DNA from: Caenorhabditis remanei | Taxonomy: Eukaryota; Nematoda; Chromadorea; Rhabditida; Rhabditidae | Direction of reading: 5' to 3' | Length of the DNA stretch: 64,000 bases | Assembly (NCBI RefSeq): GCF_010183535.1 | Contig: NC_071333.1 | Span: 3,348,001-3,412,000 of the forward strand | Shown here: in pieces, positions 1-64,000 of the stretch | Layout of the letters: every line of letters begins with the position of its first letter | Numbering within the stretch: the first letter of the stretch is position 1 | Notes under the pieces: generated by a model | Told to the model about the DNA's origin: nothing | Database searches by the model: none | The model's input: the letters and a program-made list of their open reading frames with translations, nothing else | Translations under genes and position numbers: made by a program

Positions 1-639
1 GTTCAAATCACGAATATGTGCCTTACTCAATAAAAACACACAAACCGTAGCTGTTGGTTGTACGCTTGGTTCCACTTCTGGATCTGGACACCCAGTTTGA
101 AGTATTCAAACTTTGAAAAATTACAACTACTGTTTCGAGGCGCCTAAAATTTAAATGAAAATGTTGAGCCCGAAAGATCCAGCAGTGCATTCCTAAAATT
201 CAAATTTCAAAAGTGTTGACTGTCGCGCGGACATCGGAACGGACTGATATACGGAGAGACACAAAACCAAGCCAGTTCCTCAATTCTCAGTTCTTGATGT
301 TATTCTATTGATACTTTTGAACCACAATCAAAAAATCCAGAAACTTTAAAATTGAATGCTACAGTATCGTACAGCATTTCTAGAATGCTATCTACAGTAT
401 CACTGCAAGATATCCACTTTATTCCCGACTCACCTTCTCAAGATCCGAACTATAGAAAAACAATTAGTATTCTAAAAAAAATCAAAATCTGACCGATATA
501 CATTCAGTCTGAAATAGCATAAGATAGCTGTCTCCTGGGAAGCACTGTATTTATACTACCCAAAACAATGGGCGGGACTCTCATAAGGGGCGGAGACTCT
601 TCCTACACCAAGCTAATTATTCTCTAAATAGCTCATTTT
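1..639. other. Intergenic, no gene seen
   Basis: I see no convincing exon on either strand. Around 568-600 there are two GGGCGG(A)-type boxes (reverse complement of CTCCGCCC), a motif that recurs at about 10.2, 12.3, 12.8, 12.9 and 30.9 kb in this window. Short copies of the word CTACAGTAT occur near 355-400. Nothing else could be supported. Confidence 0.4.
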
Positions 640-1370
640 TTGAATATGAGGGTGGAAAAACCTGGACGATTATGTAATTGGTATCGGGATTAGCCCAGAC
701 GTACCCATCTGGCGAGTAGAGCACCGGTATTCAAAAAAGAGGGGGAGGGGATTGAAGACTGGCTGGATTAGATTATGTAATCCCCCTTTCATGGAATTGA
801 GCCGGTAATTGGTTCGCTCAATAAGAATATTCAAATGATACAGTATCCCAGAACAATATCTACAGTATTCCTAGGCTATCTAAAATAGCAAATGCGTCTC
901 CGGCGTTCCAGGCCTTTCCCGTCTCCTCATTTTCATCAGCGTTCAAATTTTTTTGAATAAAATTTGAATTTTTATAAATTTTTTAGTAATTTTTTAAAGA
1001 ATAGAACAACGTCAAAAGTTGTCCCAGAGTGTCACATTTTTGCAAAGTATGTAAATCAAATCGAGGGCTTCAGTTTTGTAGTTGAGAACTTTTTGATAAC
1101 TCCGCCTACTTCTGAGATACAAACTTTTGAAAATTCAGTGAGAATGACGAAAAGAAGCGAGAGCGTCTGGGATCTTTCCATCTCCACCTAGACATGTTTA
1201 TATAATAATTGTTAGAAACGCCTTCAAAGACTGATTCTAAATTCGAAAATTCTCATAAACTTATTTTGCATTTTCTTGTTTCAAACTTTACATCATTGTG
1301 TAGAACAAGTCTTGGGACTGCATTTTTGTAGTTGAAAACTTATTTATTGCTTCGCCAACTTTTAAGATAC
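640..1370 (+). repeat. Dispersed repeat, copy 1 (partner at 62.48-62.93 kb)
   Basis: The stretch from about 660 (GGATTAGCCCAGACGTACCC) to 900 matches 62511-62715 closely in the same orientation, including a GCCGGTAATTGGTT block and the CTACAGTAT words. A second matching block follows (1250-1370 against 62825-62930), ending with a TTTTTGTAGTTGA word. No open frame spans it, so it is a non-coding dispersed repeat whose superfamily I cannot name. Confidence 0.6.
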
Positions 1371-1540
1371 AAGCTCTGCAAGATGTGTAGAATAGAAGCG
1401 TACTGTGTTCGCACGTAGTTTCTGAAAACGTGATAACTCCTTTTGAACGCTACAAAAGTGGAGCTTTACTTTTGATTTACACATTCATATAAAATGTTTT
1501 CCCTCTCCCTTCTGCTCTCTATTCATTTCTTTCTTTCCAG

Positions 1541-1920
1541 ATGGCTGCCATTGAAAATTTGAGGGTAATGACTCTTATTGTTTTACACAAATACAACTCA
1601 AATTGCGTCTATCCAAGTGTTGACAAATAAGAAAACATAGGTTCTGTTGACAGTCTCCTGGTCCCCGAATCAGGTTCCTGTACCACTCCAAACTAAAATG
1701 TAATTTGCATTACTAAATTATTCTAATTTAGTTTATACTTATTACGTATTTTACTTTCTGTTAATTAACTCCCTTCTTCCCTGTCCCTTTAACCCCATTT
1801 CAGGCGGAAGTAATATTCCACAATTCAAGTTGCCTCCATTTAGTCGTGTCTGCGTCTCTCCAGTCAAAGGCGCACGCTGTTTCCGACGTCCGCTGGTCTC
1901 GCCACGTGCACACCTGCTAA
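1541..1920 (+). CDS. Possible two-exon mini-ORF, 46 aa
   Basis: Exon 1541-1564 begins with ATG directly after a good acceptor (CTTTCTTTCCAG), so the mRNA could be trans-spliced there. It ends at a GTAATG donor. Exon 1804-1920 follows another acceptor (CCCCATTTCAG) in phase 0 and stops at TAA. The predicted peptide starts MAAIENLR and has no recognisable domain. The splice signals are good but the peptide is very short. This could instead be the 5' end of a longer transcript or chance. No family assigned. Confidence 0.22.
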
Positions 1921-4862
1921 ACGACTGTGACCGTACTCGACCGACTCCCCTCGACTGGCCTAAAGCCTTTTATAATTTAGTGTTCCTTTGTTCTCTCTTT
2001 AAGAGTTATGTTTTGTTGTGGTTTGTAAGAGAAGTTGTTAGAGAGCGTCTCGTAGTCCCTCGAGAGCCCCCGATACGTGTATCGGGCGAATTGGGCTGAC
2101 CATCTGGATGCAACATTTACAAGTTTTTGTGAAAAAATGAAATTTTTTGAAACTTCGAAATATGAATTGTTGTTATATTTTGAACTATAAAATTACAAAA
2201 AGAAGACAAAAAAATGTCCAAAAAGGTGGTAAAAGTGTTTTCAAGAAAAAACAAAAAATAAAAACCAAAAGGCGAAACGAACCCGCAACACTTTGATTAC
2301 CATCCCAGCGCACATCCCATCGGCCAACCGGCCAGGCGAAAACGTGGCAACTGGAGGGCAGGGATATTTTGGAAACTGCTTCCGAGGGAGAAAATCAGTC
2401 TTCCTGTGTTAAATCAGAGCAAAACTTTGAGAGCTCATAACTCGGCTGAAAGTGTCGGGCGGATTTCAAAAATTTCAGGAATGTCTTTTCAGACCATTCT
2501 TATCCTATCCTGAAAGTTACAGCCAAAAAAGCATTTGCATGGTCTTGGGGTTCCCTTGTTAGTAATTCGACCCTCGCAAACAAGATGGTACTTATTCTGA
2601 CAATTTCAGTTTTCACTTGTTGTCTTTTTATAATTTTTATCAATAATATGTTTGCAATGAAGTAGTAAACGAAAAAACAATGGGAAAACGACGAAAATTT
2701 TTTTTTCAATATTTTGACGGGCCGAGCGGGCCGCGCCGGAGGATTTTTTTTGCGGGCCCGGCCCGGCCCCTGATAAGTATGGAAAAAAATATTTCGATGG
2801 AGGTAAGACAAACCAGATTAGTAATGCATGTTTGCCACAGGCCAGGTAAGTTCTACCAGTCCCAGGTGAAACGATTTTTTCCGAAATTGTTTTTGCGAAC
2901 TGTGATTAAAAAATAGTTTCAATACGTTTTCAGCTATAACTCGAGTAAACTGACAAATTTAAGCTCCACATTAAGTTTTCTGATAAAAAGCAAGCTCCGA
3001 GCCGGAAGAGGTTGGGCCCTTATTCGAATTTTGTCTCTTTTGCACTACAATTTTTTGTTGCAAAAACTCGGTTTTAGAAATTTATTTTTTTACGAATGTA
3101 CTTTGAAATATTTTGAAACCTTCAGAAATCAGTCTTATCATTTTTTTTTCAAAAAATATCAGATAACTTTTATCAGTACTTAACTTCCGGGCCGGGAGAT
3201 TTTTTCCAGGATTTTTCTGTCAATCTAAAATATTCCTACTGTGATACCTTTTTAATATTTTTGTGTATCTATTATCAGTTTCCATGTTATCTCATTCATT
3301 CATAACGCAGAAGTTAAAATCATCTGATGTTGTTGATCACTAATTTTGAATTCCATAATCATATCAGCTGAGAGATAATTTGTTTGTCTGTTTTCTTGAA
3401 CCTGCCATTCAGAGCATAAATAAAAATGATGTTTTTCAGAAATGTTTTGAAGTTCATCTGACTGAAAATTACAGGTTGGCTCGTTTTCGAGAGATTTGAA
3501 AATGTTGTTTTAGTGTAGTTAAAGAACTTTTCAAAAGGTTTGATAATTGGAGTTGACTCATAATCCGAAAGTTTCTTGAAATGTTTTTAGTTCGAAATGA
3601 ATTTGTTGAGAATCACATCTGTTTGATCTTCAAAGTCAGATTGAAAGCATGCCATTCTTCTAGTGCATCGTAGGTTGGTGTTTACTCACAATCCGAAGTT
3701 TTCCAGAAAACTATTTCAATTAAGAATCGGTATACTCGGAGTCGCTCATCTTCAACCTTTAAAGAACAGAATGAGAGAGAGAGTCATTAATGGAATGTAA
3801 TAAAACCCACTACTAGTTTTGATTATGACAGCTGGTTGTGAAGCAAAACATTAATCCCGAAATTTTTGTAACTTGTTGAACTGAATATATTTGAAAATAT
3901 TGCAAGTTAATCTGTTGTAATGTTTTCCGGTATTAGAAACTTGTATGCTGGTGAAATTGAACGAATCATTATCAGCAAAAGTTATTTTTCGTGATGACAT
4001 TTGAAAGTGCAAAATAATTAGAGAGTGCACTTGTTACCTCTGTATCGCAGCCAGTGGAATACCAATCGGCTATGCGAAAACTCGGCCAAGGAGTTTTTTT
4101 TTGAAATACATGTTGGAGACCAGGTTTTGATTAATGTTAGATAGGACAACTGTAAAATTTGGTTATGTTTCTTGAAAACTATGTTATAAAACAAATTTCA
4201 AAAAAATTGAAATGGCCTAGTTTTTTGAACACTTTTTGTAGGTCATACTGATTTATTGGGATATACATATATTGAAAAATCAAATGGAGAATCTGGAAAA
4301 AAGGAAATTTTGACACAGTAAGATGAAGACATGAGAATTCTGAATCTGTTCTGGAAATTTGGAAATGACCAAAATGAAACGATTGTCATTACTCGGGGGT
4401 CAATTCGTGTCGATTCTAAATTTTTTTTCACAATGGTCATACTGTAACAGAGCTTAATCCAACTATAGAGCATGAGAAAATCAGATTGGGCACAGCAATG
4501 CGAGGCGTAAGGTACGCAACGAAAATATTTCAATTTTTCCGAACCGCGTTGCGTACGCGTCGCGACATAGGACAATGGAGGTTGGAACAATTGAAGACAG
4601 ACGTATTGGAATAAAAATAGAACAAAATTGAAAACAAAAGGGGATTTTAGAATATAGACAGGGTAGGAAGTGACTAATTTGGTAAAGTAATTGAAAAAGC
4701 AGGGCATGAAATTACAGTAAGTTAGAAAGAAACACACGAGCACTGAAGAATTAATGCCAGGATGATTGTTTGATCGAATTGATAGCGAAACGTCTGAAAA
4801 TGATAGGGTCAAGTCAAAACTAAAGTGAAAAAGCTTACATTGAATAGGGTTCGTGCAAAATT
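1921..4862. other. Intergenic 2.9 kb, no supported gene
   Basis: AT-rich sequence with only short or T-rich open frames. The longest (minus strand, 4243-4812, 189 codons) reads as hydrophobic low-complexity without motifs and contains a small inverted repeat (4499-4567) around GCGTACGCAACG-type words, so I do not call it. A GC-rich transposon relic lies at 2700-2775 (listed separately). Confidence 0.4.
2685..2780. repeat. Relic of the GGCCGGGCC-rich MITE family
   Basis: A short GC island (GGGCCGAGCGGGCC, then GGGCCCGGCCCGGCCCC) is embedded in A/T-rich sequence with a run of T. It resembles the interior of the complete MITE at 8817-9280. Its terminal repeats are not preserved, so it is a diverged or truncated member. 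Confidence 0.45.
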
Positions 4863-5111
4863 GTGATTATTTTCAAAAGAGAGCACAATCATATCGTTCG
4901 TCAGAATTCTGTGGCTCCAGAAGTCGTCGTCACCTCAGTGGCTCCAGAAGCTCCAAAAGTCGGAGGACCAGCCCAGGATGCTCCAAAAGTCACAGGAGCT
5001 CAAGATCCGGAAAGTTCTTTCTGGCGACGTCAGTGGGAGGTAAAACTTGAATCCTTGAATCCAAAGTTTTCATTTGAAAACAATTTTCAGCTCGTGCCCA
5101 ATTGTGTTTAA
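4863..5111 (+). CDS. Pro/Ala/Val-rich exon(s), unknown protein fragment
   Basis: The frame encodes a PAPK-rich, disordered stretch in which SVAPE and APKV units recur, ending in an aromatic/Arg cluster (FWRRQWE). Codon choice looks coding. A donor (GAG/GTAAAACTTG) at 5040 and an acceptor (AACAATTTTCAG) ending at 5090 define a 51-nt intron, after which 5091-5111 adds six residues and a TAA. The intron length is a multiple of three and has no stop, so the frame is open spliced or unspliced. No ATG opens the frame; an upstream exon is probably needed. No family recognised. It lies 0.5 kb upstream of the F-box relic and could belong to the same former gene. Confidence 0.35.
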   Translation: MIIFKREHNHIVRQNSVAPEVVVTSVAPEAPKVGGPAQDAPKVTGAQDPESSFWRRQWEVKLESLNPKFSFENNFQLVPNCV

Positions 5112-5576
5112 CTGATGTGTCCTGGAACAAATACGGGCTCTCTAATGGCATAAAAATCTTGACGGTCCGATTAATACTGATAAAGTTATGATAAAAACCA
5201 TTCTGACAGGAAACACAAAAGTATTACTTTGTAAGGTACAGTGACATAGATCGAAGTCTTTGAAATTTCGTGAAGTGTACAGAATTAAAAAAAACATATA
5301 AAAAACAATAGAACTTACAATATATAGTTAAACCATGAATCCCAAAAAGAATAGAACAATTGTAGAAATTCATTTTGTAGTCAACGCTTGAACCCGAACT
5401 GAAAACAAATTTTAATTATTTCATTAGTTTTTAATTATTTTTACACCATACCACATCCAAAATCGAGCTTAACCATCCGAGTCTTTTTTGAGTTGTTGGT
5501 TCTCTTGGCTCCTGGCGCCCTGAAGAAAATCGTCGCATTTTTTTGGAAGCGTTCCAAAAAGGCCAACTCGGATAAG
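5112..5576. other. Intergenic between Pro-rich exon and F-box relic
   Basis: AT-rich with homopolymer A runs. The reading frame leading into the F-box (from about 5455) stays open upstream of its first ATG but shows no acceptor or clear coding signal. Nothing else is supported. Confidence 0.35.
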
Positions 5577-5898
5577 ATGCCGGATGACGTCATGGAGAGG
5601 ATTCTGGGAAATGTTGGCATGGAGGAGGTGTAAGTTATCTGAATAAAAATTGGGATTTTTAAAAACCGTAAAATTGAATTTTTCAGCTTCTCTATCGAAA
5701 AGTGTGCCGCCGTCTCCGGAAACAACTCGACCGTGTGGTTCCAGACATCCGCTTGACACAACTACACCTATCCATCTGCCCAGGAGCAAGTGTTATGACA
5801 ACGACAGGATTACCTATCTGAAACTTGGACCGAATTTTATGATTTGGCAAGGCACCGCCAATGAAGATTCTCACCTTCTCACACTTCTTGTCCAGTAG
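5577..5898 (+). pseudogene. F-box gene relic (frameshifted)
   Basis: From the ATG at 5577 the frame gives MPDDVMERILGNVGMEE, a typical F-box start (Pro, then a hydrophobic pattern ending in Glu-Glu). It splices at GAG/GTGTAAGT (5627) to an acceptor ATTTTTCAG (exon from 5687) in phase 0, continuing LLYRKVCRRLRKQLD, the second half of a worm F-box helix set. After about 35 more residues this frame stops at 5819-5821. The next conserved-looking piece (CYDNDRITYLKLG) is in another frame from about 5791 and runs to a TAG at 5896. I infer a frameshift near 5785-5792. Intact worm F-box proteins are several hundred residues (SCF ubiquitin-ligase substrate adaptors); this copy also lacks the C-terminal FBA/FTH-type domain. 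It is probably dead. Confidence 0.55.
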
Positions 5899-6462
5899 TT
5901 GCATGAATAGAAATGAAAAAAATATTAGAATTCCAAAAAAATCATATGGAGCAGGACCTTAACACAAAAAGTCTGTTGAATAATGTATGGATCTGATGGT
6001 ACCACGACCCTGTATTTATACTGGGCCCACCAGTTACTGTAGCGGTAAACAAAACGATTATACAGTCCTAAGACAAAAGGGTGGAGCTTAGAGGAGAGAG
6101 AACGTGGGGAGGGAAGAGACGCAGAGTAAATACGAGGGGGAAATTTAAAAGAGGAGACCAGCCGGTTGTCGGGAAGGTACCTAATTAGTGGGTACAAGAT
6201 AGGGGGAGGCGGGGAAAAATCAAGCCGGAGCAGGAAGGGGAATAACAAAAACAAAGAAAATGAGCAGATGGAGTAGAGATTTGAATTTGAATTCAAATTC
6301 GGATTATGATTGGTAGGAAATTCTTGGACAGTTCGAAACCGAGGCGTTTCATAACTGACTTCTTCAAAAGAATTATCAGTTTCGATGCAAGTGCGCATTG
6401 GATTATACGAAACTATTCACAAAGAGGAGAGAAAAACCTTCATAGCAGGCTTGGTCGGAGAA

Positions 6463-6580
6463 AAATTTTTCGGAGAATCGGAGAATCGAAATTTTCTCCA
6501 AAAAAAAAGTCAGAGAATCGGATATCCGAAATTTTCTCCAATTCTCGGAGAATCGGAGAATTTCGGAAAATCCAAAAATG
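6463..6580. repeat. GGAGAATC simple/inverted repeat cluster
   Basis: Words GGAGAATCGGAGAATC and their complements (TTTTCTCCGAT-like) alternate about six times, so the segment can fold on itself. Open frames through it are a by-product of the short period. Confidence 0.5.
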
Positions 6581-6708
6581 TTCCCAAAAGTGGTTCTAAA
6601 GTTTTCCAATAAATTATATTTCTCTCACTTCAACTATGTAGTTTTTTTTTGCCAGCAGATAACATCTGGGGGGTGTTCCACATAATCAGTTTGAGTATTC
6701 ATATTTTT

Positions 6709-6775
6709 CAGACTTGTCACGGGCCGTGCCGGCACCGCTAGATTCCGGATCGAGAAAAGATTTGGCCCGAGCCGA
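6709..6775 (+). mobile_element. Orphan end of the hAT-like MITE family
   Basis: At 6709-6719 the sequence CAGACTTGTCA is identical to the terminal inverted repeat of the complete element at 8817-9280, and it is followed by a GGGCC-rich interior. No matching second end was found nearby, so this is a truncated copy. Confidence 0.5.
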
Positions 6776-8641
6776 TGCTAAAAAGAAATATTGTATTTTC
6801 AATAAATTAGTCCATTATATAACTAAAAACTCATCCTTCGATTTACATATTGAATTTTTCGGTTATTCTTGCGAACAACGGACCTACGCTGCCTGTATAA
6901 CTGTATAACTCATTTGCCTAGTTAGTAAACTTCCACATTTCACACGGTTTTTCTTTATTCTTCAAATTTGAAAATGTTTTGCTGCCAACGGGTTGTGGAA
7001 TCCTTTCTATAAATTTTGGATTCGGAAAATCAGAATTTCAAAAACAATTAAATCTTCCTCCCAAACCATTCACAAGAAAGCTAATTTTTTTCTTTTTGTT
7101 AAACAAGCTTATTGCTTAAAAAATGTGTTTCATATGTCTTTAATTTCAGCTAAAAATGTCTTTTGCCTCAAGACAAAAGGATTTTCAATAGATGGCGTTT
7201 CTCCTCCCCCTCCAGCCTCTCCTCCTTGCAATGTATCTCTTTTTCCTCCAAGACGTCTCTATCTCTTTTCTTTTTAGATTTCCTATGAAAAATCTGGGAT
7301 TTCGATTATTTTTCCAGGTATTTTCCAAAAACGTTGGCAATTTTCTATTCAAAAATCAATTAATAGCATATTTTCCGACACAAAAACAAAAAAACCATTT
7401 GAAAAGAGCAAAAACTCATAGAAATTTCCCAAAAATCGCGGCAGAAGACGGCTCGTGACGTCACAGGCAGCAAACGCGCTCAACCGCACCACTGGTCCCT
7501 ACACCTCCAAAATCCTGGGGAGCTTTGTGACGTCGATCTGTCAACAAGGCGTACTATGCGTGCATTGGCGCTTTAGCGTTGTCTCTGCGTCTCTCGTTTT
7601 TACTCAGTCTTTCTCGTATTTCAGCATTTTATTTTTTTGAATTTTTGCCTTTATAATGAAATTTATTGCGTTTTTTTCTATTTTATTAACTTAAAAAAAA
7701 TTTTAAAAAACATAAATAGTTTTTTTTAAATATTTAATTTTCCAGATCTTTCCCGTCAGAGATATCGAAAAAACCGGTTAGTTGGAGAATTTCAGAAAAT
7801 ACTTCGCCGCCGAATATTTTTTCAGGTTATTTTCACAACAAACGGCATGCAGGAAGAAGTTTCTAATTAATAATTGGAGTTTCTTGCTAATAATTGGAAA
7901 AAAGAAGATTGCATTCACTCGGATTGATCTCTTTCTTTTTATTTATCGTACTTTCTCCCGAAATCCAGTGTTTTCTCATTTCCCTTGAACGCCTATTTCG
8001 ATAAATTTATCAATTTTTCCGAATATAATCATTTTTTAATAAAATTTTAGACGAAAATATGATTTTCGAATTATGAAAATGTCAAATTTACGGTATGCAC
8101 GCCTTACGCGCCAACGGCATTTCTGACGCACGAAAAGCAGCTCTACTTTTCTTATTTTTCAGTGTGAATGTAATAATAAAACGCGTTAAAATCCAATTTT
8201 CACTCAGAAAACTCGTCTGAAAAGGTGAAATCTCACATTTTGGATCAGTTTTTGATGATTTTCAACGAATATGAGTGTTTGGCAAGGTTTCTGTGCTGTA
8301 AATAACACAAATCTGCGTCGTTTTATAGTTTCTGACCCGATAATCGACGATTTTGTAGTTTTCCGTCCAAAGTAGACCATTTTGAGAGTCAATAGTGATC
8401 TGAAGAGGTTCGCTCTGAATTACTGCTTTTGAAAGTCTGAAATTCGGAGAATTTTCAAATTTTTCATAGGTAACTTTTATTTCAGAAAAAAAGGTGCCGA
8501 AAATTGAAAATGTTTGGATGTGATCCATTGAAAATAGCACAAAATCGATTTTTTCATCAAAACTTCCATATTTTTCGACTTTCCCGTTGCTTTCCGCTCC
8601 TTTTTTCCATCTTTTCCTTTCCAATGCCTCCCATTTTTCAG

Positions 8642-10006
8642 TCAAATGGCACAATCATTCCGAACCAAGTATCTGAATGTGGTGAGATGCGGCGAGGCGA
8701 AAGAAAAGCAACTCGACTGGTCGTACTTGTGGGAAACCCATTTGAGGGCGTTCGAAAACGGATCGAAAAGCGAGATGTATATTCCAGTAGAGGCGTTCAA
8801 CACGAATACCAATATCCAGACTTGTCAAAAATCGGGCCGGCCCGGGCCGGGCCCCCGGGCCGGGCCGGGCCGGGCCCCCGGGCCGGGCCGGGCCGGGCCG
8901 GGCCGGGCCGAGATTTTTCTTGGCCGGGCCGGGCCGGGCCGAAATTTCTCTTGGCCCGGCCCGGCCCGGTCGGCCCGGATTCAAAAATGGGTACCCATTT
9001 TTACCAATTTTTTTTTGAAATTTTTCGAAAAAAAAGAGTAAAAATGCTTTGATTATCATACATATTCACATTTTGATTCAATTTTAAATGTTTATTCAAA
9101 AACTATACTTTTTTCAAAAAAGTTCAAAAAATTTCAAAAAATTTCCAAAAAAAAGTTGAAAAACAAGAAATTTTTTGAAAAAATGTTTCAAAACGGGCCG
9201 GGCCGGGCCGAGATTTTTCTCTGATTTCGGCCCGGCCCGGCCCGGCCCGGCCCGGCCCGGCCCGGCCCGTGACAAGTCTGCCAATATCGATTTTAAGGAC
9301 ATTCTGAAAGAGGGCCTTATTGTGAGTGGAATAGGAATGGATATGCTGGGAGTCTAGGTCATCGTACTTCCAATTTGGGTTCCTAGGCCATCCAAAATCT
9401 GAGAAATCGTTGGAGCGATTCCTAGGCCATCTGTTTGGTATCTTAGGCCTTGAGAGTAAAACAAAGAGAGTGAACTTGTCGAGATTTACAATTTCGTGTA
9501 GTTTACAAAGTTTAGATTTTAAGAAAATATGATCTAGAATCTCAAATAGGGAATTTTAGTCCACAGTTACTAAATGGAGGACTGAAGTCATATTTTGTAT
9601 ATATCAGATTCCGACATTTTTGAAATATCCAAGAAACTTTTAATACTCACGAATATGCTAAAAATCGCTCTAATAATCGTTCTTCTGACATAAATGAGCT
9701 TTGGTGGAAGAGTTTTTCCGCACGGTTTTTTCGGACAAGGTTTCTGATCATTTTCTCGACAATCCGAACTTGCGGACGTTGTCAGTTAGATAAAGCGCTC
9801 AGAATCGGTAAAGATCGGCTGGATTGGCTCAGATTGGCAATTTCAAACGATCTTAGCCAATGCTAGCCGATTTCAGCCGATCTTGTTTTCTGAAATATCG
9901 GAATCAAAAGTTGAAAAAGATTTCGCTAAACCCCTTTCATTTCCAGTTCGAATGCATAAACCACGACTACGGCAAAGTGACACCTTGCAGATGTTGTGAC
10001 AATTGA
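8642..10006 (+). pseudogene. Unknown gene disrupted by a MITE in its coding exon
   Basis: An exon follows the acceptor CCCATTTTTCAG (ends 8641). From ATG 8646 it reads a charged, ordinary-looking protein up to 8816, where a 464-bp MITE plus an 8-bp target duplication is inserted. Ignoring the insertion, the frame resumes at 9289 (DFKDILKEGLI) and meets a strong donor GTGAGT at 9322. An acceptor CATTTCCAG (ends 9946) leads in phase 0 to a last exon 9947-10006 encoding FECINHDYGKVTPCRCCDN and TGA. The uninterrupted product would be about 90 aa, with a Cys-rich tail (CRCC). With the MITE present the frame runs into GC-repeat codons and a stop, so the allele is likely null unless the element is spliced out. 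Function unknown; upstream exons may be missing. Confidence 0.5.
8809..9288. mobile_element. Non-autonomous hAT-like MITE with 8-bp TSD
   Basis: The element spans 8817-9280 (464 bp). Perfect 11-bp terminal inverted repeats are CAGACTTGTCA (8817-8827) and its complement (9270-9280). They are flanked by identical 8-bp duplications CCAATATC (8809-8816 and 9281-9288). Subterminal regions are pure GGCCG/CCCGG tracts (8835-8985 and 9193-9269) facing each other, so the element can form a long GC hairpin around an A/T-rich core. An 8-bp duplication is the hallmark of the hAT superfamily, and the CAG start is compatible. No transposase is encoded. Related pieces occur at 2.7, 6.7 and 28.6 kb. Confidence 0.8.
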
Positions 10007-10403
10007 GATTAAAAGAGGTTTTATGGACAGAAAGTTTTCAGACGGGTTACAGTATTACAATACAATGAACTTAAGAGTTGTGAGTACCTGGACATCCGGA
10101 TGTTTGGAAATACATACAGACATACAAATGATGAAATATGATGAAAAAAGTGAAAAGGAATTATGAGAACAATGGTAAAGGTAGCGAAATATAGATTGAA
10201 AGAAGTCGGAAGTGAATCAAGTAATTATAAAAACGAAACAACGAAAATAAAGAGGCGGAGTTTCAGAAAATAGTGCAAACAGAAAAAAAAACAAGGAAAG
10301 TTAAATATCTGAAATTATCGAGTCGGGAAAAGGGGGAGCTGAAAATTTACTGGTTATATTTTACAAAGATACAATAAGGGATAGATGACAAAGATTTTAG
10401 ATA
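10007..10403. repeat. Duplicated segment A (partner 12067-12390)
   Basis: About 320 bp, including AGACGGGTTACAGTATTACA and GAAGTCGGAAGT words, recurs at 12067-12390 in the same orientation with moderate divergence. Together with the adjacent minus-strand exons it forms a tandem duplication unit of about 0.7 kb. A weaker third copy lies around 13160-13260. Confidence 0.65.
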
Positions 10404-10408
10404 TGTTT

Positions 10409-10719
10409 TTAAAAAAGTTGCCGGAAATGATCAATTACCAGGTTTCCTGGAGTTGGTGAGCCCGACAAGGCAGAGCACACCCAGGGATAGGTCTGCTTTG
10501 TTTGCTCAGTGAAGCTTGGGGTAACGATGACAACTGGAGTACTGTTCTTCTTGACACTGACATTTCTTAGGCTGAAAAAAATATACTGAAAACGTAATAA
10601 GACCTTAAAGGCTCATTTTTCAAATCTCGTGTGGCTTCTCTTTTCTGCTGAGCTTCAGTTTTCTAACGGGTAACCAAAAGATCAAGACGATGCACGATTT
10701 TGAGATAAACCTTCTGCAG
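10409..10719 (-). pseudogene. Minus-strand family gene copy 1, premature stop
   Basis: Exons 10719-10604 and 10571-10409 follow acceptors TTTTTTAG and TTTTTTCAG and join in phase 2. The first reads VYLKIVHRLDLLVTR, then a TAG at 10665-10663 where copy 2 has a sense Ser codon, then KTEAQQKREATRD. The second reads VKKNSTPVVIVTPSF and ends with a TAA at 10409. The second exon is closely shared with copy 3 (13406-13271). The exon 1 donor is GTCTTATT, weaker than the GTAATTAA of copy 2. Stop and weak donor together suggest a decayed paralogue. Family function unknown. Confidence 0.55.
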
Positions 10720-12056
10720 CTAAAAAAGCATTTAGAAAGCAGATTAGAGCGTCTAACTGTCTGCGCTCTCTCACTACTAACGCTGTAATCAAAAACTATT
10801 AAAAACTGCTATCAGAAAACTGTTCAAGAAAGTTCTAGCTCTAAAAATTCGCTATATTTTTGAAGTTTACAATTTTTGATGGCTGTGATGAATCTATGCA
10901 TTTACAAATTCAAAATGCTCAGAGCCCAAAAAAGTCCTGAATGTAACTTTTTTCGGCACTCAAATAACTGTTATGGCAGCAGACCTCGTGAGACAGGAAA
11001 TTACTTTTTACTCTCTGATAAAAGGGGACTCACATAATTTTTAGAACTCTCAAGATAGTTTAAAAATAAAGTTATTCGTGTCAGTCATAATCATATCACT
11101 TCAGAACCAATCAACAACAAGTCGTTTGAGTAGGTCATCCTACCTACCTAACCATAAATAAACATACCGTAAAAACTGTATTTGAGGTGCCTTTAATATG
11201 AAGTGATCCTCTAATTGAGGTACCCCTCTTATAGAACTGCACTCCAGCAATTTAACTTTTCTTTAATATCATCATTAACTGACTTCTAACTGTTTCTCAT
11301 ATTACTATTTCAGCATATTTGTTGTTAAAAACGTTGTTTGCTACAAAATATCAAGGTTTTTTTTTCTCTTTTTTACGTAAAAGTTCTATGAATCCAGCAT
11401 AAAAAACTAATGAAATCAAACAAAATCAAAAGATAGTTTGGTAACGAGGTCGGGCGAATTCGTTAACGAAAAATAAAGGAGCAGTTGTTGCCCTCCGACG
11501 GACCCTTTAAACAATAGAAGTGCGTGTACTTCAAATACTGTTTTTACGATATTCACAAAATACTGACCGCATAAAATTTCTCTTCTTTCAATGGATCTGA
11601 CCCAGAACTAACCTCCAACCTCTATTGACAAAAGACTCCATTGCAAGAAAAGCAGAAGTTTAGAACTCTATGAAAATAGGGGAAATAAGCCTGATCCCCC
11701 ACTCTGGTAAAAGATATTTAAACTGTTTCTCTGTCGTTCCCTATTTATAGTGTTTTTAAGCCCCGCCCTCTTTTGGTTCTACCCCATTTCCTCTCCTGCG
11801 TACAGCATACGTTGCTGGGTTGTTTACTGCCGCTTGGAATATGTCAATTATAAATCGAGGGAACAGGACAAACTACAGGTGGGGAACATTGACATCTGCG
11901 TTCCCTAATCCCTTATCTTCCTTATATTTGAAAGTCAAAACAAGCAACACGGCATTAATCCTCCTTCCTCTGGCCACTAAACAACCTGCACCTGCTCTTT
12001 CAGTGGTAAAGGATAAGAGTATGGTCTCATCATATTTAAATTTCAAAATTGCCTAA
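10720..12056. other. Intergenic 1.3 kb, no gene seen
   Basis: No exon with flanking splice sites was found. There is a CCCCGCCCTCTTTTGG box at about 11762 and A/T-rich filler. A 78-codon open frame at 11820 lacks any motif or splice context and is not called. Confidence 0.35.
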
Positions 12057-12335
12057 CAGATGTTGTGACGTTTGAGATTTATTTTGGAGTTTTTATTAAC
12101 AAAAGATTTCCAGACGGGTTACAGTATTACAATACAGTTGGTTTAAGAGATGTGAGTACCTGGACATCTGGATATCCGGAAACCCAGACAAACAAACTAA
12201 CGGTGAAATATGAGAAAAGGGAGTAGAAATGAAGTTTGAGGGAATTGGTAACAATAGAGAAAAGAAGATTAAAGGAAGTCGGAAGTAAATCAAGTAATTA
12301 TATCAACGGAAGAAAAAAGATAAAGGGGCGGAGTT

Positions 12336-12603
12336 TCAGAAAATAGTGCAAATAGACAAAATAAGGGAAGTTAGATATATGACATTATCAAATTGGATTA
12401 CTGGAATACTGCCTTCCTTGATACTGACACTGGTTAGGCTGAAAAAATAAATTGAATGGGTGATTTGATTCACGTGAATTAATTAATTACCTTGAAGGCT
12501 CATCGTTCGAGTCTTGTGAGGTTTCTCTTGTTCGCTGAGCTTCAGCTTTCGAACGGGTAACCAAAAGATTCAGACGGTGCAGGATTTTGAGATAAACCGT
12601 CAT
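12336..12603 (-). CDS. Small minus-strand family gene copy 2, 71 aa
   Basis: ATG at 12603; exon 12603-12491 (donor GTAATTAATT), 53-nt intron, exon 12438-12336 after acceptor TTTTTTCAG. The lengths (113 and 103 nt) give an intact 71-residue frame ending in TGA. The N-terminal half is a basic helix-like stretch (VYLKILHRLNLLVTRSKAEA) shared with copy 1. The second exon begins like copy 1 (SVSIKEGSIPVI) but then diverges into duplicated non-coding sequence, so its C-terminus looks improvised after a deletion. The ATG is the first possible; copy 1 instead has an acceptor at the equivalent place, so this start is uncertain. Function unknown. Confidence 0.45.
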
Positions 12604-13270
12604 TCCATTTTTATTAACAGAGATCAAATCTATCAAATCCCGACTTTTTTGGCTTGTAAATGTCAATATTCTAAAAGATTCTGGTCCATATTGATTGTTT
12701 TTTCAAATTGTTAGATTTTTTCAGCTAGATTTGATAATTTTGAAAAAAAGTATGTCCTAAGTCGTGAAATTTTATATAATATCTCAGTACTGTAAGATGA
12801 ATTAAAAAGATTTATTTTCCTCCCAATTACGTATTAGTGGGCGGAGCTTAACGGAACGGTAAATGAATGAAGGAAAATCTGGAATAAGTACAGTATGACC
12901 ATATTTGGGGGAAAAAGGAAGGTTCTCAAAGGGGCGGAGCTTGGCAAGTTGAATTTGTCGAAAAGATGCCATAAAAGGGCATAGAGTTCAGTTCCATTTT
13001 TCCACCAATGGAAAAAATGATCAATGGCCAGTTGTTGTGGAATTGTGTAGCCGGAGAAGACTTAGCAGACCCAAGAGTGTGGAAAGGAGTGGAAGAAAAT
13101 TAGGAGAGGTCAAAAAGGGTGGGGCTGAAGGGAACGGTAAAGATAAAAGTACAGGAAAACGGAAGAAAGTTCAGTAATTATAAAAACAAAACAAAAAGAT
13201 AAAGAGGGATAAAGAGATTCAGGAAACAGTGTTAACAGAAAAAGCAAGGAAGGTTAGATCTATGAAAATA
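12604..13270. other. Spacer between family copies 2 and 3
   Basis: Contains several GGGCGGAGCTT boxes (12839, 12936) and a weak third copy of the duplicated segment (about 13160-13260). No exon is supported. Confidence 0.35.
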
Positions 13271-13560
13271 TCAATAACCAGGTGGAGTTGTTGAGCCGGA
13301 GAAAGCGGTGCACAGCCATGGATATGTCAGTTTTGTTTCTTCGGTGAAGCATGGAGTCACAATGATTACTGGAGTACTGTCTTTCTTGACTGTGACAGCT
13401 GGCCGGCTGAAATGAATGTTCACTTTTTCACTACTTCTTACTAAAAGTAATTAAGAACAAATTACCATAAATGAGGTTTTGCCAATAGTAGTCGATAAAT
13501 ATGGTTCCAGAGTAACGCTTCTGTTTCCAAATTCATCGTTTTGACCATTTGGAGAAGTGT
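13271..13560 (-). CDS. Minus-strand family gene copy 3, partial
   Basis: The exon 13406-13271, after acceptor CATTTCAG, encodes VTVKKDSTPVIIVTPCF, then a TYPWLC motif and TGA. It aligns residue for residue with copy 1 (for example STPVxIVTPxFTE and TYPWxC), which supports real coding history. A possible upstream exon 13560-13466 (acceptor AAATTTCAG, donor GTAATTTG) joins in phase 2 but is not similar to the first exons of copies 1 and 2. The N-terminus was not found. The family is unrecognised; the short conserved C-terminal domain has no obvious signal or catalytic motif. Confidence 0.45.
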
Positions 13561-14021
13561 CTGAAATTTAAAATTTTAATAATGAAACCAACGCGTCGCG
13601 GTTGGCATAGCGTGACACGTGGTGTCACAATATATGTTAACTCATTTCAAGTTTCAAAGATTACCTTGAAAAAATCGGGTCTTTGTTTTTGTAGTTGACA
13701 ACTTTTTTGAACGTTTTGAAGTCATATCCCGTAGCGAAAAAAACGGTCGTTTACCGAAATAGAGATAAGGATTTTGGGTATTCGGAAATATTCAATAACT
13801 CATGTGAACATTGTCCTTCTTTAATTCTTTAAAACTCCCGCGAATTCTCATCCTGAAAATGCTCAAAATTCTAAAAACCACAGTGCTGAGTTACAATCAA
13901 ACAACTGTCCAAAAAAGTTATAGCTCTCGAAATTTCTTATATTTTTGTAGTTTACAACTTTTTGATAGCTCCAACCATTTTTCAAATAACGTATGTAGTG
14001 TGAACATTGTGAATATCCCAG
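13561..14021. other. Intergenic before the nested repeat stack
   Basis: Contains two TTTGTAGTTGACAACTTTTT-type words (13690, 13945), a dispersed foldback motif in this window. No gene seen. Confidence 0.35.
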
Positions 14022-15617
14022 ATTGGGCGCAAGAGAGTATGCAAAGAGGAGAGGGTGCTCTCTCCTCATGATGGGAACAGAGGAGGACGATGACGTGATG
14101 TTTCCCAGTTTTATGGGATTGAGGAAAAAAAGAAATGTTCATAAGTTTTCTATCATCAAAGGCCATCGATACTAAAAGAATGAAAAGGCGCAATTGAGCA
14201 AGATCAATTGCGCAACAATGGGAGCGACCATGCACTGCTTTAGTTGTATGCGACAAAACAAAAATAATAATATACAGTGCTCCACATAATGATACGCCAC
14301 CCTTGAAAATTTTGAAAATCTCAAAAATGAGAAATGATGAATGGGTCCAAAACAATTACCGGCCGATAATGAAAAATGCCAGATGGACCCTCAAACTGCA
14401 CAGAACTCATCAACCAGTCAAATTTCAAAAGAAACAACCTGTTCGGGAGGTACACTCTGTCCATAGGTTGTGATTCCCGTAGATTATGGTACGAAGATTA
14501 TTTCGGAAGGACATCCACGCTTTCGGACCGACACAAACGCAGAACCGCGCAGTTTGCTTCGAATTTAAGATCCACATGCTCTTAAAATTAATGTCAAAAT
14601 GAGCTTTCTCGTGTCTGCAGAAACTGTTTATTGAGTTTTATTTGAAAATCAGATTGGGAAACTCAGAGAAATGTAAAACGCATCGGCTATAACAAAAATT
14701 TATCGTGATAACCTTTTAAAATTTGCCAAAAACTTACAAAGAAGATGCTGAAGTTGAGTGAGAGTTACGGTAACTCCTCATTGAACTGAAAACCGGCTTA
14801 TTCTTTTTGCAAATCATGTCGGCATTCTCGGTATTCAACTGTGTTGTCATAATTAAGTTTCTACTTGTTGTTAATTATGATTTGAAAGCCGCATTCCACT
14901 TCAATGAGCTTACCGTAACTCTCACTCAACTTCAGCATCTTCTTTGTAAGTTTTTGGCAAATTTTAAAAGGTTATTACGATAAACCTTTGTTATAGCCGA
15001 TGGGTTTTACATTTCTCTGAGTTTCCCAATCTGATTTTCAAATAAAACTCAATAAAAAGTTTCTACAGACACGAGAAAGCTCATTTTGACATTAATTTTA
15101 AGAGCATGTGGATCTTAAATTCGAAGCAAACTGCACGGTTCTGCGTTTGTTTCGGTCCAAAAGCGTGGTGGTCATTCCAAAATACTCTTCGTACCATAAT
15201 CTACGGGAATCACAACCTATGGACAGAGTGTACCTCCCGAACTGGTTGTTTCTTTTGAAATTTGACTGGTTGATGAGTTCTGTGCAGTTTGAGGGTCCAT
15301 CTGGCATTTTTCATTATCGGCCGGCAATTGTTTTGGACCCATTAATGTAAAAAACAATAAAATAACAGAAAACACGGTTTTGATCTGATCAGTGCAAAGA
15401 AAATTAAAGAAATAATGCAAAAAATGGAAAGTGTCGTATCATTTTGTGGATTGGAAAAAACGAAAAAATTGAAAAATTGGATTTTTCTCAATTTGCTATA
15501 TCAAGTTTGTTTTTGTTATGGAACTAATAAATGTTACTCATAAAGAGTTTTCAATACGGTTATGGACGAGATTTCATCATTTCTCATTTTTGAGATTTTC
15601 GAAATTTTCAAGGGTGG

Positions 15618-15997
15618 TGTCACATGATAGAGGAACGCAATCCTTTCGGAGGGCGTTCCTTCGTTTCTGTGTCTCTCTCTCTCTCTCCCGCACGGGTTTG
15701 TGACACCCGCTTGCCAGTAGAGAGCTAGGACACCAAGACTAACACCCGTCTTGAGGTCTTTCTTTATTTTAATTACTCTTTCCCTTTATCTAGTTTTATA
15801 TGTTTATCTCCCTTGAATTCCTCATTCAGTATTAGTCTCCTGATTTAACTATAACCTACCTCTTTATCTTTATCTTTAGTATCTCTCCCATAATAAACCT
15901 CTATGTATTCTAAAAGACCGTGTTCTAAAGTGTTGGATATAAGTCAAAGTGGAAGGACAAGGAATAAGATCCACCATGGAACGTCAACCTTGTTAAA
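15618..15997 (+). repeat. 5' LTR (380 bp)
   Basis: Begins TGTCACATGATAGAGG and ends CAACCTTGTTAAA, so it has a TG start but not the usual CA end. It contains a (TC)n tract near 15672 and AATAAA at about 15892 as a possible poly(A) signal. No base difference from the 3' LTR was seen on reading. Confidence 0.92.
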
Positions 15998-16015
15998 TGG
16001 AGGTCCCGTCACCGA
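15998..16015 (+). other. Primer binding site
   Basis: TGGAGGTCCCGTCACCGA lies immediately after the LTR. The TGG start is complementary to a tRNA 3' CCA end, as expected for minus-strand priming. I could not identify which tRNA it matches. Confidence 0.65.
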
Positions 16016-17455
16016 ACTCTATTATGATCCAGTTTCACTGAGAGTGTTTTGAGTGTTACCAATTCCCACTTTTCCCTCACTTTAACTCTTCTTAGTAAAC
16101 AGAAGAATGGTCCTAGCTCTACTCCAACCGCACGGAAAAGGTTGTAGTGTCACCTTGGACGGTTTTTATGAGCATTGTTTTTAGTAGTTCAGAGGTGCTT
16201 TTAACAATATTTGGTCCAGGTGTGGAGTAATTAACCCACCTCCCACTCATAAAATAACCCTCTGTATTTTTTCTCCATCTCAAGTACAGGGTAATCCAAG
16301 TGTTCTGGAGGTAAGTTTTGTATCTGTTAAACCGAAAAATCTCCACACAAATTCTCTCAAATCGTCCCTCGGCTCACCTAGGTCTATAATCACGTCCCCC
16401 TCCCAATTCATGTATCCACCCCAATATTGGTAACCATAAGTTTAGTTCCATTTTATTCAACATTAGGACGACACCTGATGGGGACCGCTGTACTTGCCCC
16501 GGTCCTTTACTCAATTCTGTGGTTCCCAGACCTGGAATATCAGGCAAAGGCAAATAGCAGGCTGAGAACTGTTTATTAATTATATATATAGTAAGATTAT
16601 TAGTCGCTCGTTCACGTCCCTCGCGAGAATGACCACAGCTCAGCGAGTGCAGCTCGTGACGCCTGGGCTTTGGATGAAGGGCCCGCACAAGGGAGGAGCG
16701 CATTCTGAAAGAAGAAAAAGAAGAAGAAGAGCCTGTCGTAAAACTAAGCCAAGGGCGATTTCCGACTCAGTAGCACCTAGACGCTGGGAAGCTAGCTATG
16801 ACCTAAATTTCTTTTCGATGCCCCGTAAAATTCTTAAGTTTTGATATGAGTCGGCGATATGGATTAGTCAACCATATCTTATCCACCTGGTCATGGATAG
16901 TGTGAGAGATACAGATCCAAACACTCTCTGACGTACGGCGTCAGAAACAGAACCGACACAAGATTGATAGATAGATTGTTTACTGTTTGTGGCATCGGCA
17001 AAATCTATCTCTAATCTTATGCATTTGAAGTGCACCATCCCGTAAACAAAGTCATTAAGTGCAATCCGACCCGATTAAATATTGCAAACGATAGCGTAAA
17101 CAATATGCATCTCGTATCGGATTACGCGCATAATTAATGACAGCTGTTCGAGATGGCACCGCGGGGTACGCCTATCTGGCAAATGCGGTAAACAACATGG
17201 AAGAAGCCCCGCCCCAGAGATCGTGGAGCCAGTAAGACAGAACAGCCACATTCATTCAACACTCACCCGACGCATTCGTCCACTGCTCAGTTCATCGTTT
17301 GTTTCGTTTCTTTTCTTTTCTTGAATCTTAACTTTCGTTGACTTGCCGTGGCGATTGCCGCTGTTCTATTCTCTCGTCTTATTGACCGTCTACTTTCTCT
17401 CATCTTCCATTCTTCGCTTCCTTACTCCTCATCTCGTTTCACTCGTTCTTCTTAA
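16016..17455 (+). other. Retrotransposon 5' leader
   Basis: About 1.4 kb between the PBS and the open gag frame. Only short frames occur. It ends in a pyrimidine-rich stretch (17290-17460). No packaging signal can be recognised from sequence alone. Confidence 0.5.
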
Positions 17456-18199
17456 TTCAAATACTTACTTTTTCCATCAATCCTGGACAAGAAGACGAAG
17501 TACAAGAATCCACGGAATCCAACTGGACCAACGGACCGACGTACGAGGAGCCAACGGAAAGCAGAAGACTTAATTGCTGAAGCTGCAACAACTGCATCAA
17601 CTGCGTCCACTGCATCGATTGCATCGACTACATCGGAGACAACTGCAGCAACATCGTCAACGACACCGACACCAACTTCATCGAATCCGACGTCCAACAC
17701 TTCACCGGCCGTATCACCATCAAGTTCGTTCCAAACTCCAACCGCATCTCCATCGTCATTGGCTGAAAAGAAGACCCCAGAAGTAAGAAAAACTCTTTTT
17801 CCATTCTCAGTCAAGGAAGACTACTCACCGGCGCTCACAAAAAACTCTACGCCAGAAGAAGTCAACGCGTTTCTGGAGAAATTATTGCGGCTGAGATCAC
17901 CTGGATCGAGAGCACCAACTTCAGGGAACCAGGAGCAGACGGATCTCTCACCACCAGGAAAATTCGTAAGAACCTCCACTCCTATTTCTTCTCGTCAATC
18001 TTCTCCTTGTATATCTCCATTCCACTCTCCTCTCAAATCCGATTCTCCAAACTCAACTCTCTCACTATCGGAGTATTTTGATTCCCTTGAGTCGAAGACT
18101 CTCGTTGCTTCTCCCCCACCTGGAAGCTACAACTTTGTTAGTGTGAAAGTTGAAAAAGACCCACCGTTGGACACAACTGAGAATTCGGAGAGAACAATC
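17456..18199 (+). other. In-frame upstream extension of gag without ATG
   Basis: After an in-frame TAA at about 17453 the gag frame stays open with no ATG until 18200. It has coding character: Lys/Arg-rich, then Thr/Ala/Ser repeats (ATTASTASTASIASTT), then Pro/Ser-rich. A TTG at 17759 is the only near-cognate start I noted. Translation could reach this part by an upstream spliced exon or a non-AUG start; otherwise it is a relic. Confidence 0.45.
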
Positions 18200-21100
18200 A
18201 TGGGGGACGAGCAAAAGCCACCGACAGCCCCATACAATGATCGCTTTGAGACGGAGGAGACGCAGATCGACGTCACCGGTGGGACGGAGTGGAAGTCCAC
18301 CGGAGACGTATTGCGGCTGTTGGAGAGGCGAGTTCGGAAATTCGGTGATGGCAAAGCCGCAGACATCACCGAGTGGCTGGACTCCCTGGCGCGGACCTTC
18401 TATCGAATCAAGGTCCCGTCGGAGGCAGCAGTTGGGATTCTGCCGTTTTTTCTGGAGGATGCAGCCCTCCACAAATACGACAGAATCCCAGCTGAGGAGA
18501 AGAAGACCTGGGCCGGCGTCACCAAGGCACTCCTCAAGGCTCATGAGTGCGATGCCGACAAGGAAATAGCTCTGCAGGAGATCAGTAATACCCATCAAGG
18601 GAAATCATCGATTTCGGAGTATGCGGAAAAAATCAGGAAACTCGGGACGTATGCATACGACGATCTGGAAGTGGCATCCAGAGATCGGCTCCTAGCGACT
18701 CAGTTCCTGAACGGAATCAACAAGGAAATCAGAACGGAGCTGCGCCGACTCCCCACTGCTCCGAAAACTCTAAAGGAAATGGTGAACCAAGCGGAGAAAA
18801 TCGATCGACTCCTCAAAATCGAAGCGGAAGAAGATGATGATGAAGCACTGGTGGCCGTTGTCCAACAAGCCTTTCCAGCATGGCAACCTGGAAGGGGAGG
18901 ACATTTTGGAGGACGAGGCAGAAGAGAAAAGACCTACCGGAGTTTTCCCAATTACCAGGGAACACTTGGACAAGTTCAAGGATGTCAGCATTGCCAGCAT
19001 TGCCCTCATCATGTCCCTCAGCAACATCATCAGGCCCCTCCTCAGTATCACCAGGCCCCGCAGCAGTATGGTCAGCCAATGCAAGGATTTGGACACCAAC
19101 CAATCCAAGGAGCGGGATACCAGCAAATCCAAGGAGCCACACACCAACCAACCCAAGCAATTGGACACCAGAGACCGCCACCACTTCCAATCGAGGATGC
19201 TCCACCAAAGGTTGGATTCAATAACCGGACAGGTAGACCGGTTATTAACAACGTCAGTAAGTTCCTTTTGGGGTTGATGACGTTGACCCTCCTTCCAACG
19301 GCTGATTCTCTACAAGTTTGTGGATTCGGAGTGACTGGAAACGTGTTCGTCCCACCGAAGCCCATCCAGTGCACCTTCAACACGGATGTCCATTTGCAAC
19401 GCCATCAGATAGCAGTCTATGTGCCAAGGACCGAAGCGATGGAGCTCCAAGCCAACAAATGCTCCAAGACATCAATGAAGGCTCACACGTTTGGCTTTCT
19501 GACCATCTACCAGACAACCGAGACGGAAATTGGAGAGCAGGTGGAGGTAGCAGTCGAAGAGTGCAGGAAAGCGGTGCTGGAAAAGAAGTATGATGGAAAA
19601 TCGTTGGAGGAGATCTCACCTGGCTACTTCCGGACAAATACCATGGAGAACGGGACAATCAAACCTAGCTGGTTCGGAAGCAAAACGTTTGAATTCCACG
19701 AATTCACACTCCAGACCGGACACGTAGCGACCATCGACGGAAGGACAATCATCTCCAATTTGGGCAACTTGGAACAATGCTCGTTCGAGTCAGGTAGCTG
19801 CAAGGAGGATCGATTCACCATTGTCTGGGAACCTCAAATCGCCAGAAGGGAATGCCCATTCCAATACTCCTTCTCGAGTGAAGCCATCATCCACCAGGAT
19901 TACCTCGCGATCGAGGAGACTGGATTCTTTGCTGGAATTGAAAAAGATTTGAGGAAAGTGCGAACAATTCTCGATGACTGTGCAATGAACCAGGCTTTGA
20001 TGACAGATGATGGTCTTCTCATCGAACTGCCACAGATACTTTATCAGAGACCGGAGTACACTGTCTTTCAAAAAGACTCACCGTTTCCATGGAGGATAAA
20101 GAGAGCGACTGCCGGAATCAAAGGAAATCTCAACGAATGGATTGAATTTGAAATCGGGGAAAACTTCACGACTCCGTTGGTTTGGAAGCTCTATGGAAAG
20201 AAGAACCTCAAGGATGTCGCGGTGGTCAACTCTCCAATTATAGACCAAGTACTTCTTCGTGAGTTCAAAAGGTACAACGTCACCAACAATTTGCTGAGCC
20301 AACGAGCCAAATTTTATCCGGAGGACAGGAGACATCAACAATCCACTCTTCTGATTGCCCTGAAAGCTATTCGGATTGCACAGTACGCTTGGAGAGAAAT
20401 GAGAAGACTTACTTCGTTGAAGAATGGACTCACACATGCTGAGGAAACAATGTTTCGGATGATTGAACAACGAGATGCATTCATGTTCGACACGTTGCTG
20501 GAACGAGAGTTTGGGAAAAGTGAGCCAGATTTCATTCATTTGGATTCAAGTGCATTGGTTCCAAAATTCAACGAGACGAAGCTGAAAGAAATGGGAGAGT
20601 TTGCTCCAATCGATGAAGCTCAGTGGACACGGCCGACACCACCTCCCACAGAAAAACCGACGACTCCACCGAAGACAACAACAACAGCTCCACTTGTTAC
20701 ACCTCCTGTTCATACAGTCCCCGCTGCTCCTGCTATGTCTGCCAGACCTGATGCACCTGCTCCAGTGATAACATCGAACCATGCTCCGGTTATCAACCAA
20801 AACGATGTCAAATCATCAAAGGTTCGTACGAAGACAATTGAAGAGAGTTTCACCTCCACCTGCAAAGAACAATTCGCCACAAATTCCTTGTTCGACACTC
20901 TTCTTTCAATTGATCCGACTGCCGCAGTTCGCCAACTTCTGAAAAGAAAGGATATTTCTGCAAAAAGAATTGGAGAAAGCTTACTCATTTCGAAATGCAG
21001 GACAGTGACGCCATCTACAATTCATTGGGACAGGAAGGTCAACAACACTTGTTATGACTTGGTGCCAGTTACAGTGGATGGAATCATTTGGTTCCAACTG

Positions 21101-24100
21101 CCAGGATCTGAAGATTTGGTGACCGAAGCTGTGAAAATTTCGTGTGATGACCGACCAATTGGAATCCGGATGGAACATCATCGGTGGATTGGATCGGACA
21201 ACAAAGAAGTCAGCCCTCAGCAGCTCATTCGACCAAACAGGATGACTCAAGATCAATTCTTGCTGGAACCACCAAAGACTTTCTACACCAATCTCAACCA
21301 AGAAATTGGAGTTTCGACGTCTGCTGACAAGGAAAACGAGAAGAAATCCAGTCGATTCCAAAGAGATCTGCAGAAGAGTTTGATTAAGGAAGGAGTGCTG
21401 AACACAGGAATTGATCTACTCACCGATTCTGCTACAAAAGTTGGAAAATCCGCAAAAGAGCTGTACGACACCACAGTTGATAAGGTTGGAAATGGACTTC
21501 GAAATGCACTCTTCTCTATTCTGGAACTTTTCATCTGGATCGGATCGTTGATTGCTGTCATATTGGTCATCGTATGCATTGGATACGCCTATTTGAAGTA
21601 CCGAGCATTCCGGAAGGCAACAAAAGTGACCAGGAAAACAGCAATTGGATTGGCCGAATCTCTCGTGGGATTGACACAACAACTCCACATCAACAATGTC
21701 CAGATGACCAATCGACCAGCTCCACCACCACCCCAGAAAATTCGACAGAAGCCAATTGAAGAGGAATATCCTATGCTTGGAAAAGTCTGTGCAATCAAAT
21801 CGAGAAAATGGAAAGGTATCAGACCTGCTCGTACTCCGCACATTCCTCTGGAAATCGAAGGAAGACCACTGAAAGCTTTGTGGGACACGGGAGCTGCAAT
21901 CAGTTACATGCCGATGTCTTCAGTGGTGACAGATGTGGATACAAGAGGACAATTGGTGGCCCAAGCTGCAAATGGATCACCAATCAACTTCCTCGGGACA
22001 ACCATGGCAACGATCAAAATTGGTCCATATGCGATGCAACACAACTTCTTGGTATCATCAGATGTCGATTGTCCAGCTCCAGTTCTGTTAGGTGCCGATA
22101 TCCAAACAAGCATCAGTAAGAATTTTGGAAACATCAGCACAAATCTCTTCGAAGGAGTTATCGAGATTGGAGGCGTAAAAATTCCAATCAATTATGTTGG
22201 CTGTGACGAGGAAGACGAAGAAGAAAGCATCTTGGTATTTCCACAGGGAGACGTTGTAATTGATGCTAAGTCGGAAGCAGTAATCCCAGCCATCATCGAA
22301 AACTACAATCCAGAGATGGGACAGGAATTGTTGTTGGAAGATACCCAGGAAGATGGTGACGACATCTACGTGGTTGGAAGAGTGATTGCTCGTATCGAGG
22401 ATGCTGGGAAAACAATGGTTCAAGTCTTCAATCCATCTGCAACTCCAGTGCGACTCCAGAAGAAGAGAGCAATTGCCAAAGCTTCGAAGATTGGATCCAT
22501 CAAAACTTTTGATCAGGACAACGCATCACCGGAAGCTGATTGGGAATCGAAACTGCCGAAACTTCCACAGGAGACGCCTAGAAATTTTCGGATATCAGAT
22601 TGGGTAGACCTTTCGAAATCAAAACTCACCGAAAATCAAAAGGAAGTTCTGAGAGTGATCATCGACGCACATGCGGAAGCATTTGTGGGACCAGACGGTA
22701 TCCTTGGAGAGTATAAGGGAAAAATCAAACATCGGATTGATTTGGAAGATGGTTACAAAATACCGAATGCCAAGATCTACAGGATTCCATTGGAGAAGAG
22801 AGAAGAAATCGCGAGGCAGATAAAAATGATGTTGGAGCAACGAATCATACAACCGTCGGATTCTCCATTTTTGGCTCCAATCGTGTTGGTGAGAAAAGCT
22901 GATGGATTGACGTGGCGCTTCACCGTGGATTTTCGTGCTTTGAATGCCATCACCAAGCCAGTCCAGAGTGTTATCCCGAACATCCAGGAAATCTTGGATT
23001 TATGTGGAGGCCAAGAATTCTACACCAGTTTGGATTTCCAAGCGGGGTTTCATCAAATCATGGTGGAACCGGAACACTCTTCGAGGACTGCTTTCGCTTG
23101 TTTTTTGGGTGCTTTTGAGTATCTCCGAATGCCGATGGGTCTCAAAGGATCTCCAGGAACTTTCCAACGATGCATGAACGAACTCATCAAAGAAGTGCGA
23201 GCCAGAATCTTTGTTTACATCGACGACCTCATCATGACATCCAGAACAGCGGAAGAGCATCTTCAAGACATCGACGAAGTTCTCGGCAAGATCGAAGGAA
23301 TCGGGATGAAGCTGAAAGCAGATAAATCAAAATTTGCAAGAGACCACATTGTATTTTTGGGATTTATCGTATCAAAGGATGGCCTGAAACCCGATCCAGC
23401 CAAGACACAAGCCGTAAAGGAGTATCCCGTTCCAAGAACAGTCAAGGATGTCCGAGCATTCATTGGAATGGCTTCTTTTTATCGCCGGTTTGTGAAAAAT
23501 TTCTCAAAAATAGCCGCACCAATTCTGGAGTTAACCAAAAAGGATGTGAAATTTGAATGGACTACCGAGAGAGCAGAAGCATTTGAAAAGCTGAAAGAAG
23601 CACTCACTTCAGAACCAGTTCTGGTCGCACCTCAACTGGGAAAGCCGTTCGTCATCGAAGTTGATAGTTCCGGAAAAGGAGTTGGAGCAGTATTGTACCA
23701 ACAACAAGACAAGGAAGGGAAGGATCTTCGAGTTGTGGCATATGCGAGTCGAGTGTACAATACACATGAACGGAACTATGCAGCCATCGAATTGGAAGCG
23801 CTAGGATTGGTCTACGCTGTGCAACAATTTCGTCCGTATATTGACGGGGCGAAGACAACAGTCATCACTGATCACGCTCCGTTGAAGGCACTTCTACATC
23901 GAAAAGATCTGATGGGAAGACTCGGGAAGTATCAAATCGTGCTACAGGAATTCGACATCGTCATCACCTATCGACCTGGAAAGCAGAATGTGGTATGTGA
24001 TACTTTGTCAAGATATCATCCGCTGAAGAAATCCGAGAAGAATAACAAAAGACTTACCTCTCCAAAAATGCTCATCAATGCCCTCACTGCTACTCTGAAG

Positions 24101-25360
24101 ATCGATTTTGACAAGATTCGTGAAGAACAATCCGAAGATGAGAGAACTTTGGATACAAGGGAACTTCTGAAAAACTGCCTAATTCATGAAGAAATCCTGT
24201 TCAAACGAAACAACGATCGACAATGGGTCATAAGTCTACCGGCTAAAACCAAATATGGACACGTCATCGCCAAGATGGTTCACGAATCGATTTTTGAAAG
24301 TGCTCACCTTGGTTGCGAAAAGACAGAGAAACGAGTTGGTGACATCGTTTCTTGGCCGGGAATGTCGAAAGCTATTCGAGGAATTGTGGAACGATGCCGA
24401 GTGTGCCAGAAGAACAAGGATCCTGCAAAAACGAGATTGAGAGCACCGATGGGAAAATTCGAAACAACATCAGCACCATTTGAGAGAGTACATTCGGATT
24501 TTATTGGACCAATGGCCGAAACGGATAGAAAAAACAAATTCATTGCGGTTTTTGTGGATTCATTCAGCAAGTTCATCATAGCTGAAGCCGTCAGAGACCA
24601 AACAGCAGAGGAATTGTGCACCGTGTTTATGGATCGAGTGGTATCAAGATTCGGGACACCCAAAACTCTTGTGACCGACCACGGAACCAATTACACTTCG
24701 AATCAATTCAAAGAACTGTTGAAGTCGTTAGCAGTGGAACACAAAATGAGTACTCCATATCACCACGAGGCTAATGGACAAGTAGAACGTGCAAATCAAA
24801 CGATTCAACAAATGCTTCGACAGTGTGAGGACAGTCAAAATTGGGACCGAAAACTGCAAACGTTAGTCCACGCATACAACAATGCAAATAATGCTACCAC
24901 TGGGGTATCTCCACACGTTGTAATGCACGGGCAGCAGGCGAGGTCACCACTCAAAAACGCGTTGCCCGAGAATACGTTATCGACAGGAGTGATGGATCAT
25001 GTGTCGCAGGTCAGGTCAACTCAAGAGACCCTACAGAAGGAGTGTATGGAGAAGATTGAGAAAAGGTCCACGAGACAGAAGGAAAGACATGATTCGGAAA
25101 AAGTTATCAACGATGCAGCTATCAACGTTGGGGACAAGATTTTGATTCGGGAATCCAAATACAGCAAGATTGGAAAGCAATTTCGAGGACCGTTTGAAGT
25201 AATTGAAGTTAAGGAACCGAACATCACTGTCAGAATCTCTGGACCAAACACAAGATCGAAGAAGGAACGACTCAATACGGTGCACAAGAATCGATGCAAA
25301 GTGTACAAGTCGGAGAAGAAAGAAGTCCCCACAACACCGGAGGACCCCGCAGAAAAATGA
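18200..25360 (+). CDS. Gag-Env-like-Pro-Pol polyprotein, Ty3/Gypsy element
   Basis: Reading from the first ATG (context A at -3, G at +4; N-terminus Met-Gly, so myristoylation is possible) gives about 2386 residues in one uninterrupted frame ending TGA. Domains in order: capsid-like Gag about 35-220; a Gln/His/Pro-rich tail containing CQHCQHC but no CCHC knuckle; an env-like block about 350-1145 (separate entry); aspartic protease with WDTGAA near 1228 and a later LLGAD; reverse transcriptase with TVDFRALN and the YIDD catalytic box near 1673; RNase H with EVDSSGKGVGAVLY and TDHAPLKALL; integrase with an HHCC zinc motif (HLGCE...CRVCQ, about 2036-2075) and the D-D-E triad near HSDFIGP, TDHGTNY and NGQVERANQ. 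All key residues are present, so the enzyme part appears functional. Typical Ty3/Gypsy elements place env, if any, after pol. Confidence 0.93.
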   Translation: MGDEQKPPTAPYNDRFETEETQIDVTGGTEWKSTGDVLRLLERRVRKFGDGKAADITEWLDSLARTFYRIKVPSEAAVGILPFFLEDAALHKYDRIPAEEKKTWAGVTKALLKAHECDADKEIALQEISNTHQGKSSISEYAEKIRKLGTYAYDDLEVASRDRLLATQFLNGINKEIRTELRRLPTAPKTLKEMVNQAEKIDRLLKIEAEEDDDEALVAVVQQAFPAWQPGRGGHFGGRGRREKTYRSFPNYQGTLGQVQGCQHCQHCPHHVPQQHHQAPPQYHQAPQQYGQPMQGFGHQPIQGAGYQQIQGATHQPTQAIGHQRPPPLPIEDAPPKVGFNNRTGRPVINNVSKFLLGLMTLTLLPTADSLQVCGFGVTGNVFVPPKPIQCTFNTDVHLQRHQIAVYVPRTEAMELQANKCSKTSMKAHTFGFLTIYQTTETEIGEQVEVAVEECRKAVLEKKYDGKSLEEISPGYFRTNTMENGTIKPSWFGSKTFEFHEFTLQTGHVATIDGRTIISNLGNLEQCSFESGSCKEDRFTIVWEPQIARRECPFQYSFSSEAIIHQDYLAIEETGFFAGIEKDLRKVRTILDDCAMNQALMTDDGLLIELPQILYQRPEYTVFQKDSPFPWRIKRATAGIKGNLNEWIEFEIGENFTTPLVWKLYGKKNLKDVAVVNSPIIDQVLLREFKRYNVTNNLLSQRAKFYPEDRRHQQSTLLIALKAIRIAQYAWREMRRLTSLKNGLTHAEETMFRMIEQRDAFMFDTLLEREFGKSEPDFIHLDSSALVPKFNETKLKEMGEFAPIDEAQWTRPTPPPTEKPTTPPKTTTTAPLVTPPVHTVPAAPAMSARPDAPAPVITSNHAPVINQNDVKSSKVRTKTIEESFTSTCKEQFATNSLFDTLLSIDPTAAVRQLLKRKDISAKRIGESLLISKCRTVTPSTIHWDRKVNNTCYDLVPVTVDGIIWFQLPGSEDLVTEAVKISCDDRPIGIRMEHHRWIGSDNKEVSPQQLIRPNRMTQDQFLLEPPKTFYTNLNQEIGVSTSADKENEKKSSRFQRDLQKSLIKEGVLNTGIDLLTDSATKVGKSAKELYDTTVDKVGNGLRNALFSILELFIWIGSLIAVILVIVCIGYAYLKYRAFRKATKVTRKTAIGLAESLVGLTQQLHINNVQMTNRPAPPPPQKIRQKPIEEEYPMLGKVCAIKSRKWKGIRPARTPHIPLEIEGRPLKALWDTGAAISYMPMSSVVTDVDTRGQLVAQAANGSPINFLGTTMATIKIGPYAMQHNFLVSSDVDCPAPVLLGADIQTSISKNFGNISTNLFEGVIEIGGVKIPINYVGCDEEDEEESILVFPQGDVVIDAKSEAVIPAIIENYNPEMGQELLLEDTQEDGDDIYVVGRVIARIEDAGKTMVQVFNPSATPVRLQKKRAIAKASKIGSIKTFDQDNASPEADWESKLPKLPQETPRNFRISDWVDLSKSKLTENQKEVLRVIIDAHAEAFVGPDGILGEYKGKIKHRIDLEDGYKIPNAKIYRIPLEKREEIARQIKMMLEQRIIQPSDSPFLAPIVLVRKADGLTWRFTVDFRALNAITKPVQSVIPNIQEILDLCGGQEFYTSLDFQAGFHQIMVEPEHSSRTAFACFLGAFEYLRMPMGLKGSPGTFQRCMNELIKEVRARIFVYIDDLIMTSRTAEEHLQDIDEVLGKIEGIGMKLKADKSKFARDHIVFLGFIVSKDGLKPDPAKTQAVKEYPVPRTVKDVRAFIGMASFYRRFVKNFSKIAAPILELTKKDVKFEWTTERAEAFEKLKEALTSEPVLVAPQLGKPFVIEVDSSGKGVGAVLYQQQDKEGKDLRVVAYASRVYNTHERNYAAIELEALGLVYAVQQFRPYIDGAKTTVITDHAPLKALLHRKDLMGRLGKYQIVLQEFDIVITYRPGKQNVVCDTLSRYHPLKKSEKNNKRLTSPKMLINALTATLKIDFDKIREEQSEDERTLDTRELLKNCLIHEEILFKRNNDRQWVISLPAKTKYGHVIAKMVHESIFESAHLGCEKTEKRVGDIVSWPGMSKAIRGIVERCRVCQKNKDPAKTRLRAPMGKFETTSAPFERVHSDFIGPMAETDRKNKFIAVFVDSFSKFIIAEAVRDQTAEELCTVFMDRVVSRFGTPKTLVTDHGTNYTSNQFKELLKSLAVEHKMSTPYHHEANGQVERANQTIQQMLRQCEDSQNWDRKLQTLVHAYNNANNATTGVSPHVVMHGQQARSPLKNALPENTLSTGVMDHVSQVRSTQETLQKECMEKIEKRSTRQKERHDSEKVINDAAINVGDKILIRESKYSKIGKQFRGPFEVIEVKEPNITVRISGPNTRSKKERLNTVHKNRCKVYKSEKKEVPTTPEDPAEK
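19240..21640 (+). other. Env-like glycoprotein block inside the polyprotein
   Basis: About 800 residues between Gag and protease with the layout of a viral surface glycoprotein. It starts with a hydrophobic, signal-peptide-like segment (FLLGLMTLTLLPTADS, about residues 354-370). A Cys-containing ectodomain with at least five N-glycosylation sequons follows. A dibasic RIKR/A site near residue 635 could be a furin-type cleavage point. Next come a long helical, charged stretch, a Thr/Pro-rich hinge (about 20640-20720), and a single strong membrane segment (GSLIAVILVIVCIGYAY, about 1115-1131) followed by a basic cytosolic tail. No family match can be claimed by eye. A GTAAGTTCC splice-donor word lies at the signal peptide (19257). 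Confidence 0.7.
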
Positions 25361-25547
25361 TGGTCAGTCTGTTTACAATCGCTTATCTTCGGGTCAAATC
25401 TATCGTATGTTATCGGGACATTTCATCATATACCCTTCAATATTGTCTGTTAGCTGTCACATCAACCAAGAAAAAAAACATGTATGAACAACAACAACAA
25501 CAACAACAACAACAAAAAGAAGAAAAAAAAAAGAAGAACAAGAAGAC
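25361..25547. repeat. Retrotransposon 3' spacer with CAA microsatellite
   Basis: Short spacer after the polyprotein stop. Positions 25487-25515 are (CAA)n followed by A/G-rich sequence. No other feature. Confidence 0.6.
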
Positions 25548-25912
25548 TCAGCAGAGGCTATCCTCCACCTCGGGATCCTGACGACGCGACAAGAAGACAC
25601 AGAGGAGGAGAAGAAGGAGCAGGACGACGAAGCCGAATCCGACAAGAATGAAGACGGTCCAAGCTGAAAGTGTGGAGTTATTTTATTTAAAATTCTCTTT
25701 CATTTACCTCCGGATCCGCTGGCGACGGTGGTCACGACAGGAGCCGCGACAGTCGTTGTGACGAGGGGGGACGCGGCAGTCGCTGCAACCTGCTCACAAG
25801 CCTCTCCAACAAATCCCTCATTGCAAACACACTGGAACGACTCCAACACTTGCACGCAGAAACCGTGGAAAGAGCAAGCTGCGGCACAAAAGAAAGAGGA
25901 AACTCTGGACAT
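25548..25912 (-). CDS. Antisense EGF-like plus transmembrane protein gene in the retrotransposon
   Basis: On the strand opposite to the element, exon 25912-25708 encodes a six-cysteine EGF-like module (spacing C-x3-C-x5-C-x8-C-x-C-x8-C; core CSFHGFC and CVCNEGF) and a Thr/Val/Ala-rich stalk. A donor GAG/GTAAATG and acceptor CACTTTCAG bound a 44-nt intron. Exon 25663-25548 continues in phase with a membrane segment (FILVGFGFVVLLLLLLCVFL) and a short tail SRRQDPEVEDSLC, then TGA. The result is 106 aa from ATG 25912, which sits 7 nt after an acceptor (TGAATTTTCAG), so either trans-splicing or a lost upstream exon. No N-terminal signal peptide is seen, suggesting 5' truncation. It looks like a type I membrane EGF protein of host origin. 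Domain, splice sites and phase agree, so a chance frame is unlikely. Confidence 0.65.
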
Positions 25913-25919
25913 TTTTTCG

Positions 25920-26180
25920 CTGAAAATTCACAATTTTGGTGGAGAATTTGCTGCGAAAAATGGATTTTGGCATGGAAATCGTTGAAGAAAGAAGAAAATT
26001 CGAAGGAAAACGAAGGAAAACGAGGAAAAATGATGAAAATGGAAGAAAATCGAACGAAAATGGTCGTTTCTCGTAACCTGTGGTACGGTAAGCTTGGGAA
26101 TTGCTCAGCTTAAAAGCGAGGGAACATTTCGATGGCGCCGCGCCTACCGTAATCCAAATTTAAAAGTTTCCGGTTCATTT
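25920..26180. other. Retrotransposon 3' region upstream of EGF exon
   Basis: In antisense this reads like an intron or promoter before the EGF exon: purine-rich on the plus strand (GAAAACGAGG repeats) with a TTACGGTA-type palindromic word near 26090-26155. No further exon is supported. Confidence 0.35.
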
Positions 26181-26291
26181 CGGTCGTTTGGATGGTTTTC
26201 ATTGGAACTTTCGGTCGTTTGGATGGTTTTCATTGGAACTTTCGGTCGTTTGGATGGTTTTCATTGGAACTTTCGGTCGTTTGGATGGTTT
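26181..26291. repeat. 31-bp minisatellite, about 3.6 copies
   Basis: Unit starts CGGTCGTTTGGATGGTTTTC and repeats at 26181, 26212, 26243 and 26274 without visible change. It lies inside the retrotransposon 3' region. Frames through it are periodic artefacts. Confidence 0.85.
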
Positions 26292-26591
26292 AATCGGGGT
26301 CAATTGCCATTTGCTAAATGCCAGTCAATTGCCAACTGCGTGTTCTACAGTCAATGGCGTCCTTCATGTTCTTGGTTTGGATCAATTCGTAATAATAATA
26401 TTGTTGTTTATTGTGTATTAATTGGATTCTATTTTCGGTTGTATTGCATTCTTAATTGTAATTTTTGTATTATATTTTAATTTGATTTCCCTTTAGTTAC
26501 CTCTTGTCTTTTAGGAATTTACTTGTAATATCTGTGTAACTGTAGGTTCCCCAATATTTCATATAGGCTCCGAGGACGTCACAGCTCTTTC

Positions 26592-26605
26592 GGAAGAAAG
26601 GGGGA
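26592..26605 (+). other. Polypurine tract
   Basis: GGAAGAAAGGGGGA abuts the 3' LTR directly, as required for plus-strand priming. Confidence 0.85.
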
Positions 26606-26985
26606 TGTCACATGATAGAGGAACGCAATCCTTTCGGAGGGCGTTCCTTCGTTTCTGTGTCTCTCTCTCTCTCTCCCGCACGGGTTTGTGACACCCGCTT
26701 GCCAGTAGAGAGCTAGGACACCAAGACTAACACCCGTCTTGAGGTCTTTCTTTATTTTAATTACTCTTTCCCTTTATCTAGTTTTATATGTTTATCTCCC
26801 TTGAATTCCTCATTCAGTATTAGTCTCCTGATTTAACTATAACCTACCTCTTTATCTTTATCTTTAGTATCTCTCCCATAATAAACCTCTATGTATTCTA
26901 AAAGACCGTGTTCTAAAGTGTTGGATATAAGTCAAAGTGGAAGGACAAGGAATAAGATCCACCATGGAACGTCAACCTTGTTAAA
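26606..26985 (+). repeat. 3' LTR (380 bp)
   Basis: Same length and, as read, same sequence as the 5' LTR. It is followed by GTGG and then the continuation of the interrupted Tc1/mariner-type terminal repeat. Confidence 0.92.
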
Positions 26986-27264
26986 GTGGCGTATCATTAT
27001 GTGGAGCACTGTATAATATTATTTTTGTTTTGTCGCATACAACTAAAGCAGTGCATGGTCGCTCCCATTGTTGCGCAATTGATCTTGCTCAATTGCGCCT
27101 TTTCATTCTTTTAGTATCGATGGCCTTTGATGATAGAAAACTTATGAACATTTCTTTTTTTCCTCAATCCCATAAAACTGGGAAACATCACGTCATCGTC
27201 CTCCTCTGTTCCCATTATGAGGAGAGAGCACCCTCTCCTCTTTGCATACTCTCTTGCGCCCAAT

Positions 27265-27564
27265 AAACTCTATTTGCATAACGCATCGTCTCAAAACGAG
27301 GGGTGATTTATTGTTTCAACACACGTCGTTACTTGAAAATTCATGAAAAGAAGGGAGACGACGTGCCAGGAAGAAAGAATTCGAAACGAAATATATAGGA
27401 GCCGCATATCCTTTTCCTGGGAGCGAATACTCAATAAGTTACTCTGTAGTACTCCAACTAGACACTCTGAAGAGAAAAAATACAAGCACATAAGTTTTTC
27501 TAGTTAAAACACTTTTATTTCATTCAAACTTTGAGACAAAAAATTAAGCAAAAGTTCAAAAAAG
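27265..27564. other. Intergenic between nested stack and zinc-finger gene
   Basis: No gene seen. AT-rich 3' flank of the minus-strand gene that ends at 27565; no clear AATAAA was identified for it. Confidence 0.3.
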
Positions 27565-30500
27565 TCAGCTCGATCGAAACACGGAAGGCAGATGTTGTTG
27601 GCCGCTGGTTTGTTTTCCGGCACATGTACTCATCTCCAACTTGGATCTTGCATATTTCCTTCCATCGCAAATCCTGATTGAGGTACTGTACCAGAGGCGA
27701 CGTTCCAAACCGCAATCGGAGAGATTGACGCCCTAGAAATAAAAAATTGTGATAGGATGAAGTATATTGACTCAATCAGAATTTGTGGACAGATAACAAC
27801 TTGGAAACTTGTCAAAAATCAGCCAGGTTGGATTCAAAAATACGGAAAGTACCGGTCGAACAGTTGTAAACGTTGTCCGTTTTCAGTTGAAATAGTCCAA
27901 CTTTGAGATTATGTTATGGTAATACTGATTGTCTCATCTAGTAGATTTTTGAGTAATTGCACAGAACAAAGGTAGAGCTTGATTTTGGTAGTTGACAATT
28001 TTTTTTGTACAAGCACCCACTAACAAGTAACGTATCAACAAAGTAATTCACTTATCAAATTGACCAGTTTCGGTGTGAAATAGTGCGATTTTTGAGATGT
28101 CGTCTTAAAATGATTATAACTCTCTAGGGAGTGCTCGTGCAAAAAAAGTGTCCACTACCAAAACAGAGCTCTATTTTTAAACTGTATTATATCAATAAAA
28201 ATCTACTTGATGAGACAATCAGTATTACCATGACACACTTTCAATTTTGGACAGTTTCAACTAAAAAAGCCAAAGTTCCCAACCTTTTGACCGGTACTTT
28301 CGAAACTTTTTTGAAAACTCAGAATAAAAGTGCTTGAATCATTATACAACAGCTGAGGCTGACGCGTCGTCGCCAATAATGATATTCTTTGGTATTGGAA
28401 TTTTGGCAGTTTTTTAAAGATTTTTACTATAAAAACTAGACGTTGTTGAACATGTTTTGACCAAATGTTGAGCTTTTTTGAAAACAGAATGATTTTTAAC
28501 TAATAAAACTTTATTCAATCAACAACTGAATATGAATGATAATTTAGGCACTTTTACTCTAATTTTTTGAAAATTTTCAAAAGATTTTGTTAAAAAATAA
28601 AACCCATTTTTGAATTTGGACCGACCGAGCCGGACTGGGCCAAAAAAAAATTCGACAAGTCTGTCGAAAAACATTTCAAATAAATTCTGAAAATACAAAT
28701 TTTGGTTGAAAGCAAGCCAACAAAAATAATTTTGATTCCGGGTCTGCTAATATTCTTATAGGTATTCTAATCCCCCGATACTTCAAACTAACCGATTTGG
28801 ATGCAGCTGGTGGTTTATCGGCCTCCTCCTTCGTTTTGCTCTTATCCATTCTTCCTTTTTTCCATTCCGGACCAAGATCTTGATGCTCCTGAAAATATAA
28901 GTTTGTTTAAAATCTGTTTCTTTCGTGTTTTTTACCGATTCTGGAGTTTTGGCAGTTGTCTCGTCATCACTTGTGTTTGGAGAGTCTTCAAGTTCTTATA
29001 CGTTGTCCGTTTGTTGGTTCACTGGCACATAAGCATCATCGTTTTTGGGAACATTCTAAAAATTGAAACAATTTTTTATTGCAAACGGCTATTTGTTTTA
29101 AAGAGGACATATTCCCATTTTTTACATATTAATGTAACTCACCATTGGTGGATCCGTTTCTTTTCTGCTGTTTCTTCGGTTTTTTCAGAGACGAAGTGAA
29201 CTTCTTGTATTCTTCATCCCATCCCTCAACACTGTTGTAGTGAACTCTCATGTGTTTTTTGAGGTTGCCCTTCAAGCTGAAAGTTCAAGAACTACATTTT
29301 TCTCCCTCCCATTTCCCCTTTCAAACTTACCGGCATGTTTGTGTGCATTTTGGGAATAGACATTCAAACACTTTGTCCTTGTGCACTGATTTGTGCTCAT
29401 GAAGATTAGTTTCGAATCGAAATCGGCGTAAGCAGATTTCGCATTGAAACTGCTTCTTTTTTGCAAGAGCTTGCATGTGTTGTTTCAAACCTAAAATAAT
29501 ACAGTTACTTATGAACAAATGCTGTTTCCTGGGGTCATCAGACGTCTTCTTTCTATTGCGCAACAGTGATCATTCGCTCTCGCGCGACGCATAAACAAAT
29601 CCAGGTGCACATGGGGTCACCAGACTTATGTTATTTGAAAGAGAGGGGTCTGCTGACCAAACTAACTGATGCTATACAATAACGATCGTTGGAATATACT
29701 AAGAAAGGCTTTGAAGAATGATTACGATAGGTCAAACCTACAGAACCAAAGTACATATCAAAAGTGCTCTCTTGAATATAATCTTCAGAACTCCCAAATC
29801 AGCATTTTCCAAAACTTATTTGTGAGTCATAAATGAAAGACCCAAGTCCAAAAAGGACTTGAGTGTCCCTCAGCCATTTCAGTCTCAAGACCCCGGTTTA
29901 TTCTTCTACAGTACTGGTCATAAAGAATGCGATATTTGAATTGTTTTCTTACTTATTATCGCACAATGTAAACTGTTAATGGAGTCTATGGTTTAAATGC
30001 AAATCTTGATTTTTGTAGTTAAGTTTTCAGTCGGCAAGTTATTCTCTTTTCAGTGCTAAAAAGAGCGATTTTTGATTTGTGGAAATTGATGGACTGTAAC
30101 TTTTCAGAAAACTCTCACACAGAAACGTGGTCAACTACAAAAATCAAGCTATACTTTGAATCTATGAATCCCACAAATAGTTGACATTTTGAAGTGATCT
30201 TTGAGGTCGTAGAACTTCTTCGAAGTTTCTCAGTTTGTTTTCAAATCATTTAACTTTCTCCCACCCTTCCTCTTCACGTCTTGTCCTGTTCATTTTTCTT
30301 TTTCTGTGATGTTTTTGGCTTTTCCCTCTTTTTACAAGTTCATCTCGTAAGCGAAAAAATTTGGCGGTCATGTCTGCTTGATGTGTCACGCGGGGGGAAA
30401 GGAGAAGGCCTTGAAAAGTAGACAGACGACTGGCACTTTTGCCAGCAACAAAAAATGTGAGTAGGAGGGAGTAGAGTAGGAGAAATGAAATGGTGGGAAG

Positions 30501-30669
30501 AGGAGAGAGACGTAATTCGGTCTAGACGCCGAAACATGACTATTCTACTAGGATTTTGGATTTAACTTTTATTTTTACTAACCATAGCATAATGTACTTG
30601 AAAATAACTAACCTGGCGTTGCTCTATGCCAAGGCGGTGGTGCTTCAAAGAAGATGACTTCAATGGACA
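27565..30669 (-). CDS. C2H2 zinc-finger protein gene, 5' partial
   Basis: Exons on the minus strand: 30669-30613, 29490-29331, 29276-29143, 28994-28936, 28888-28793, 27732-27565. They join in phase to about 224 codons ending TGA. The second exon has a complete finger (CEIC, 12 residues, HKSVH). A second finger is split by the intron: CLFPKC at the end of exon 2, then LKKHMRVH in exon 3. The remainder is Lys/Glu/Pro-rich and disordered. C2H2 pairs usually bind DNA or RNA in the nucleus. The acceptor of the fourth exon (GTATAAG at 28995) is poor. A better acceptor (TTTTTAG at 29056) would end the protein after NECSQKR at 29036, so two C-termini are possible. The initiating exon was not found, and the first listed exon is less certain than the finger exons. 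Confidence 0.65.
27870..28330. repeat. Foldback repeat with TTGTAGTTGACAA words, copy 1
   Basis: Contains CCAACTTTGAGAT, TGGTAGTTGACAA and, in opposite sense, GTCCACTACCAAAA. The same order appears at 61715-62070. It lies in the last intron of the zinc-finger gene. Related words also occur at 1.3, 13.7, 13.9 and 30.0-30.2 kb. Confidence 0.5.
28500..28662 (-). repeat. Diverged hAT-like MITE copy
   Basis: GGACCGACCGAGCCGGACTG followed by A-rich sequence and CGACAAGTCTG matches, in reverse, the interior and end of the 8817-9280 element (GGCCCGGATTCAAAAATGGG region). The GC tracts are short, so this copy is old. It sits in an intron of the zinc-finger gene. Confidence 0.45.
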
Positions 30670-31283
30670 CTGCAATAATATCAGGAACTGCATTATAGGA
30701 AAAAATATAATCTCAAAAATAATTATATTCTTTTATTTAAAACTAACCTCAGTCCATTGCAAAACAGCAATAAATTAGAATTCAAATAAAATCAAAAAGA
30801 AGTATTGCTCGATCCCACATTCAGTAGAGGATCTTTCAGTCTGAATTGTCTATCTGCGGTCTCCTATTTATACTGTTCCCAAGCTCCGCCCCCTTTTACG
30901 TTCCCCAAGCTCCGCCCCTTTTTCCTTTTACACTCCTGCACTGTTGCACTCTCTCGTCGCGTAAATGAAACACTCTCTAGTAGTACGTTACGCTATTTTC
31001 ACCCTCCCCGTCCCCCTCCTCGGCCTGGAGAAAAGGAAGAGTAAAAGTGAAAATGTGGAGGAGAAGTCATGTGTTGCGCGGAGAGTGGATGAAAGAGGAT
31101 GAGGGAGAGGGTGGCTGAGGTTTGGTTGTGGTTTTGAACAAGATATAATTCTATATAAAATGTTCCGAAGATGATCGTTGTATTTTCTTTTGCTCTGCTA
31201 AAAAGCTGAAACCAGATTTTGAAAAAAGCTATTCATTCGAAAGTTAAGTCAATTATAATAGCAATAATTGAAATAAAATAAAA
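30670..31283. other. Upstream region of zinc-finger gene
   Basis: Two tandem boxes CCCAAGCTCCGCCCC lie at 30887-30920. CTCCGCCC is, as I recall, an enriched Caenorhabditis promoter word. The region could hold the promoter for the minus-strand zinc-finger gene, but no start exon was found. Confidence 0.35.
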
Positions 31284-31541
31284 CTAACAACTGGATGAGA
31301 TAAATGGGCAGTTAGGTGGCTGAGTGGTTTGTGTCGACGTGGATAGGAAAGTTGGTGGTGGTGTGGTTTCGGTGACGGGTACCAGAGAATTCACTTTGAT
31401 TTCCATAGATTCAGTTGCAAATGGTTTTTGTGACTTCATCATTTCTTCGATTTTCTCCAAAACGTGTTTCCAGCTACAATGACCTTCCCGAACATTGAAT
31501 TTGAACTGTTTAGAGCAACTTTAACATTATGAAAAACGGCA
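31284..31541 (-). CDS. Terminal exon of an unknown gene
   Basis: On the minus strand a frame of 86 codons is open from 31541 to a TAG at 31284. It reads CSWKHVLEKIEEMMKSQ and then a Thr/Pro-rich segment (VTETTPPPTF, TQTTQPP) and ends ISSSC. Codon use and the Thr/Pro linker look like a real secreted or linker protein, but there is no ATG in a sensible place and the acceptor is unclear (TTAAAG near 31546). It may follow the small frame at 31719-31600. No family recognised. Confidence 0.4.
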
Positions 31542-31599
31542 TCCAGATAGTTTAATTCTTATTATCAAATCCGTTACTAATTTCACCCGGAATTTTGCA

Positions 31600-31719
31600 T
31601 CAGTTTTCATGTTTTTCGTAAATGAAGTCAATATATGTGTCTTTTGGAAGCCCTAAGGTAGGGGCACCAATCAAAAGTTCAACTGCAGCGGTCATTTCAG
31701 AAATGTTAATTCGTGTCAT
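31600..31719 (-). CDS. Short frame, 39 aa, unknown
   Basis: ATG at 31719, TGA at 31600. The peptide (MTRINISEMTAAVELLIG, then APTLGLPKDTYIDFIYEK) has the composition and hydrophobic spacing of a globular protein piece rather than random AT-rich sequence. It is probably an exon of the gene whose end is at 31284, but a connecting donor could not be placed (GTGAAATT at about 31583 lies past the stop). No domain recognised. Confidence 0.3.
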   Translation of the reverse strand: MTRINISEMTAAVELLIGAPTLGLPKDTYIDFIYEKHEN

Positions 31720-31849
31720 GCTGATTCCCGATTGTCATCATTTTTCAGCGTTTTTCACTTTTGCGTGTCGAAGTCTTTGTAGATGACCACGATACCAAAG
31801 AAGAAGAAGCCGTTACTCTCGTAGAGATTAATTGATTTTCTTGTTTATC

Positions 31850-32206
31850 ATTTTTGTAAATACCTTCGTGTACATATTTCATCATTATTTCCCCCCATTG
31901 TCCGTCTAACATGATATTGTTCATGTTTCAGGATCCCCTAAGAGAACAACCACCATTCCCCTTTTTCCCCACTACCTCGTCCCTAGTATATAAAAGATCG
32001 CGTTCCGTCCCTTTCCTCAGTTTTTCTCCTGATCGATAGTTTCTCTCTTCTCCCTCTACCCTTTCCCCTTTCTCCTTTTGTGCCCCGTTATCACCTGTCC
32101 CCAACTCGACAGTCGGCGCCCACTTTTATTTTATTCTATCTTGGTTCTGAAATAAACCATTCATAAAGAACCCGCCGACTACTCTTCTTTTATTCTTACA
32201 CTAGGT
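31850..32206 (+). repeat. Possible solo LTR or promoter/poly(A) cassette
   Basis: A TATATAAAAG box (31987-31996) is followed by a long C/T-rich stretch and AATAAA (32151-32156) within about 165 bp, then TTCTTACA. TATA box, pyrimidine-rich leader and poly(A) signal at this spacing are LTR-like. The ends could be TGTAAATACC (31854) and CTTACA (about 32202). No target duplication was found, so this is tentative. Confidence 0.35.
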
Positions 32207-32570
32207 GCGCCTCTATTACAGGGTTTACCGTATGTTTACTGACCAAGTGTTATCGATGCAGGGTTGACTCGGCTGTTGAAGATCTGCTGATTTAAAATGT
32301 GCTGAAGCGTTTTGAGCCGAAAACAAAAAAGATGTATCTATCAAATTCCGTCGAAACTGTCAAAAACGCACCAACAATCACGATTTAAAAAGAGTTGCCT
32401 GGCGCACCTTTGACGGGTTTATGAACCATGTTTCCAAAAAAAAAATCTTGACAGTAAGAAGCATGACGAGAAGTTGTGAATTGCAAATGATTTTTGTGTG
32501 AACATCAGTCCCAATGCCAGGTTTTACTATGATATTCTTTTTTTGTGATTTCCGGTTTTACTTTTGATTT

Positions 32571-34304
32571 ACATGGAATGTACTTCTGTTGCCCCCCCTA
32601 AAGTACCAATTTTTTTTGCTCATTCGATGAGTTTTCCCGAGAGAAAATGACCCATAAAGGGTTTTCCTGTGACGTGACCTCGTTTTTGAGAAATTGAGAT
32701 TTTTCAAAAAATGCAATTTTTTCGAAAATTTTTTTTCATTAATTTTTTTCATTATTTTCCTGGTTTGTTCAAAAAAAGAGTTTAGAACATAATTATAGCA
32801 AATTTTATGTAGTTTTTGACAAAAATATGAAACTTATGAAAAAATAATTTTTTGGTCCTGAAAAAGGTCAAAATGTAACACCCTCCAAAAAAAAAATTTT
32901 TTTTTCGAGAGCGGCAGAGGTGACATATATGTGGTAAGAAAGTACAACTCATCTGGATCATTTTTCTATATAGCACTATAGTTGCTTCCAGTTGAAAATT
33001 AAGGAAAAAGTTGGTCTGAAAATTTTCATTTTTCGAAAAAATGTGACATGTCAGAAATGAGTTCGAATTTCTAACATTGAATAAGTTTCAATGAAAATTT
33101 TTTCAGAATAAAGATTTTCAGATTGTATTCCATGATTTTCAAACAAAAAAGTTCATCCCAGTTGACTTCTCTTGTCATAGCACTCGTTCAAATATTGCAA
33201 GTTTTTTCATATGGTGGAAATTCAATTGCTCATAACTCCTCTAAAACTGAAGCAAACAGGCTCAAAAACGCTGAAAAACTTAAAAATAACTAGTGCTTCT
33301 CAAAAATCATAATTGGGTTGTTTTCCCAAAAATTATTTTTTTTCGACTTTTGATAAGGGGGGACCACATGAAATTTTTCCAGAAACTTGAAAATTTTTTT
33401 TTTTGAAAACAACTTAAAACTAGTGTATAAACAAGAATAGATGCTAAAAACCGTTAATTTGAATTGTTTTCAAAAAAAAATTTTTTCAAGATTCTGGAAA
33501 AATTTCATGTGGTCCCCCCTTATCAAAAGTCGAAAAAAATAATTTTTGGGAAAACAACCCAATTATGATTTTTGAGAAGCACTAGTTATTTTTAAGTTTT
33601 TCAGCGTTTTTGAGCCTGTTTGCTTCAGTTTTAGAGGAGTTATGAGCAATTGAATTTCCACCATATGAAAAAACTTGCAATATTTGAACGAGTGCTATGA
33701 CAAGAGAAGTCAACTGGGATGAACTTTTTTGTTTGAAAATCATGGAATACAATCTGAAAATCTTTATTCTGAAAAAATTTTCATTGAAACTTATTCAATG
33801 TTAGAAATTCGAACTCATTTCTGACATGTCACATTTTTTCGAAAAATGAAAATTTTCAGACCAACTTTTTCCTTAATTTTCAACTGGAAGCAACTATAGT
33901 GCTATATAGAAAAATGATCCAGATGAGTTGTACTTTCTTACCACATATATGTCACCTCTGCCGCTCTCGAAAAAAAAATTTTTTTTTTGGAGGGTGTCAC
34001 ATTTTGACCTTTTTCAGGACCAAAAAATTATTTTTTCATAAGTTTCATATTTTTGTCAAAAACTACATAAAATTTGCTATAATTATGTTCTAAACTCTTT
34101 TTTTGAACAAACCAGGAAAATAATGAAAAAAATTAATGAAAAAAAATTTTCGAAAAAATTGCATTTTTTGAAAAATCTCAATTTCTCAAAAACGAGGTCA
34201 CGTCACAGGAAAACCCTTTATGGGTCATTTTCTCTCGGGAAAACTCATCGAATGAGCAAAAAAAATTGGTACTTTAGGGGGGGCAACAGAAGTACATTCC
34301 ATGT
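32571..34304. mobile_element. Palindromic element PAL, copy A (1.73 kb)
   Basis: The sequence starting ACATGGAATGTACTTCTG at 32571 is mirrored base for base to its complement ending at 34304. The axis is near 33440 with a loop of about 50 bp. Each arm is about 840 bp, so single strands could form a giant hairpin. Mirror-image open frames in the two arms (for example near 32558 and 34123) are T/A-rich and have no motif. The family is present again at 46868-48239. No transposase seen and no target duplication identified. Confidence 0.8.
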
Positions 34305-35486
34305 TAGTCTCGTGAGGGACTCAAAATTTCAAAATTTTATTGATGTACTTGAAACATTGAAAATTCACCTCAAACTTTTTTCTTTATTCGTTATTTGCTC
34401 TCTCCTCCATGGCTCCTTCTTCTGTCAAGAATTGACTTGTTCCACCAATTGTCTTGTTTGACGGAGCCGGCCCCTGGGCTTCGAAATGACGGGGCCGGCC
34501 CCTTGGAATCGATCGTCCATCCCATGACCATTCCCAGTCGACTCCACCATCACAATTCCTCCAGCTGAAGCTTTGTTCGCCATATGTGGGGTTCGATCCT
34601 CCGATCCTCCGTTCGGTGGCCGGCAGCCTAACCAGTTGAGCTATGCCGGCCACATTCATATCGAGAGTCAAAGGCGAATATGAATGTCGCCGAAACGGCG
34701 TCGGCGCGTCCCCCACCGAAGAAACCTTCCGGAATTTTTTTTTGAAATTTTTTTTTGAAATATTTTTTTTGAATTTTTTTTTGATTTTTTTGTTGATTCT
34801 GAGGGTTGCTGGTTCGAACCCCACTAAGTACAATTTTTTTGAAAAATTTTTTCCACGTGTTTTATTGGTTCTGAAGAGTGATCTTGGAACTCATGTTGAC
34901 AAACATGTGTTTTTGGAATATTTTTGAGGTTCTGAGGGTTGCTGGATCGAACCCCCTTGAGTACAAAATTTTTGAAAATTTTTTGGATGTTTTTTTTGGT
35001 TTAGAATGTCGATCTTGGAATTCCTATTGATAAAAATGTTTGTTTTTTTTTGAAATTATAGGAATTATCAGTTTATCATTTAAGAGGCACTATCTGTAAG
35101 AGTGAGAATGTTTGTGTTGGGCCTTGGCACTGTTGCAAAAAGTTGTTTCAATCCAAACTTTTTTTACAGCATATGTACCTCTATGGTAGTGCTTTACAAA
35201 AAATATGTCACCACTCCCCTATGACGTCATCATAGGAAAATATGCCCAATAATTGAATTTTCATCCAAAAATTCACAAAAATTTCAATTTTCCAGATGAC
35301 TCCGTGAAACTTTTGGTACATGTTAGAAATGTTTTTGGCTACTTTTACACACATTTCCAGCCCACCAGACAGCCCAGAAACCGTTCAGATAAATTTCATT
35401 TTCATGTTTTTTCAACTTTTCTTGAAAATTCCCTCTAGAAGTCCTCAAATTTCACATTGTATACGTATTCCCGCAAAAAGTTCTAA
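34305..35486. other. Spacer with tRNA-like pieces, ends at gap
   Basis: No protein gene supported. A minus-strand frame across 34384-34833 is produced by tRNA-like sequence (its GIAQLVR and VGFEPATLR words are typical tRNA-derived translations). Positions 34735-34790 are T-rich slippage repeats. The segment stops at the assembly gap. Confidence 0.4.
34577..34655 (-). tRNA. tRNA-like sequence or tRNA-derived repeat (probably pseudo)
   Basis: On the minus strand a clear box A (TAGCTCAACTGGTTAGG) is followed about 40 nt later by an imperfect box B (GGATCGAACCC). The expected acceptor stem does not pair convincingly, and the anticodon arm is disturbed by a duplicated GGATCGGAGGATC. Two more box-B-like words (GGTTCGAACCCC at about 34811, GGATCGAACCCC at about 34943) follow on the plus strand. 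This looks like a tRNA-derived SINE or pseudogene rather than a working tRNA. Confidence 0.35.
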
Positions 35487-35586
35487 NNNNNNNNNNNNNN
35501 NNNNNNNNNNNNNNNNNNNNNNNNNNNNNNNNNNNNNNNNNNNNNNNNNNNNNNNNNNNNNNNNNNNNNNNNNNNNNNNNNNNNNN
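35487..35586. other. Assembly gap (100 N)
   Basis: Exactly 100 N, the usual placeholder for a gap of unknown size. It abuts the first satellite unit, so the left edge of array 1 is not known. Confidence 0.99.
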
Positions 35587-38500
35587 GGAGAAGGCATGAT
35601 GATAACCGCGAATGCAGTCCGTCTCACGATACTCCAACTCCTGTGCCTAATAAAACTCAAGTAATTTAATAAATTTCATAATTTTAAGGAGAAGGCATGA
35701 TGATAACCGCAAATGCAGTCCGTCTCACGATACTCCAACTCCTGTGCCTAATAAACTTCAAGTAATTTTAATAAATTTCATAATTTTAAGGAGAAGGCAT
35801 GATGATAACCGCGAATGCAGTCCGTCTCACGATACTCCACTCCTGTTGCCTAATAAACTCAAGTAATTTTAATAAATTTCATAATTTTAAGGAGAAGGCA
35901 TGATGATAACCGCAAATGCAGTCGTCTCACGATACTCCAACTCCGTGCCTATAAACTCAAGTAATTTAATAAATTTTATAATTTTAAGGAGAAGGCATGA
36001 TGATAACCGCGAATGCAGTCCGTCTCACGATACTCCAACTCCTGTGCCTAATAAACTCAAGTAATTTTAATAAATTTATAATTTTAAGGAGAAGGCATGA
36101 TGATAACCGCAAATGCAGTCCGTCTCACGATACTCCAACTCCTGTGCCTAACAACCTTAGAAATTTTTATAAATTTTATAATTTTAAGGAGAAGGCATGA
36201 TGATAACCGCAATGCAGTCCGTCTCACGATACTCCAACTCCTGTGCCTAATAAACTCAATTAATTTTAATAAATTTTATAATTTTAAGGAGAAGGCATGA
36301 TGATAACCGCGAATGCAGTCCGTCTCACGATACTCCAACTCCTGTGCCTAACAACCTTAGAAATTTTTATAAATTTTATAATTTTAAGGAGAAGGCATGA
36401 TGATAACCGCGAATGCAGTCCGTCTCACGAGACTCCAACTCCTGTGCCTAATAAACTCAAGTAATTTTAATAAATTTCATAATTTTAAGGAGAAGGCATG
36501 ATGATAACCGCGAATGCAGTCCGTCTCACGATACTCCAACTCCTGTGCCTAACAACCTTAGAAATTTTTATAAATTTTATAATTTTAAGGAGAAGGCATG
36601 ATGATAACCGCGAATGCAGTCCGTCTCACGAGACTCCAACTCCTGTGCCTAATAACTCAATTAATTTTAATAAATTTTATAATTTTAAGGAGAAGGCATG
36701 ATGATAACCGCGAATGCAGTTCGTCTCACGATACTCCAACTCCTGTGCCTAACAACCTTAGAAATTTTTATAAATTTTATAATTTTAAGGAGAAGGCATG
36801 ATGATAACCGCGAATGCAGTCCGTCTCACGATACTCCAACTCCTGTGCCTAATAAACTCAAGTAATTTTAATAAATTTCATAATTTTAAGGAGAAGGCAT
36901 GATGATAGACCGCGAATGCAGTCCGTCTCACAATACTCCAACTCCTGTGCCTAATAAACTTAGAAATTTTTATAAATTTTATAATTTTAAGGAGAAGGCA
37001 TGATGATAACCGCGAATGCAATCCGTCTCACGATACTCCAACTCCTGTGCCTAATAAACTCAAGTAATTTTAATAAATTTCATACTTTCAAGGAGAAGGC
37101 ATGATGATAACCGCGAATGCAGTCCGTCTCACGATACTCCAACTCCTGTGCCTAACAACTTAGAAATTTTTATGAATTTTATAATTTAAGGAGAAGGCAT
37201 GATGATAACCGCGAATGCAGTCCGTCTCACGATACTCCAACTCCTGTGCCTAATAAACTCAAGTAATTTTGATAAATTTCATAATTTTAAGGAGAAGGCA
37301 TGATGATAACCGCAAATGCAGTCCGTCTCACGATACTCCAACTCCTGTGCCTAATAAACTCAAGTAATTTTAATAAATTTTATAATTTTAAGGAGAAGGC
37401 ATGATGATAACCGCGAATGCAGTCCGTCTCACGATACTCCAACTCCTGTGCCTAATAAACTTAGAAATTTTTATGAATTTTATAATTTTAAGGAGAAGGC
37501 ATGATGATAACCGCGAATGCAGTCCGTCTCACGATACTCCAACTCCTGTGCCTAATAAACTTAGAAATTTTATAAATTTTATAATTTTAAGGAGAAGGCA
37601 TGATGATAACCGCAAATGCAGTCCGTCTCACGATACTCCAACTCCTGTGCCTAATAAACTTAGTAAATTTTAATAAATTTTATAATTTTAAGGAGAAGGC
37701 ATGATGATAACCGCGAATGCAGTCCGTCTCACGATACTCCAACTCCTGTGCCTAACAACCTTAGAAATTTTTATAAATTTTATAATTTTAAGGAGAAGGC
37801 ATGATGATAACCGCGAATGCAGTCCGTCTCACGATACTCCAACTCCTGTGCCTAATAAACTCAAGTAATTTTAATAAATTTCATAATTTTAAGGAGAAGG
37901 CATGATGATAACCGCGAATGCAGTCCGTCTCACGATACTCCAACTCCTGTGCCTAATAACCTTAGAAATTTTTATAAATTTTATAATTTTAAGGAGAAGG
38001 CATGATGATAACCGCGAATGCAGTCCGTCTCACGATACTCCAACTCCTGTGCCTAATAAACTCAATAATTTTAATAAATTTTATAATTTTAAGGAGAAGG
38101 CATGATGATAACCGCGAATGCAGTTCGTCTCACGATACTCCAACTCCTGTGCCTAACAACCTTAGAAATTTTATAAATTTTATAATTTTAAGGAGAAGGC
38201 ATGATGATAACCGCGAATGCAGTCCGTCTCACGATACTCCAACTCCTGTGCCTAATAAACTCAAGTAATTTTAATAAATTTCATAATTTTAAGGAGAAGG
38301 CATGATGATAGACCGCGAATGCAGTCCGTCTCACAATACTCCAACTCCTGTGCCTAATAAACTTAGAAATTTTTATAAATTTTATAATTTTAAGGAGAAG
38401 GCATGATGATAACCGCGAATGCAATCCGTCTCACGATACTCCAACTCCTGTGCCTAATAAACTCAAGTAATTTTAATAAATTTCATACTTTCAAGGAGAA

Positions 38501-41500
38501 GGCATGATGATAACCGCGAATGCAGTCCGTCTCACGATACTCCAACTCCTGTGCCTAACAACCTTAGAAATTTTTATGAATTTTATAATTTTAAGGAGAA
38601 GGCATGATGATAACCGCGAATGCAGTCCGTCTCACGATACTCCAACTCCTGTGCCTAATAAACTCAAGTAATTTTGATAAATTTCATAATTTTAAGGAGA
38701 AGGCATGATGATAACCGCAAATGCAGTCCGTCTCACGATACTCCAACTCCTGTGCCTAATAAACTCAAGTAATTTTAATAAATTTTATAATTTTAAGGAG
38801 AAGGCATGATGATAACCGCGAATGCAGTCCGTCTCACGATACTCCAACTCCTGTGCCTAATAAACTTAGAAATTTTTATAAATTTTATAATTTTAAGGAG
38901 AAGGCATGATGATAACCGCGAATGCAGTCCGTCTCACGATACTCCAACTCCTGTGCCTAATAAACTTAGAAATTTTTATAAATTTTATAATTTTAAGGAG
39001 AAGGCATGATGATAACCGCAAATGCAGTCCGTCTCACGATACTCCAACTCCTGTGCCTAATAAACTTAGAAATTTTTATAAATTTTATAATTTTAAGGAG
39101 AAGGCATGATGATAACCGCGAATGCAGTCCGTCTCACGATACTCCAACTCCTGTGCCTAATAAACTCAAGTAATTTTAATAAATTTCATAATTTTAACGA
39201 GAAGGCATGATGATAGACCGCGAATGCAGTCCGTCTCACAATACTCCAACTCCTGTGCCTAACAAACTTAGAAATTTTTATAAATTTTATAATTTTAAGG
39301 AGAAGGCATGATGATAACCGCGAATGCAGTCCGTCTCACGATACTCCAACTCCTGTGCCTAATAAACTCAAGTAATTTTAATAAATTTTATAATTTTAAG
39401 GAGAAGGCATGATGATAACCGCGAATGCAGTCCGTCTCACGATACTCCAACTCCTGTGCCTAACAACCTCAGAAATTTTTATAAATTTTATAATTTTAAG
39501 GAGAAGGCATGATGATAACCGCGAATGCAGTCCGTCTCACGATACTCCAACTCCTGTGCCTAATAAACTTAGAAATTTTTATGAATTTTATAATTTTAAG
39601 GAGAAGGCATGATGATAACCGCAAATGCAGTCCGTCTCACGATACTCCAACTCCTGTGCCTAATAAACTCAAGTAATTTTAATAAATTTTATAATTTTAA
39701 GGAGAAGGCATGATGATAACCGCAAATGCAGTCCGTCTCACGATACTCCAACTCCTGTGCCTAATAAACTCAAGTAATTTTAATAAATTTTATAATTTTA
39801 AGGAGAAGGCATGATGATAACCGCGAATGCAGTCCGTCTCACGATACTCCAACTCCTGTGCCTAATAAACTCAAGTAATTTTTATAAATTTTATAATTTT
39901 AAGGAGAAGGCATGATGATAACCGCGAATGCAGTCCGTCTCACGATACTCCAACTCCTGTGCCTAACAAACTTAGAAATTTTAATAAATTTCATAATTTT
40001 AAGGAGAAGGCATGATGATAGACCGCGAATGCAGTCCGTCTCACGATACTCCAACTCCTGTGCCTAACAAACTTAGAAATTTTTATAAATTTTATAATTT
40101 TAAGGAGAAGGCATGATGATAACCGCGAATGCAGTCCGTCTCACGATACTCCAACTGCTGTGCCCTAATAAACTTAGAAATTTTATAATTTTATAATTTT
40201 AAGGAGAAGGCATGATGATAGACCGCGAATGCAGTCCGTCTCACGATACTCCAACTCCTGTGCCTAATAAACTTAGAAATTTTTATAATTTTATAATTTT
40301 AAGGAGAAGGCATGATGATAACCGCGAATGCAGTCCGTCTCACGATACTCCAACTCCTGTGCCTAATAAACTCAAGTAATTTTATAAATTTTATAATTTT
40401 AAGGAGAAGGCATGATGATAACCGCGAATGCAGTCCGTCTCACGATACTCCAACTCCTGTGCCTAACTAAACTTCAAGTAATTTTATAAATTTATAATTT
40501 TAAGGAGAAGGCATGATGATAACCGCGAATGCAGTCCGTCTCACGATACTCCAACTCCTGTGCCTAATAAACTCAAGTAATTTTAATAAATTTTATAATT
40601 TTAAGGAGAAGGCATGATGATAACCGCGAATGCAGTCCGTCTCACGATACTCCAACTCCTGTGCCTAACAAACTTAGAAATTTTATAAATTTTATAATTT
40701 TAAGGAGAAGGCATGATGATAACCGCGAATGCAGTCCGTCTCACGATACTCCAACTCCTGTGCCTAACAAACTCAGAATTTTTATAAATTTTATAATTAT
40801 AAGGAGAAGGCATGATGATAACCGCGAATGCAGTCCGTCTCACGATACTCCAACTCCTGTGCCTAACAAACTTAGAAATTTTTTTAATTTTATAATTTTA
40901 AGGAGAAGGCATGATGATAACCGCGAATGCAGTCCGTCTCACGATACTCCAACTCCTGTGCCTAATAAACTCAAGTAATTTTTATAAATTTTCTAATTTT
41001 AAGGAGAAGGCATGATGATAACCGCGAATGCAGTCCGTCTCACGATACTCCAACTCCTGTGCCTAATAAACTTAGAAATTTTTATAAATTTTATAATTTT
41101 AAGGAGAAGGCATGATGATAGACCGCGAATGCAGTCCGTCTCACGATACTCCAACTCCTGTGCCTAACAAACTTAGAAATTTTTATAAATTTTATAATTT
41201 TAAGGAGAAGGCATGATGATAACCGCGAATGCAGTCCGTCTCACGATACTCCAACTCCTGTGCCTAATAAACTCAAGTAATTTTTATAAATTTTATAATT
41301 TTAAGGAGAAGGCATGATGATAACCGCGAATGCAGTCCGTCTCACGATACTCCAACTCCTGTGCCTAATAAACTTAGAAATTTTTATAAATTTTATAATT
41401 TTAAGGAGAAGGCATGATGATAACCGCGAATGCAGTCCGTCTCACGATACTCCAACTCCTGTGCCTAACTAAACTTAGAAATTTTATAAATTTTATAATT

Positions 41501-44500
41501 TTAAGGAGAAGGCATGATGATAACCGCGAATGCAGTCCGTCTCACGATACTCCAACTCCTGTGCCTAATAAACTCAAGTAATTTTTATAAATTTTATAAT
41601 TTTAAGGAGAAGGCATGATGATAACCGCGAATGCAGTCCGTCTCACGATACTCCAACTCCTGTGCCTAATAAACTTAGTAATTTTATAAATTTTATAATT
41701 TTAAGGAGAAGGCATGATGATAACCGCGAATGCAGTCCGTCTCACGATACTCCAACTCCTGTGCCTAATAAACTTAGAAATTTTTATAAATTTTATAATT
41801 TTAAGGAGAAGGCATGATGATAGACCGCGAATGCAGTCCGTCTCACGATACTCCAACTCCTGTGCCTAACAAACTTAGAAATTTTATAAATTTTATAATT
41901 TTAAGGAGAAGGCATGATGATAACCGCGAATGCAGTCCGTCTCACGATACTCCAACTCCTGTGCCTAATAAACTTAAGTAAATTTTTATAAATTTTATAA
42001 TTTTAAGGAGAAGGCATGATGATAACCGCGAATGCAGTCCGTCTCACGATACTCCAACTCCTGTGCCTAATAAACTTAGAAATTTTTATAAATTTTATAA
42101 TTTTAAGGAGAAGGCATGATGATAACCGCGAATGCAGTCCGTCTCACGATACTCCAACTCCTGTGCCTAATAAACTTAGAAATTTTTATAAATTTTATAA
42201 TTTTAAGGAGAAGGCATGATGATAACCGCGAATGCAGTCCGTCTCACGATACTCCAACTCCTGTGCCTAATAAACTCAAGTAATTTTTATAAATTTTATA
42301 ATTTTAAGGAGAAGGCATGATGATAACCGCGAATGCAGTCCGTCTCACGATACTCCAACTCCTGTGCCTAACAACCTTAGAAATTTTTATAAATTTTATA
42401 ATTTTAAGGAGAAGGCATGATGATAACCGCGAATGCAGTCCGTCTCACGATACTCCAACTCCTGTGCCTAATAAACTCAAGTAATTTTAATAAATTTTAT
42501 AATTTTAAGGAGAAGGCATGATGATAACCGCAAATGCAGTCCGTCTCACGATACTCCAACTCCTGTGCCTAATAAACTCAAGTAATTTTAATAAATTTTA
42601 TAATTTTAACGGAGAAGGCATGATGATAACCGCGAATGCAGTCCGTCTCACGATACTCCAACTCCTGTGCCTAATAAACTCAAGTAATTTTTAATAAATT
42701 TTATAATTTTAACGGAGAAGGCATGATGATAACCGCAAATGCAGTCCGTCTCACGATACTCCAACTCCTGTGCCTAATAAACTCAAGTAATTTTAATAAA
42801 TTTTATAATTTTAAGGAGAAGGCATGATGATAACCGCGAATGCAGTCCGTCTCACGATACTCCAACTCCTGTGCCTAATAAACTCAAGTAATTTTAATAA
42901 ATTTCATAATTTTAAGGAGAAGGCATGATGATAGACCGCGAATGCAGTCCGTCTCACGATACTCCAACTCCTGTGCCTAACAAACTTAGAAATTTTATAA
43001 ATTTTATAATTTTAAGGAGAAGGCATGATGATAACCGCGAATGCAGTCCGTCTCACGATACTCCAACTGCCTGTGCCTAATAAACTTAGAAATTTTAATA
43101 AATTTTATAATTTTAAGGAGAAGGCATGATGATAGACCGCGAATGCAGTCCGTCTCACGATACTCCAACTCCTGTGCCTAACAAACTTAGAAATTTTTTA
43201 TAATTTTATAATTTTAAGGAGAAGGCATGATGATAACCGCGAATGCAGTCCGTCTCACGATACTCCAACTCCTGTGCCTAATAAACTCAAGTAATTTTTG
43301 TAAATTTTATAATTTTAAGGAGAAGGCATGATGATAACCGCGAATGCAGTCCGTCTCACGATACTCCAACTCCTGTGCCTAACAAACTTAGAAATTTTTA
43401 TAAATTTTATAATTTTAAGGAGAAGGCATGATGATAACCGCGAATGCAGTCCGTCTCACGATACTCCAACTCCTGTGCCTAATAAACTTAGAAATTTTTA
43501 TAAATTTTATAATTTTAAGGAGAAGGCATGATGATAACCGCGAATGCAGTCCGTCTCACGATACTCCAACTCCTGTGCCTAACTAAACTCAGAATTTTTA
43601 TGAATTTTATAATTATAAGGAGAAGGCATGATGATAACCGCGAATGCAGTCCGTCTCACGATACTCCAACTCCTGTGCCTAACAACTTAGAAATTTTTAT
43701 AAATTTTATAATTTTAAGGAGAAGGCATGATGATAACCGCGAATGCAGTCCGTCTCACGATACTCCAACTCCTGTGCCTAATAAACTTAGAAATTTTATA
43801 AATTTTATAATTTTAAGGAGAAGGCATGATGATAGACCGCGAATGCAGTCCGTCTCACGATACTCCAACTCCTGTGCCTAACAAACTTAGAAATTTTCAT
43901 AAATTTTATAATTTTAAGGAGAAGGCATGATGATAACCGCGAATGCAGTCCGTCTCACGATACTCCAACTCCTGTGCCTGATAAACTCAAGTAATTTTTA
44001 TAAATTTTATAATTTTAAGGAGAAGGCATGATGATAACCGCGAATGCAGTCCGTCTCACGATACTCCAACTCCTGTGCCTAATAAACTTAGAAATTTTTA
44101 TAAATTTTATAATTTTAAGGAGAAGGCATGATGATAGACCGCGAATGCAGTCCGTCTCACGATAATCCAACTCCTGTGCCTAATAAACTTAGAAATTTTT
44201 ATAAATTTTATAATTTTAAGGAGAAGGCATGATGATAACCGCGAATGCAGTCCGTCTCACGATAATCCAACTCCTGTGCCTAATAAACTCAAGTATTTTT
44301 TATAAATTTTATAATTTTAAGGAGAAGGCATGATGATAACCGCGAATGCACTCCGTCTCACGATAATCCAACTCCTGTGCCTAATAAACTCAAGTAATTT
44401 TTATAAATTTTATAATTTTAAGGAGAAGGCATGATGATAACCGCGAATGCAGTCCGTCTCACGATACTCCAACTCCTGTGCCTAATAAACTTAGAAATTT

Positions 44501-45695
44501 TTATAAATTTTATAATTTTAAGGAGAAGGCATGATGATAGACCGCGAATGCAGTCCGTCTCACGATACTCCAACTCCTGTGCCTAACAAACTTAGAAATT
44601 TTCATAAATTTTATAATTTTAAGGAGAAGGCATGATGATAACCGCGAATGCAGTCCGTCTCACGATAATCAAACTCCTGTGCCTAATAAACTCAAGTAAT
44701 TTTTATAAATTTTATAATTTTAAGGAGAAGGCATGATGATAACCGCGAATGCAGTCCGTCTCACGATACTCCAACTCCTGTGCCTAATAAACTCAAGTAA
44801 TTTTTATAAATTTTAAATTTTAAGGAGAAGGCATGATGATAACCGCGAATGCAGTCCGTCTCACGATACTCCAACTCCTGTGCCTAATAAACTTAGAAAT
44901 TTTTATAAATTTTATAATTTTAAGGAGAAGGCATGATGATAACCGCGAATGCAGTCCGTCTCACGATACTCCAACTCCTGTGCCTAATAAACTTAGAAAT
45001 TTTTATAAATTTTATAATTTTAAGGAGAAGGCATGATGATAGACCGCGAATGCAGTCCGTCTCACGATACTCCAACTCCTGTGCCTAACAAACTTAGAAA
45101 TTTTCATAAATTTTATAATTTTAAGGAGAAGGCATGATGATAATTGCGAATGCAGTCCGTCTCACGATAATCCAACTCCTGTGCCTAATAAACTCAAGTA
45201 TTTTTCATAAATTTTATAATTTTAAGGAGAAGGCATGATGATAACCGCGAATGCAGTCCGTCTCACGATAATCCAACTCCTGTGCCTAATAAACTCAAGT
45301 AATTTTTATAAATTTTATAATTTTAAGGAGAAGGCATGATGATAACCGCGAATGCAGTCCGTCTCACGATACTCCAACTCCTGTGCCTAATAAACTCAAG
45401 TAATTTTTATAAATTTTTAAATTTTAAGGAGAAGGCATGATGATAACCGCGAATGCAGTCCGTCTCACGATACTCCAACTCCTGTGCCTAATAAACTTAG
45501 AAATTTTTATAAATTTTATAATTTTAAGGAGAAGGCATGATGATAACCGCGAATGCAGTCCGTCTCACGATACTCCAACTCCTGTGCCTAATAAACTTAG
45601 AAATTTTTATAAATTTTATAATTTTAAGGAGAAGGCATGATGATAACCGCGAATGCAGTCCGTCTCATGATACTCCAACTCCTGTGCCTAATAAA
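35587..45695 (+). repeat. Satellite array 1, about 100 copies of a 100-101 bp unit
   Basis: The unit begins GGAGAAGGCATGATGATAAC. A conserved GC-balanced core of about 66 bp ends CCTAATAAACT, followed by an A/T linker of about 34 bp. Two linker types alternate: CTCAAGTAATTTTAATAAA and CTTAGAAATTTTTATAAA. Variants such as GATAGACCGC, CAATACTCC and ATACTTTCAAG recur together at about 36.9 kb and again 1.4 kb later, showing block duplication. Units are mostly 100-101 bp, so frames shift each repeat and the recurring 67-codon frames are artefacts. The array stops inside a unit at 45695. Confidence 0.97.
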
Positions 45696-45831
45696 GTGTT
45701 TGTCTATTGTTTCCTATCATTTTCCCTTCCCCCATTTCCCCTGTTTTATCACTTTCTATTCACTTATACTCAATGAACCTGTATTACTCTTATACCATCG
45801 AACCACCTACACACTCATTGAGCTCTCACTC
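45696..45831 (+). other. Left-only junction sequence
   Basis: 136 bp between array 1 and the inverted arm that has no counterpart on the right, where the arm joins array 2 directly at about 49275. C/T-rich; no feature recognised. Confidence 0.6.
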
Positions 45832-46295
45832 CCCAGGGGCCTCTCTAATTAGAACTAACTTGACAATTGATAAGAAGCCATTCCCCTTGATTCCAGGTCC
45901 ATTTCTCGTTGTCGTCCTAGTCGTTGATTGTTTGTGGAGTTCTCTTGTGTAGATGTGTGGTCGTATCTGAAAACTTATCAACATTAAAATCATCAATCAA
46001 AGAGATAGAGGAAGAAACCAAGAGAGTTTGGCTAAAAAAAGTAACTTGAGCAAGAAATAAAAAGGAGGTGTAAGTAGCACAGGTAGGTATGAAATATGAA
46101 ATAGGTATGAAATAGGAAAGGAATGCTATGAAAACCAGGGAGAGACCAAAAAAAGGGGACTGCTCGGTGTAAGAGTGAAAGGGACAACTGACTGTGTTCC
46201 ATATGGCTAGTCTTATATGGTCAGGGGGCGTGTCCTATTTGCTGCCATCTAATAGATTTCCCATAGAGGTAAGTGACAGGTGGAGAAGAAAATAA

Positions 46296-46425
46296 CAATA
46301 AGAACACAGGACGTCTTCTTCACGTTTATAGTTATTGATTTGTCATTTTTGTTCACACCTGTCGGTATGACCTCAATTGGCATGTTAACCAATGAATGTG
46401 AAGAAGACGGCCTGTGTTCTGCCAT
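46296..46425. repeat. Small hairpin/MITE-like unit in the left arm (mirrored at about 48683-48812)
   Basis: AGAACACAGGACGTCTTC on one side and its near complement GAAGACGGCCTGTGTTCT on the other enclose about 90 bp. The same unit is present inverted in the right arm. Such ends suggest a short inverted-repeat insertion that predates the large inversion. Confidence 0.5.
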
Positions 46426-46867
46426 AACGGTTCTCTGGAAAATATATCGATTGACGGAAGGAATTCAAATTTTAACAAGTGTTTTGTTCAAAACTGAAAA
46501 AAAATGTACCTGATGTTAGAAAATGTTGTGCCTCAGTGATCTTAGCGAGTTTTTTGACTAAAGTAAAGCGCAACTAGTTTTTCCAATCTGTTCTTGCTAA
46601 TTATAGGAAGTGGGAAGTAGCGGGAACGATGCAGATCCTTAGGTCCACGTGTTTAGAAATAAAAGTATTAATAGCTAAAACAAGTTGAAATTTTGAACAC
46701 TAGTCAGATACAGAGTGAGCATAACAAGAGAGCAACTGAAACACTAATAGATATCAAGAGCAAGATTTTCGAAATCATTCGGCATGGGGGAAGCTTTTTT
46801 TGAATTGTGTGAATTTGCTAAACTCATCAGTTTTAAAATATGAAATAAGAATTCAAGAAGTAACTTG

Positions 46868-48239
46868 ACATGGAATGTATTTTGACTGCTACCCCTAAAG
46901 TACTGATTTTTTTCGCTCATTCGATAAGTGTTCTCGAGACAAAATGGCCCATAAAGGCTTTTCCTGTGATGTGACCTCGTTTTTGAAAAATTGAGATTTT
47001 TCGAAAATGAAATTTTTTCGAAAAATTTTTTTCATTAATTTTTTTCATTATTTTACCGGATTGTTCAGAAAATGGGCTTTACACATAATTGTAGCAAATT
47101 TCATGAAGTTTTTGACAAAAATATGACACTAGATTGCAAGTTTTCTCATGTGGTGGAAATTCAATTGCTGATAACTCCTCTTAAACTAAAGCAAACTTGT
47201 TCAAAAGCTTAGAACAATCCAAAAATAACTATTGCTTCTCAAAAATCATAATTGGGCTGTTTTTCCAAAAATTATTTTTTTTGATTTTTGATAAGGGGGG
47301 ACCACATGAAATTTTTCCAGAAACTTGAAAATTTTTTTTTCGAAAACAACAACAATTAACGGTTTTCAGCATCTATTCTTGTTTACAAACTTGTTTTGAG
47401 TTGTTTTCGAAAAAAAATTTTTTCAAGTTTCTGGAAACATTTCATGTGGTCCCCCCTTATCAAAAATCGAAAAAAATAATTTTTGGAAAAACAGCCCAAT
47501 TATGATTTTTGAGAAGCAATTGTCATTTTTGGGTTGATCTGAGCTTTTGAACAAGTTTGCTTCAGTTTTAGAGGAATTATGAGCAATTGAATCTCCACCA
47601 CATGAGAAAACTTGCAATCTTTGAACGAGTGTTATGACAAGAGAAGTTAACAGGGATGTGAATCATTGTTTGAAAATGGTGGAACATAATCTGAAAATTG
47701 TTATTTTTATTAAATTTGATTGGGAGCTTGGACAATATTAGAAATTCGAACTTATTTCCGACATGTCACATTTTTTCGAAAAATGAAAATTTTCAGAGCA
47801 ATGTTTTCCTTAATTTTCAACTGGAAGCGACTATAGTGCTATATGAAAAAATGATCCGCATAAGTTGTACTTTCTTATCATATGTATGTCACCTCTGCCG
47901 ACCTCGAAAAAAAAATTTTTTTTTGGAGGGTGTCACATTTTTACGTTTTTCAGGATCAAAAAATTATTTTTTCATGAGTGTCATATTTTTGTCAAAAACT
48001 TCATGAAATTTGCTACAATTATGTGTAAAGCCCATTTTCTGAACAATCCGGTAAAATAATGAAAAAAATTAATGAAAAAAATTTTTCGAAAAAATTTCAT
48101 TTTCGAAAAATCTCAATTTTTCAAAAACGAGGTCACATCACAGGAAAAGCCTTTATGGGCCATTTTGTCTCGAGAACACTTATCGAATGAGCGAAAAAAA
48201 TCAGTACTTTAGGGGTAGCAGTCAAAATACATTCCATGT
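46868..48239. mobile_element. Palindromic element PAL, copy B (1.37 kb)
   Basis: Ends ACATGGAATGTATTTTGAC and its complement. Same family as 32571-34304: shared GGTACTTTAGGGG-like subterminal words, the GACCACATGAAATTTTTCC block and the central loop with CATCTATTCTTGTTTA. It is shorter than copy A, with arms of about 500 and 840 bp in overall match. It occupies the exact centre of the 20.6-kb inverted repeat. Confidence 0.8.
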
Positions 48240-49274
48240 CAAGTTACTTCTTGAATTCTTATTTCATATTTTAAAACTGATGAGTTTAGCAAATTCACAC
48301 AATTCAAAAAAAGCTTCCCCCATGCCGAATGATTTCGAAAATCTTGCTCTTGATATCTATTAGTGTTTCAGTTGCTCTCTTGTTATGCTCACTCTGTATC
48401 TGACTAGTGTTCAAAATTTCAACTTGTTTTAGCTATTAATACTTTTATTTCTAAACACGTGGACCTAAGGATCTGCATCGTTCCCGCTACTTCCCACTTC
48501 CTATAATTAGCAAGAACAGATTGGAAAAACTAGTTGCGCTTTACTTTAGTCAAAAAACTCGCTAAGATCACTGAGGCACAACATTTTCTAACATCAGGTA
48601 CATTTTTTTTCAGTTTTGAACAAAACACTTGTTAAAATTTGAATTCCTTCCGTCAATCGATATATTTTCCAGAGAACCGTTATGGCAGAACACAGGCCGT
48701 CTTCTTCACATTCATTGGTTAACATGCCAATTGAGGTCATACCGACAGGTGTGAACAAAAATGACAAATCAATAACTATAAACGTGAAGAAGACGTCCTG
48801 TGTTCTTATTGTTATTTTCTTCTCCACCTGTCACTTACCTCTATGGGAAATCTATTAGATGGCAGCAAATAGGACACGCCCCCTGACCATATAAGACTAG
48901 CCATATGGAACACAGTCAGTTGTCCCTTTCACTCTTACACCGAGCAGTTCCCTCTTTTTGGTCTCTCTCTGGTTTTCATAGCATTCCTTTCCTATTTCAT
49001 ACCTATTTCATATTTCATACCTACCTGTGCTACTTACACCTCCTTTTTATTTCTTGCTCAAGTTACTTTTTTTAGCCAAACTCTCTTGGTTTCTTCCTCT
49101 ATCTCTTTGATTGATGATTTTAATGTTGATAAGTTTTCAGATACGACCACACATCTACACAAGAGAACTCCACAAACAATCAACGACTAGGACGACAACG
49201 AGAAATGGACCTGGAATCAAGGAGAATGGCTTCTTATCAATTGTCAAGTTAGTTCTAATTAGAGAGGCCCCTGG

Positions 49275-52200
49275 GGTTTATTTGGCACAGGAGTTGGAGT
49301 ATCGTGAGACGGACTGCATTCGCGGTTATCATCATGCCTTCTCCTTAAAATTATAAAATTTATAAAAATTACTTGAGTTTATTAGGCACAGGAGTTGGAG
49401 TATCGTGAGACGGACTGCATTCGCGGTTATCATCATGCCTTCTCCTTAAAATTATAAAATTTATAAAAATTACTTGAGTTTATTAGGCACAGGAGTTGGA
49501 GTATCGTGAGACGGACTGCATTCGCGGTTATCATCATGCCTTCTCCTTAAAATTATGAAATTTATAAAAATTTCTAAGTTTATTAGGCACAGGAGTTGGA
49601 GTATCATGAGACGGGCTGCATTCGCGGTTATCATCATGCCTTCTCCCTAAAATTATAGAATTAATAAAAATTACTTGAGTTTATTAGGCACAGGAGTTGG
49701 AGTATCGTGAGACGGACTGCATTCGCGGTTATCATCATGCCTTCTCCTCAAAATTATAAAATTTATAAAAATTTCTAAGTTTATTAGGCACAGGTGTTGG
49801 AGTATCGTGAGACGGACTGCATTTGCGGTTATCATCATGCCTTCTCCTTAAAATTATAAAATTTATAAAAATTACTTGAGTTTATTAGGCACAGGAGTTG
49901 GAGTATCGTGAGACGGACTGCATTCGCGGTTATCATCATGCCTTCTCCTCAAAATTTTAAAATTTATAAAAATTTCTAAGTTTATTAGGCACAGGAGTTG
50001 GAGTATCGTGAGACGGACTGCATTCGCGGTTATCATCATGCCTTCTCCTTAAAATTATAAAATTAATAAAAATTACTTGAGTTTATTAGGCACAGGAGTT
50101 GGAGTATCGTGAGACGGACTGCATTCGCGGTTATCATCATGCCTTCTCCTTAAAATTATAAAATTTATAAAAATTACTTGAGTTTATTAGGCACAGGAGT
50201 TGGAGTATCGTGAGACGGACTGCATTCGCGGTTATCATCATGCCTTCTCCTTAAAATTATAAAATTTATAAAAATTTCTAAGTTTATTAGGCACAGGAGT
50301 TGGAGTATCGTGAGACGGACTGCATTCGCGGTTATCATCATGCGTTCTCCTTAAAATTATAAAATTTATAAAAATTTCTAAGTTTGTTAGGCACAGGAGT
50401 TGGAGTATCGTGAGACGGACTGCATTCGCGGTTATCATTATGCCTTCTCCTTAAAATTATAAAATTTATAAAAATTACTTGAGTTTATTAGGCACAGGAG
50501 TTGGAGTATCGTGAGACGGACTGCATTCGCGGTTATCATCATGCCTTCTCCTCAAAATTTTAAAACTTATAAAAATTTCTAAGTTTATTAGGCACAGGAG
50601 TTGGAGTATCGTGAGACGGACTGCATTCGCGGTTATCATCATGCCTTCTCCTTAAAATTATAAAATTAATAAAAATTACTTGAGTTTATTAGGCACAGGA
50701 GTTGGAGTATCGTGAGACGGACTGCATTCGCGGTTATCATCATGCCTTCTCCTTAAAATTATAAAATTTATAAAAATAACTTGAGTTTATTAGGCACAGG
50801 AGTTGGAGTATCGTGAGACGGACTGCATTCGCGGTTATCATCATGCCTTCTCCTTAAAATTATAAAATTTATAAAAATTTCTAAGTTTATTAGGCACAGG
50901 AGTTGGAGTATCGTGAGACGGACTGCATTCGCGGTTATCATCATGCGTTCTCCTTAAAATTATAAAATTTATAAAAATTTCTAAGTTTATTAGGCACAGG
51001 AGTTGGAGTATCGTGAGACGGACTGCATTCGCGGTTATCATCATGCGTTCTCCTTAAAATTATAAAATTTATAAAAATTACTTGAGTTTATTAGGCACAG
51101 GAGTTGGAGTATCGTGAGACGGACTGCATTCGCGGTTATCATCATGCCTTCTCCTTAAAATTATAAAATTTATAAAAATTACTTGAGTTTATTAGGCACA
51201 GGAGTTGGAGTATCGTGAGACGGACTGCATTCGCGGTTATCATCATGCGTTCTCCTTAAAATTATAAAATTTATAAAAATTTCTAAGTTTATTAGGCACA
51301 GGAGTTGGAGTATCGTGAGACGGACTGCATTCGCGGTTATCATCATGCCTTCTCCTTAAAATTATAAAATTTATAAAAATTTCTAAGTTTGTTAGGCACA
51401 GGAGTTGGAGTATCGTGAGACGGACTGCATTCGCGGTTATCATTATGCCTTCTCCTTAAAATTATAAAATTTATAAAAATTACTTGAGTTTATTAGGCAC
51501 AGGAGTTGGAGTATCGTGAGACGGACTGCATTCGCGGTTATCATCATGCCTTCTCCTTAAAATTATAAAATTTATAAAAATTACTTGAGTTTATTAGGCA
51601 CAGGAGTTGGAGTATCGTGAGACGGACTGCATTCGCGGTTATCATCATGCCTTCTCCTTAAAATTATAAAATTTATAAAAATTACTTGAGTTTATTAGGC
51701 ACAGGAGTTGGAGTATCGTGAGACGGACTGCATTCGCGGTTATCATCATGCGTTCTCCTTAAAATTATAAAATTTATAAAAATTTCTAAGTTTATTAGGC
51801 ACAGGAGTTGGAGTATCGTGAGACGGACTGCATTCGCGGTTATCATCATGCCTTCTCCTTAAAATTATAAAATTTATAAAAATTACTTGAGTTTATTAGG
51901 CACAGGAGTTGGAGTATCGTGAGACGGACTGCATTCGCGGTTATCATCATGCCTTCTCCTTAAAATTATAAAATTTATAAAAATTACTTGAGTTTATTAG
52001 GCACAGGAGTTGGAGTATCGTGAGACGGACTGCATTCGCGGTTATCATCATGCCTTCTCCTTAAAATTATAAAATTTATAAAAATTACTTGAGTTTATTA
52101 GGCACAGGAGTTGGAGTATCGTGAGACGGACTGCATTCGCGGTTATCATCATGCCTTCTCCTTAAAATTATAAAATTTATAAAAATTACTTGAGTTTATT

Positions 52201-55200
52201 AGGCACAGGAGTTGGAGTATCGTGAGACGGACTGCATTCGCGGTTATCATCATGCCTTCTCCTTAAAATTATAAAATTTATAAAAATTTCTAAGTTTATT
52301 AGGCACAGGAGTTGGAGTATCGTGAGACGGACTGCATTCGCGGTTATCATCATGCGTTCTCCTTAAAATTATAAAATTTATAAAAATTTCTAAGTTTATT
52401 AGGCACAGGAGTTGGAGTATCGTGAGACGGACTGCATTCGCGGTTATCATCATGCCTTCTCCTTAAAATTATAAAATTAATAAAAATTACTTGAGTTTAT
52501 TAGGCACAGGAGTTGGAGTATCGTGAGACGGACTGCATTCGCGGTTATCATCATGCCTTCTCCTTAAAATTATAAAATTTATAAAAATTACTTGAGTTTA
52601 TTAGGCACAGGAGTTGGAGTATCGTGAGACGGACTGCATTCGCGGTTATCATCATGCCTTCTCCTTAAAATTATAAAATTTATAAAAATTTCTAAGTTTA
52701 TTAGGCACAGGAGTTGGAGTATCGTGAGACGGACTGCATTCGCGGTTATCATCATGCGTTCTCCTTAAAATTATAAAATTTATAAAAATTTCTAAGTTTG
52801 TTAGGCACAGGAGTTGGAGTATCGTGAGACGGACTGCATTCGCGGTTATCATTATGCCTTCTCCTTAAAATTATAAAATTTATAAAAATTACTTGAGTTT
52901 ATTAGGCACAGGAGTTGGAGTATCGTGAGACGGACTGCATTCGCGGTTATCATCATGCCTTCTCCTTAAAATTATAAAATTTATAAAAATTACTTGAGTT
53001 TATTAGGCACAGGAGTTGGAGTATCGTGAGACGGACTGCATTCGCGGTTATCATCATGCCTTCTCCTTAAAATTATAAAATTTATAAAAATTACTTGAGT
53101 TTATTAGGCACAGGAGTTGGAGTATCGTGAGACGGACTGCATTCGCGGTTATCATCATGCCTTCTCCTTAAAATTATAAAATTTATAAAAATTACTTGAG
53201 TTTATTAGGCACAGGAGTTGGAGTATCGTGAGACGGACTGCATTCGCGGTTATCATCATGCCTTCTCCTTAAAATTATAAAATTTATAAAAATTACTTGA
53301 GTTTATTAGGCACAGGAGTTGGAGTATCGTGAGACGGACTGCATTCGCGGTTATCATCATGCGTTCTCCTTAAAATTATAAAATTTATAAAAATTTCTAA
53401 GTTTATTAGGCACAGGAGTTGGAGTATCGTGAGACGGACTGCATTCGCGGTTATCATCATGCCTTCTCCTTAAAATTATAAAATTTATAAAAATTACTTG
53501 AGTTTATTAGGCACAGGAGTTGGAGTATCGTGAGACGGACTGCATTCGCGGTTATCATCATGCCTTCTCCTTAAAATTATAAAATTTATAAAAATTACTT
53601 GAGTTTATTAGGCACAGGAGTTGGAGTATCGTGAGACGGACTGCATTCGCGGTTATCATCATGCCTTCTCCTTAAAATTATAAAATTTATAAAAATTTCT
53701 AAGTTTATTAGGCACAGGAGTTGGAGTATCGTGAGACGGACTGCATTCGCGGTTATCATCATGCGTTCTCCTTAAAATTATAAAATTTATAAAAATTTCT
53801 AAGTTTGTTAGGCACAGGAGTTGGAGTATCGTGAGACGGACTGCATTCGCGGTTATCATTATGCCTTCTCCTTAAAATTATAAAATTTATAAAAATTACT
53901 TGAGTTTATTAGGCACAGGAGTTGGAGTATCGTGAGACGGACTGCATTCGCGGTTATCATCATGCCTTCTCCTCAAAATTTTAAAATTTATAAAAATTTC
54001 TAAGTTTATTAGGCACAGGAGTTGGAGTATCGTGAGACGGACTGCATTCGCGGTTATCATCATGCCTTCTCCTTAAAATTATAAAATTAATAAAAATTAC
54101 TTGAGTTTATTAGGCACAGGAGTTGGAGTATCGTGAGACGGACTGCATTCGCGGTTATCATCATGCCTTCTCCTTAAAATTATAAAATTTATAAAAATTA
54201 CTTGAGTTTATTAGGCACAGGAGTTGGAGTATCGTGAGACGGACTGCATTCGCGGTTATCATCATGCCTTCTCCTTAAAATTATAAAATTTATAAAAATT
54301 TCTAAGTTTATTAGGCACAGGAGTTGGAGTATCGTGAGACGGACTGCATTCGCGGTTATCATCATGCGTTCTCCTTAAAATTATAAAATTTATAAAAATT
54401 TCTAAGTTTGTTAGGCACAGGAGTTGGAGTATCGTGAGACGGACTGCATTCGCGGTTATCATTATGCCTTCTCCTTAAAATTATAAAATTTATAAAAATT
54501 ACTTGAGTTTATTAGGCACAGGAGTTGGAGTATCGTGAGACGGACTGCATTCGCGGTTATCATCATGCCTTCTCCTTAAAATTATAAAATTTATAAAAAT
54601 TACTTGAGTTTATTAGGCACAGGAGTTGGAGTATCGTGAGACGGACTGCATTCGCGGTTATCATCATGCCTTCTCCTTAAAATTATAAAATTTATAAAAA
54701 TTTCTAAGTTTATTAGGCACAGGAGTTGGAGTATCGTGAGACGGACTGCATTCGCGGTTATCATCATGCGTTCTCCTTAAAATTATAAAATTTATAAAAA
54801 TTTCTAAGTTTATTAGGCACAGGAGTTGGAGTATCGTGAGACGGACTGCATTCGCGGTTATCATCATGCGTTCTCCTCAAAATTATAAAATTTATAAAAA
54901 TTTCTAAGTTTATTAGGCACAGGAGTTGGAGTATCGTGAGACGAACTGCATTCGCGGTTATCATCATGCCTTCTCCTTAAAATTATAAAATTTATAAAAA
55001 TTACTTGAGTTTATTAGGCACAGGAGTTGGAGTATCGTGAGACGGACTGCATTCGCGGTTATCATCATGCCTTCTCCTTGAAATTATAAAATTTATAAAA
55101 ATTTCTAAGTTTATTAGGCACAGGAGTTGGAGTATCGTGAGACGGACTGCATTCGCGGTTATCATCATGCGTTCTCCTTAAAATTATAAAATTTATAAAA

Positions 55201-56158
55201 ATTTCTAAGTTTATTAGGCACAGGAGTTGGAGTATCGTGAGACGGACTGCATTCGCGGTTATCATCATGCGTTCTCCTTAAAATTATAAAATTTATAAAA
55301 ATTTCTAAGTTTATTAGGCACAGGAGTTGGAGTATCGTGAGACGAACTGCATTCGCGGTTATCATCATGCCTTCTCCTTAAAATTATAAAATTTATAAAA
55401 ATTACTTGAGTTTATTAGGCACAGGAGTTGGAGTATCGTGAGACGGACTGCATTCGCGGTTATCATCATGCCTTCTCCTTAAAATTATAAAATTTATAAA
55501 AATTTCTAAGTTTATTAGGCACAGGAGTTGGAGTATCGTGAGACGGACTGCATTCGCGGTTATCATCATGCGTTCTCCTTAAAATTATAAAATTTATAAA
55601 AATTTCTAAGTTTATTAGGCACAGGAGTTGGAGTATCGTGAGACGGACTGCATTCGCGGTTATCATCATGCGTTCTCCTCAAAATTATAAAATTTATAAA
55701 AATTTCTAAGTTTATTAGGCACAGGAGTTGGAGTATCGTGAGACGAACTGCATTCGCGGTTATCATCATGCCTTCTCCTTAAAATTATAAAATTTATAAA
55801 AATTACTTGAGTTTATTAGGCACAGGAGTTGGAGTATCGTGAGACGGACTGCATTCGCGGTTATCATCATGCCTTCTCCTTGAAATTATAAAATTTATAA
55901 AAATTTCTAAGTTTATTAGGCACAGGAGTTGGAGTATCATGAGACGGACTGCATTCGCGGTTATCATCATGCCTTCTCCTTAAAATTATAAAATTTATAA
56001 AAATTACTTGAGTTTATTAGGCACAGGAGTTGGAGTATCGTGAGACGGACTGCATTCGCGGTTATCATTATGCCTTCTCCTTAAAATTATAAAATTTATA
56101 AAAATTACTTGAGTTTATTAGGCACAGGAGTTGGAGTATCATGAGACGGGCTGCATTC
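49275..56158 (-). repeat. Satellite array 2, about 68 inverted copies
   Basis: Same unit as array 1, in reverse orientation. It is more homogeneous and shows higher-order structure: a four-unit block of about 401 bp, marked by the variant ACGAACTGC at 54941, 55342 and 55743, is repeated three times. The CATTATGCC variant recurs at about 50435, 51440, 52850, 53857 and 54460, spaced by whole numbers of units. The last unit (with CATGAGACGGGCTGC) is cut at 56158 by a LINE 3' end; a similar variant unit sits near the left end at 49603. Confidence 0.97.
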
Positions 56159-56430
56159 ATTTGAATTTATTTATTGAAAGAAGGGCACTTGCCATTTATA
56201 CTTCAAAGCTAAACATACACAGAAGGATAAGTAGAACATTAGTAATTGAGGGGAGATAAAGTTAAATATTTAGACAAATCAACATGTTTCAAGTTAGTTT
56301 TAAAAGACCGGGAGGAGGGTTTAACCGGGAAAGAAGAAACGGGGAGAGAATTCCAACAATTTAATGTGCGGTTGGTTAGGAACTGGGAACTAGATTTGTT
56401 ACAATTTTTAATTTTACAACGTAAATAAAA
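56159..56430 (-). pseudogene. 5'-truncated non-LTR retrotransposon (LINE), C-terminus only
   Basis: On the minus strand a frame from about 56430 reads FLTNRTLNCWNSLPVSSF, then SFKTNL, and stops at 56239. The R...WNSLP...FK..L pattern is the conserved extreme C-terminus of CR1/T1-like LINE reverse transcriptases. A 3' tail of about 80 bp ending CAATAAATAAATTCAAATG joins directly to satellite sequence (AATGCAGCCCGTC), so the element inserted into a satellite unit by its 3' end. It is truncated as LINEs usually are and is non-functional. Confidence 0.6.
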
Positions 56431-56977
56431 TGGGCACGAGGGCCACTGGTCTATTTCCCTCTTTCCTTGATTTCTATCTCTCGATTGAGAAGAACCATCC
56501 CGCGGGGCGTAAACAACCCGGCCGCCCAACGCGCTTACCTCCTAGCCTCCTACTTCTCTTCTACACACACATACACAAAAAGACGAGAGGGGGGAGGGGG
56601 CAAATTTCCTCCAGTCGCTCTCTTTTCTGAACTCATAAAAAACAATTGCAATCATACAATGTTTTGTTGCATACTTCAAACAGAAATGATGAAAGAAAGT
56701 ACTATTTAGCCTTTTATACGAGTCCGTAAGGCTACCTAATTCTATCAGAGAGTTGTTATTAAAATCTGCTAAAAAAAGAAAAGAAAATTCAGAAGTCACT
56801 CCTATATGGTATTCCAGTCCGACTGATCAAATGGATTTTATAGTTTTCTATTTCATGACGGGACTCAAATCATTCACATCGTTATGGAAACATTATGAGC
56901 CTGAGGTAAATTGATAATTTATTTCCTAAGAATTGAAACGAAAAATTATTTTTAAAAACATTTAATTCTTCGTCATT
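56431..56977. other. Intergenic, 3' flank of the nucleotidyltransferase gene
   Basis: No exon supported. A/G-rich stretch (56578-56600) and A/T-rich filler. The left part may be older LINE sequence, but no conserved motif is visible. Confidence 0.3.
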
Positions 56978-57928
56978 TTATTCGGAAACTGTTTTGTAGT
57001 AATCCTCGTTTTCGTCGGTTTTCTTGGTTTTAGACCAATATTTGACATAAGCAGCAAGCAAGATGAATTTACGGTTATATCTGAAGGAATTGTACATGCA
57101 TCGGAGCTCTGTTTCTTGTTTTTAAGACTCACTTTTCATAAGCATCAATGAATTTGGAAGCAAGGTACTGAGCGGAAACCAAAACAGTCATTGAGATACT
57201 GATATCCAACTCGACATCATCCACAAGCCCATTAATAATCGGAACTCTTGCTCCGTCAATGCGGGACATGTCTTTCATTTTTCTTCCTTTCAACATTTTT
57301 CCCGACTTAATTTTTTTATAAATTTCAGACAAAATTTTGTTGCTCCGTTCTTTAATTTCTTCGGTTCGTCTTTTACCGAGAGGAGGATGAACGCAAATTG
57401 TCATATCGAGGTCACCCTCTTTCATACCGAGACCAGATGCAGAACTACCAAATGGGACAACTGCTTTAATTTCGTATTGAATTCCACTGATCTGAAAAAA
57501 CCAATGTTGGTATCAATGATTGATTCAAAGGTAGAAAGAAGGAAACAGATAAACTTACAGGTTTATTGAATACATTCTTGGCTAGATATCCTTCAATCTC
57601 CTCTAGAATTCCCTTTTTTTTGTCAAACTCCTCCTTGCTCTGAAAATAGTTTTTTTTATCAAAACTCAGTAAGGATTTTAAAAAGTTAAGTTGAAATTTC
57701 AAATCGAGAGTTTAATACAAACTGTAACAATGTTGTTTTAAAAGTACTAACCTGCCTATTATCATTGTAATACTTTTCAATGACATTGCTGAATTTCTCT
57801 AGTGATCGATCCCATTTCTTGACGAACGGTTCATTTGGATCAGATGAAATGTCATCCTTTGGACGCCCAATGGCTCTGAGTCTCTCTTCAATTTTAGACT
57901 TGGCAGATTTAAGAAGAGGGGCCGACAT
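56978..57928 (-). CDS. Noncanonical poly(A)/U-polymerase-like nucleotidyltransferase, compact
   Basis: Exons 57928-57752, 57639-57559, 57491-57133 and 57080-56978 (acceptors CTATTTTCAG, TTTTTTCAG, TTCCTTCAG) join in phase to 239 aa. After a charged helical N-terminus, residues 99-115 read PFGSSASGLGMKEGDLD, the nucleotidyltransferase signature: GSS helix turn plus catalytic Asp113 and Asp115. The third Asp follows at 182 in VELDISISM. The last exon adds RKFILLAAYVKYWSK, the start of the central helical domain. Family members (GLD-2/TUTase type) add A or U to RNA 3' ends and continue with a PAP-associated domain; this one stops after about 25 further residues. It may be a truncated paralogue, or downstream exons were lost. 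ATG 57928 has an in-frame stop just upstream, supporting the start. Confidence 0.75.
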
Positions 57929-58146
57929 CCACGTATTCTAATAACTGTATAATTTTTCAGGAAGTGGAAGAATTTTGAAGTTCCAATAGTGTCCTGAAAT
58001 AGATTTTTCTTCAGAAAATTCTCGATCTCTGGTGGGCGGAGTCTATCTGTGTGTGTGTGTATCAAATATTGGATATTCTTTTATTGAACTGGTTGATAGA
58101 ACGTTCTGCAAAAAGGAATTTTGCAGATTTTCGAAAAAATTTATAC
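57929..58146. other. Upstream of nucleotidyltransferase gene
   Basis: Short interval with a (TG)n run (58044-58055) and an unused acceptor-like AATCTATTTCAG on the minus strand (near 57992). It may be an intron if the exon at 58322-58147 belongs to this gene. Confidence 0.3.
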
Positions 58147-58322
58147 AGTAAAATGCCAGTTTCCATCCAATCCTTGGCCACCTTGACGAAATCACTGAGT
58201 GTGATCTCGATGTCGTTAATCTCAACATTATGGTGTCGAAGTCTCTTGGGTGGCTCTGCAAACTGAGGTTCTCCATTGTTTGGTGATTGAGCACTGGGAT
58301 TTGAAGATGCTCGAGTTTTTTT
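58147..58322 (-). CDS. Candidate exon, acidic/Ser-Asn-rich, unknown
   Basis: Minus-strand segment after acceptor TTTTGTTCAG with an open frame KKTRASSNPSAQSPNNGEP, then a folded-looking part (INDIEITLSDFVKVAKDW) and a possible donor GTATAAAT. The frame (phase 0 in, phase 2 out) has coding character. It could be an upstream exon of the nucleotidyltransferase gene, but no acceptor downstream keeps the frame, so it is listed separately as a partial or relic exon. Confidence 0.35.
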
Positions 58323-58389
58323 CTGAACAAAATAAAAAGTTTTTGGTTTTCGGGCATGATGATCAAATTATTTAAGACGTTTCGGAACC

Positions 58390-58703
58390 AGGCATTTCAG
58401 AACTGGACTATTCCAACCCTAACATTTTAAAACCGGTGAAACACGAATAAACCCTATTTGTGAAAAAAGATAGTATTACGGTTCCGAGGGTCACCTGCTT
58501 TAGGCTTTTTGGTACAAGTCTGAAAACCCTGATAAACAGATTCGTACCAAAAAGCCAGAAATAAATTGCAAAAAAAGGTTAGAGCCGGTGTCGAACCCCG
58601 GACCCTCGAAACCATAATACAACTTTAAAAATTTAAATTTAATCTTTACACCGGCTTCAAAATGTTAGGTTTAGAAATGCCGGGTTTGAAAATGTCCCGG
58701 AGC
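58390..58703. repeat. Short foldback repeat
   Basis: Nested complementary words: AGGCATTTCAGAACTGG / AGAAATGCCGGGTTTG, CCTAACATTTTAAAACCGG / CCGGCTTCAAAATGTTAGG, GGTTCCGAGGGTC / GGACCCTCGAAACC and GGCTTTTTGGTAC / GTACCAAAAAGCC. The segment therefore folds over its whole length. It contains a box-B-like GTGTCGAACCCC. No coding potential. MITE-like. Confidence 0.6.
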
Positions 58704-58764
58704 CTCTTATTTTGAGAAATGTAAGTCTGTTGGTTTTGTTTTACTCATAGTAAACTAAATTTAC

Positions 58765-58907
58765 CTTAAAAATCCACGGTCAATGAACTGGAGCCACGGT
58801 CGAGGGGCATCAAAGTTGATTGGAGAGGTACCACGGTCAACTACAGACAACAGAAGATTCGAGTGGTCAGGGGATTGAAGAATCTGACGCCGCCAAAATT
58901 CATAGAA
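58765..58907 (-). CDS. Candidate exon of an unknown gene
   Basis: Minus-strand frame FYEFWRRQILQSPDHSNL, then PINFDAPRPWLQFIDRGF, ending at a donor AAG/GTAAATTT. Aromatic and charged spacing looks like genuine protein. No start codon or acceptor is clear, and the phase (2) does not fit the exon at 58322, so the gene cannot be completed. No family named. Confidence 0.35.
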
Positions 58908-59542
58908 ATCGTTGAAAAATAGTTAGAATTCAAAAATAACCAGAATAGTATATTGTCGAAGCTTATTCAGCAAAGCCTCTAAAAAATTACATAATAATCG
59001 GAGAAGACGAGAGAACGTCTTCTCTTATTTTTGTGTTGAATAAAGGAGAAAGAGCCGACGGAGGGTAGGGGACAGAACAAAGAGGGAGATGGGGGGTCGT
59101 TTGTCTGCGTTTTCTTCTTCTAACTGTGCACTCTTCACTCTATCGTTCGTGGTTTGATCGGTTGTCTCCTCTCAACACCGCTGCATACAAACATTAACAC
59201 GGAGAATAACACTACCCACTGACATGGGGGGGGGGGGGAGAAAAAGAGAGTTCAACTGAATAATTAATCTTCTGCGCATCGGATAGGAGATGCGAAAACC
59301 ACTGAATTGAATTTACACTTGTTTTCGATCTGGACTGCAAAGTTCCACATTTCAGCCAAAAAACTTGGAACATTTAAAAAAATTTTCAACAGAAAATGTT
59401 CTCAAAATAAAAAAAAAGAATTTCCCAAACTTGAGTGATTTTTCACGCCTCCATGGGCTCTCACTTTCGTTTTTTCATCATTTTTCGGAGATTTGACATT
59501 TTTCGGAGATTTGACATTGACCGCTTCTTGAATTGATAATAA
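58908..59542. other. Intergenic
   Basis: No gene supported. It contains a hairpin GAGAACGTCTTCTC (near 59006) and a run of about 12 G at 59226-59237. The 68-codon minus frame at 59402-59608 has a direct repeat but no motif. Confidence 0.35.
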
Positions 59543-61697
59543 TATAACGCATTCTCTGTAAGACTCGAGCATGGCATCAAAGGGTGTGGGCCTAGGACCT
59601 GTATTCATGGTACAGCTTAGATATTGCAGTCAAACATACTATTGGTCATTAGTAACCCATACAAAAATTTTTGAGCTCGGGCTCCGGGTTACGGTAGTAC
59701 TGTAGGTGCTCAAAGAGCAAAAAATTTTTTTTTTGTTTTTGACCGTAGAACGCTATAATTTTTGGAATGAAATGAATATTGTTAGTGTAGTATTTTCTCA
59801 AAATTTTAAAACATGAAAATAATTTTTGACCAAGATATAACAAAACTAGTCTATTTTTTCTGAAATTTTGGGAAAACCCGTAATTTTTATGGAACAAATA
59901 GGTAATACCTTTTTACCAAGCTATGTTTACATGAAACAACAATGTTTTAGCTTTATTTTAAAAATAAAAATTTCAAAAAAATCCTATACTGTTTTTTGAA
60001 AAATTTCGATATCTAACAATGAAAAAAACGTTTTTTGAGATAACTCAAAAATTGTTTTAGAATCGAACTGTTCATACTTTTTTAAGTGTTTTTTGTACTG
60101 ACACTTTATTTCCAACTCTTCAACATCATTGAGAAAAATGCACTTCTATGTATGAATTTTCGCCAAATTTTCAACATTTTTCAAAAGTTGATTTTTGAAA
60201 TACTAATAATGAATACCTTTTTACCACACTAATTTTACATTACACAACAACACTTCAACTTCATTTTGAAATTAAAATTTCAGAAAAAAATCGATACATA
60301 TTGTCTGAAAAATTTTGATGTCTGAAACTGAAAAAAAATTTTTTGAGATATCTTTAAAATTCTTTTAGAATCAAATTGCCCGCTAACTTTGGAGCATTTT
60401 TTGTATTGACCTTTCATTTCTAATTGTTTCTCATCATTATAAAAAATCCAATATTCCTTCAATTCAACCATTTTAAGAACATAGTCAGTTTCAGGCTCAA
60501 ATTTGACGTATTTCGTGGTAACGCAGTTATTTTTTTTTCTAAATAGTTTTTTTAGTTCATGAATATTGAAATCCTTTCTTTATTGACAAGAAACTATTTC
60601 TAGTTTTCACAAAAAATGTTGCTGAAGTTTTTTTGGTAGTGAATGCTTATAGATGCTTAAAAACTTTGAACTTAAATCTTTTCAATAAAGAAAGGATTTC
60701 AATATTGATGAACTAAAAAAACTATTTAGAAAAAAAAATAACTGCGTTACCACGAAATACGTCAAATTTGAGCCTGAAACTGACTATGTTCTTAAAATGG
60801 TTGAATTGAAGGAATATTGGATTTTTTATAATGCTGAGAAACAATTAGAAATAAAAGGTCAATACAAAAAATGCTCCAAAGTTAGCGGGCAATTTGATTC
60901 TAAAAGAATTTTGAAGCTATCTCCAAAAATTTTTTTTCAGTTTCAGACATCAAAATTTTTCAGACAATATGTATCGATTTTTTTCTGAAATTTTGATTTC
61001 AAAATGAAGTTGAAATGTTGTTGTGTAATGTAAAATTAGTGTGGTAAAAAGGTATTCATTATTAGTATTTCAAAAATCAACTTTTGAAAAAAGTTGAAAA
61101 TTTGGAGAAAATTCATACATAGAAGTGCATTTTTCTCAATGATGTTGAAGAGTTGGAAATAAAGTGTCAGTATAAAAAACACTTAAAAAAGGATGAACAG
61201 TTCGATTCTAAAACAATTTTTGAGTTATCTCAAAAAACGTTTTTTTCATTGTCAGATATCGAAATTTTTCAAAAAACAGTATAGGATTTTTTTGAAATTT
61301 TTAATTTCAAAATAAAGCAAAAACATTGTTGTTTCATGTAAACATAGCTTGGTAAAAAGGTATTACCTATTTGTTCCATAAAAATTACGGGTTTTCCCAA
61401 AATTTCAGAAAAAATAGACTAGTTTTGTTATATCTTGGTCAAAAATTATTTTCATGTTTTAAAATTTTGAGAAAATACTACACTAACAATATTCATTTCA
61501 TTCCAAAAATTATAGCGTTCTACGGTCAAAAACAACAAAAAAATTTTTTTGCTCGTTGAGCACCTACAGTACTACCGTAACCCGGAGCCCGAGCTCAAAT
61601 TTTTGCATATAGGTTACTAATGACCAATAGTATCTGTTTTTATAAAAATCTTACCCTAGGGCACACGTTGCTCGAGTCTTACAAAGAATGCGTTATA
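59543..61697. mobile_element. Nested palindromic element PAL-C (2.15 kb)
   Basis: The inner palindrome 59636-61633 begins ATACTATTGGTCATTAGTAACC-like sequence and ends with its complement; arms of about 950 bp mirror around 60640. Outside it, a second layer of mirror sequence (TATAACGCATTCT and AAGACTCGAGCA at 59543-59572, complement at 61670-61697) shows insertion into an older palindromic repeat. Mirror-image frames (for example 60280-60471 and 60797-60988) are A/T-rich products of the arms. Not related by eye to PAL A/B. No transposase or target duplication recognised. Confidence 0.75.
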
Positions 61698-61714
61698 TAC
61701 AGTACCGTTCAAAA

Positions 61715-62070
61715 GTGTAATAAGTTTTGCCTTTTTCTGTTGAAAATGCCCAACTTTGAGATATTGTCATGGTAAAACTAACTATCCCACAATATAACTT
61801 TTCATGGGATCGAACAGACCAAGAGTAGAACTCCAATTTTGTAGTTGGCAACTTTTTTGTACGGGCACTTCCTAGCAAGTTACATGTCGACAATGAAATT
61901 TTTCCCTCAACTTGACAAATTCAGTGGAAAATAGAGTGATTTTTGAGCTATCGTCTTAAAATGACTATAACTCTAGGGAGTGCCCGTACAAAAAAGTTGT
62001 CAACTACAAAAATAGAGTTATATGTACTCTTTGTATTTTCGATATTACAAAAACTTATTTTGTAAGACAG
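61715..62070. repeat. Foldback repeat with TTGTAGTTGACAA words, copy 2
   Basis: TTTTGTAGTTGGCAAC then TTTTTTGTACGGGCAC faces GTGCCCGTACAAAAAAG and GTTGTCAACTACAAAA across about 100 bp. It shares order and flanking words (CCCAACTTTGAGATATTG) with 27870-28330. Confidence 0.55.
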
Positions 62071-62479
62071 TTACAAGGGAACCCCAAGTACTTGTATATT
62101 TGGAATTTGATGAAACTCTGGTGGGAGCTCGAGGACTACTCCAATAGAGCTCCCACAAAATATTGGAACACGCTCGACACTTTGCTCAGAGTTATAGGCT
62201 CACAAAGTTTGGCTCAGATTTAACACAAAAAAACCTCATTTCCTCACTTCTCGACAGCTCCCAAAATGTATTTCATTGTTTTTCTCCGTCTCTTTTGATC
62301 CATACTGCCTCGCAAGAATACTATCTACAGTATCCTCATAAATGCTATTTAAAAAATAGATAAATTACATTAATGAAATCACCATGAGTGGTAAAATTAA
62401 ATTGAGTGGAGTAGACGTTTTGACAATTAATAAAAGATGATTAATTAAAAAATATTCTTATTTATCCCAATTTGTGAAT
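62071..62479. other. Intergenic
   Basis: No gene seen. CTACAGTATCC words near 62320-62335 link it loosely to the repeat that follows. Confidence 0.3.
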
Positions 62480-62930
62480 TTATGAAAGGAAAACCCCGGA
62501 GGATTATGTAGTTGTTATAGGGATTAGCCTAGTCGTACCCATCTGGTATGTAGATCACAGGTGTTCAAAAGAGAGGAGGTGGAACTGGAGACTGGATTAT
62601 GTAAACCTCCTCTTATGGAATTCAGCCGGTAATTGGTTGGCTCAATAGGAGTATTCAAATAATACAGTATTTCAGAATGAAATCTACAGTATCCCTCAGC
62701 TATCCAAAATAACGAAGGCGCCAGATCGAGAAGTCCCTGGTTTAAAAATTTAATTTTTTTCGAAATCTTAAAGCTGAAGTTCTGAGAGTTATAGAACTCT
62801 AAATTTGTCAAAAAAAAAACTCAAAAGTTCTCACAAACTTATTTTGCGTTTTCTTGTTTCTTACTTCACATTATTATGTTTAAAAAGTCTTGAGCCACAT
62901 TTTTGTAGTTGACAACTTTTTCATACATTA
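62480..62930 (+). repeat. Dispersed repeat, copy 2 (partner at 0.64-1.37 kb)
   Basis: Matches 660-900 and 1250-1370 in order and orientation, including GGATTAGCCTAGTCGTACCC and the TTATTTTGCGTTTTCTTGTTTC block. The block between them in copy 1 (about 940-1250) is shortened here. Non-coding. Confidence 0.6.
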
Positions 62931-63031
62931 TTACGTTTTCCTAGGCCCAGTGTGTATGGGGCAACACTCGCTTATGAATTTTTAAAATTCTGATTTTTTA
63001 TTAATGAATTTTTTATTGATTAATTAAGTAT

Positions 63032-63471
63032 CTAATTATTATTAACTGGAAGAGCTTGTCCTGGTCGAGATTTCACTGTTGCCTTGATCACGTCGGTTCG
63101 AACGGCTTTGAAAGCATCTGAAAATGAAACGAGTTACTCAAAATACACTCGAAATTTGAACTGAAATCACCTTTTGATTCCGACGCAGGTCCTGGTAAAT
63201 CCACTGGGCATGTTTGAGACCGCACACGTCGTTCAGATGAATTCAATTCTTCGGTTTGTGTCGAAATTGTTTTTTCTTGTTTTTCAGCATCTCTGTCCGG
63301 TGTGTTTTCAAAAATGTTATGATCTGGGGAAGAGTTCGATGAGCCGCTTTTCGGTGATGCAAACACTGAATTCAAGATGGAACGGTTTGAACTGGTTCCT
63401 GGCACATTCATAGGTGGTTCTTCGAATTTCGTGACTGGAATTTTTGGAAGTGTTCGTTTTGATGGTGACAT
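63032..63471 (-). CDS. Ser/Pro-rich protein of unknown function, 128 aa
   Basis: ATG at 63471 lies 5 nt after a strong acceptor (TATCTTTTCAG), consistent with trans-splicing to a leader. Exon 63471-63171 (donor GTGATTTCA), 53-nt intron, exon 63117-63032 after acceptor CATTTTCAG, in phase, ending TAG. The protein starts MSPSKRTLPKIPVTKFEEPP and is disordered, with phosphorylation-type SP/TP sites (FASPKSGSS, ENTPDRD), then ends with a short basic helix (DAFKAVRTDVIKATVKSRP). No catalytic motif, signal peptide or membrane segment. Nuclear or regulatory scaffold roles would fit the composition but are guesses. Splice sites and phase are good. Confidence 0.6.
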
Positions 63472-63490
63472 TGCTATCTGAAAAGATATA

Positions 63491-63760
63491 TTAGGTTGGC
63501 AAGAAAGTTTTTGTGCATGACTCAAGTTTATTTTACTCAAACAGGAAGCATACCAAATACCAAACATAGTAACCATCTTAGTCCACAACTGTCTTCAATT
63601 TACCGGGTATGTTCCCGATACCGTCCTGGCAGAGCTCCGGTTGTTTCAAGGCAAAATAAACTTACACCCATTTTTCGACTTGACTTTAAGTATCGAAGTC
63701 CTGTTCAGCGGCAGAGCGCTGAATTACCCCGAACTTATAGTAATTCGTTAGAAGAAGGTC
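63491..63760 (-). pseudogene. mariner transposase relic with terminal repeat
   Basis: At 63491 TTAGGTTGGCAAGAAAGTTT is a mariner-type terminal repeat next to TA. Reading the minus strand towards it, frames interrupted by stops give SQVEKWV, YFALKQPELCQDGI and DGYYVWYL, which match in order the conserved C-terminus of mariner transposases (KWxxxYFxxKxxxFxxxGIxxLPxxW...GxY). Several stops and frame changes show it is dead. The other terminal repeat was not found before the window ends. Confidence 0.6.
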
Positions 63761-64000
63761 CAAGCTCTTATTTGTATGATTAAAAACTGTTTTCCAATAA
63801 TAGGCGAGAAAATATTTTGTCGGGAATGCAACTTGCGGAAATGCAACATTATGGAGGTGGCAGACTTTTTCACCCTGTGGAGCTGAGAACTCACGTATAG
63901 TTTTGATTTTTTGCACACGAAAAGAGCAAAAGTAGAAGATTATTGTTTTGCATTTTTCAATTATATACGTTGTGTAGGGTCCATCACACAAGGGTCATCA
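63761..64000. other. Window end, no gene seen
   Basis: Open minus-strand frame across 63686-63991 has no motif outside the mariner part. May be the rest of the decayed mariner element or unrelated flank. Confidence 0.3.

What the first reader, a model, noticed from the sequence alone, without database searches (positions are those of the whole stretch)
25548..25912. Antisense, intron-containing EGF-transmembrane gene carried by an intact LTR retrotransposon
Between the polyprotein stop and the polypurine tract the element holds, on the opposite strand, a six-Cys EGF-like module and stalk, a 44-nt spliceable intron and a second exon with a membrane helix and short tail, all in phase. A host gene captured in antisense would keep its intron through reverse transcription, because the genomic RNA is its complement and the intron is not spliced from it. 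This fits transduction of a cellular gene and would give the element a second, membrane-anchored, growth-factor-like or adhesion product. The gene seems 5' truncated (no signal peptide found).
Basis: partly seen in the sequence, partly recalled or inferred. Interest (0 to 1): 0.9.

Follow-up and report, generated by a model that had tools for sequence, protein, structure and literature searches.

The report
Backwards EGF-membrane gene inside worm retrotransposon
A retrovirus-like jumping element in a roundworm carries, on its opposite strand, a small intron-containing gene for a cell-surface EGF-type protein, and related elements in the same genome have mostly kept that gene intact, so it probably does something for the element.

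Summary
A young Ty3/gypsy-type element (15618-26985; identical 380-nt LTRs, GTGG target duplication) carries on its minus strand, between the pol stop and the 3' LTR, a two-exon gene (25912-25708, 44-nt intron, 25663-25548). It encodes 106 aa: a six-cysteine EGF-like module, a stalk, one membrane helix, a short basic tail. In this C. remanei genome the gene lies antisense, 3' of pol, beside 15 of 16 near-full-length RT matches of at least 65% identity (13 intact, 2 broken); the contig of the 16th ends before the site. Intact copies of five families keep the ATG, a splice acceptor just before it, six cysteines, an in-phase intron of 44-50 nt, and the helix. Families A and B show dN/dS 0.20-0.24. 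A public gene model has the same splice. So it is probably not 5' truncated, and it is an old, selected accessory gene rather than a one-off capture. The A/B cassette is much less diverged than pol, suggesting exchange by recombination. Most likely role (inferred): an N-out surface protein helping particle entry or cell-to-cell transfer. No RNA or protein evidence was available; the source gene was not found.

The parts
15614..15617 (.). target-site duplication GTGG (5' side)
   Evidence: read
15618..15997 (+). 5' LTR, 380 nt, TGTCAC...TTAAA
   Evidence: identical to the 3' LTR
15998..16007 (+). probable primer-binding site TGGAGGTCCC
   Evidence: position and TGG start; tRNA not identified
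17759..25360 (+). single polyprotein frame gag - Env-like - protease - RT - RNase H - integrase (true start codon not determined)
18440..18721 (+). Retrotrans_gag
   Evidence: Pfam PF03732, 34.9 bits (cut-off 24.1)
19256..21793 (+). Env-like region, class III fusogen-like, between gag and protease (limits are those of the query used, not measured domain borders)
   Evidence: PF24664 25.4 bits (cut-off 27) and Glycoprotein_B 24.5 (cut-off 43), both below cut-off; 5 of 5 homologues found carry PF24664; best solved-structure matches E 0.0039 and 0.0049
22895..23371 (+). reverse transcriptase
   Evidence: PF00078
24473..24763 (+). integrase core
   Evidence: PF00665
25261..26160 (.). cassette holding the antisense gene and its upstream region, 80-92% identical to family B copy L032 while pol before it (23761-25260) is 51-73%
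25920..25926 (-). splice acceptor TTTTCAG, 7 nt before the ATG (trans-splice or 5' intron acceptor)
   Evidence: an acceptor sits there in all families
25708..25912 (-). exon 1: ATG, EGF-like module (codons 9-39, 25888-25796), Ser/Thr/Ala/Val stalk
25664..25707 (-). intron, 44 nt, GTAAATGA...ACTTTCAG
25548..25663 (-). exon 2: membrane helix (codons 74-92, 25649-25593), basic tail, stop
25913..26605 (-). upstream region of the antisense gene, presumed promoter (inferred); holds a 31-nt tandem repeat at 26178-26291
   Evidence: promoter not tested, no TATAAA/TATATA found
26593..26605 (+). polypurine tract GAAGAAAGGGGGA
   Evidence: read
26606..26985 (+). 3' LTR, 380 nt
26986..26989 (.). target-site duplication GTGG (3' side)
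   Evidence: read

Best explanation
It is a conserved accessory gene of a retrovirus-like LTR element, read from the strand opposite gag-pol. SHOWN: one open gene with a small in-phase intron, coding for an EGF-like module, a stalk, one hydrophobic helix and a short basic tail, with no strongly hydrophobic signal-like stretch at the N-terminus; the amino-acid sequence is under purifying selection; it lies antisense 3' of pol in five element families; and its A/B cassette is far less diverged than pol. INFERRED: it is transcribed from its own promoter in the region 25913-26605, matured with the acceptor at 25920-25926 (spliced-leader trans-splicing or a 5' intron) and the 44-nt intron. The antisense position lets the element carry an intron, because that intron cannot be spliced out of the plus-strand genomic RNA. 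The product sits N-out/C-in in the plasma membrane or particle envelope and uses its EGF module to bind a host surface protein. It thereby holds membranes together or helps the Env-like fusogen, so that particles enter or pass between cells (for example soma to germline). The fast divergence and apparent exchange of this gene fit a surface-interaction role.
For: Gene and splice; public models P0001-P0004, P0003 identical to my L027 splice. EGF: Pfam, PDB profile hits led by Notch EGF chains, also teneurin and selectin, AF2 model of the public relative P0001 on 4 sequences (mean pLDDT 72; helix 66-105) whose best-ranked Foldseek hits are Notch1 EGF chains, none at E <= 0.001. Antisense beside 15 of 16 near-full-length RT matches at >=65%. 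Selection: dN/dS 0.20-0.24 A versus B. Acceptor just 5' of the ATG in every family, against 38 of 2173 ATGs in the window. Topology: 0-1 basic residues in 15 aa before the helix and 2-7 in 15 aa after it, in 7 of 7 proteins checked. Env-like domain in the same element. Cassette exchange. Precedents for small or antisense-coded membrane proteins in transfer or entry: MDG1-group sORF2 (PMC11952523, passages) and HIV-1 ASP (PMC12568219, abstract and outline).
Against: No transcript or protein evidence was available here. No TATAAA/TATATA upstream and no AATAAA-like signal downstream of the window gene was found by a script scan. Two B copies (L034, L035) have lost the reading frame of the gene; the pol frame of L035 stays open (2647 aa), while that of L034 shows a break near residue 2196. 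Partial RT fragments at C6:21249978, C1:12915525 and C1:15856930 (72-86% identical) have no EGF hit nearby. No myristoylation motif, and an ectodomain longer than FAST proteins. The element already has an Env-like domain, so a second entry factor is not obviously needed. Nothing tested shows binding, surface location or transfer.
Confidence: 0.42

Rival explanations
1. The protein is a host-directed signal: a membrane-anchored EGF/Notch-type ligand that changes the state of the host cell (for example germ-cell proliferation) in the element's favour.
For: Best PDB profile matches are Notch EGF modules; TGF-alpha, betacellulin and epiregulin appear lower in the list. Foldseek also lists EGF-receptor ligands.
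Against: Pfam's best family for A, D and L028 is the teneurin EGF type and for C the tenascin type, not a ligand family (B and E were not scanned). EGF modules of any kind resemble one another. No DSL domain was listed (E <= 0.1).
Confidence: 0.2
2. The protein blocks re-infection: it binds the element's receptor or Env in the same cell and stops superinfection by related elements, which would favour rapid diversification between families.
For: The gene diverges much more than pol between D and E (RT 85% aa, EGF gene 30% aa) and appears to be exchanged as a cassette between A and B.
Against: No interference data; the same pattern fits attachment equally well.
Confidence: 0.15
3. What matters is the antisense RNA, which regulates or silences gag-pol expression; the protein is secondary.
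For: Antisense transcripts with regulatory roles are discussed for retroviruses and plant elements (passages of PMC7264820 and PMC10186651). The intron differs at only 4-5 of 44 nt between A and B.
Against: Purifying selection acts on the amino-acid sequence (dN/dS 0.20-0.24), and six cysteines plus the helix are kept where the DNA of A and C is only 39-48% identical.
Confidence: 0.08
4. A recent one-off capture of a host gene fragment into this element, without function.
Against: The gene is present in five families whose RTs differ by up to about 38% and is under purifying selection.
Confidence: 0.03

Closest known systems
Antisense additional ORFs between pol and 3' LTR (aORF-3R) of plant LTR elements: Grande gene23, RIRE2, Retand TRP28 (PMC7264820, PMC11963269)
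   Same: Same place and orientation, conserved within an element lineage; for Grande an own promoter is reported (passages read).
   Different: Those described are nuclear, predicted DNA-binding, or without clear similarity; 'intron' does not occur in either text. This one is in an animal element, has a conserved intron, and encodes an EGF membrane protein.
MDG1-group sORF2 / reovirus FAST proteins (PMC11952523)
   Same: Small single-helix protein of an LTR element, N-out/C-in, basic patch after the helix (prediction for ours; passages).
   Different: Theirs are all in the forward orientation, have an ectodomain of about 30 aa and mostly a myristoylation motif; ours is antisense, has an EGF module, and the element also has an Env-like domain.
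HIV-1 ASP
   Same: Antisense-coded, membrane-associated protein; reported to enhance entry (abstract).
   Different: ASP lies opposite env and has no known homologue; ours lies outside the polyprotein and has a known module.
HTLV-1 HBZ / APH proteins
   Same: Antisense retroviral genes with spliced RNA (passages of PMC10186651).
   Different: Described as transcription factors or regulators, largely nuclear; no EGF module is mentioned there.
Cer1 of C. elegans (CERV)
   Same: Caenorhabditis Ty3/gypsy element with an extra spliced gene whose last exon lies 3' of pol (passages of PMC10309623).
   Different: CERV is a sense-strand nuclear RNA-export protein; 'antisense' and 'EGF' do not occur in that text.

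Membership tests
Ty3/gypsy LTR retroelement (Metaviridae-type) | paired LTRs, target duplication, polypurine tract, PR-RT-RH-IN order | tested here: met
   the 2 LTRs are identical over 380 nt
antisense aORF-3R class of LTR elements | open gene antisense to gag-pol, between pol and 3' LTR | tested here: met
   antisense 3' of pol beside 15 of 16 RT matches (the 3' LTR was checked in the window, and by similarity in A/B copies; not in C, D and E)
antisense aORF-3R class of LTR elements | conserved in all or most copies of a lineage | tested here: met
   3 places with partial RT fragments have no hit
antisense aORF-3R class of LTR elements | transcribed from its own promoter | not testable with these tools
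   no RNA data
EGF-like domain (Pfam PF23106 / PF00008) | score above curated cut-off and six cysteines | tested here: met
   26.6/24.3 and 24.2/21.5 for the window protein; family C passes only EGF_Tenascin (26.9/25)
FAST / sORF2 proteins | short (sORF2-like 63-107, FAST 80-200 aa), one helix, basic residues after helix | tested here: met
   106-122 aa
FAST / sORF2 proteins | N-terminal myristoylation motif MGxxxS/T (most, not all members) | tested here: not met
   all family proteins begin MS, MQ or MV
FAST / sORF2 proteins | ectodomain of about 30 residues | tested here: not met
   helix begins at residue 57-74
FAST / sORF2 proteins | causes cell-cell fusion | not testable with these tools
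   bench assay needed
transduced host gene | a homologous host gene with the same architecture | tested here: inconclusive
   none found (only C. remanei members of the same family plus one weak multi-EGF hit); only proteins sharing short words are seen. L028 has no pol in the 9 kb read and could be a host copy

The most novel reading that the evidence does not exclude
Caenorhabditis Env-bearing LTR elements carry a two-part surface system: a class III-like fusogen inside the sense polyprotein, and an antisense-coded, intron-bearing EGF membrane protein that acts as its attachment or triggering partner. The gene travels between element families as an exchangeable 0.9-kb cassette that changes host-cell binding. 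The antisense position is what allows a retroelement to keep a spliced cellular-type gene.
Probability: 0.27. Interest if true: 0.88.

Novelty: new variant of a known kind. Interest (0 to 1): 0.72.

Why it matters
In the papers seen here, antisense genes of LTR elements are described mainly from plants and from a few vertebrate retroviruses, and those are mostly nuclear or without recognisable domains. A conserved, selected, intron-bearing gene for a cell-surface domain in an animal element shows a route by which retroelements can keep spliced genes. It also gives a testable candidate for how such elements reach new cells. It can be tested in a laboratory nematode, beginning with stranded RNA data.

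Tried and rejected
Truncated host fragment: rejected as unlikely, because ATG, acceptor and cysteines are shared by all families. Chance frame: rejected by dN/dS and the family-wide intron. Strict vertical descent with pol: not supported, since A/B RT dS is 2.7-2.9 but EGF gene dS about 0.6, and D/E RT is 85% but the EGF gene 30% identical. With few sequences and saturated RT sites this is strong but not formal proof of recombination, and constraint on the cassette's DNA could add to it; the EGF tree has weak nodes. Host or element status of L028 (C1:12395517): unresolved; no pol was found in 9 kb, and a relative exists (CRE_23632). Outgroup: in L069, 1.6 kb lying 2.6-4.2 kb after the start of the 52%-identical RT at C6:5273104, I saw no EGF gene by eye in six frames; in families D and E the gene lies up to about 4.7 kb after the RT start, so it could be missed. 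Copies at 48% and lower were not read, and no EGF hit near the next ones (C98:236501, C2:848440) appeared. Signals: no TATAAA/TATATA upstream and no AATAAA-like signal downstream of the window gene; AATAAA was seen by eye downstream of the gene in L026, L028 and L067. The bacterial promoter scan does not apply to a nematode and was not used. Folding the Env-like region was not attempted, because the aligned rows would have been whole polyproteins.

Literature: 10 searches, of which I saw the rows listed, not every paper counted. None of the listed titles and abstract openings reports an antisense EGF gene in an LTR element; the library holds only open-licence papers, so this is not proof of novelty. 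Of 7 papers fetched I saw passages of six (PMC10309623, also its outline and abstract; PMC7264820; PMC11952523; PMC5408684; PMC11963269; PMC10186651) and the abstract and outline of PMC12568219.

Full report
WHERE IT IS. The window is G000:C6:3348001-3412000 of a 130.5-Mb genome. Public proteins GCK72_012394 and GCK72_011586 of Caenorhabditis remanei lie on contigs of exactly the lengths of C4 (25,790,997) and C3 (17,877,849), so the genome is that C. remanei assembly (the strain name PX506 is recalled). The element spans 15618-26985: LTRs 15618-15997 and 26606-26985 are identical over 380 nt, with a GTGG target duplication and a polypurine tract at 26593-26605. It is therefore a young insertion, and two further copies in the genome are 100% identical over the 365-nt gene and over the RT stretch. 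One frame, 17759-25360, holds gag, an Env-like region, protease, RT, RNase H and integrase.

THE GENE. On the minus strand: TTTTCAG (25926-25920), seven bases, ATG at 25912, exon 1 to 25708, a 44-nt GT-AG intron 25707-25664, exon 2 25663-25548. The product has 106 residues with module cysteines at 9, 13, 19, 28, 30 and 39 (spacing 3-5-8-1-8), a Ser/Thr/Ala/Val stalk, a helix at 74-92 (hydropathy 3.25) and SRRQ after it. Pfam accepts EGF_Teneurin and EGF above their cut-offs. A profile of the family finds Notch, WIF-1, delta-like, teneurin, selectin and other EGF-bearing chains among solved structures (64 sequences at E <= 0.01, 60 shown). The AF2 model of the public relative P0001 has mean pLDDT 72, with low confidence in the stalk; the best-ranked Foldseek hits are Notch1 EGF chains, none at E <= 0.001.

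OTHER COPIES. RT of the window finds 105 matches, 105 of 146 candidates having been scored. Sixteen are near full length (393-394 of 394 residues) and at least 65% identical. Fifteen of these have the EGF gene 3' of pol on the opposite strand (coordinates). The sixteenth lies on contig C87, which ends at 19,131, about 0.6 kb after its RT match. Families by RT identity to the window: A 100% (3 copies), B 81% (6), C 75-76% (2), D 65% (2), E 65% (2). Of shorter RT fragments at 72-86%, the one at C6:21263954 has a degenerate EGF gene (L029), while those at C6:21249978, C1:12915525 and C1:15856930 have no EGF hit nearby. An E-type copy lacking the first part of exon 1 lies at C3:15208014 (L071), and a lone gene at C1:12395517 (L028) has no match to the window polyprotein within the 9 kb read. 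Of the 15 copies beside near-full-length RT, 13 are intact and 2 (L034, L035) have a broken exon 1. In 1.6 kb read 3' of the next RT (52%, C6:5273104) I saw no EGF gene by eye (L069), but that stretch does not cover every position at which families D and E carry it.

WHAT IS KEPT. The intact copies of all families keep: the ATG, 1-9 nt after a splice acceptor; six cysteines and the glycines; an in-phase intron of 44, 47, 50 and 46 nt in A/B, C, D and E; and a helix with 0-1 basic residues in the 15 residues before it and 2-7 in the 15 after it (7 of 7 proteins). TTYCAG within 10 nt upstream occurs at 38 of 2173 ATGs of the window. The acceptor-to-ATG distances are 7 (A/B), 3 (C), 9 (D), 6 (E) and 1 (L028), not of one phase, so an upstream coding exon in a fixed frame is unlikely and the ATG is probably the start (inference). 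One public model (P0002) does add 27 residues upstream, joined at that same acceptor, which speaks the other way for family D. P0003 equals my L027 splice exactly; P0001 is a B-like protein of 106 aa.

SELECTION AND EXCHANGE. A against four intact B copies: dS 0.58-0.65, dN 0.12-0.16, ratio 0.20-0.24. Other pairs tested: B-B 0.18, 0.22 and 0.37 (3 of 6 pairs), C-C 0.18, D-D 0.16, E-E 0.50, the last with an identical intron but a visibly more diverged exon 2, which looks like a mosaic. Between A and B, RT synonymous sites are near saturation (dS 2.7-2.9), yet the EGF gene has dS about 0.6. Nucleotide identity of A to L032 is 51-73% along the end of pol (23761-25260), 80-92% from 25261 to 26160, 56-65% at 26161-26460, then 70-80% into the LTR. 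The simplest reading is that a cassette of about 0.9 kb, holding gene and upstream region, was exchanged between families after pol had diverged. Conversely D and E RT are 85% identical but their EGF genes only 30%. The gene's history is thus partly uncoupled from that of pol.

FUNCTION. Shown: a selected gene for a protein with an EGF module and a membrane helix. Inferred: expression from the antisense strand, N-out topology without a cleaved signal, and a surface role. I favour attachment, or holding membranes together, in entry or cell-to-cell transfer. The element also has an Env-like region: PF24664 is just below cut-off in the window; 5 of 5 homologues found (three C. japonica, one C. 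brenneri, one C. remanei) carry PF24664 in their precomputed domains, only the candidates sharing most words having been scored; and six solved sequences match at E 0.004-0.29, three named envelope glycoprotein B, two BALF4 and one ORF8 (that the last two names are herpes gB is recalled). Small or antisense membrane proteins are reported to serve transfer or entry in fly MDG1-group elements (PMC11952523, passages) and HIV-1 (PMC12568219, abstract). A signalling ligand, an interference factor and a regulatory RNA are rivals. Against any protein role stand the missing RNA evidence, the absent TATA-like and AATAAA-like signals in the window, and two broken B copies.

WHAT IS KNOWN. [quoted passage not shown] Those are described as nuclear, predicted DNA-binding, or without clear similarity, and the word intron is absent from both texts. 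sORF2 proteins are all in the forward orientation and differ in two tested features (myristoylation motif, ectodomain length), so this is not filed as one. Verdict: new variant of a known kind.

Noticed in passing
window 19256-21793: An Env-like, class III fusogen-like region lies between gag and protease inside the same frame as pol, an order I believe unusual (recalled); homologues occur in C. japonica, C. brenneri and C. remanei.
   Followed up: partly
window 14022-15346 and 26986-27264: The element sits beside inverted repeats: 14340-15346 is inverted-repetitive (91%) and 26986-27264 matches 14022-14300 inverted at 99.3%, so it may have inserted into another repeat.
   Followed up: no
window 26178-26291: A 31-nt unit repeated head to tail in the upstream region of the antisense gene; this stretch aligns poorly and with gaps to family B.
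   Followed up: no
L067 and L068: Two E-type copies share an identical 46-nt intron and 90% of exon 1 protein, but exon 2 is visibly more diverged (72% over the whole protein), as if exon 2 had been exchanged.
   Followed up: partly
L028 3991-4380: An EGF membrane gene of the same build without pol within the 9 kb read: orphan, host copy or remnant.
   Followed up: partly
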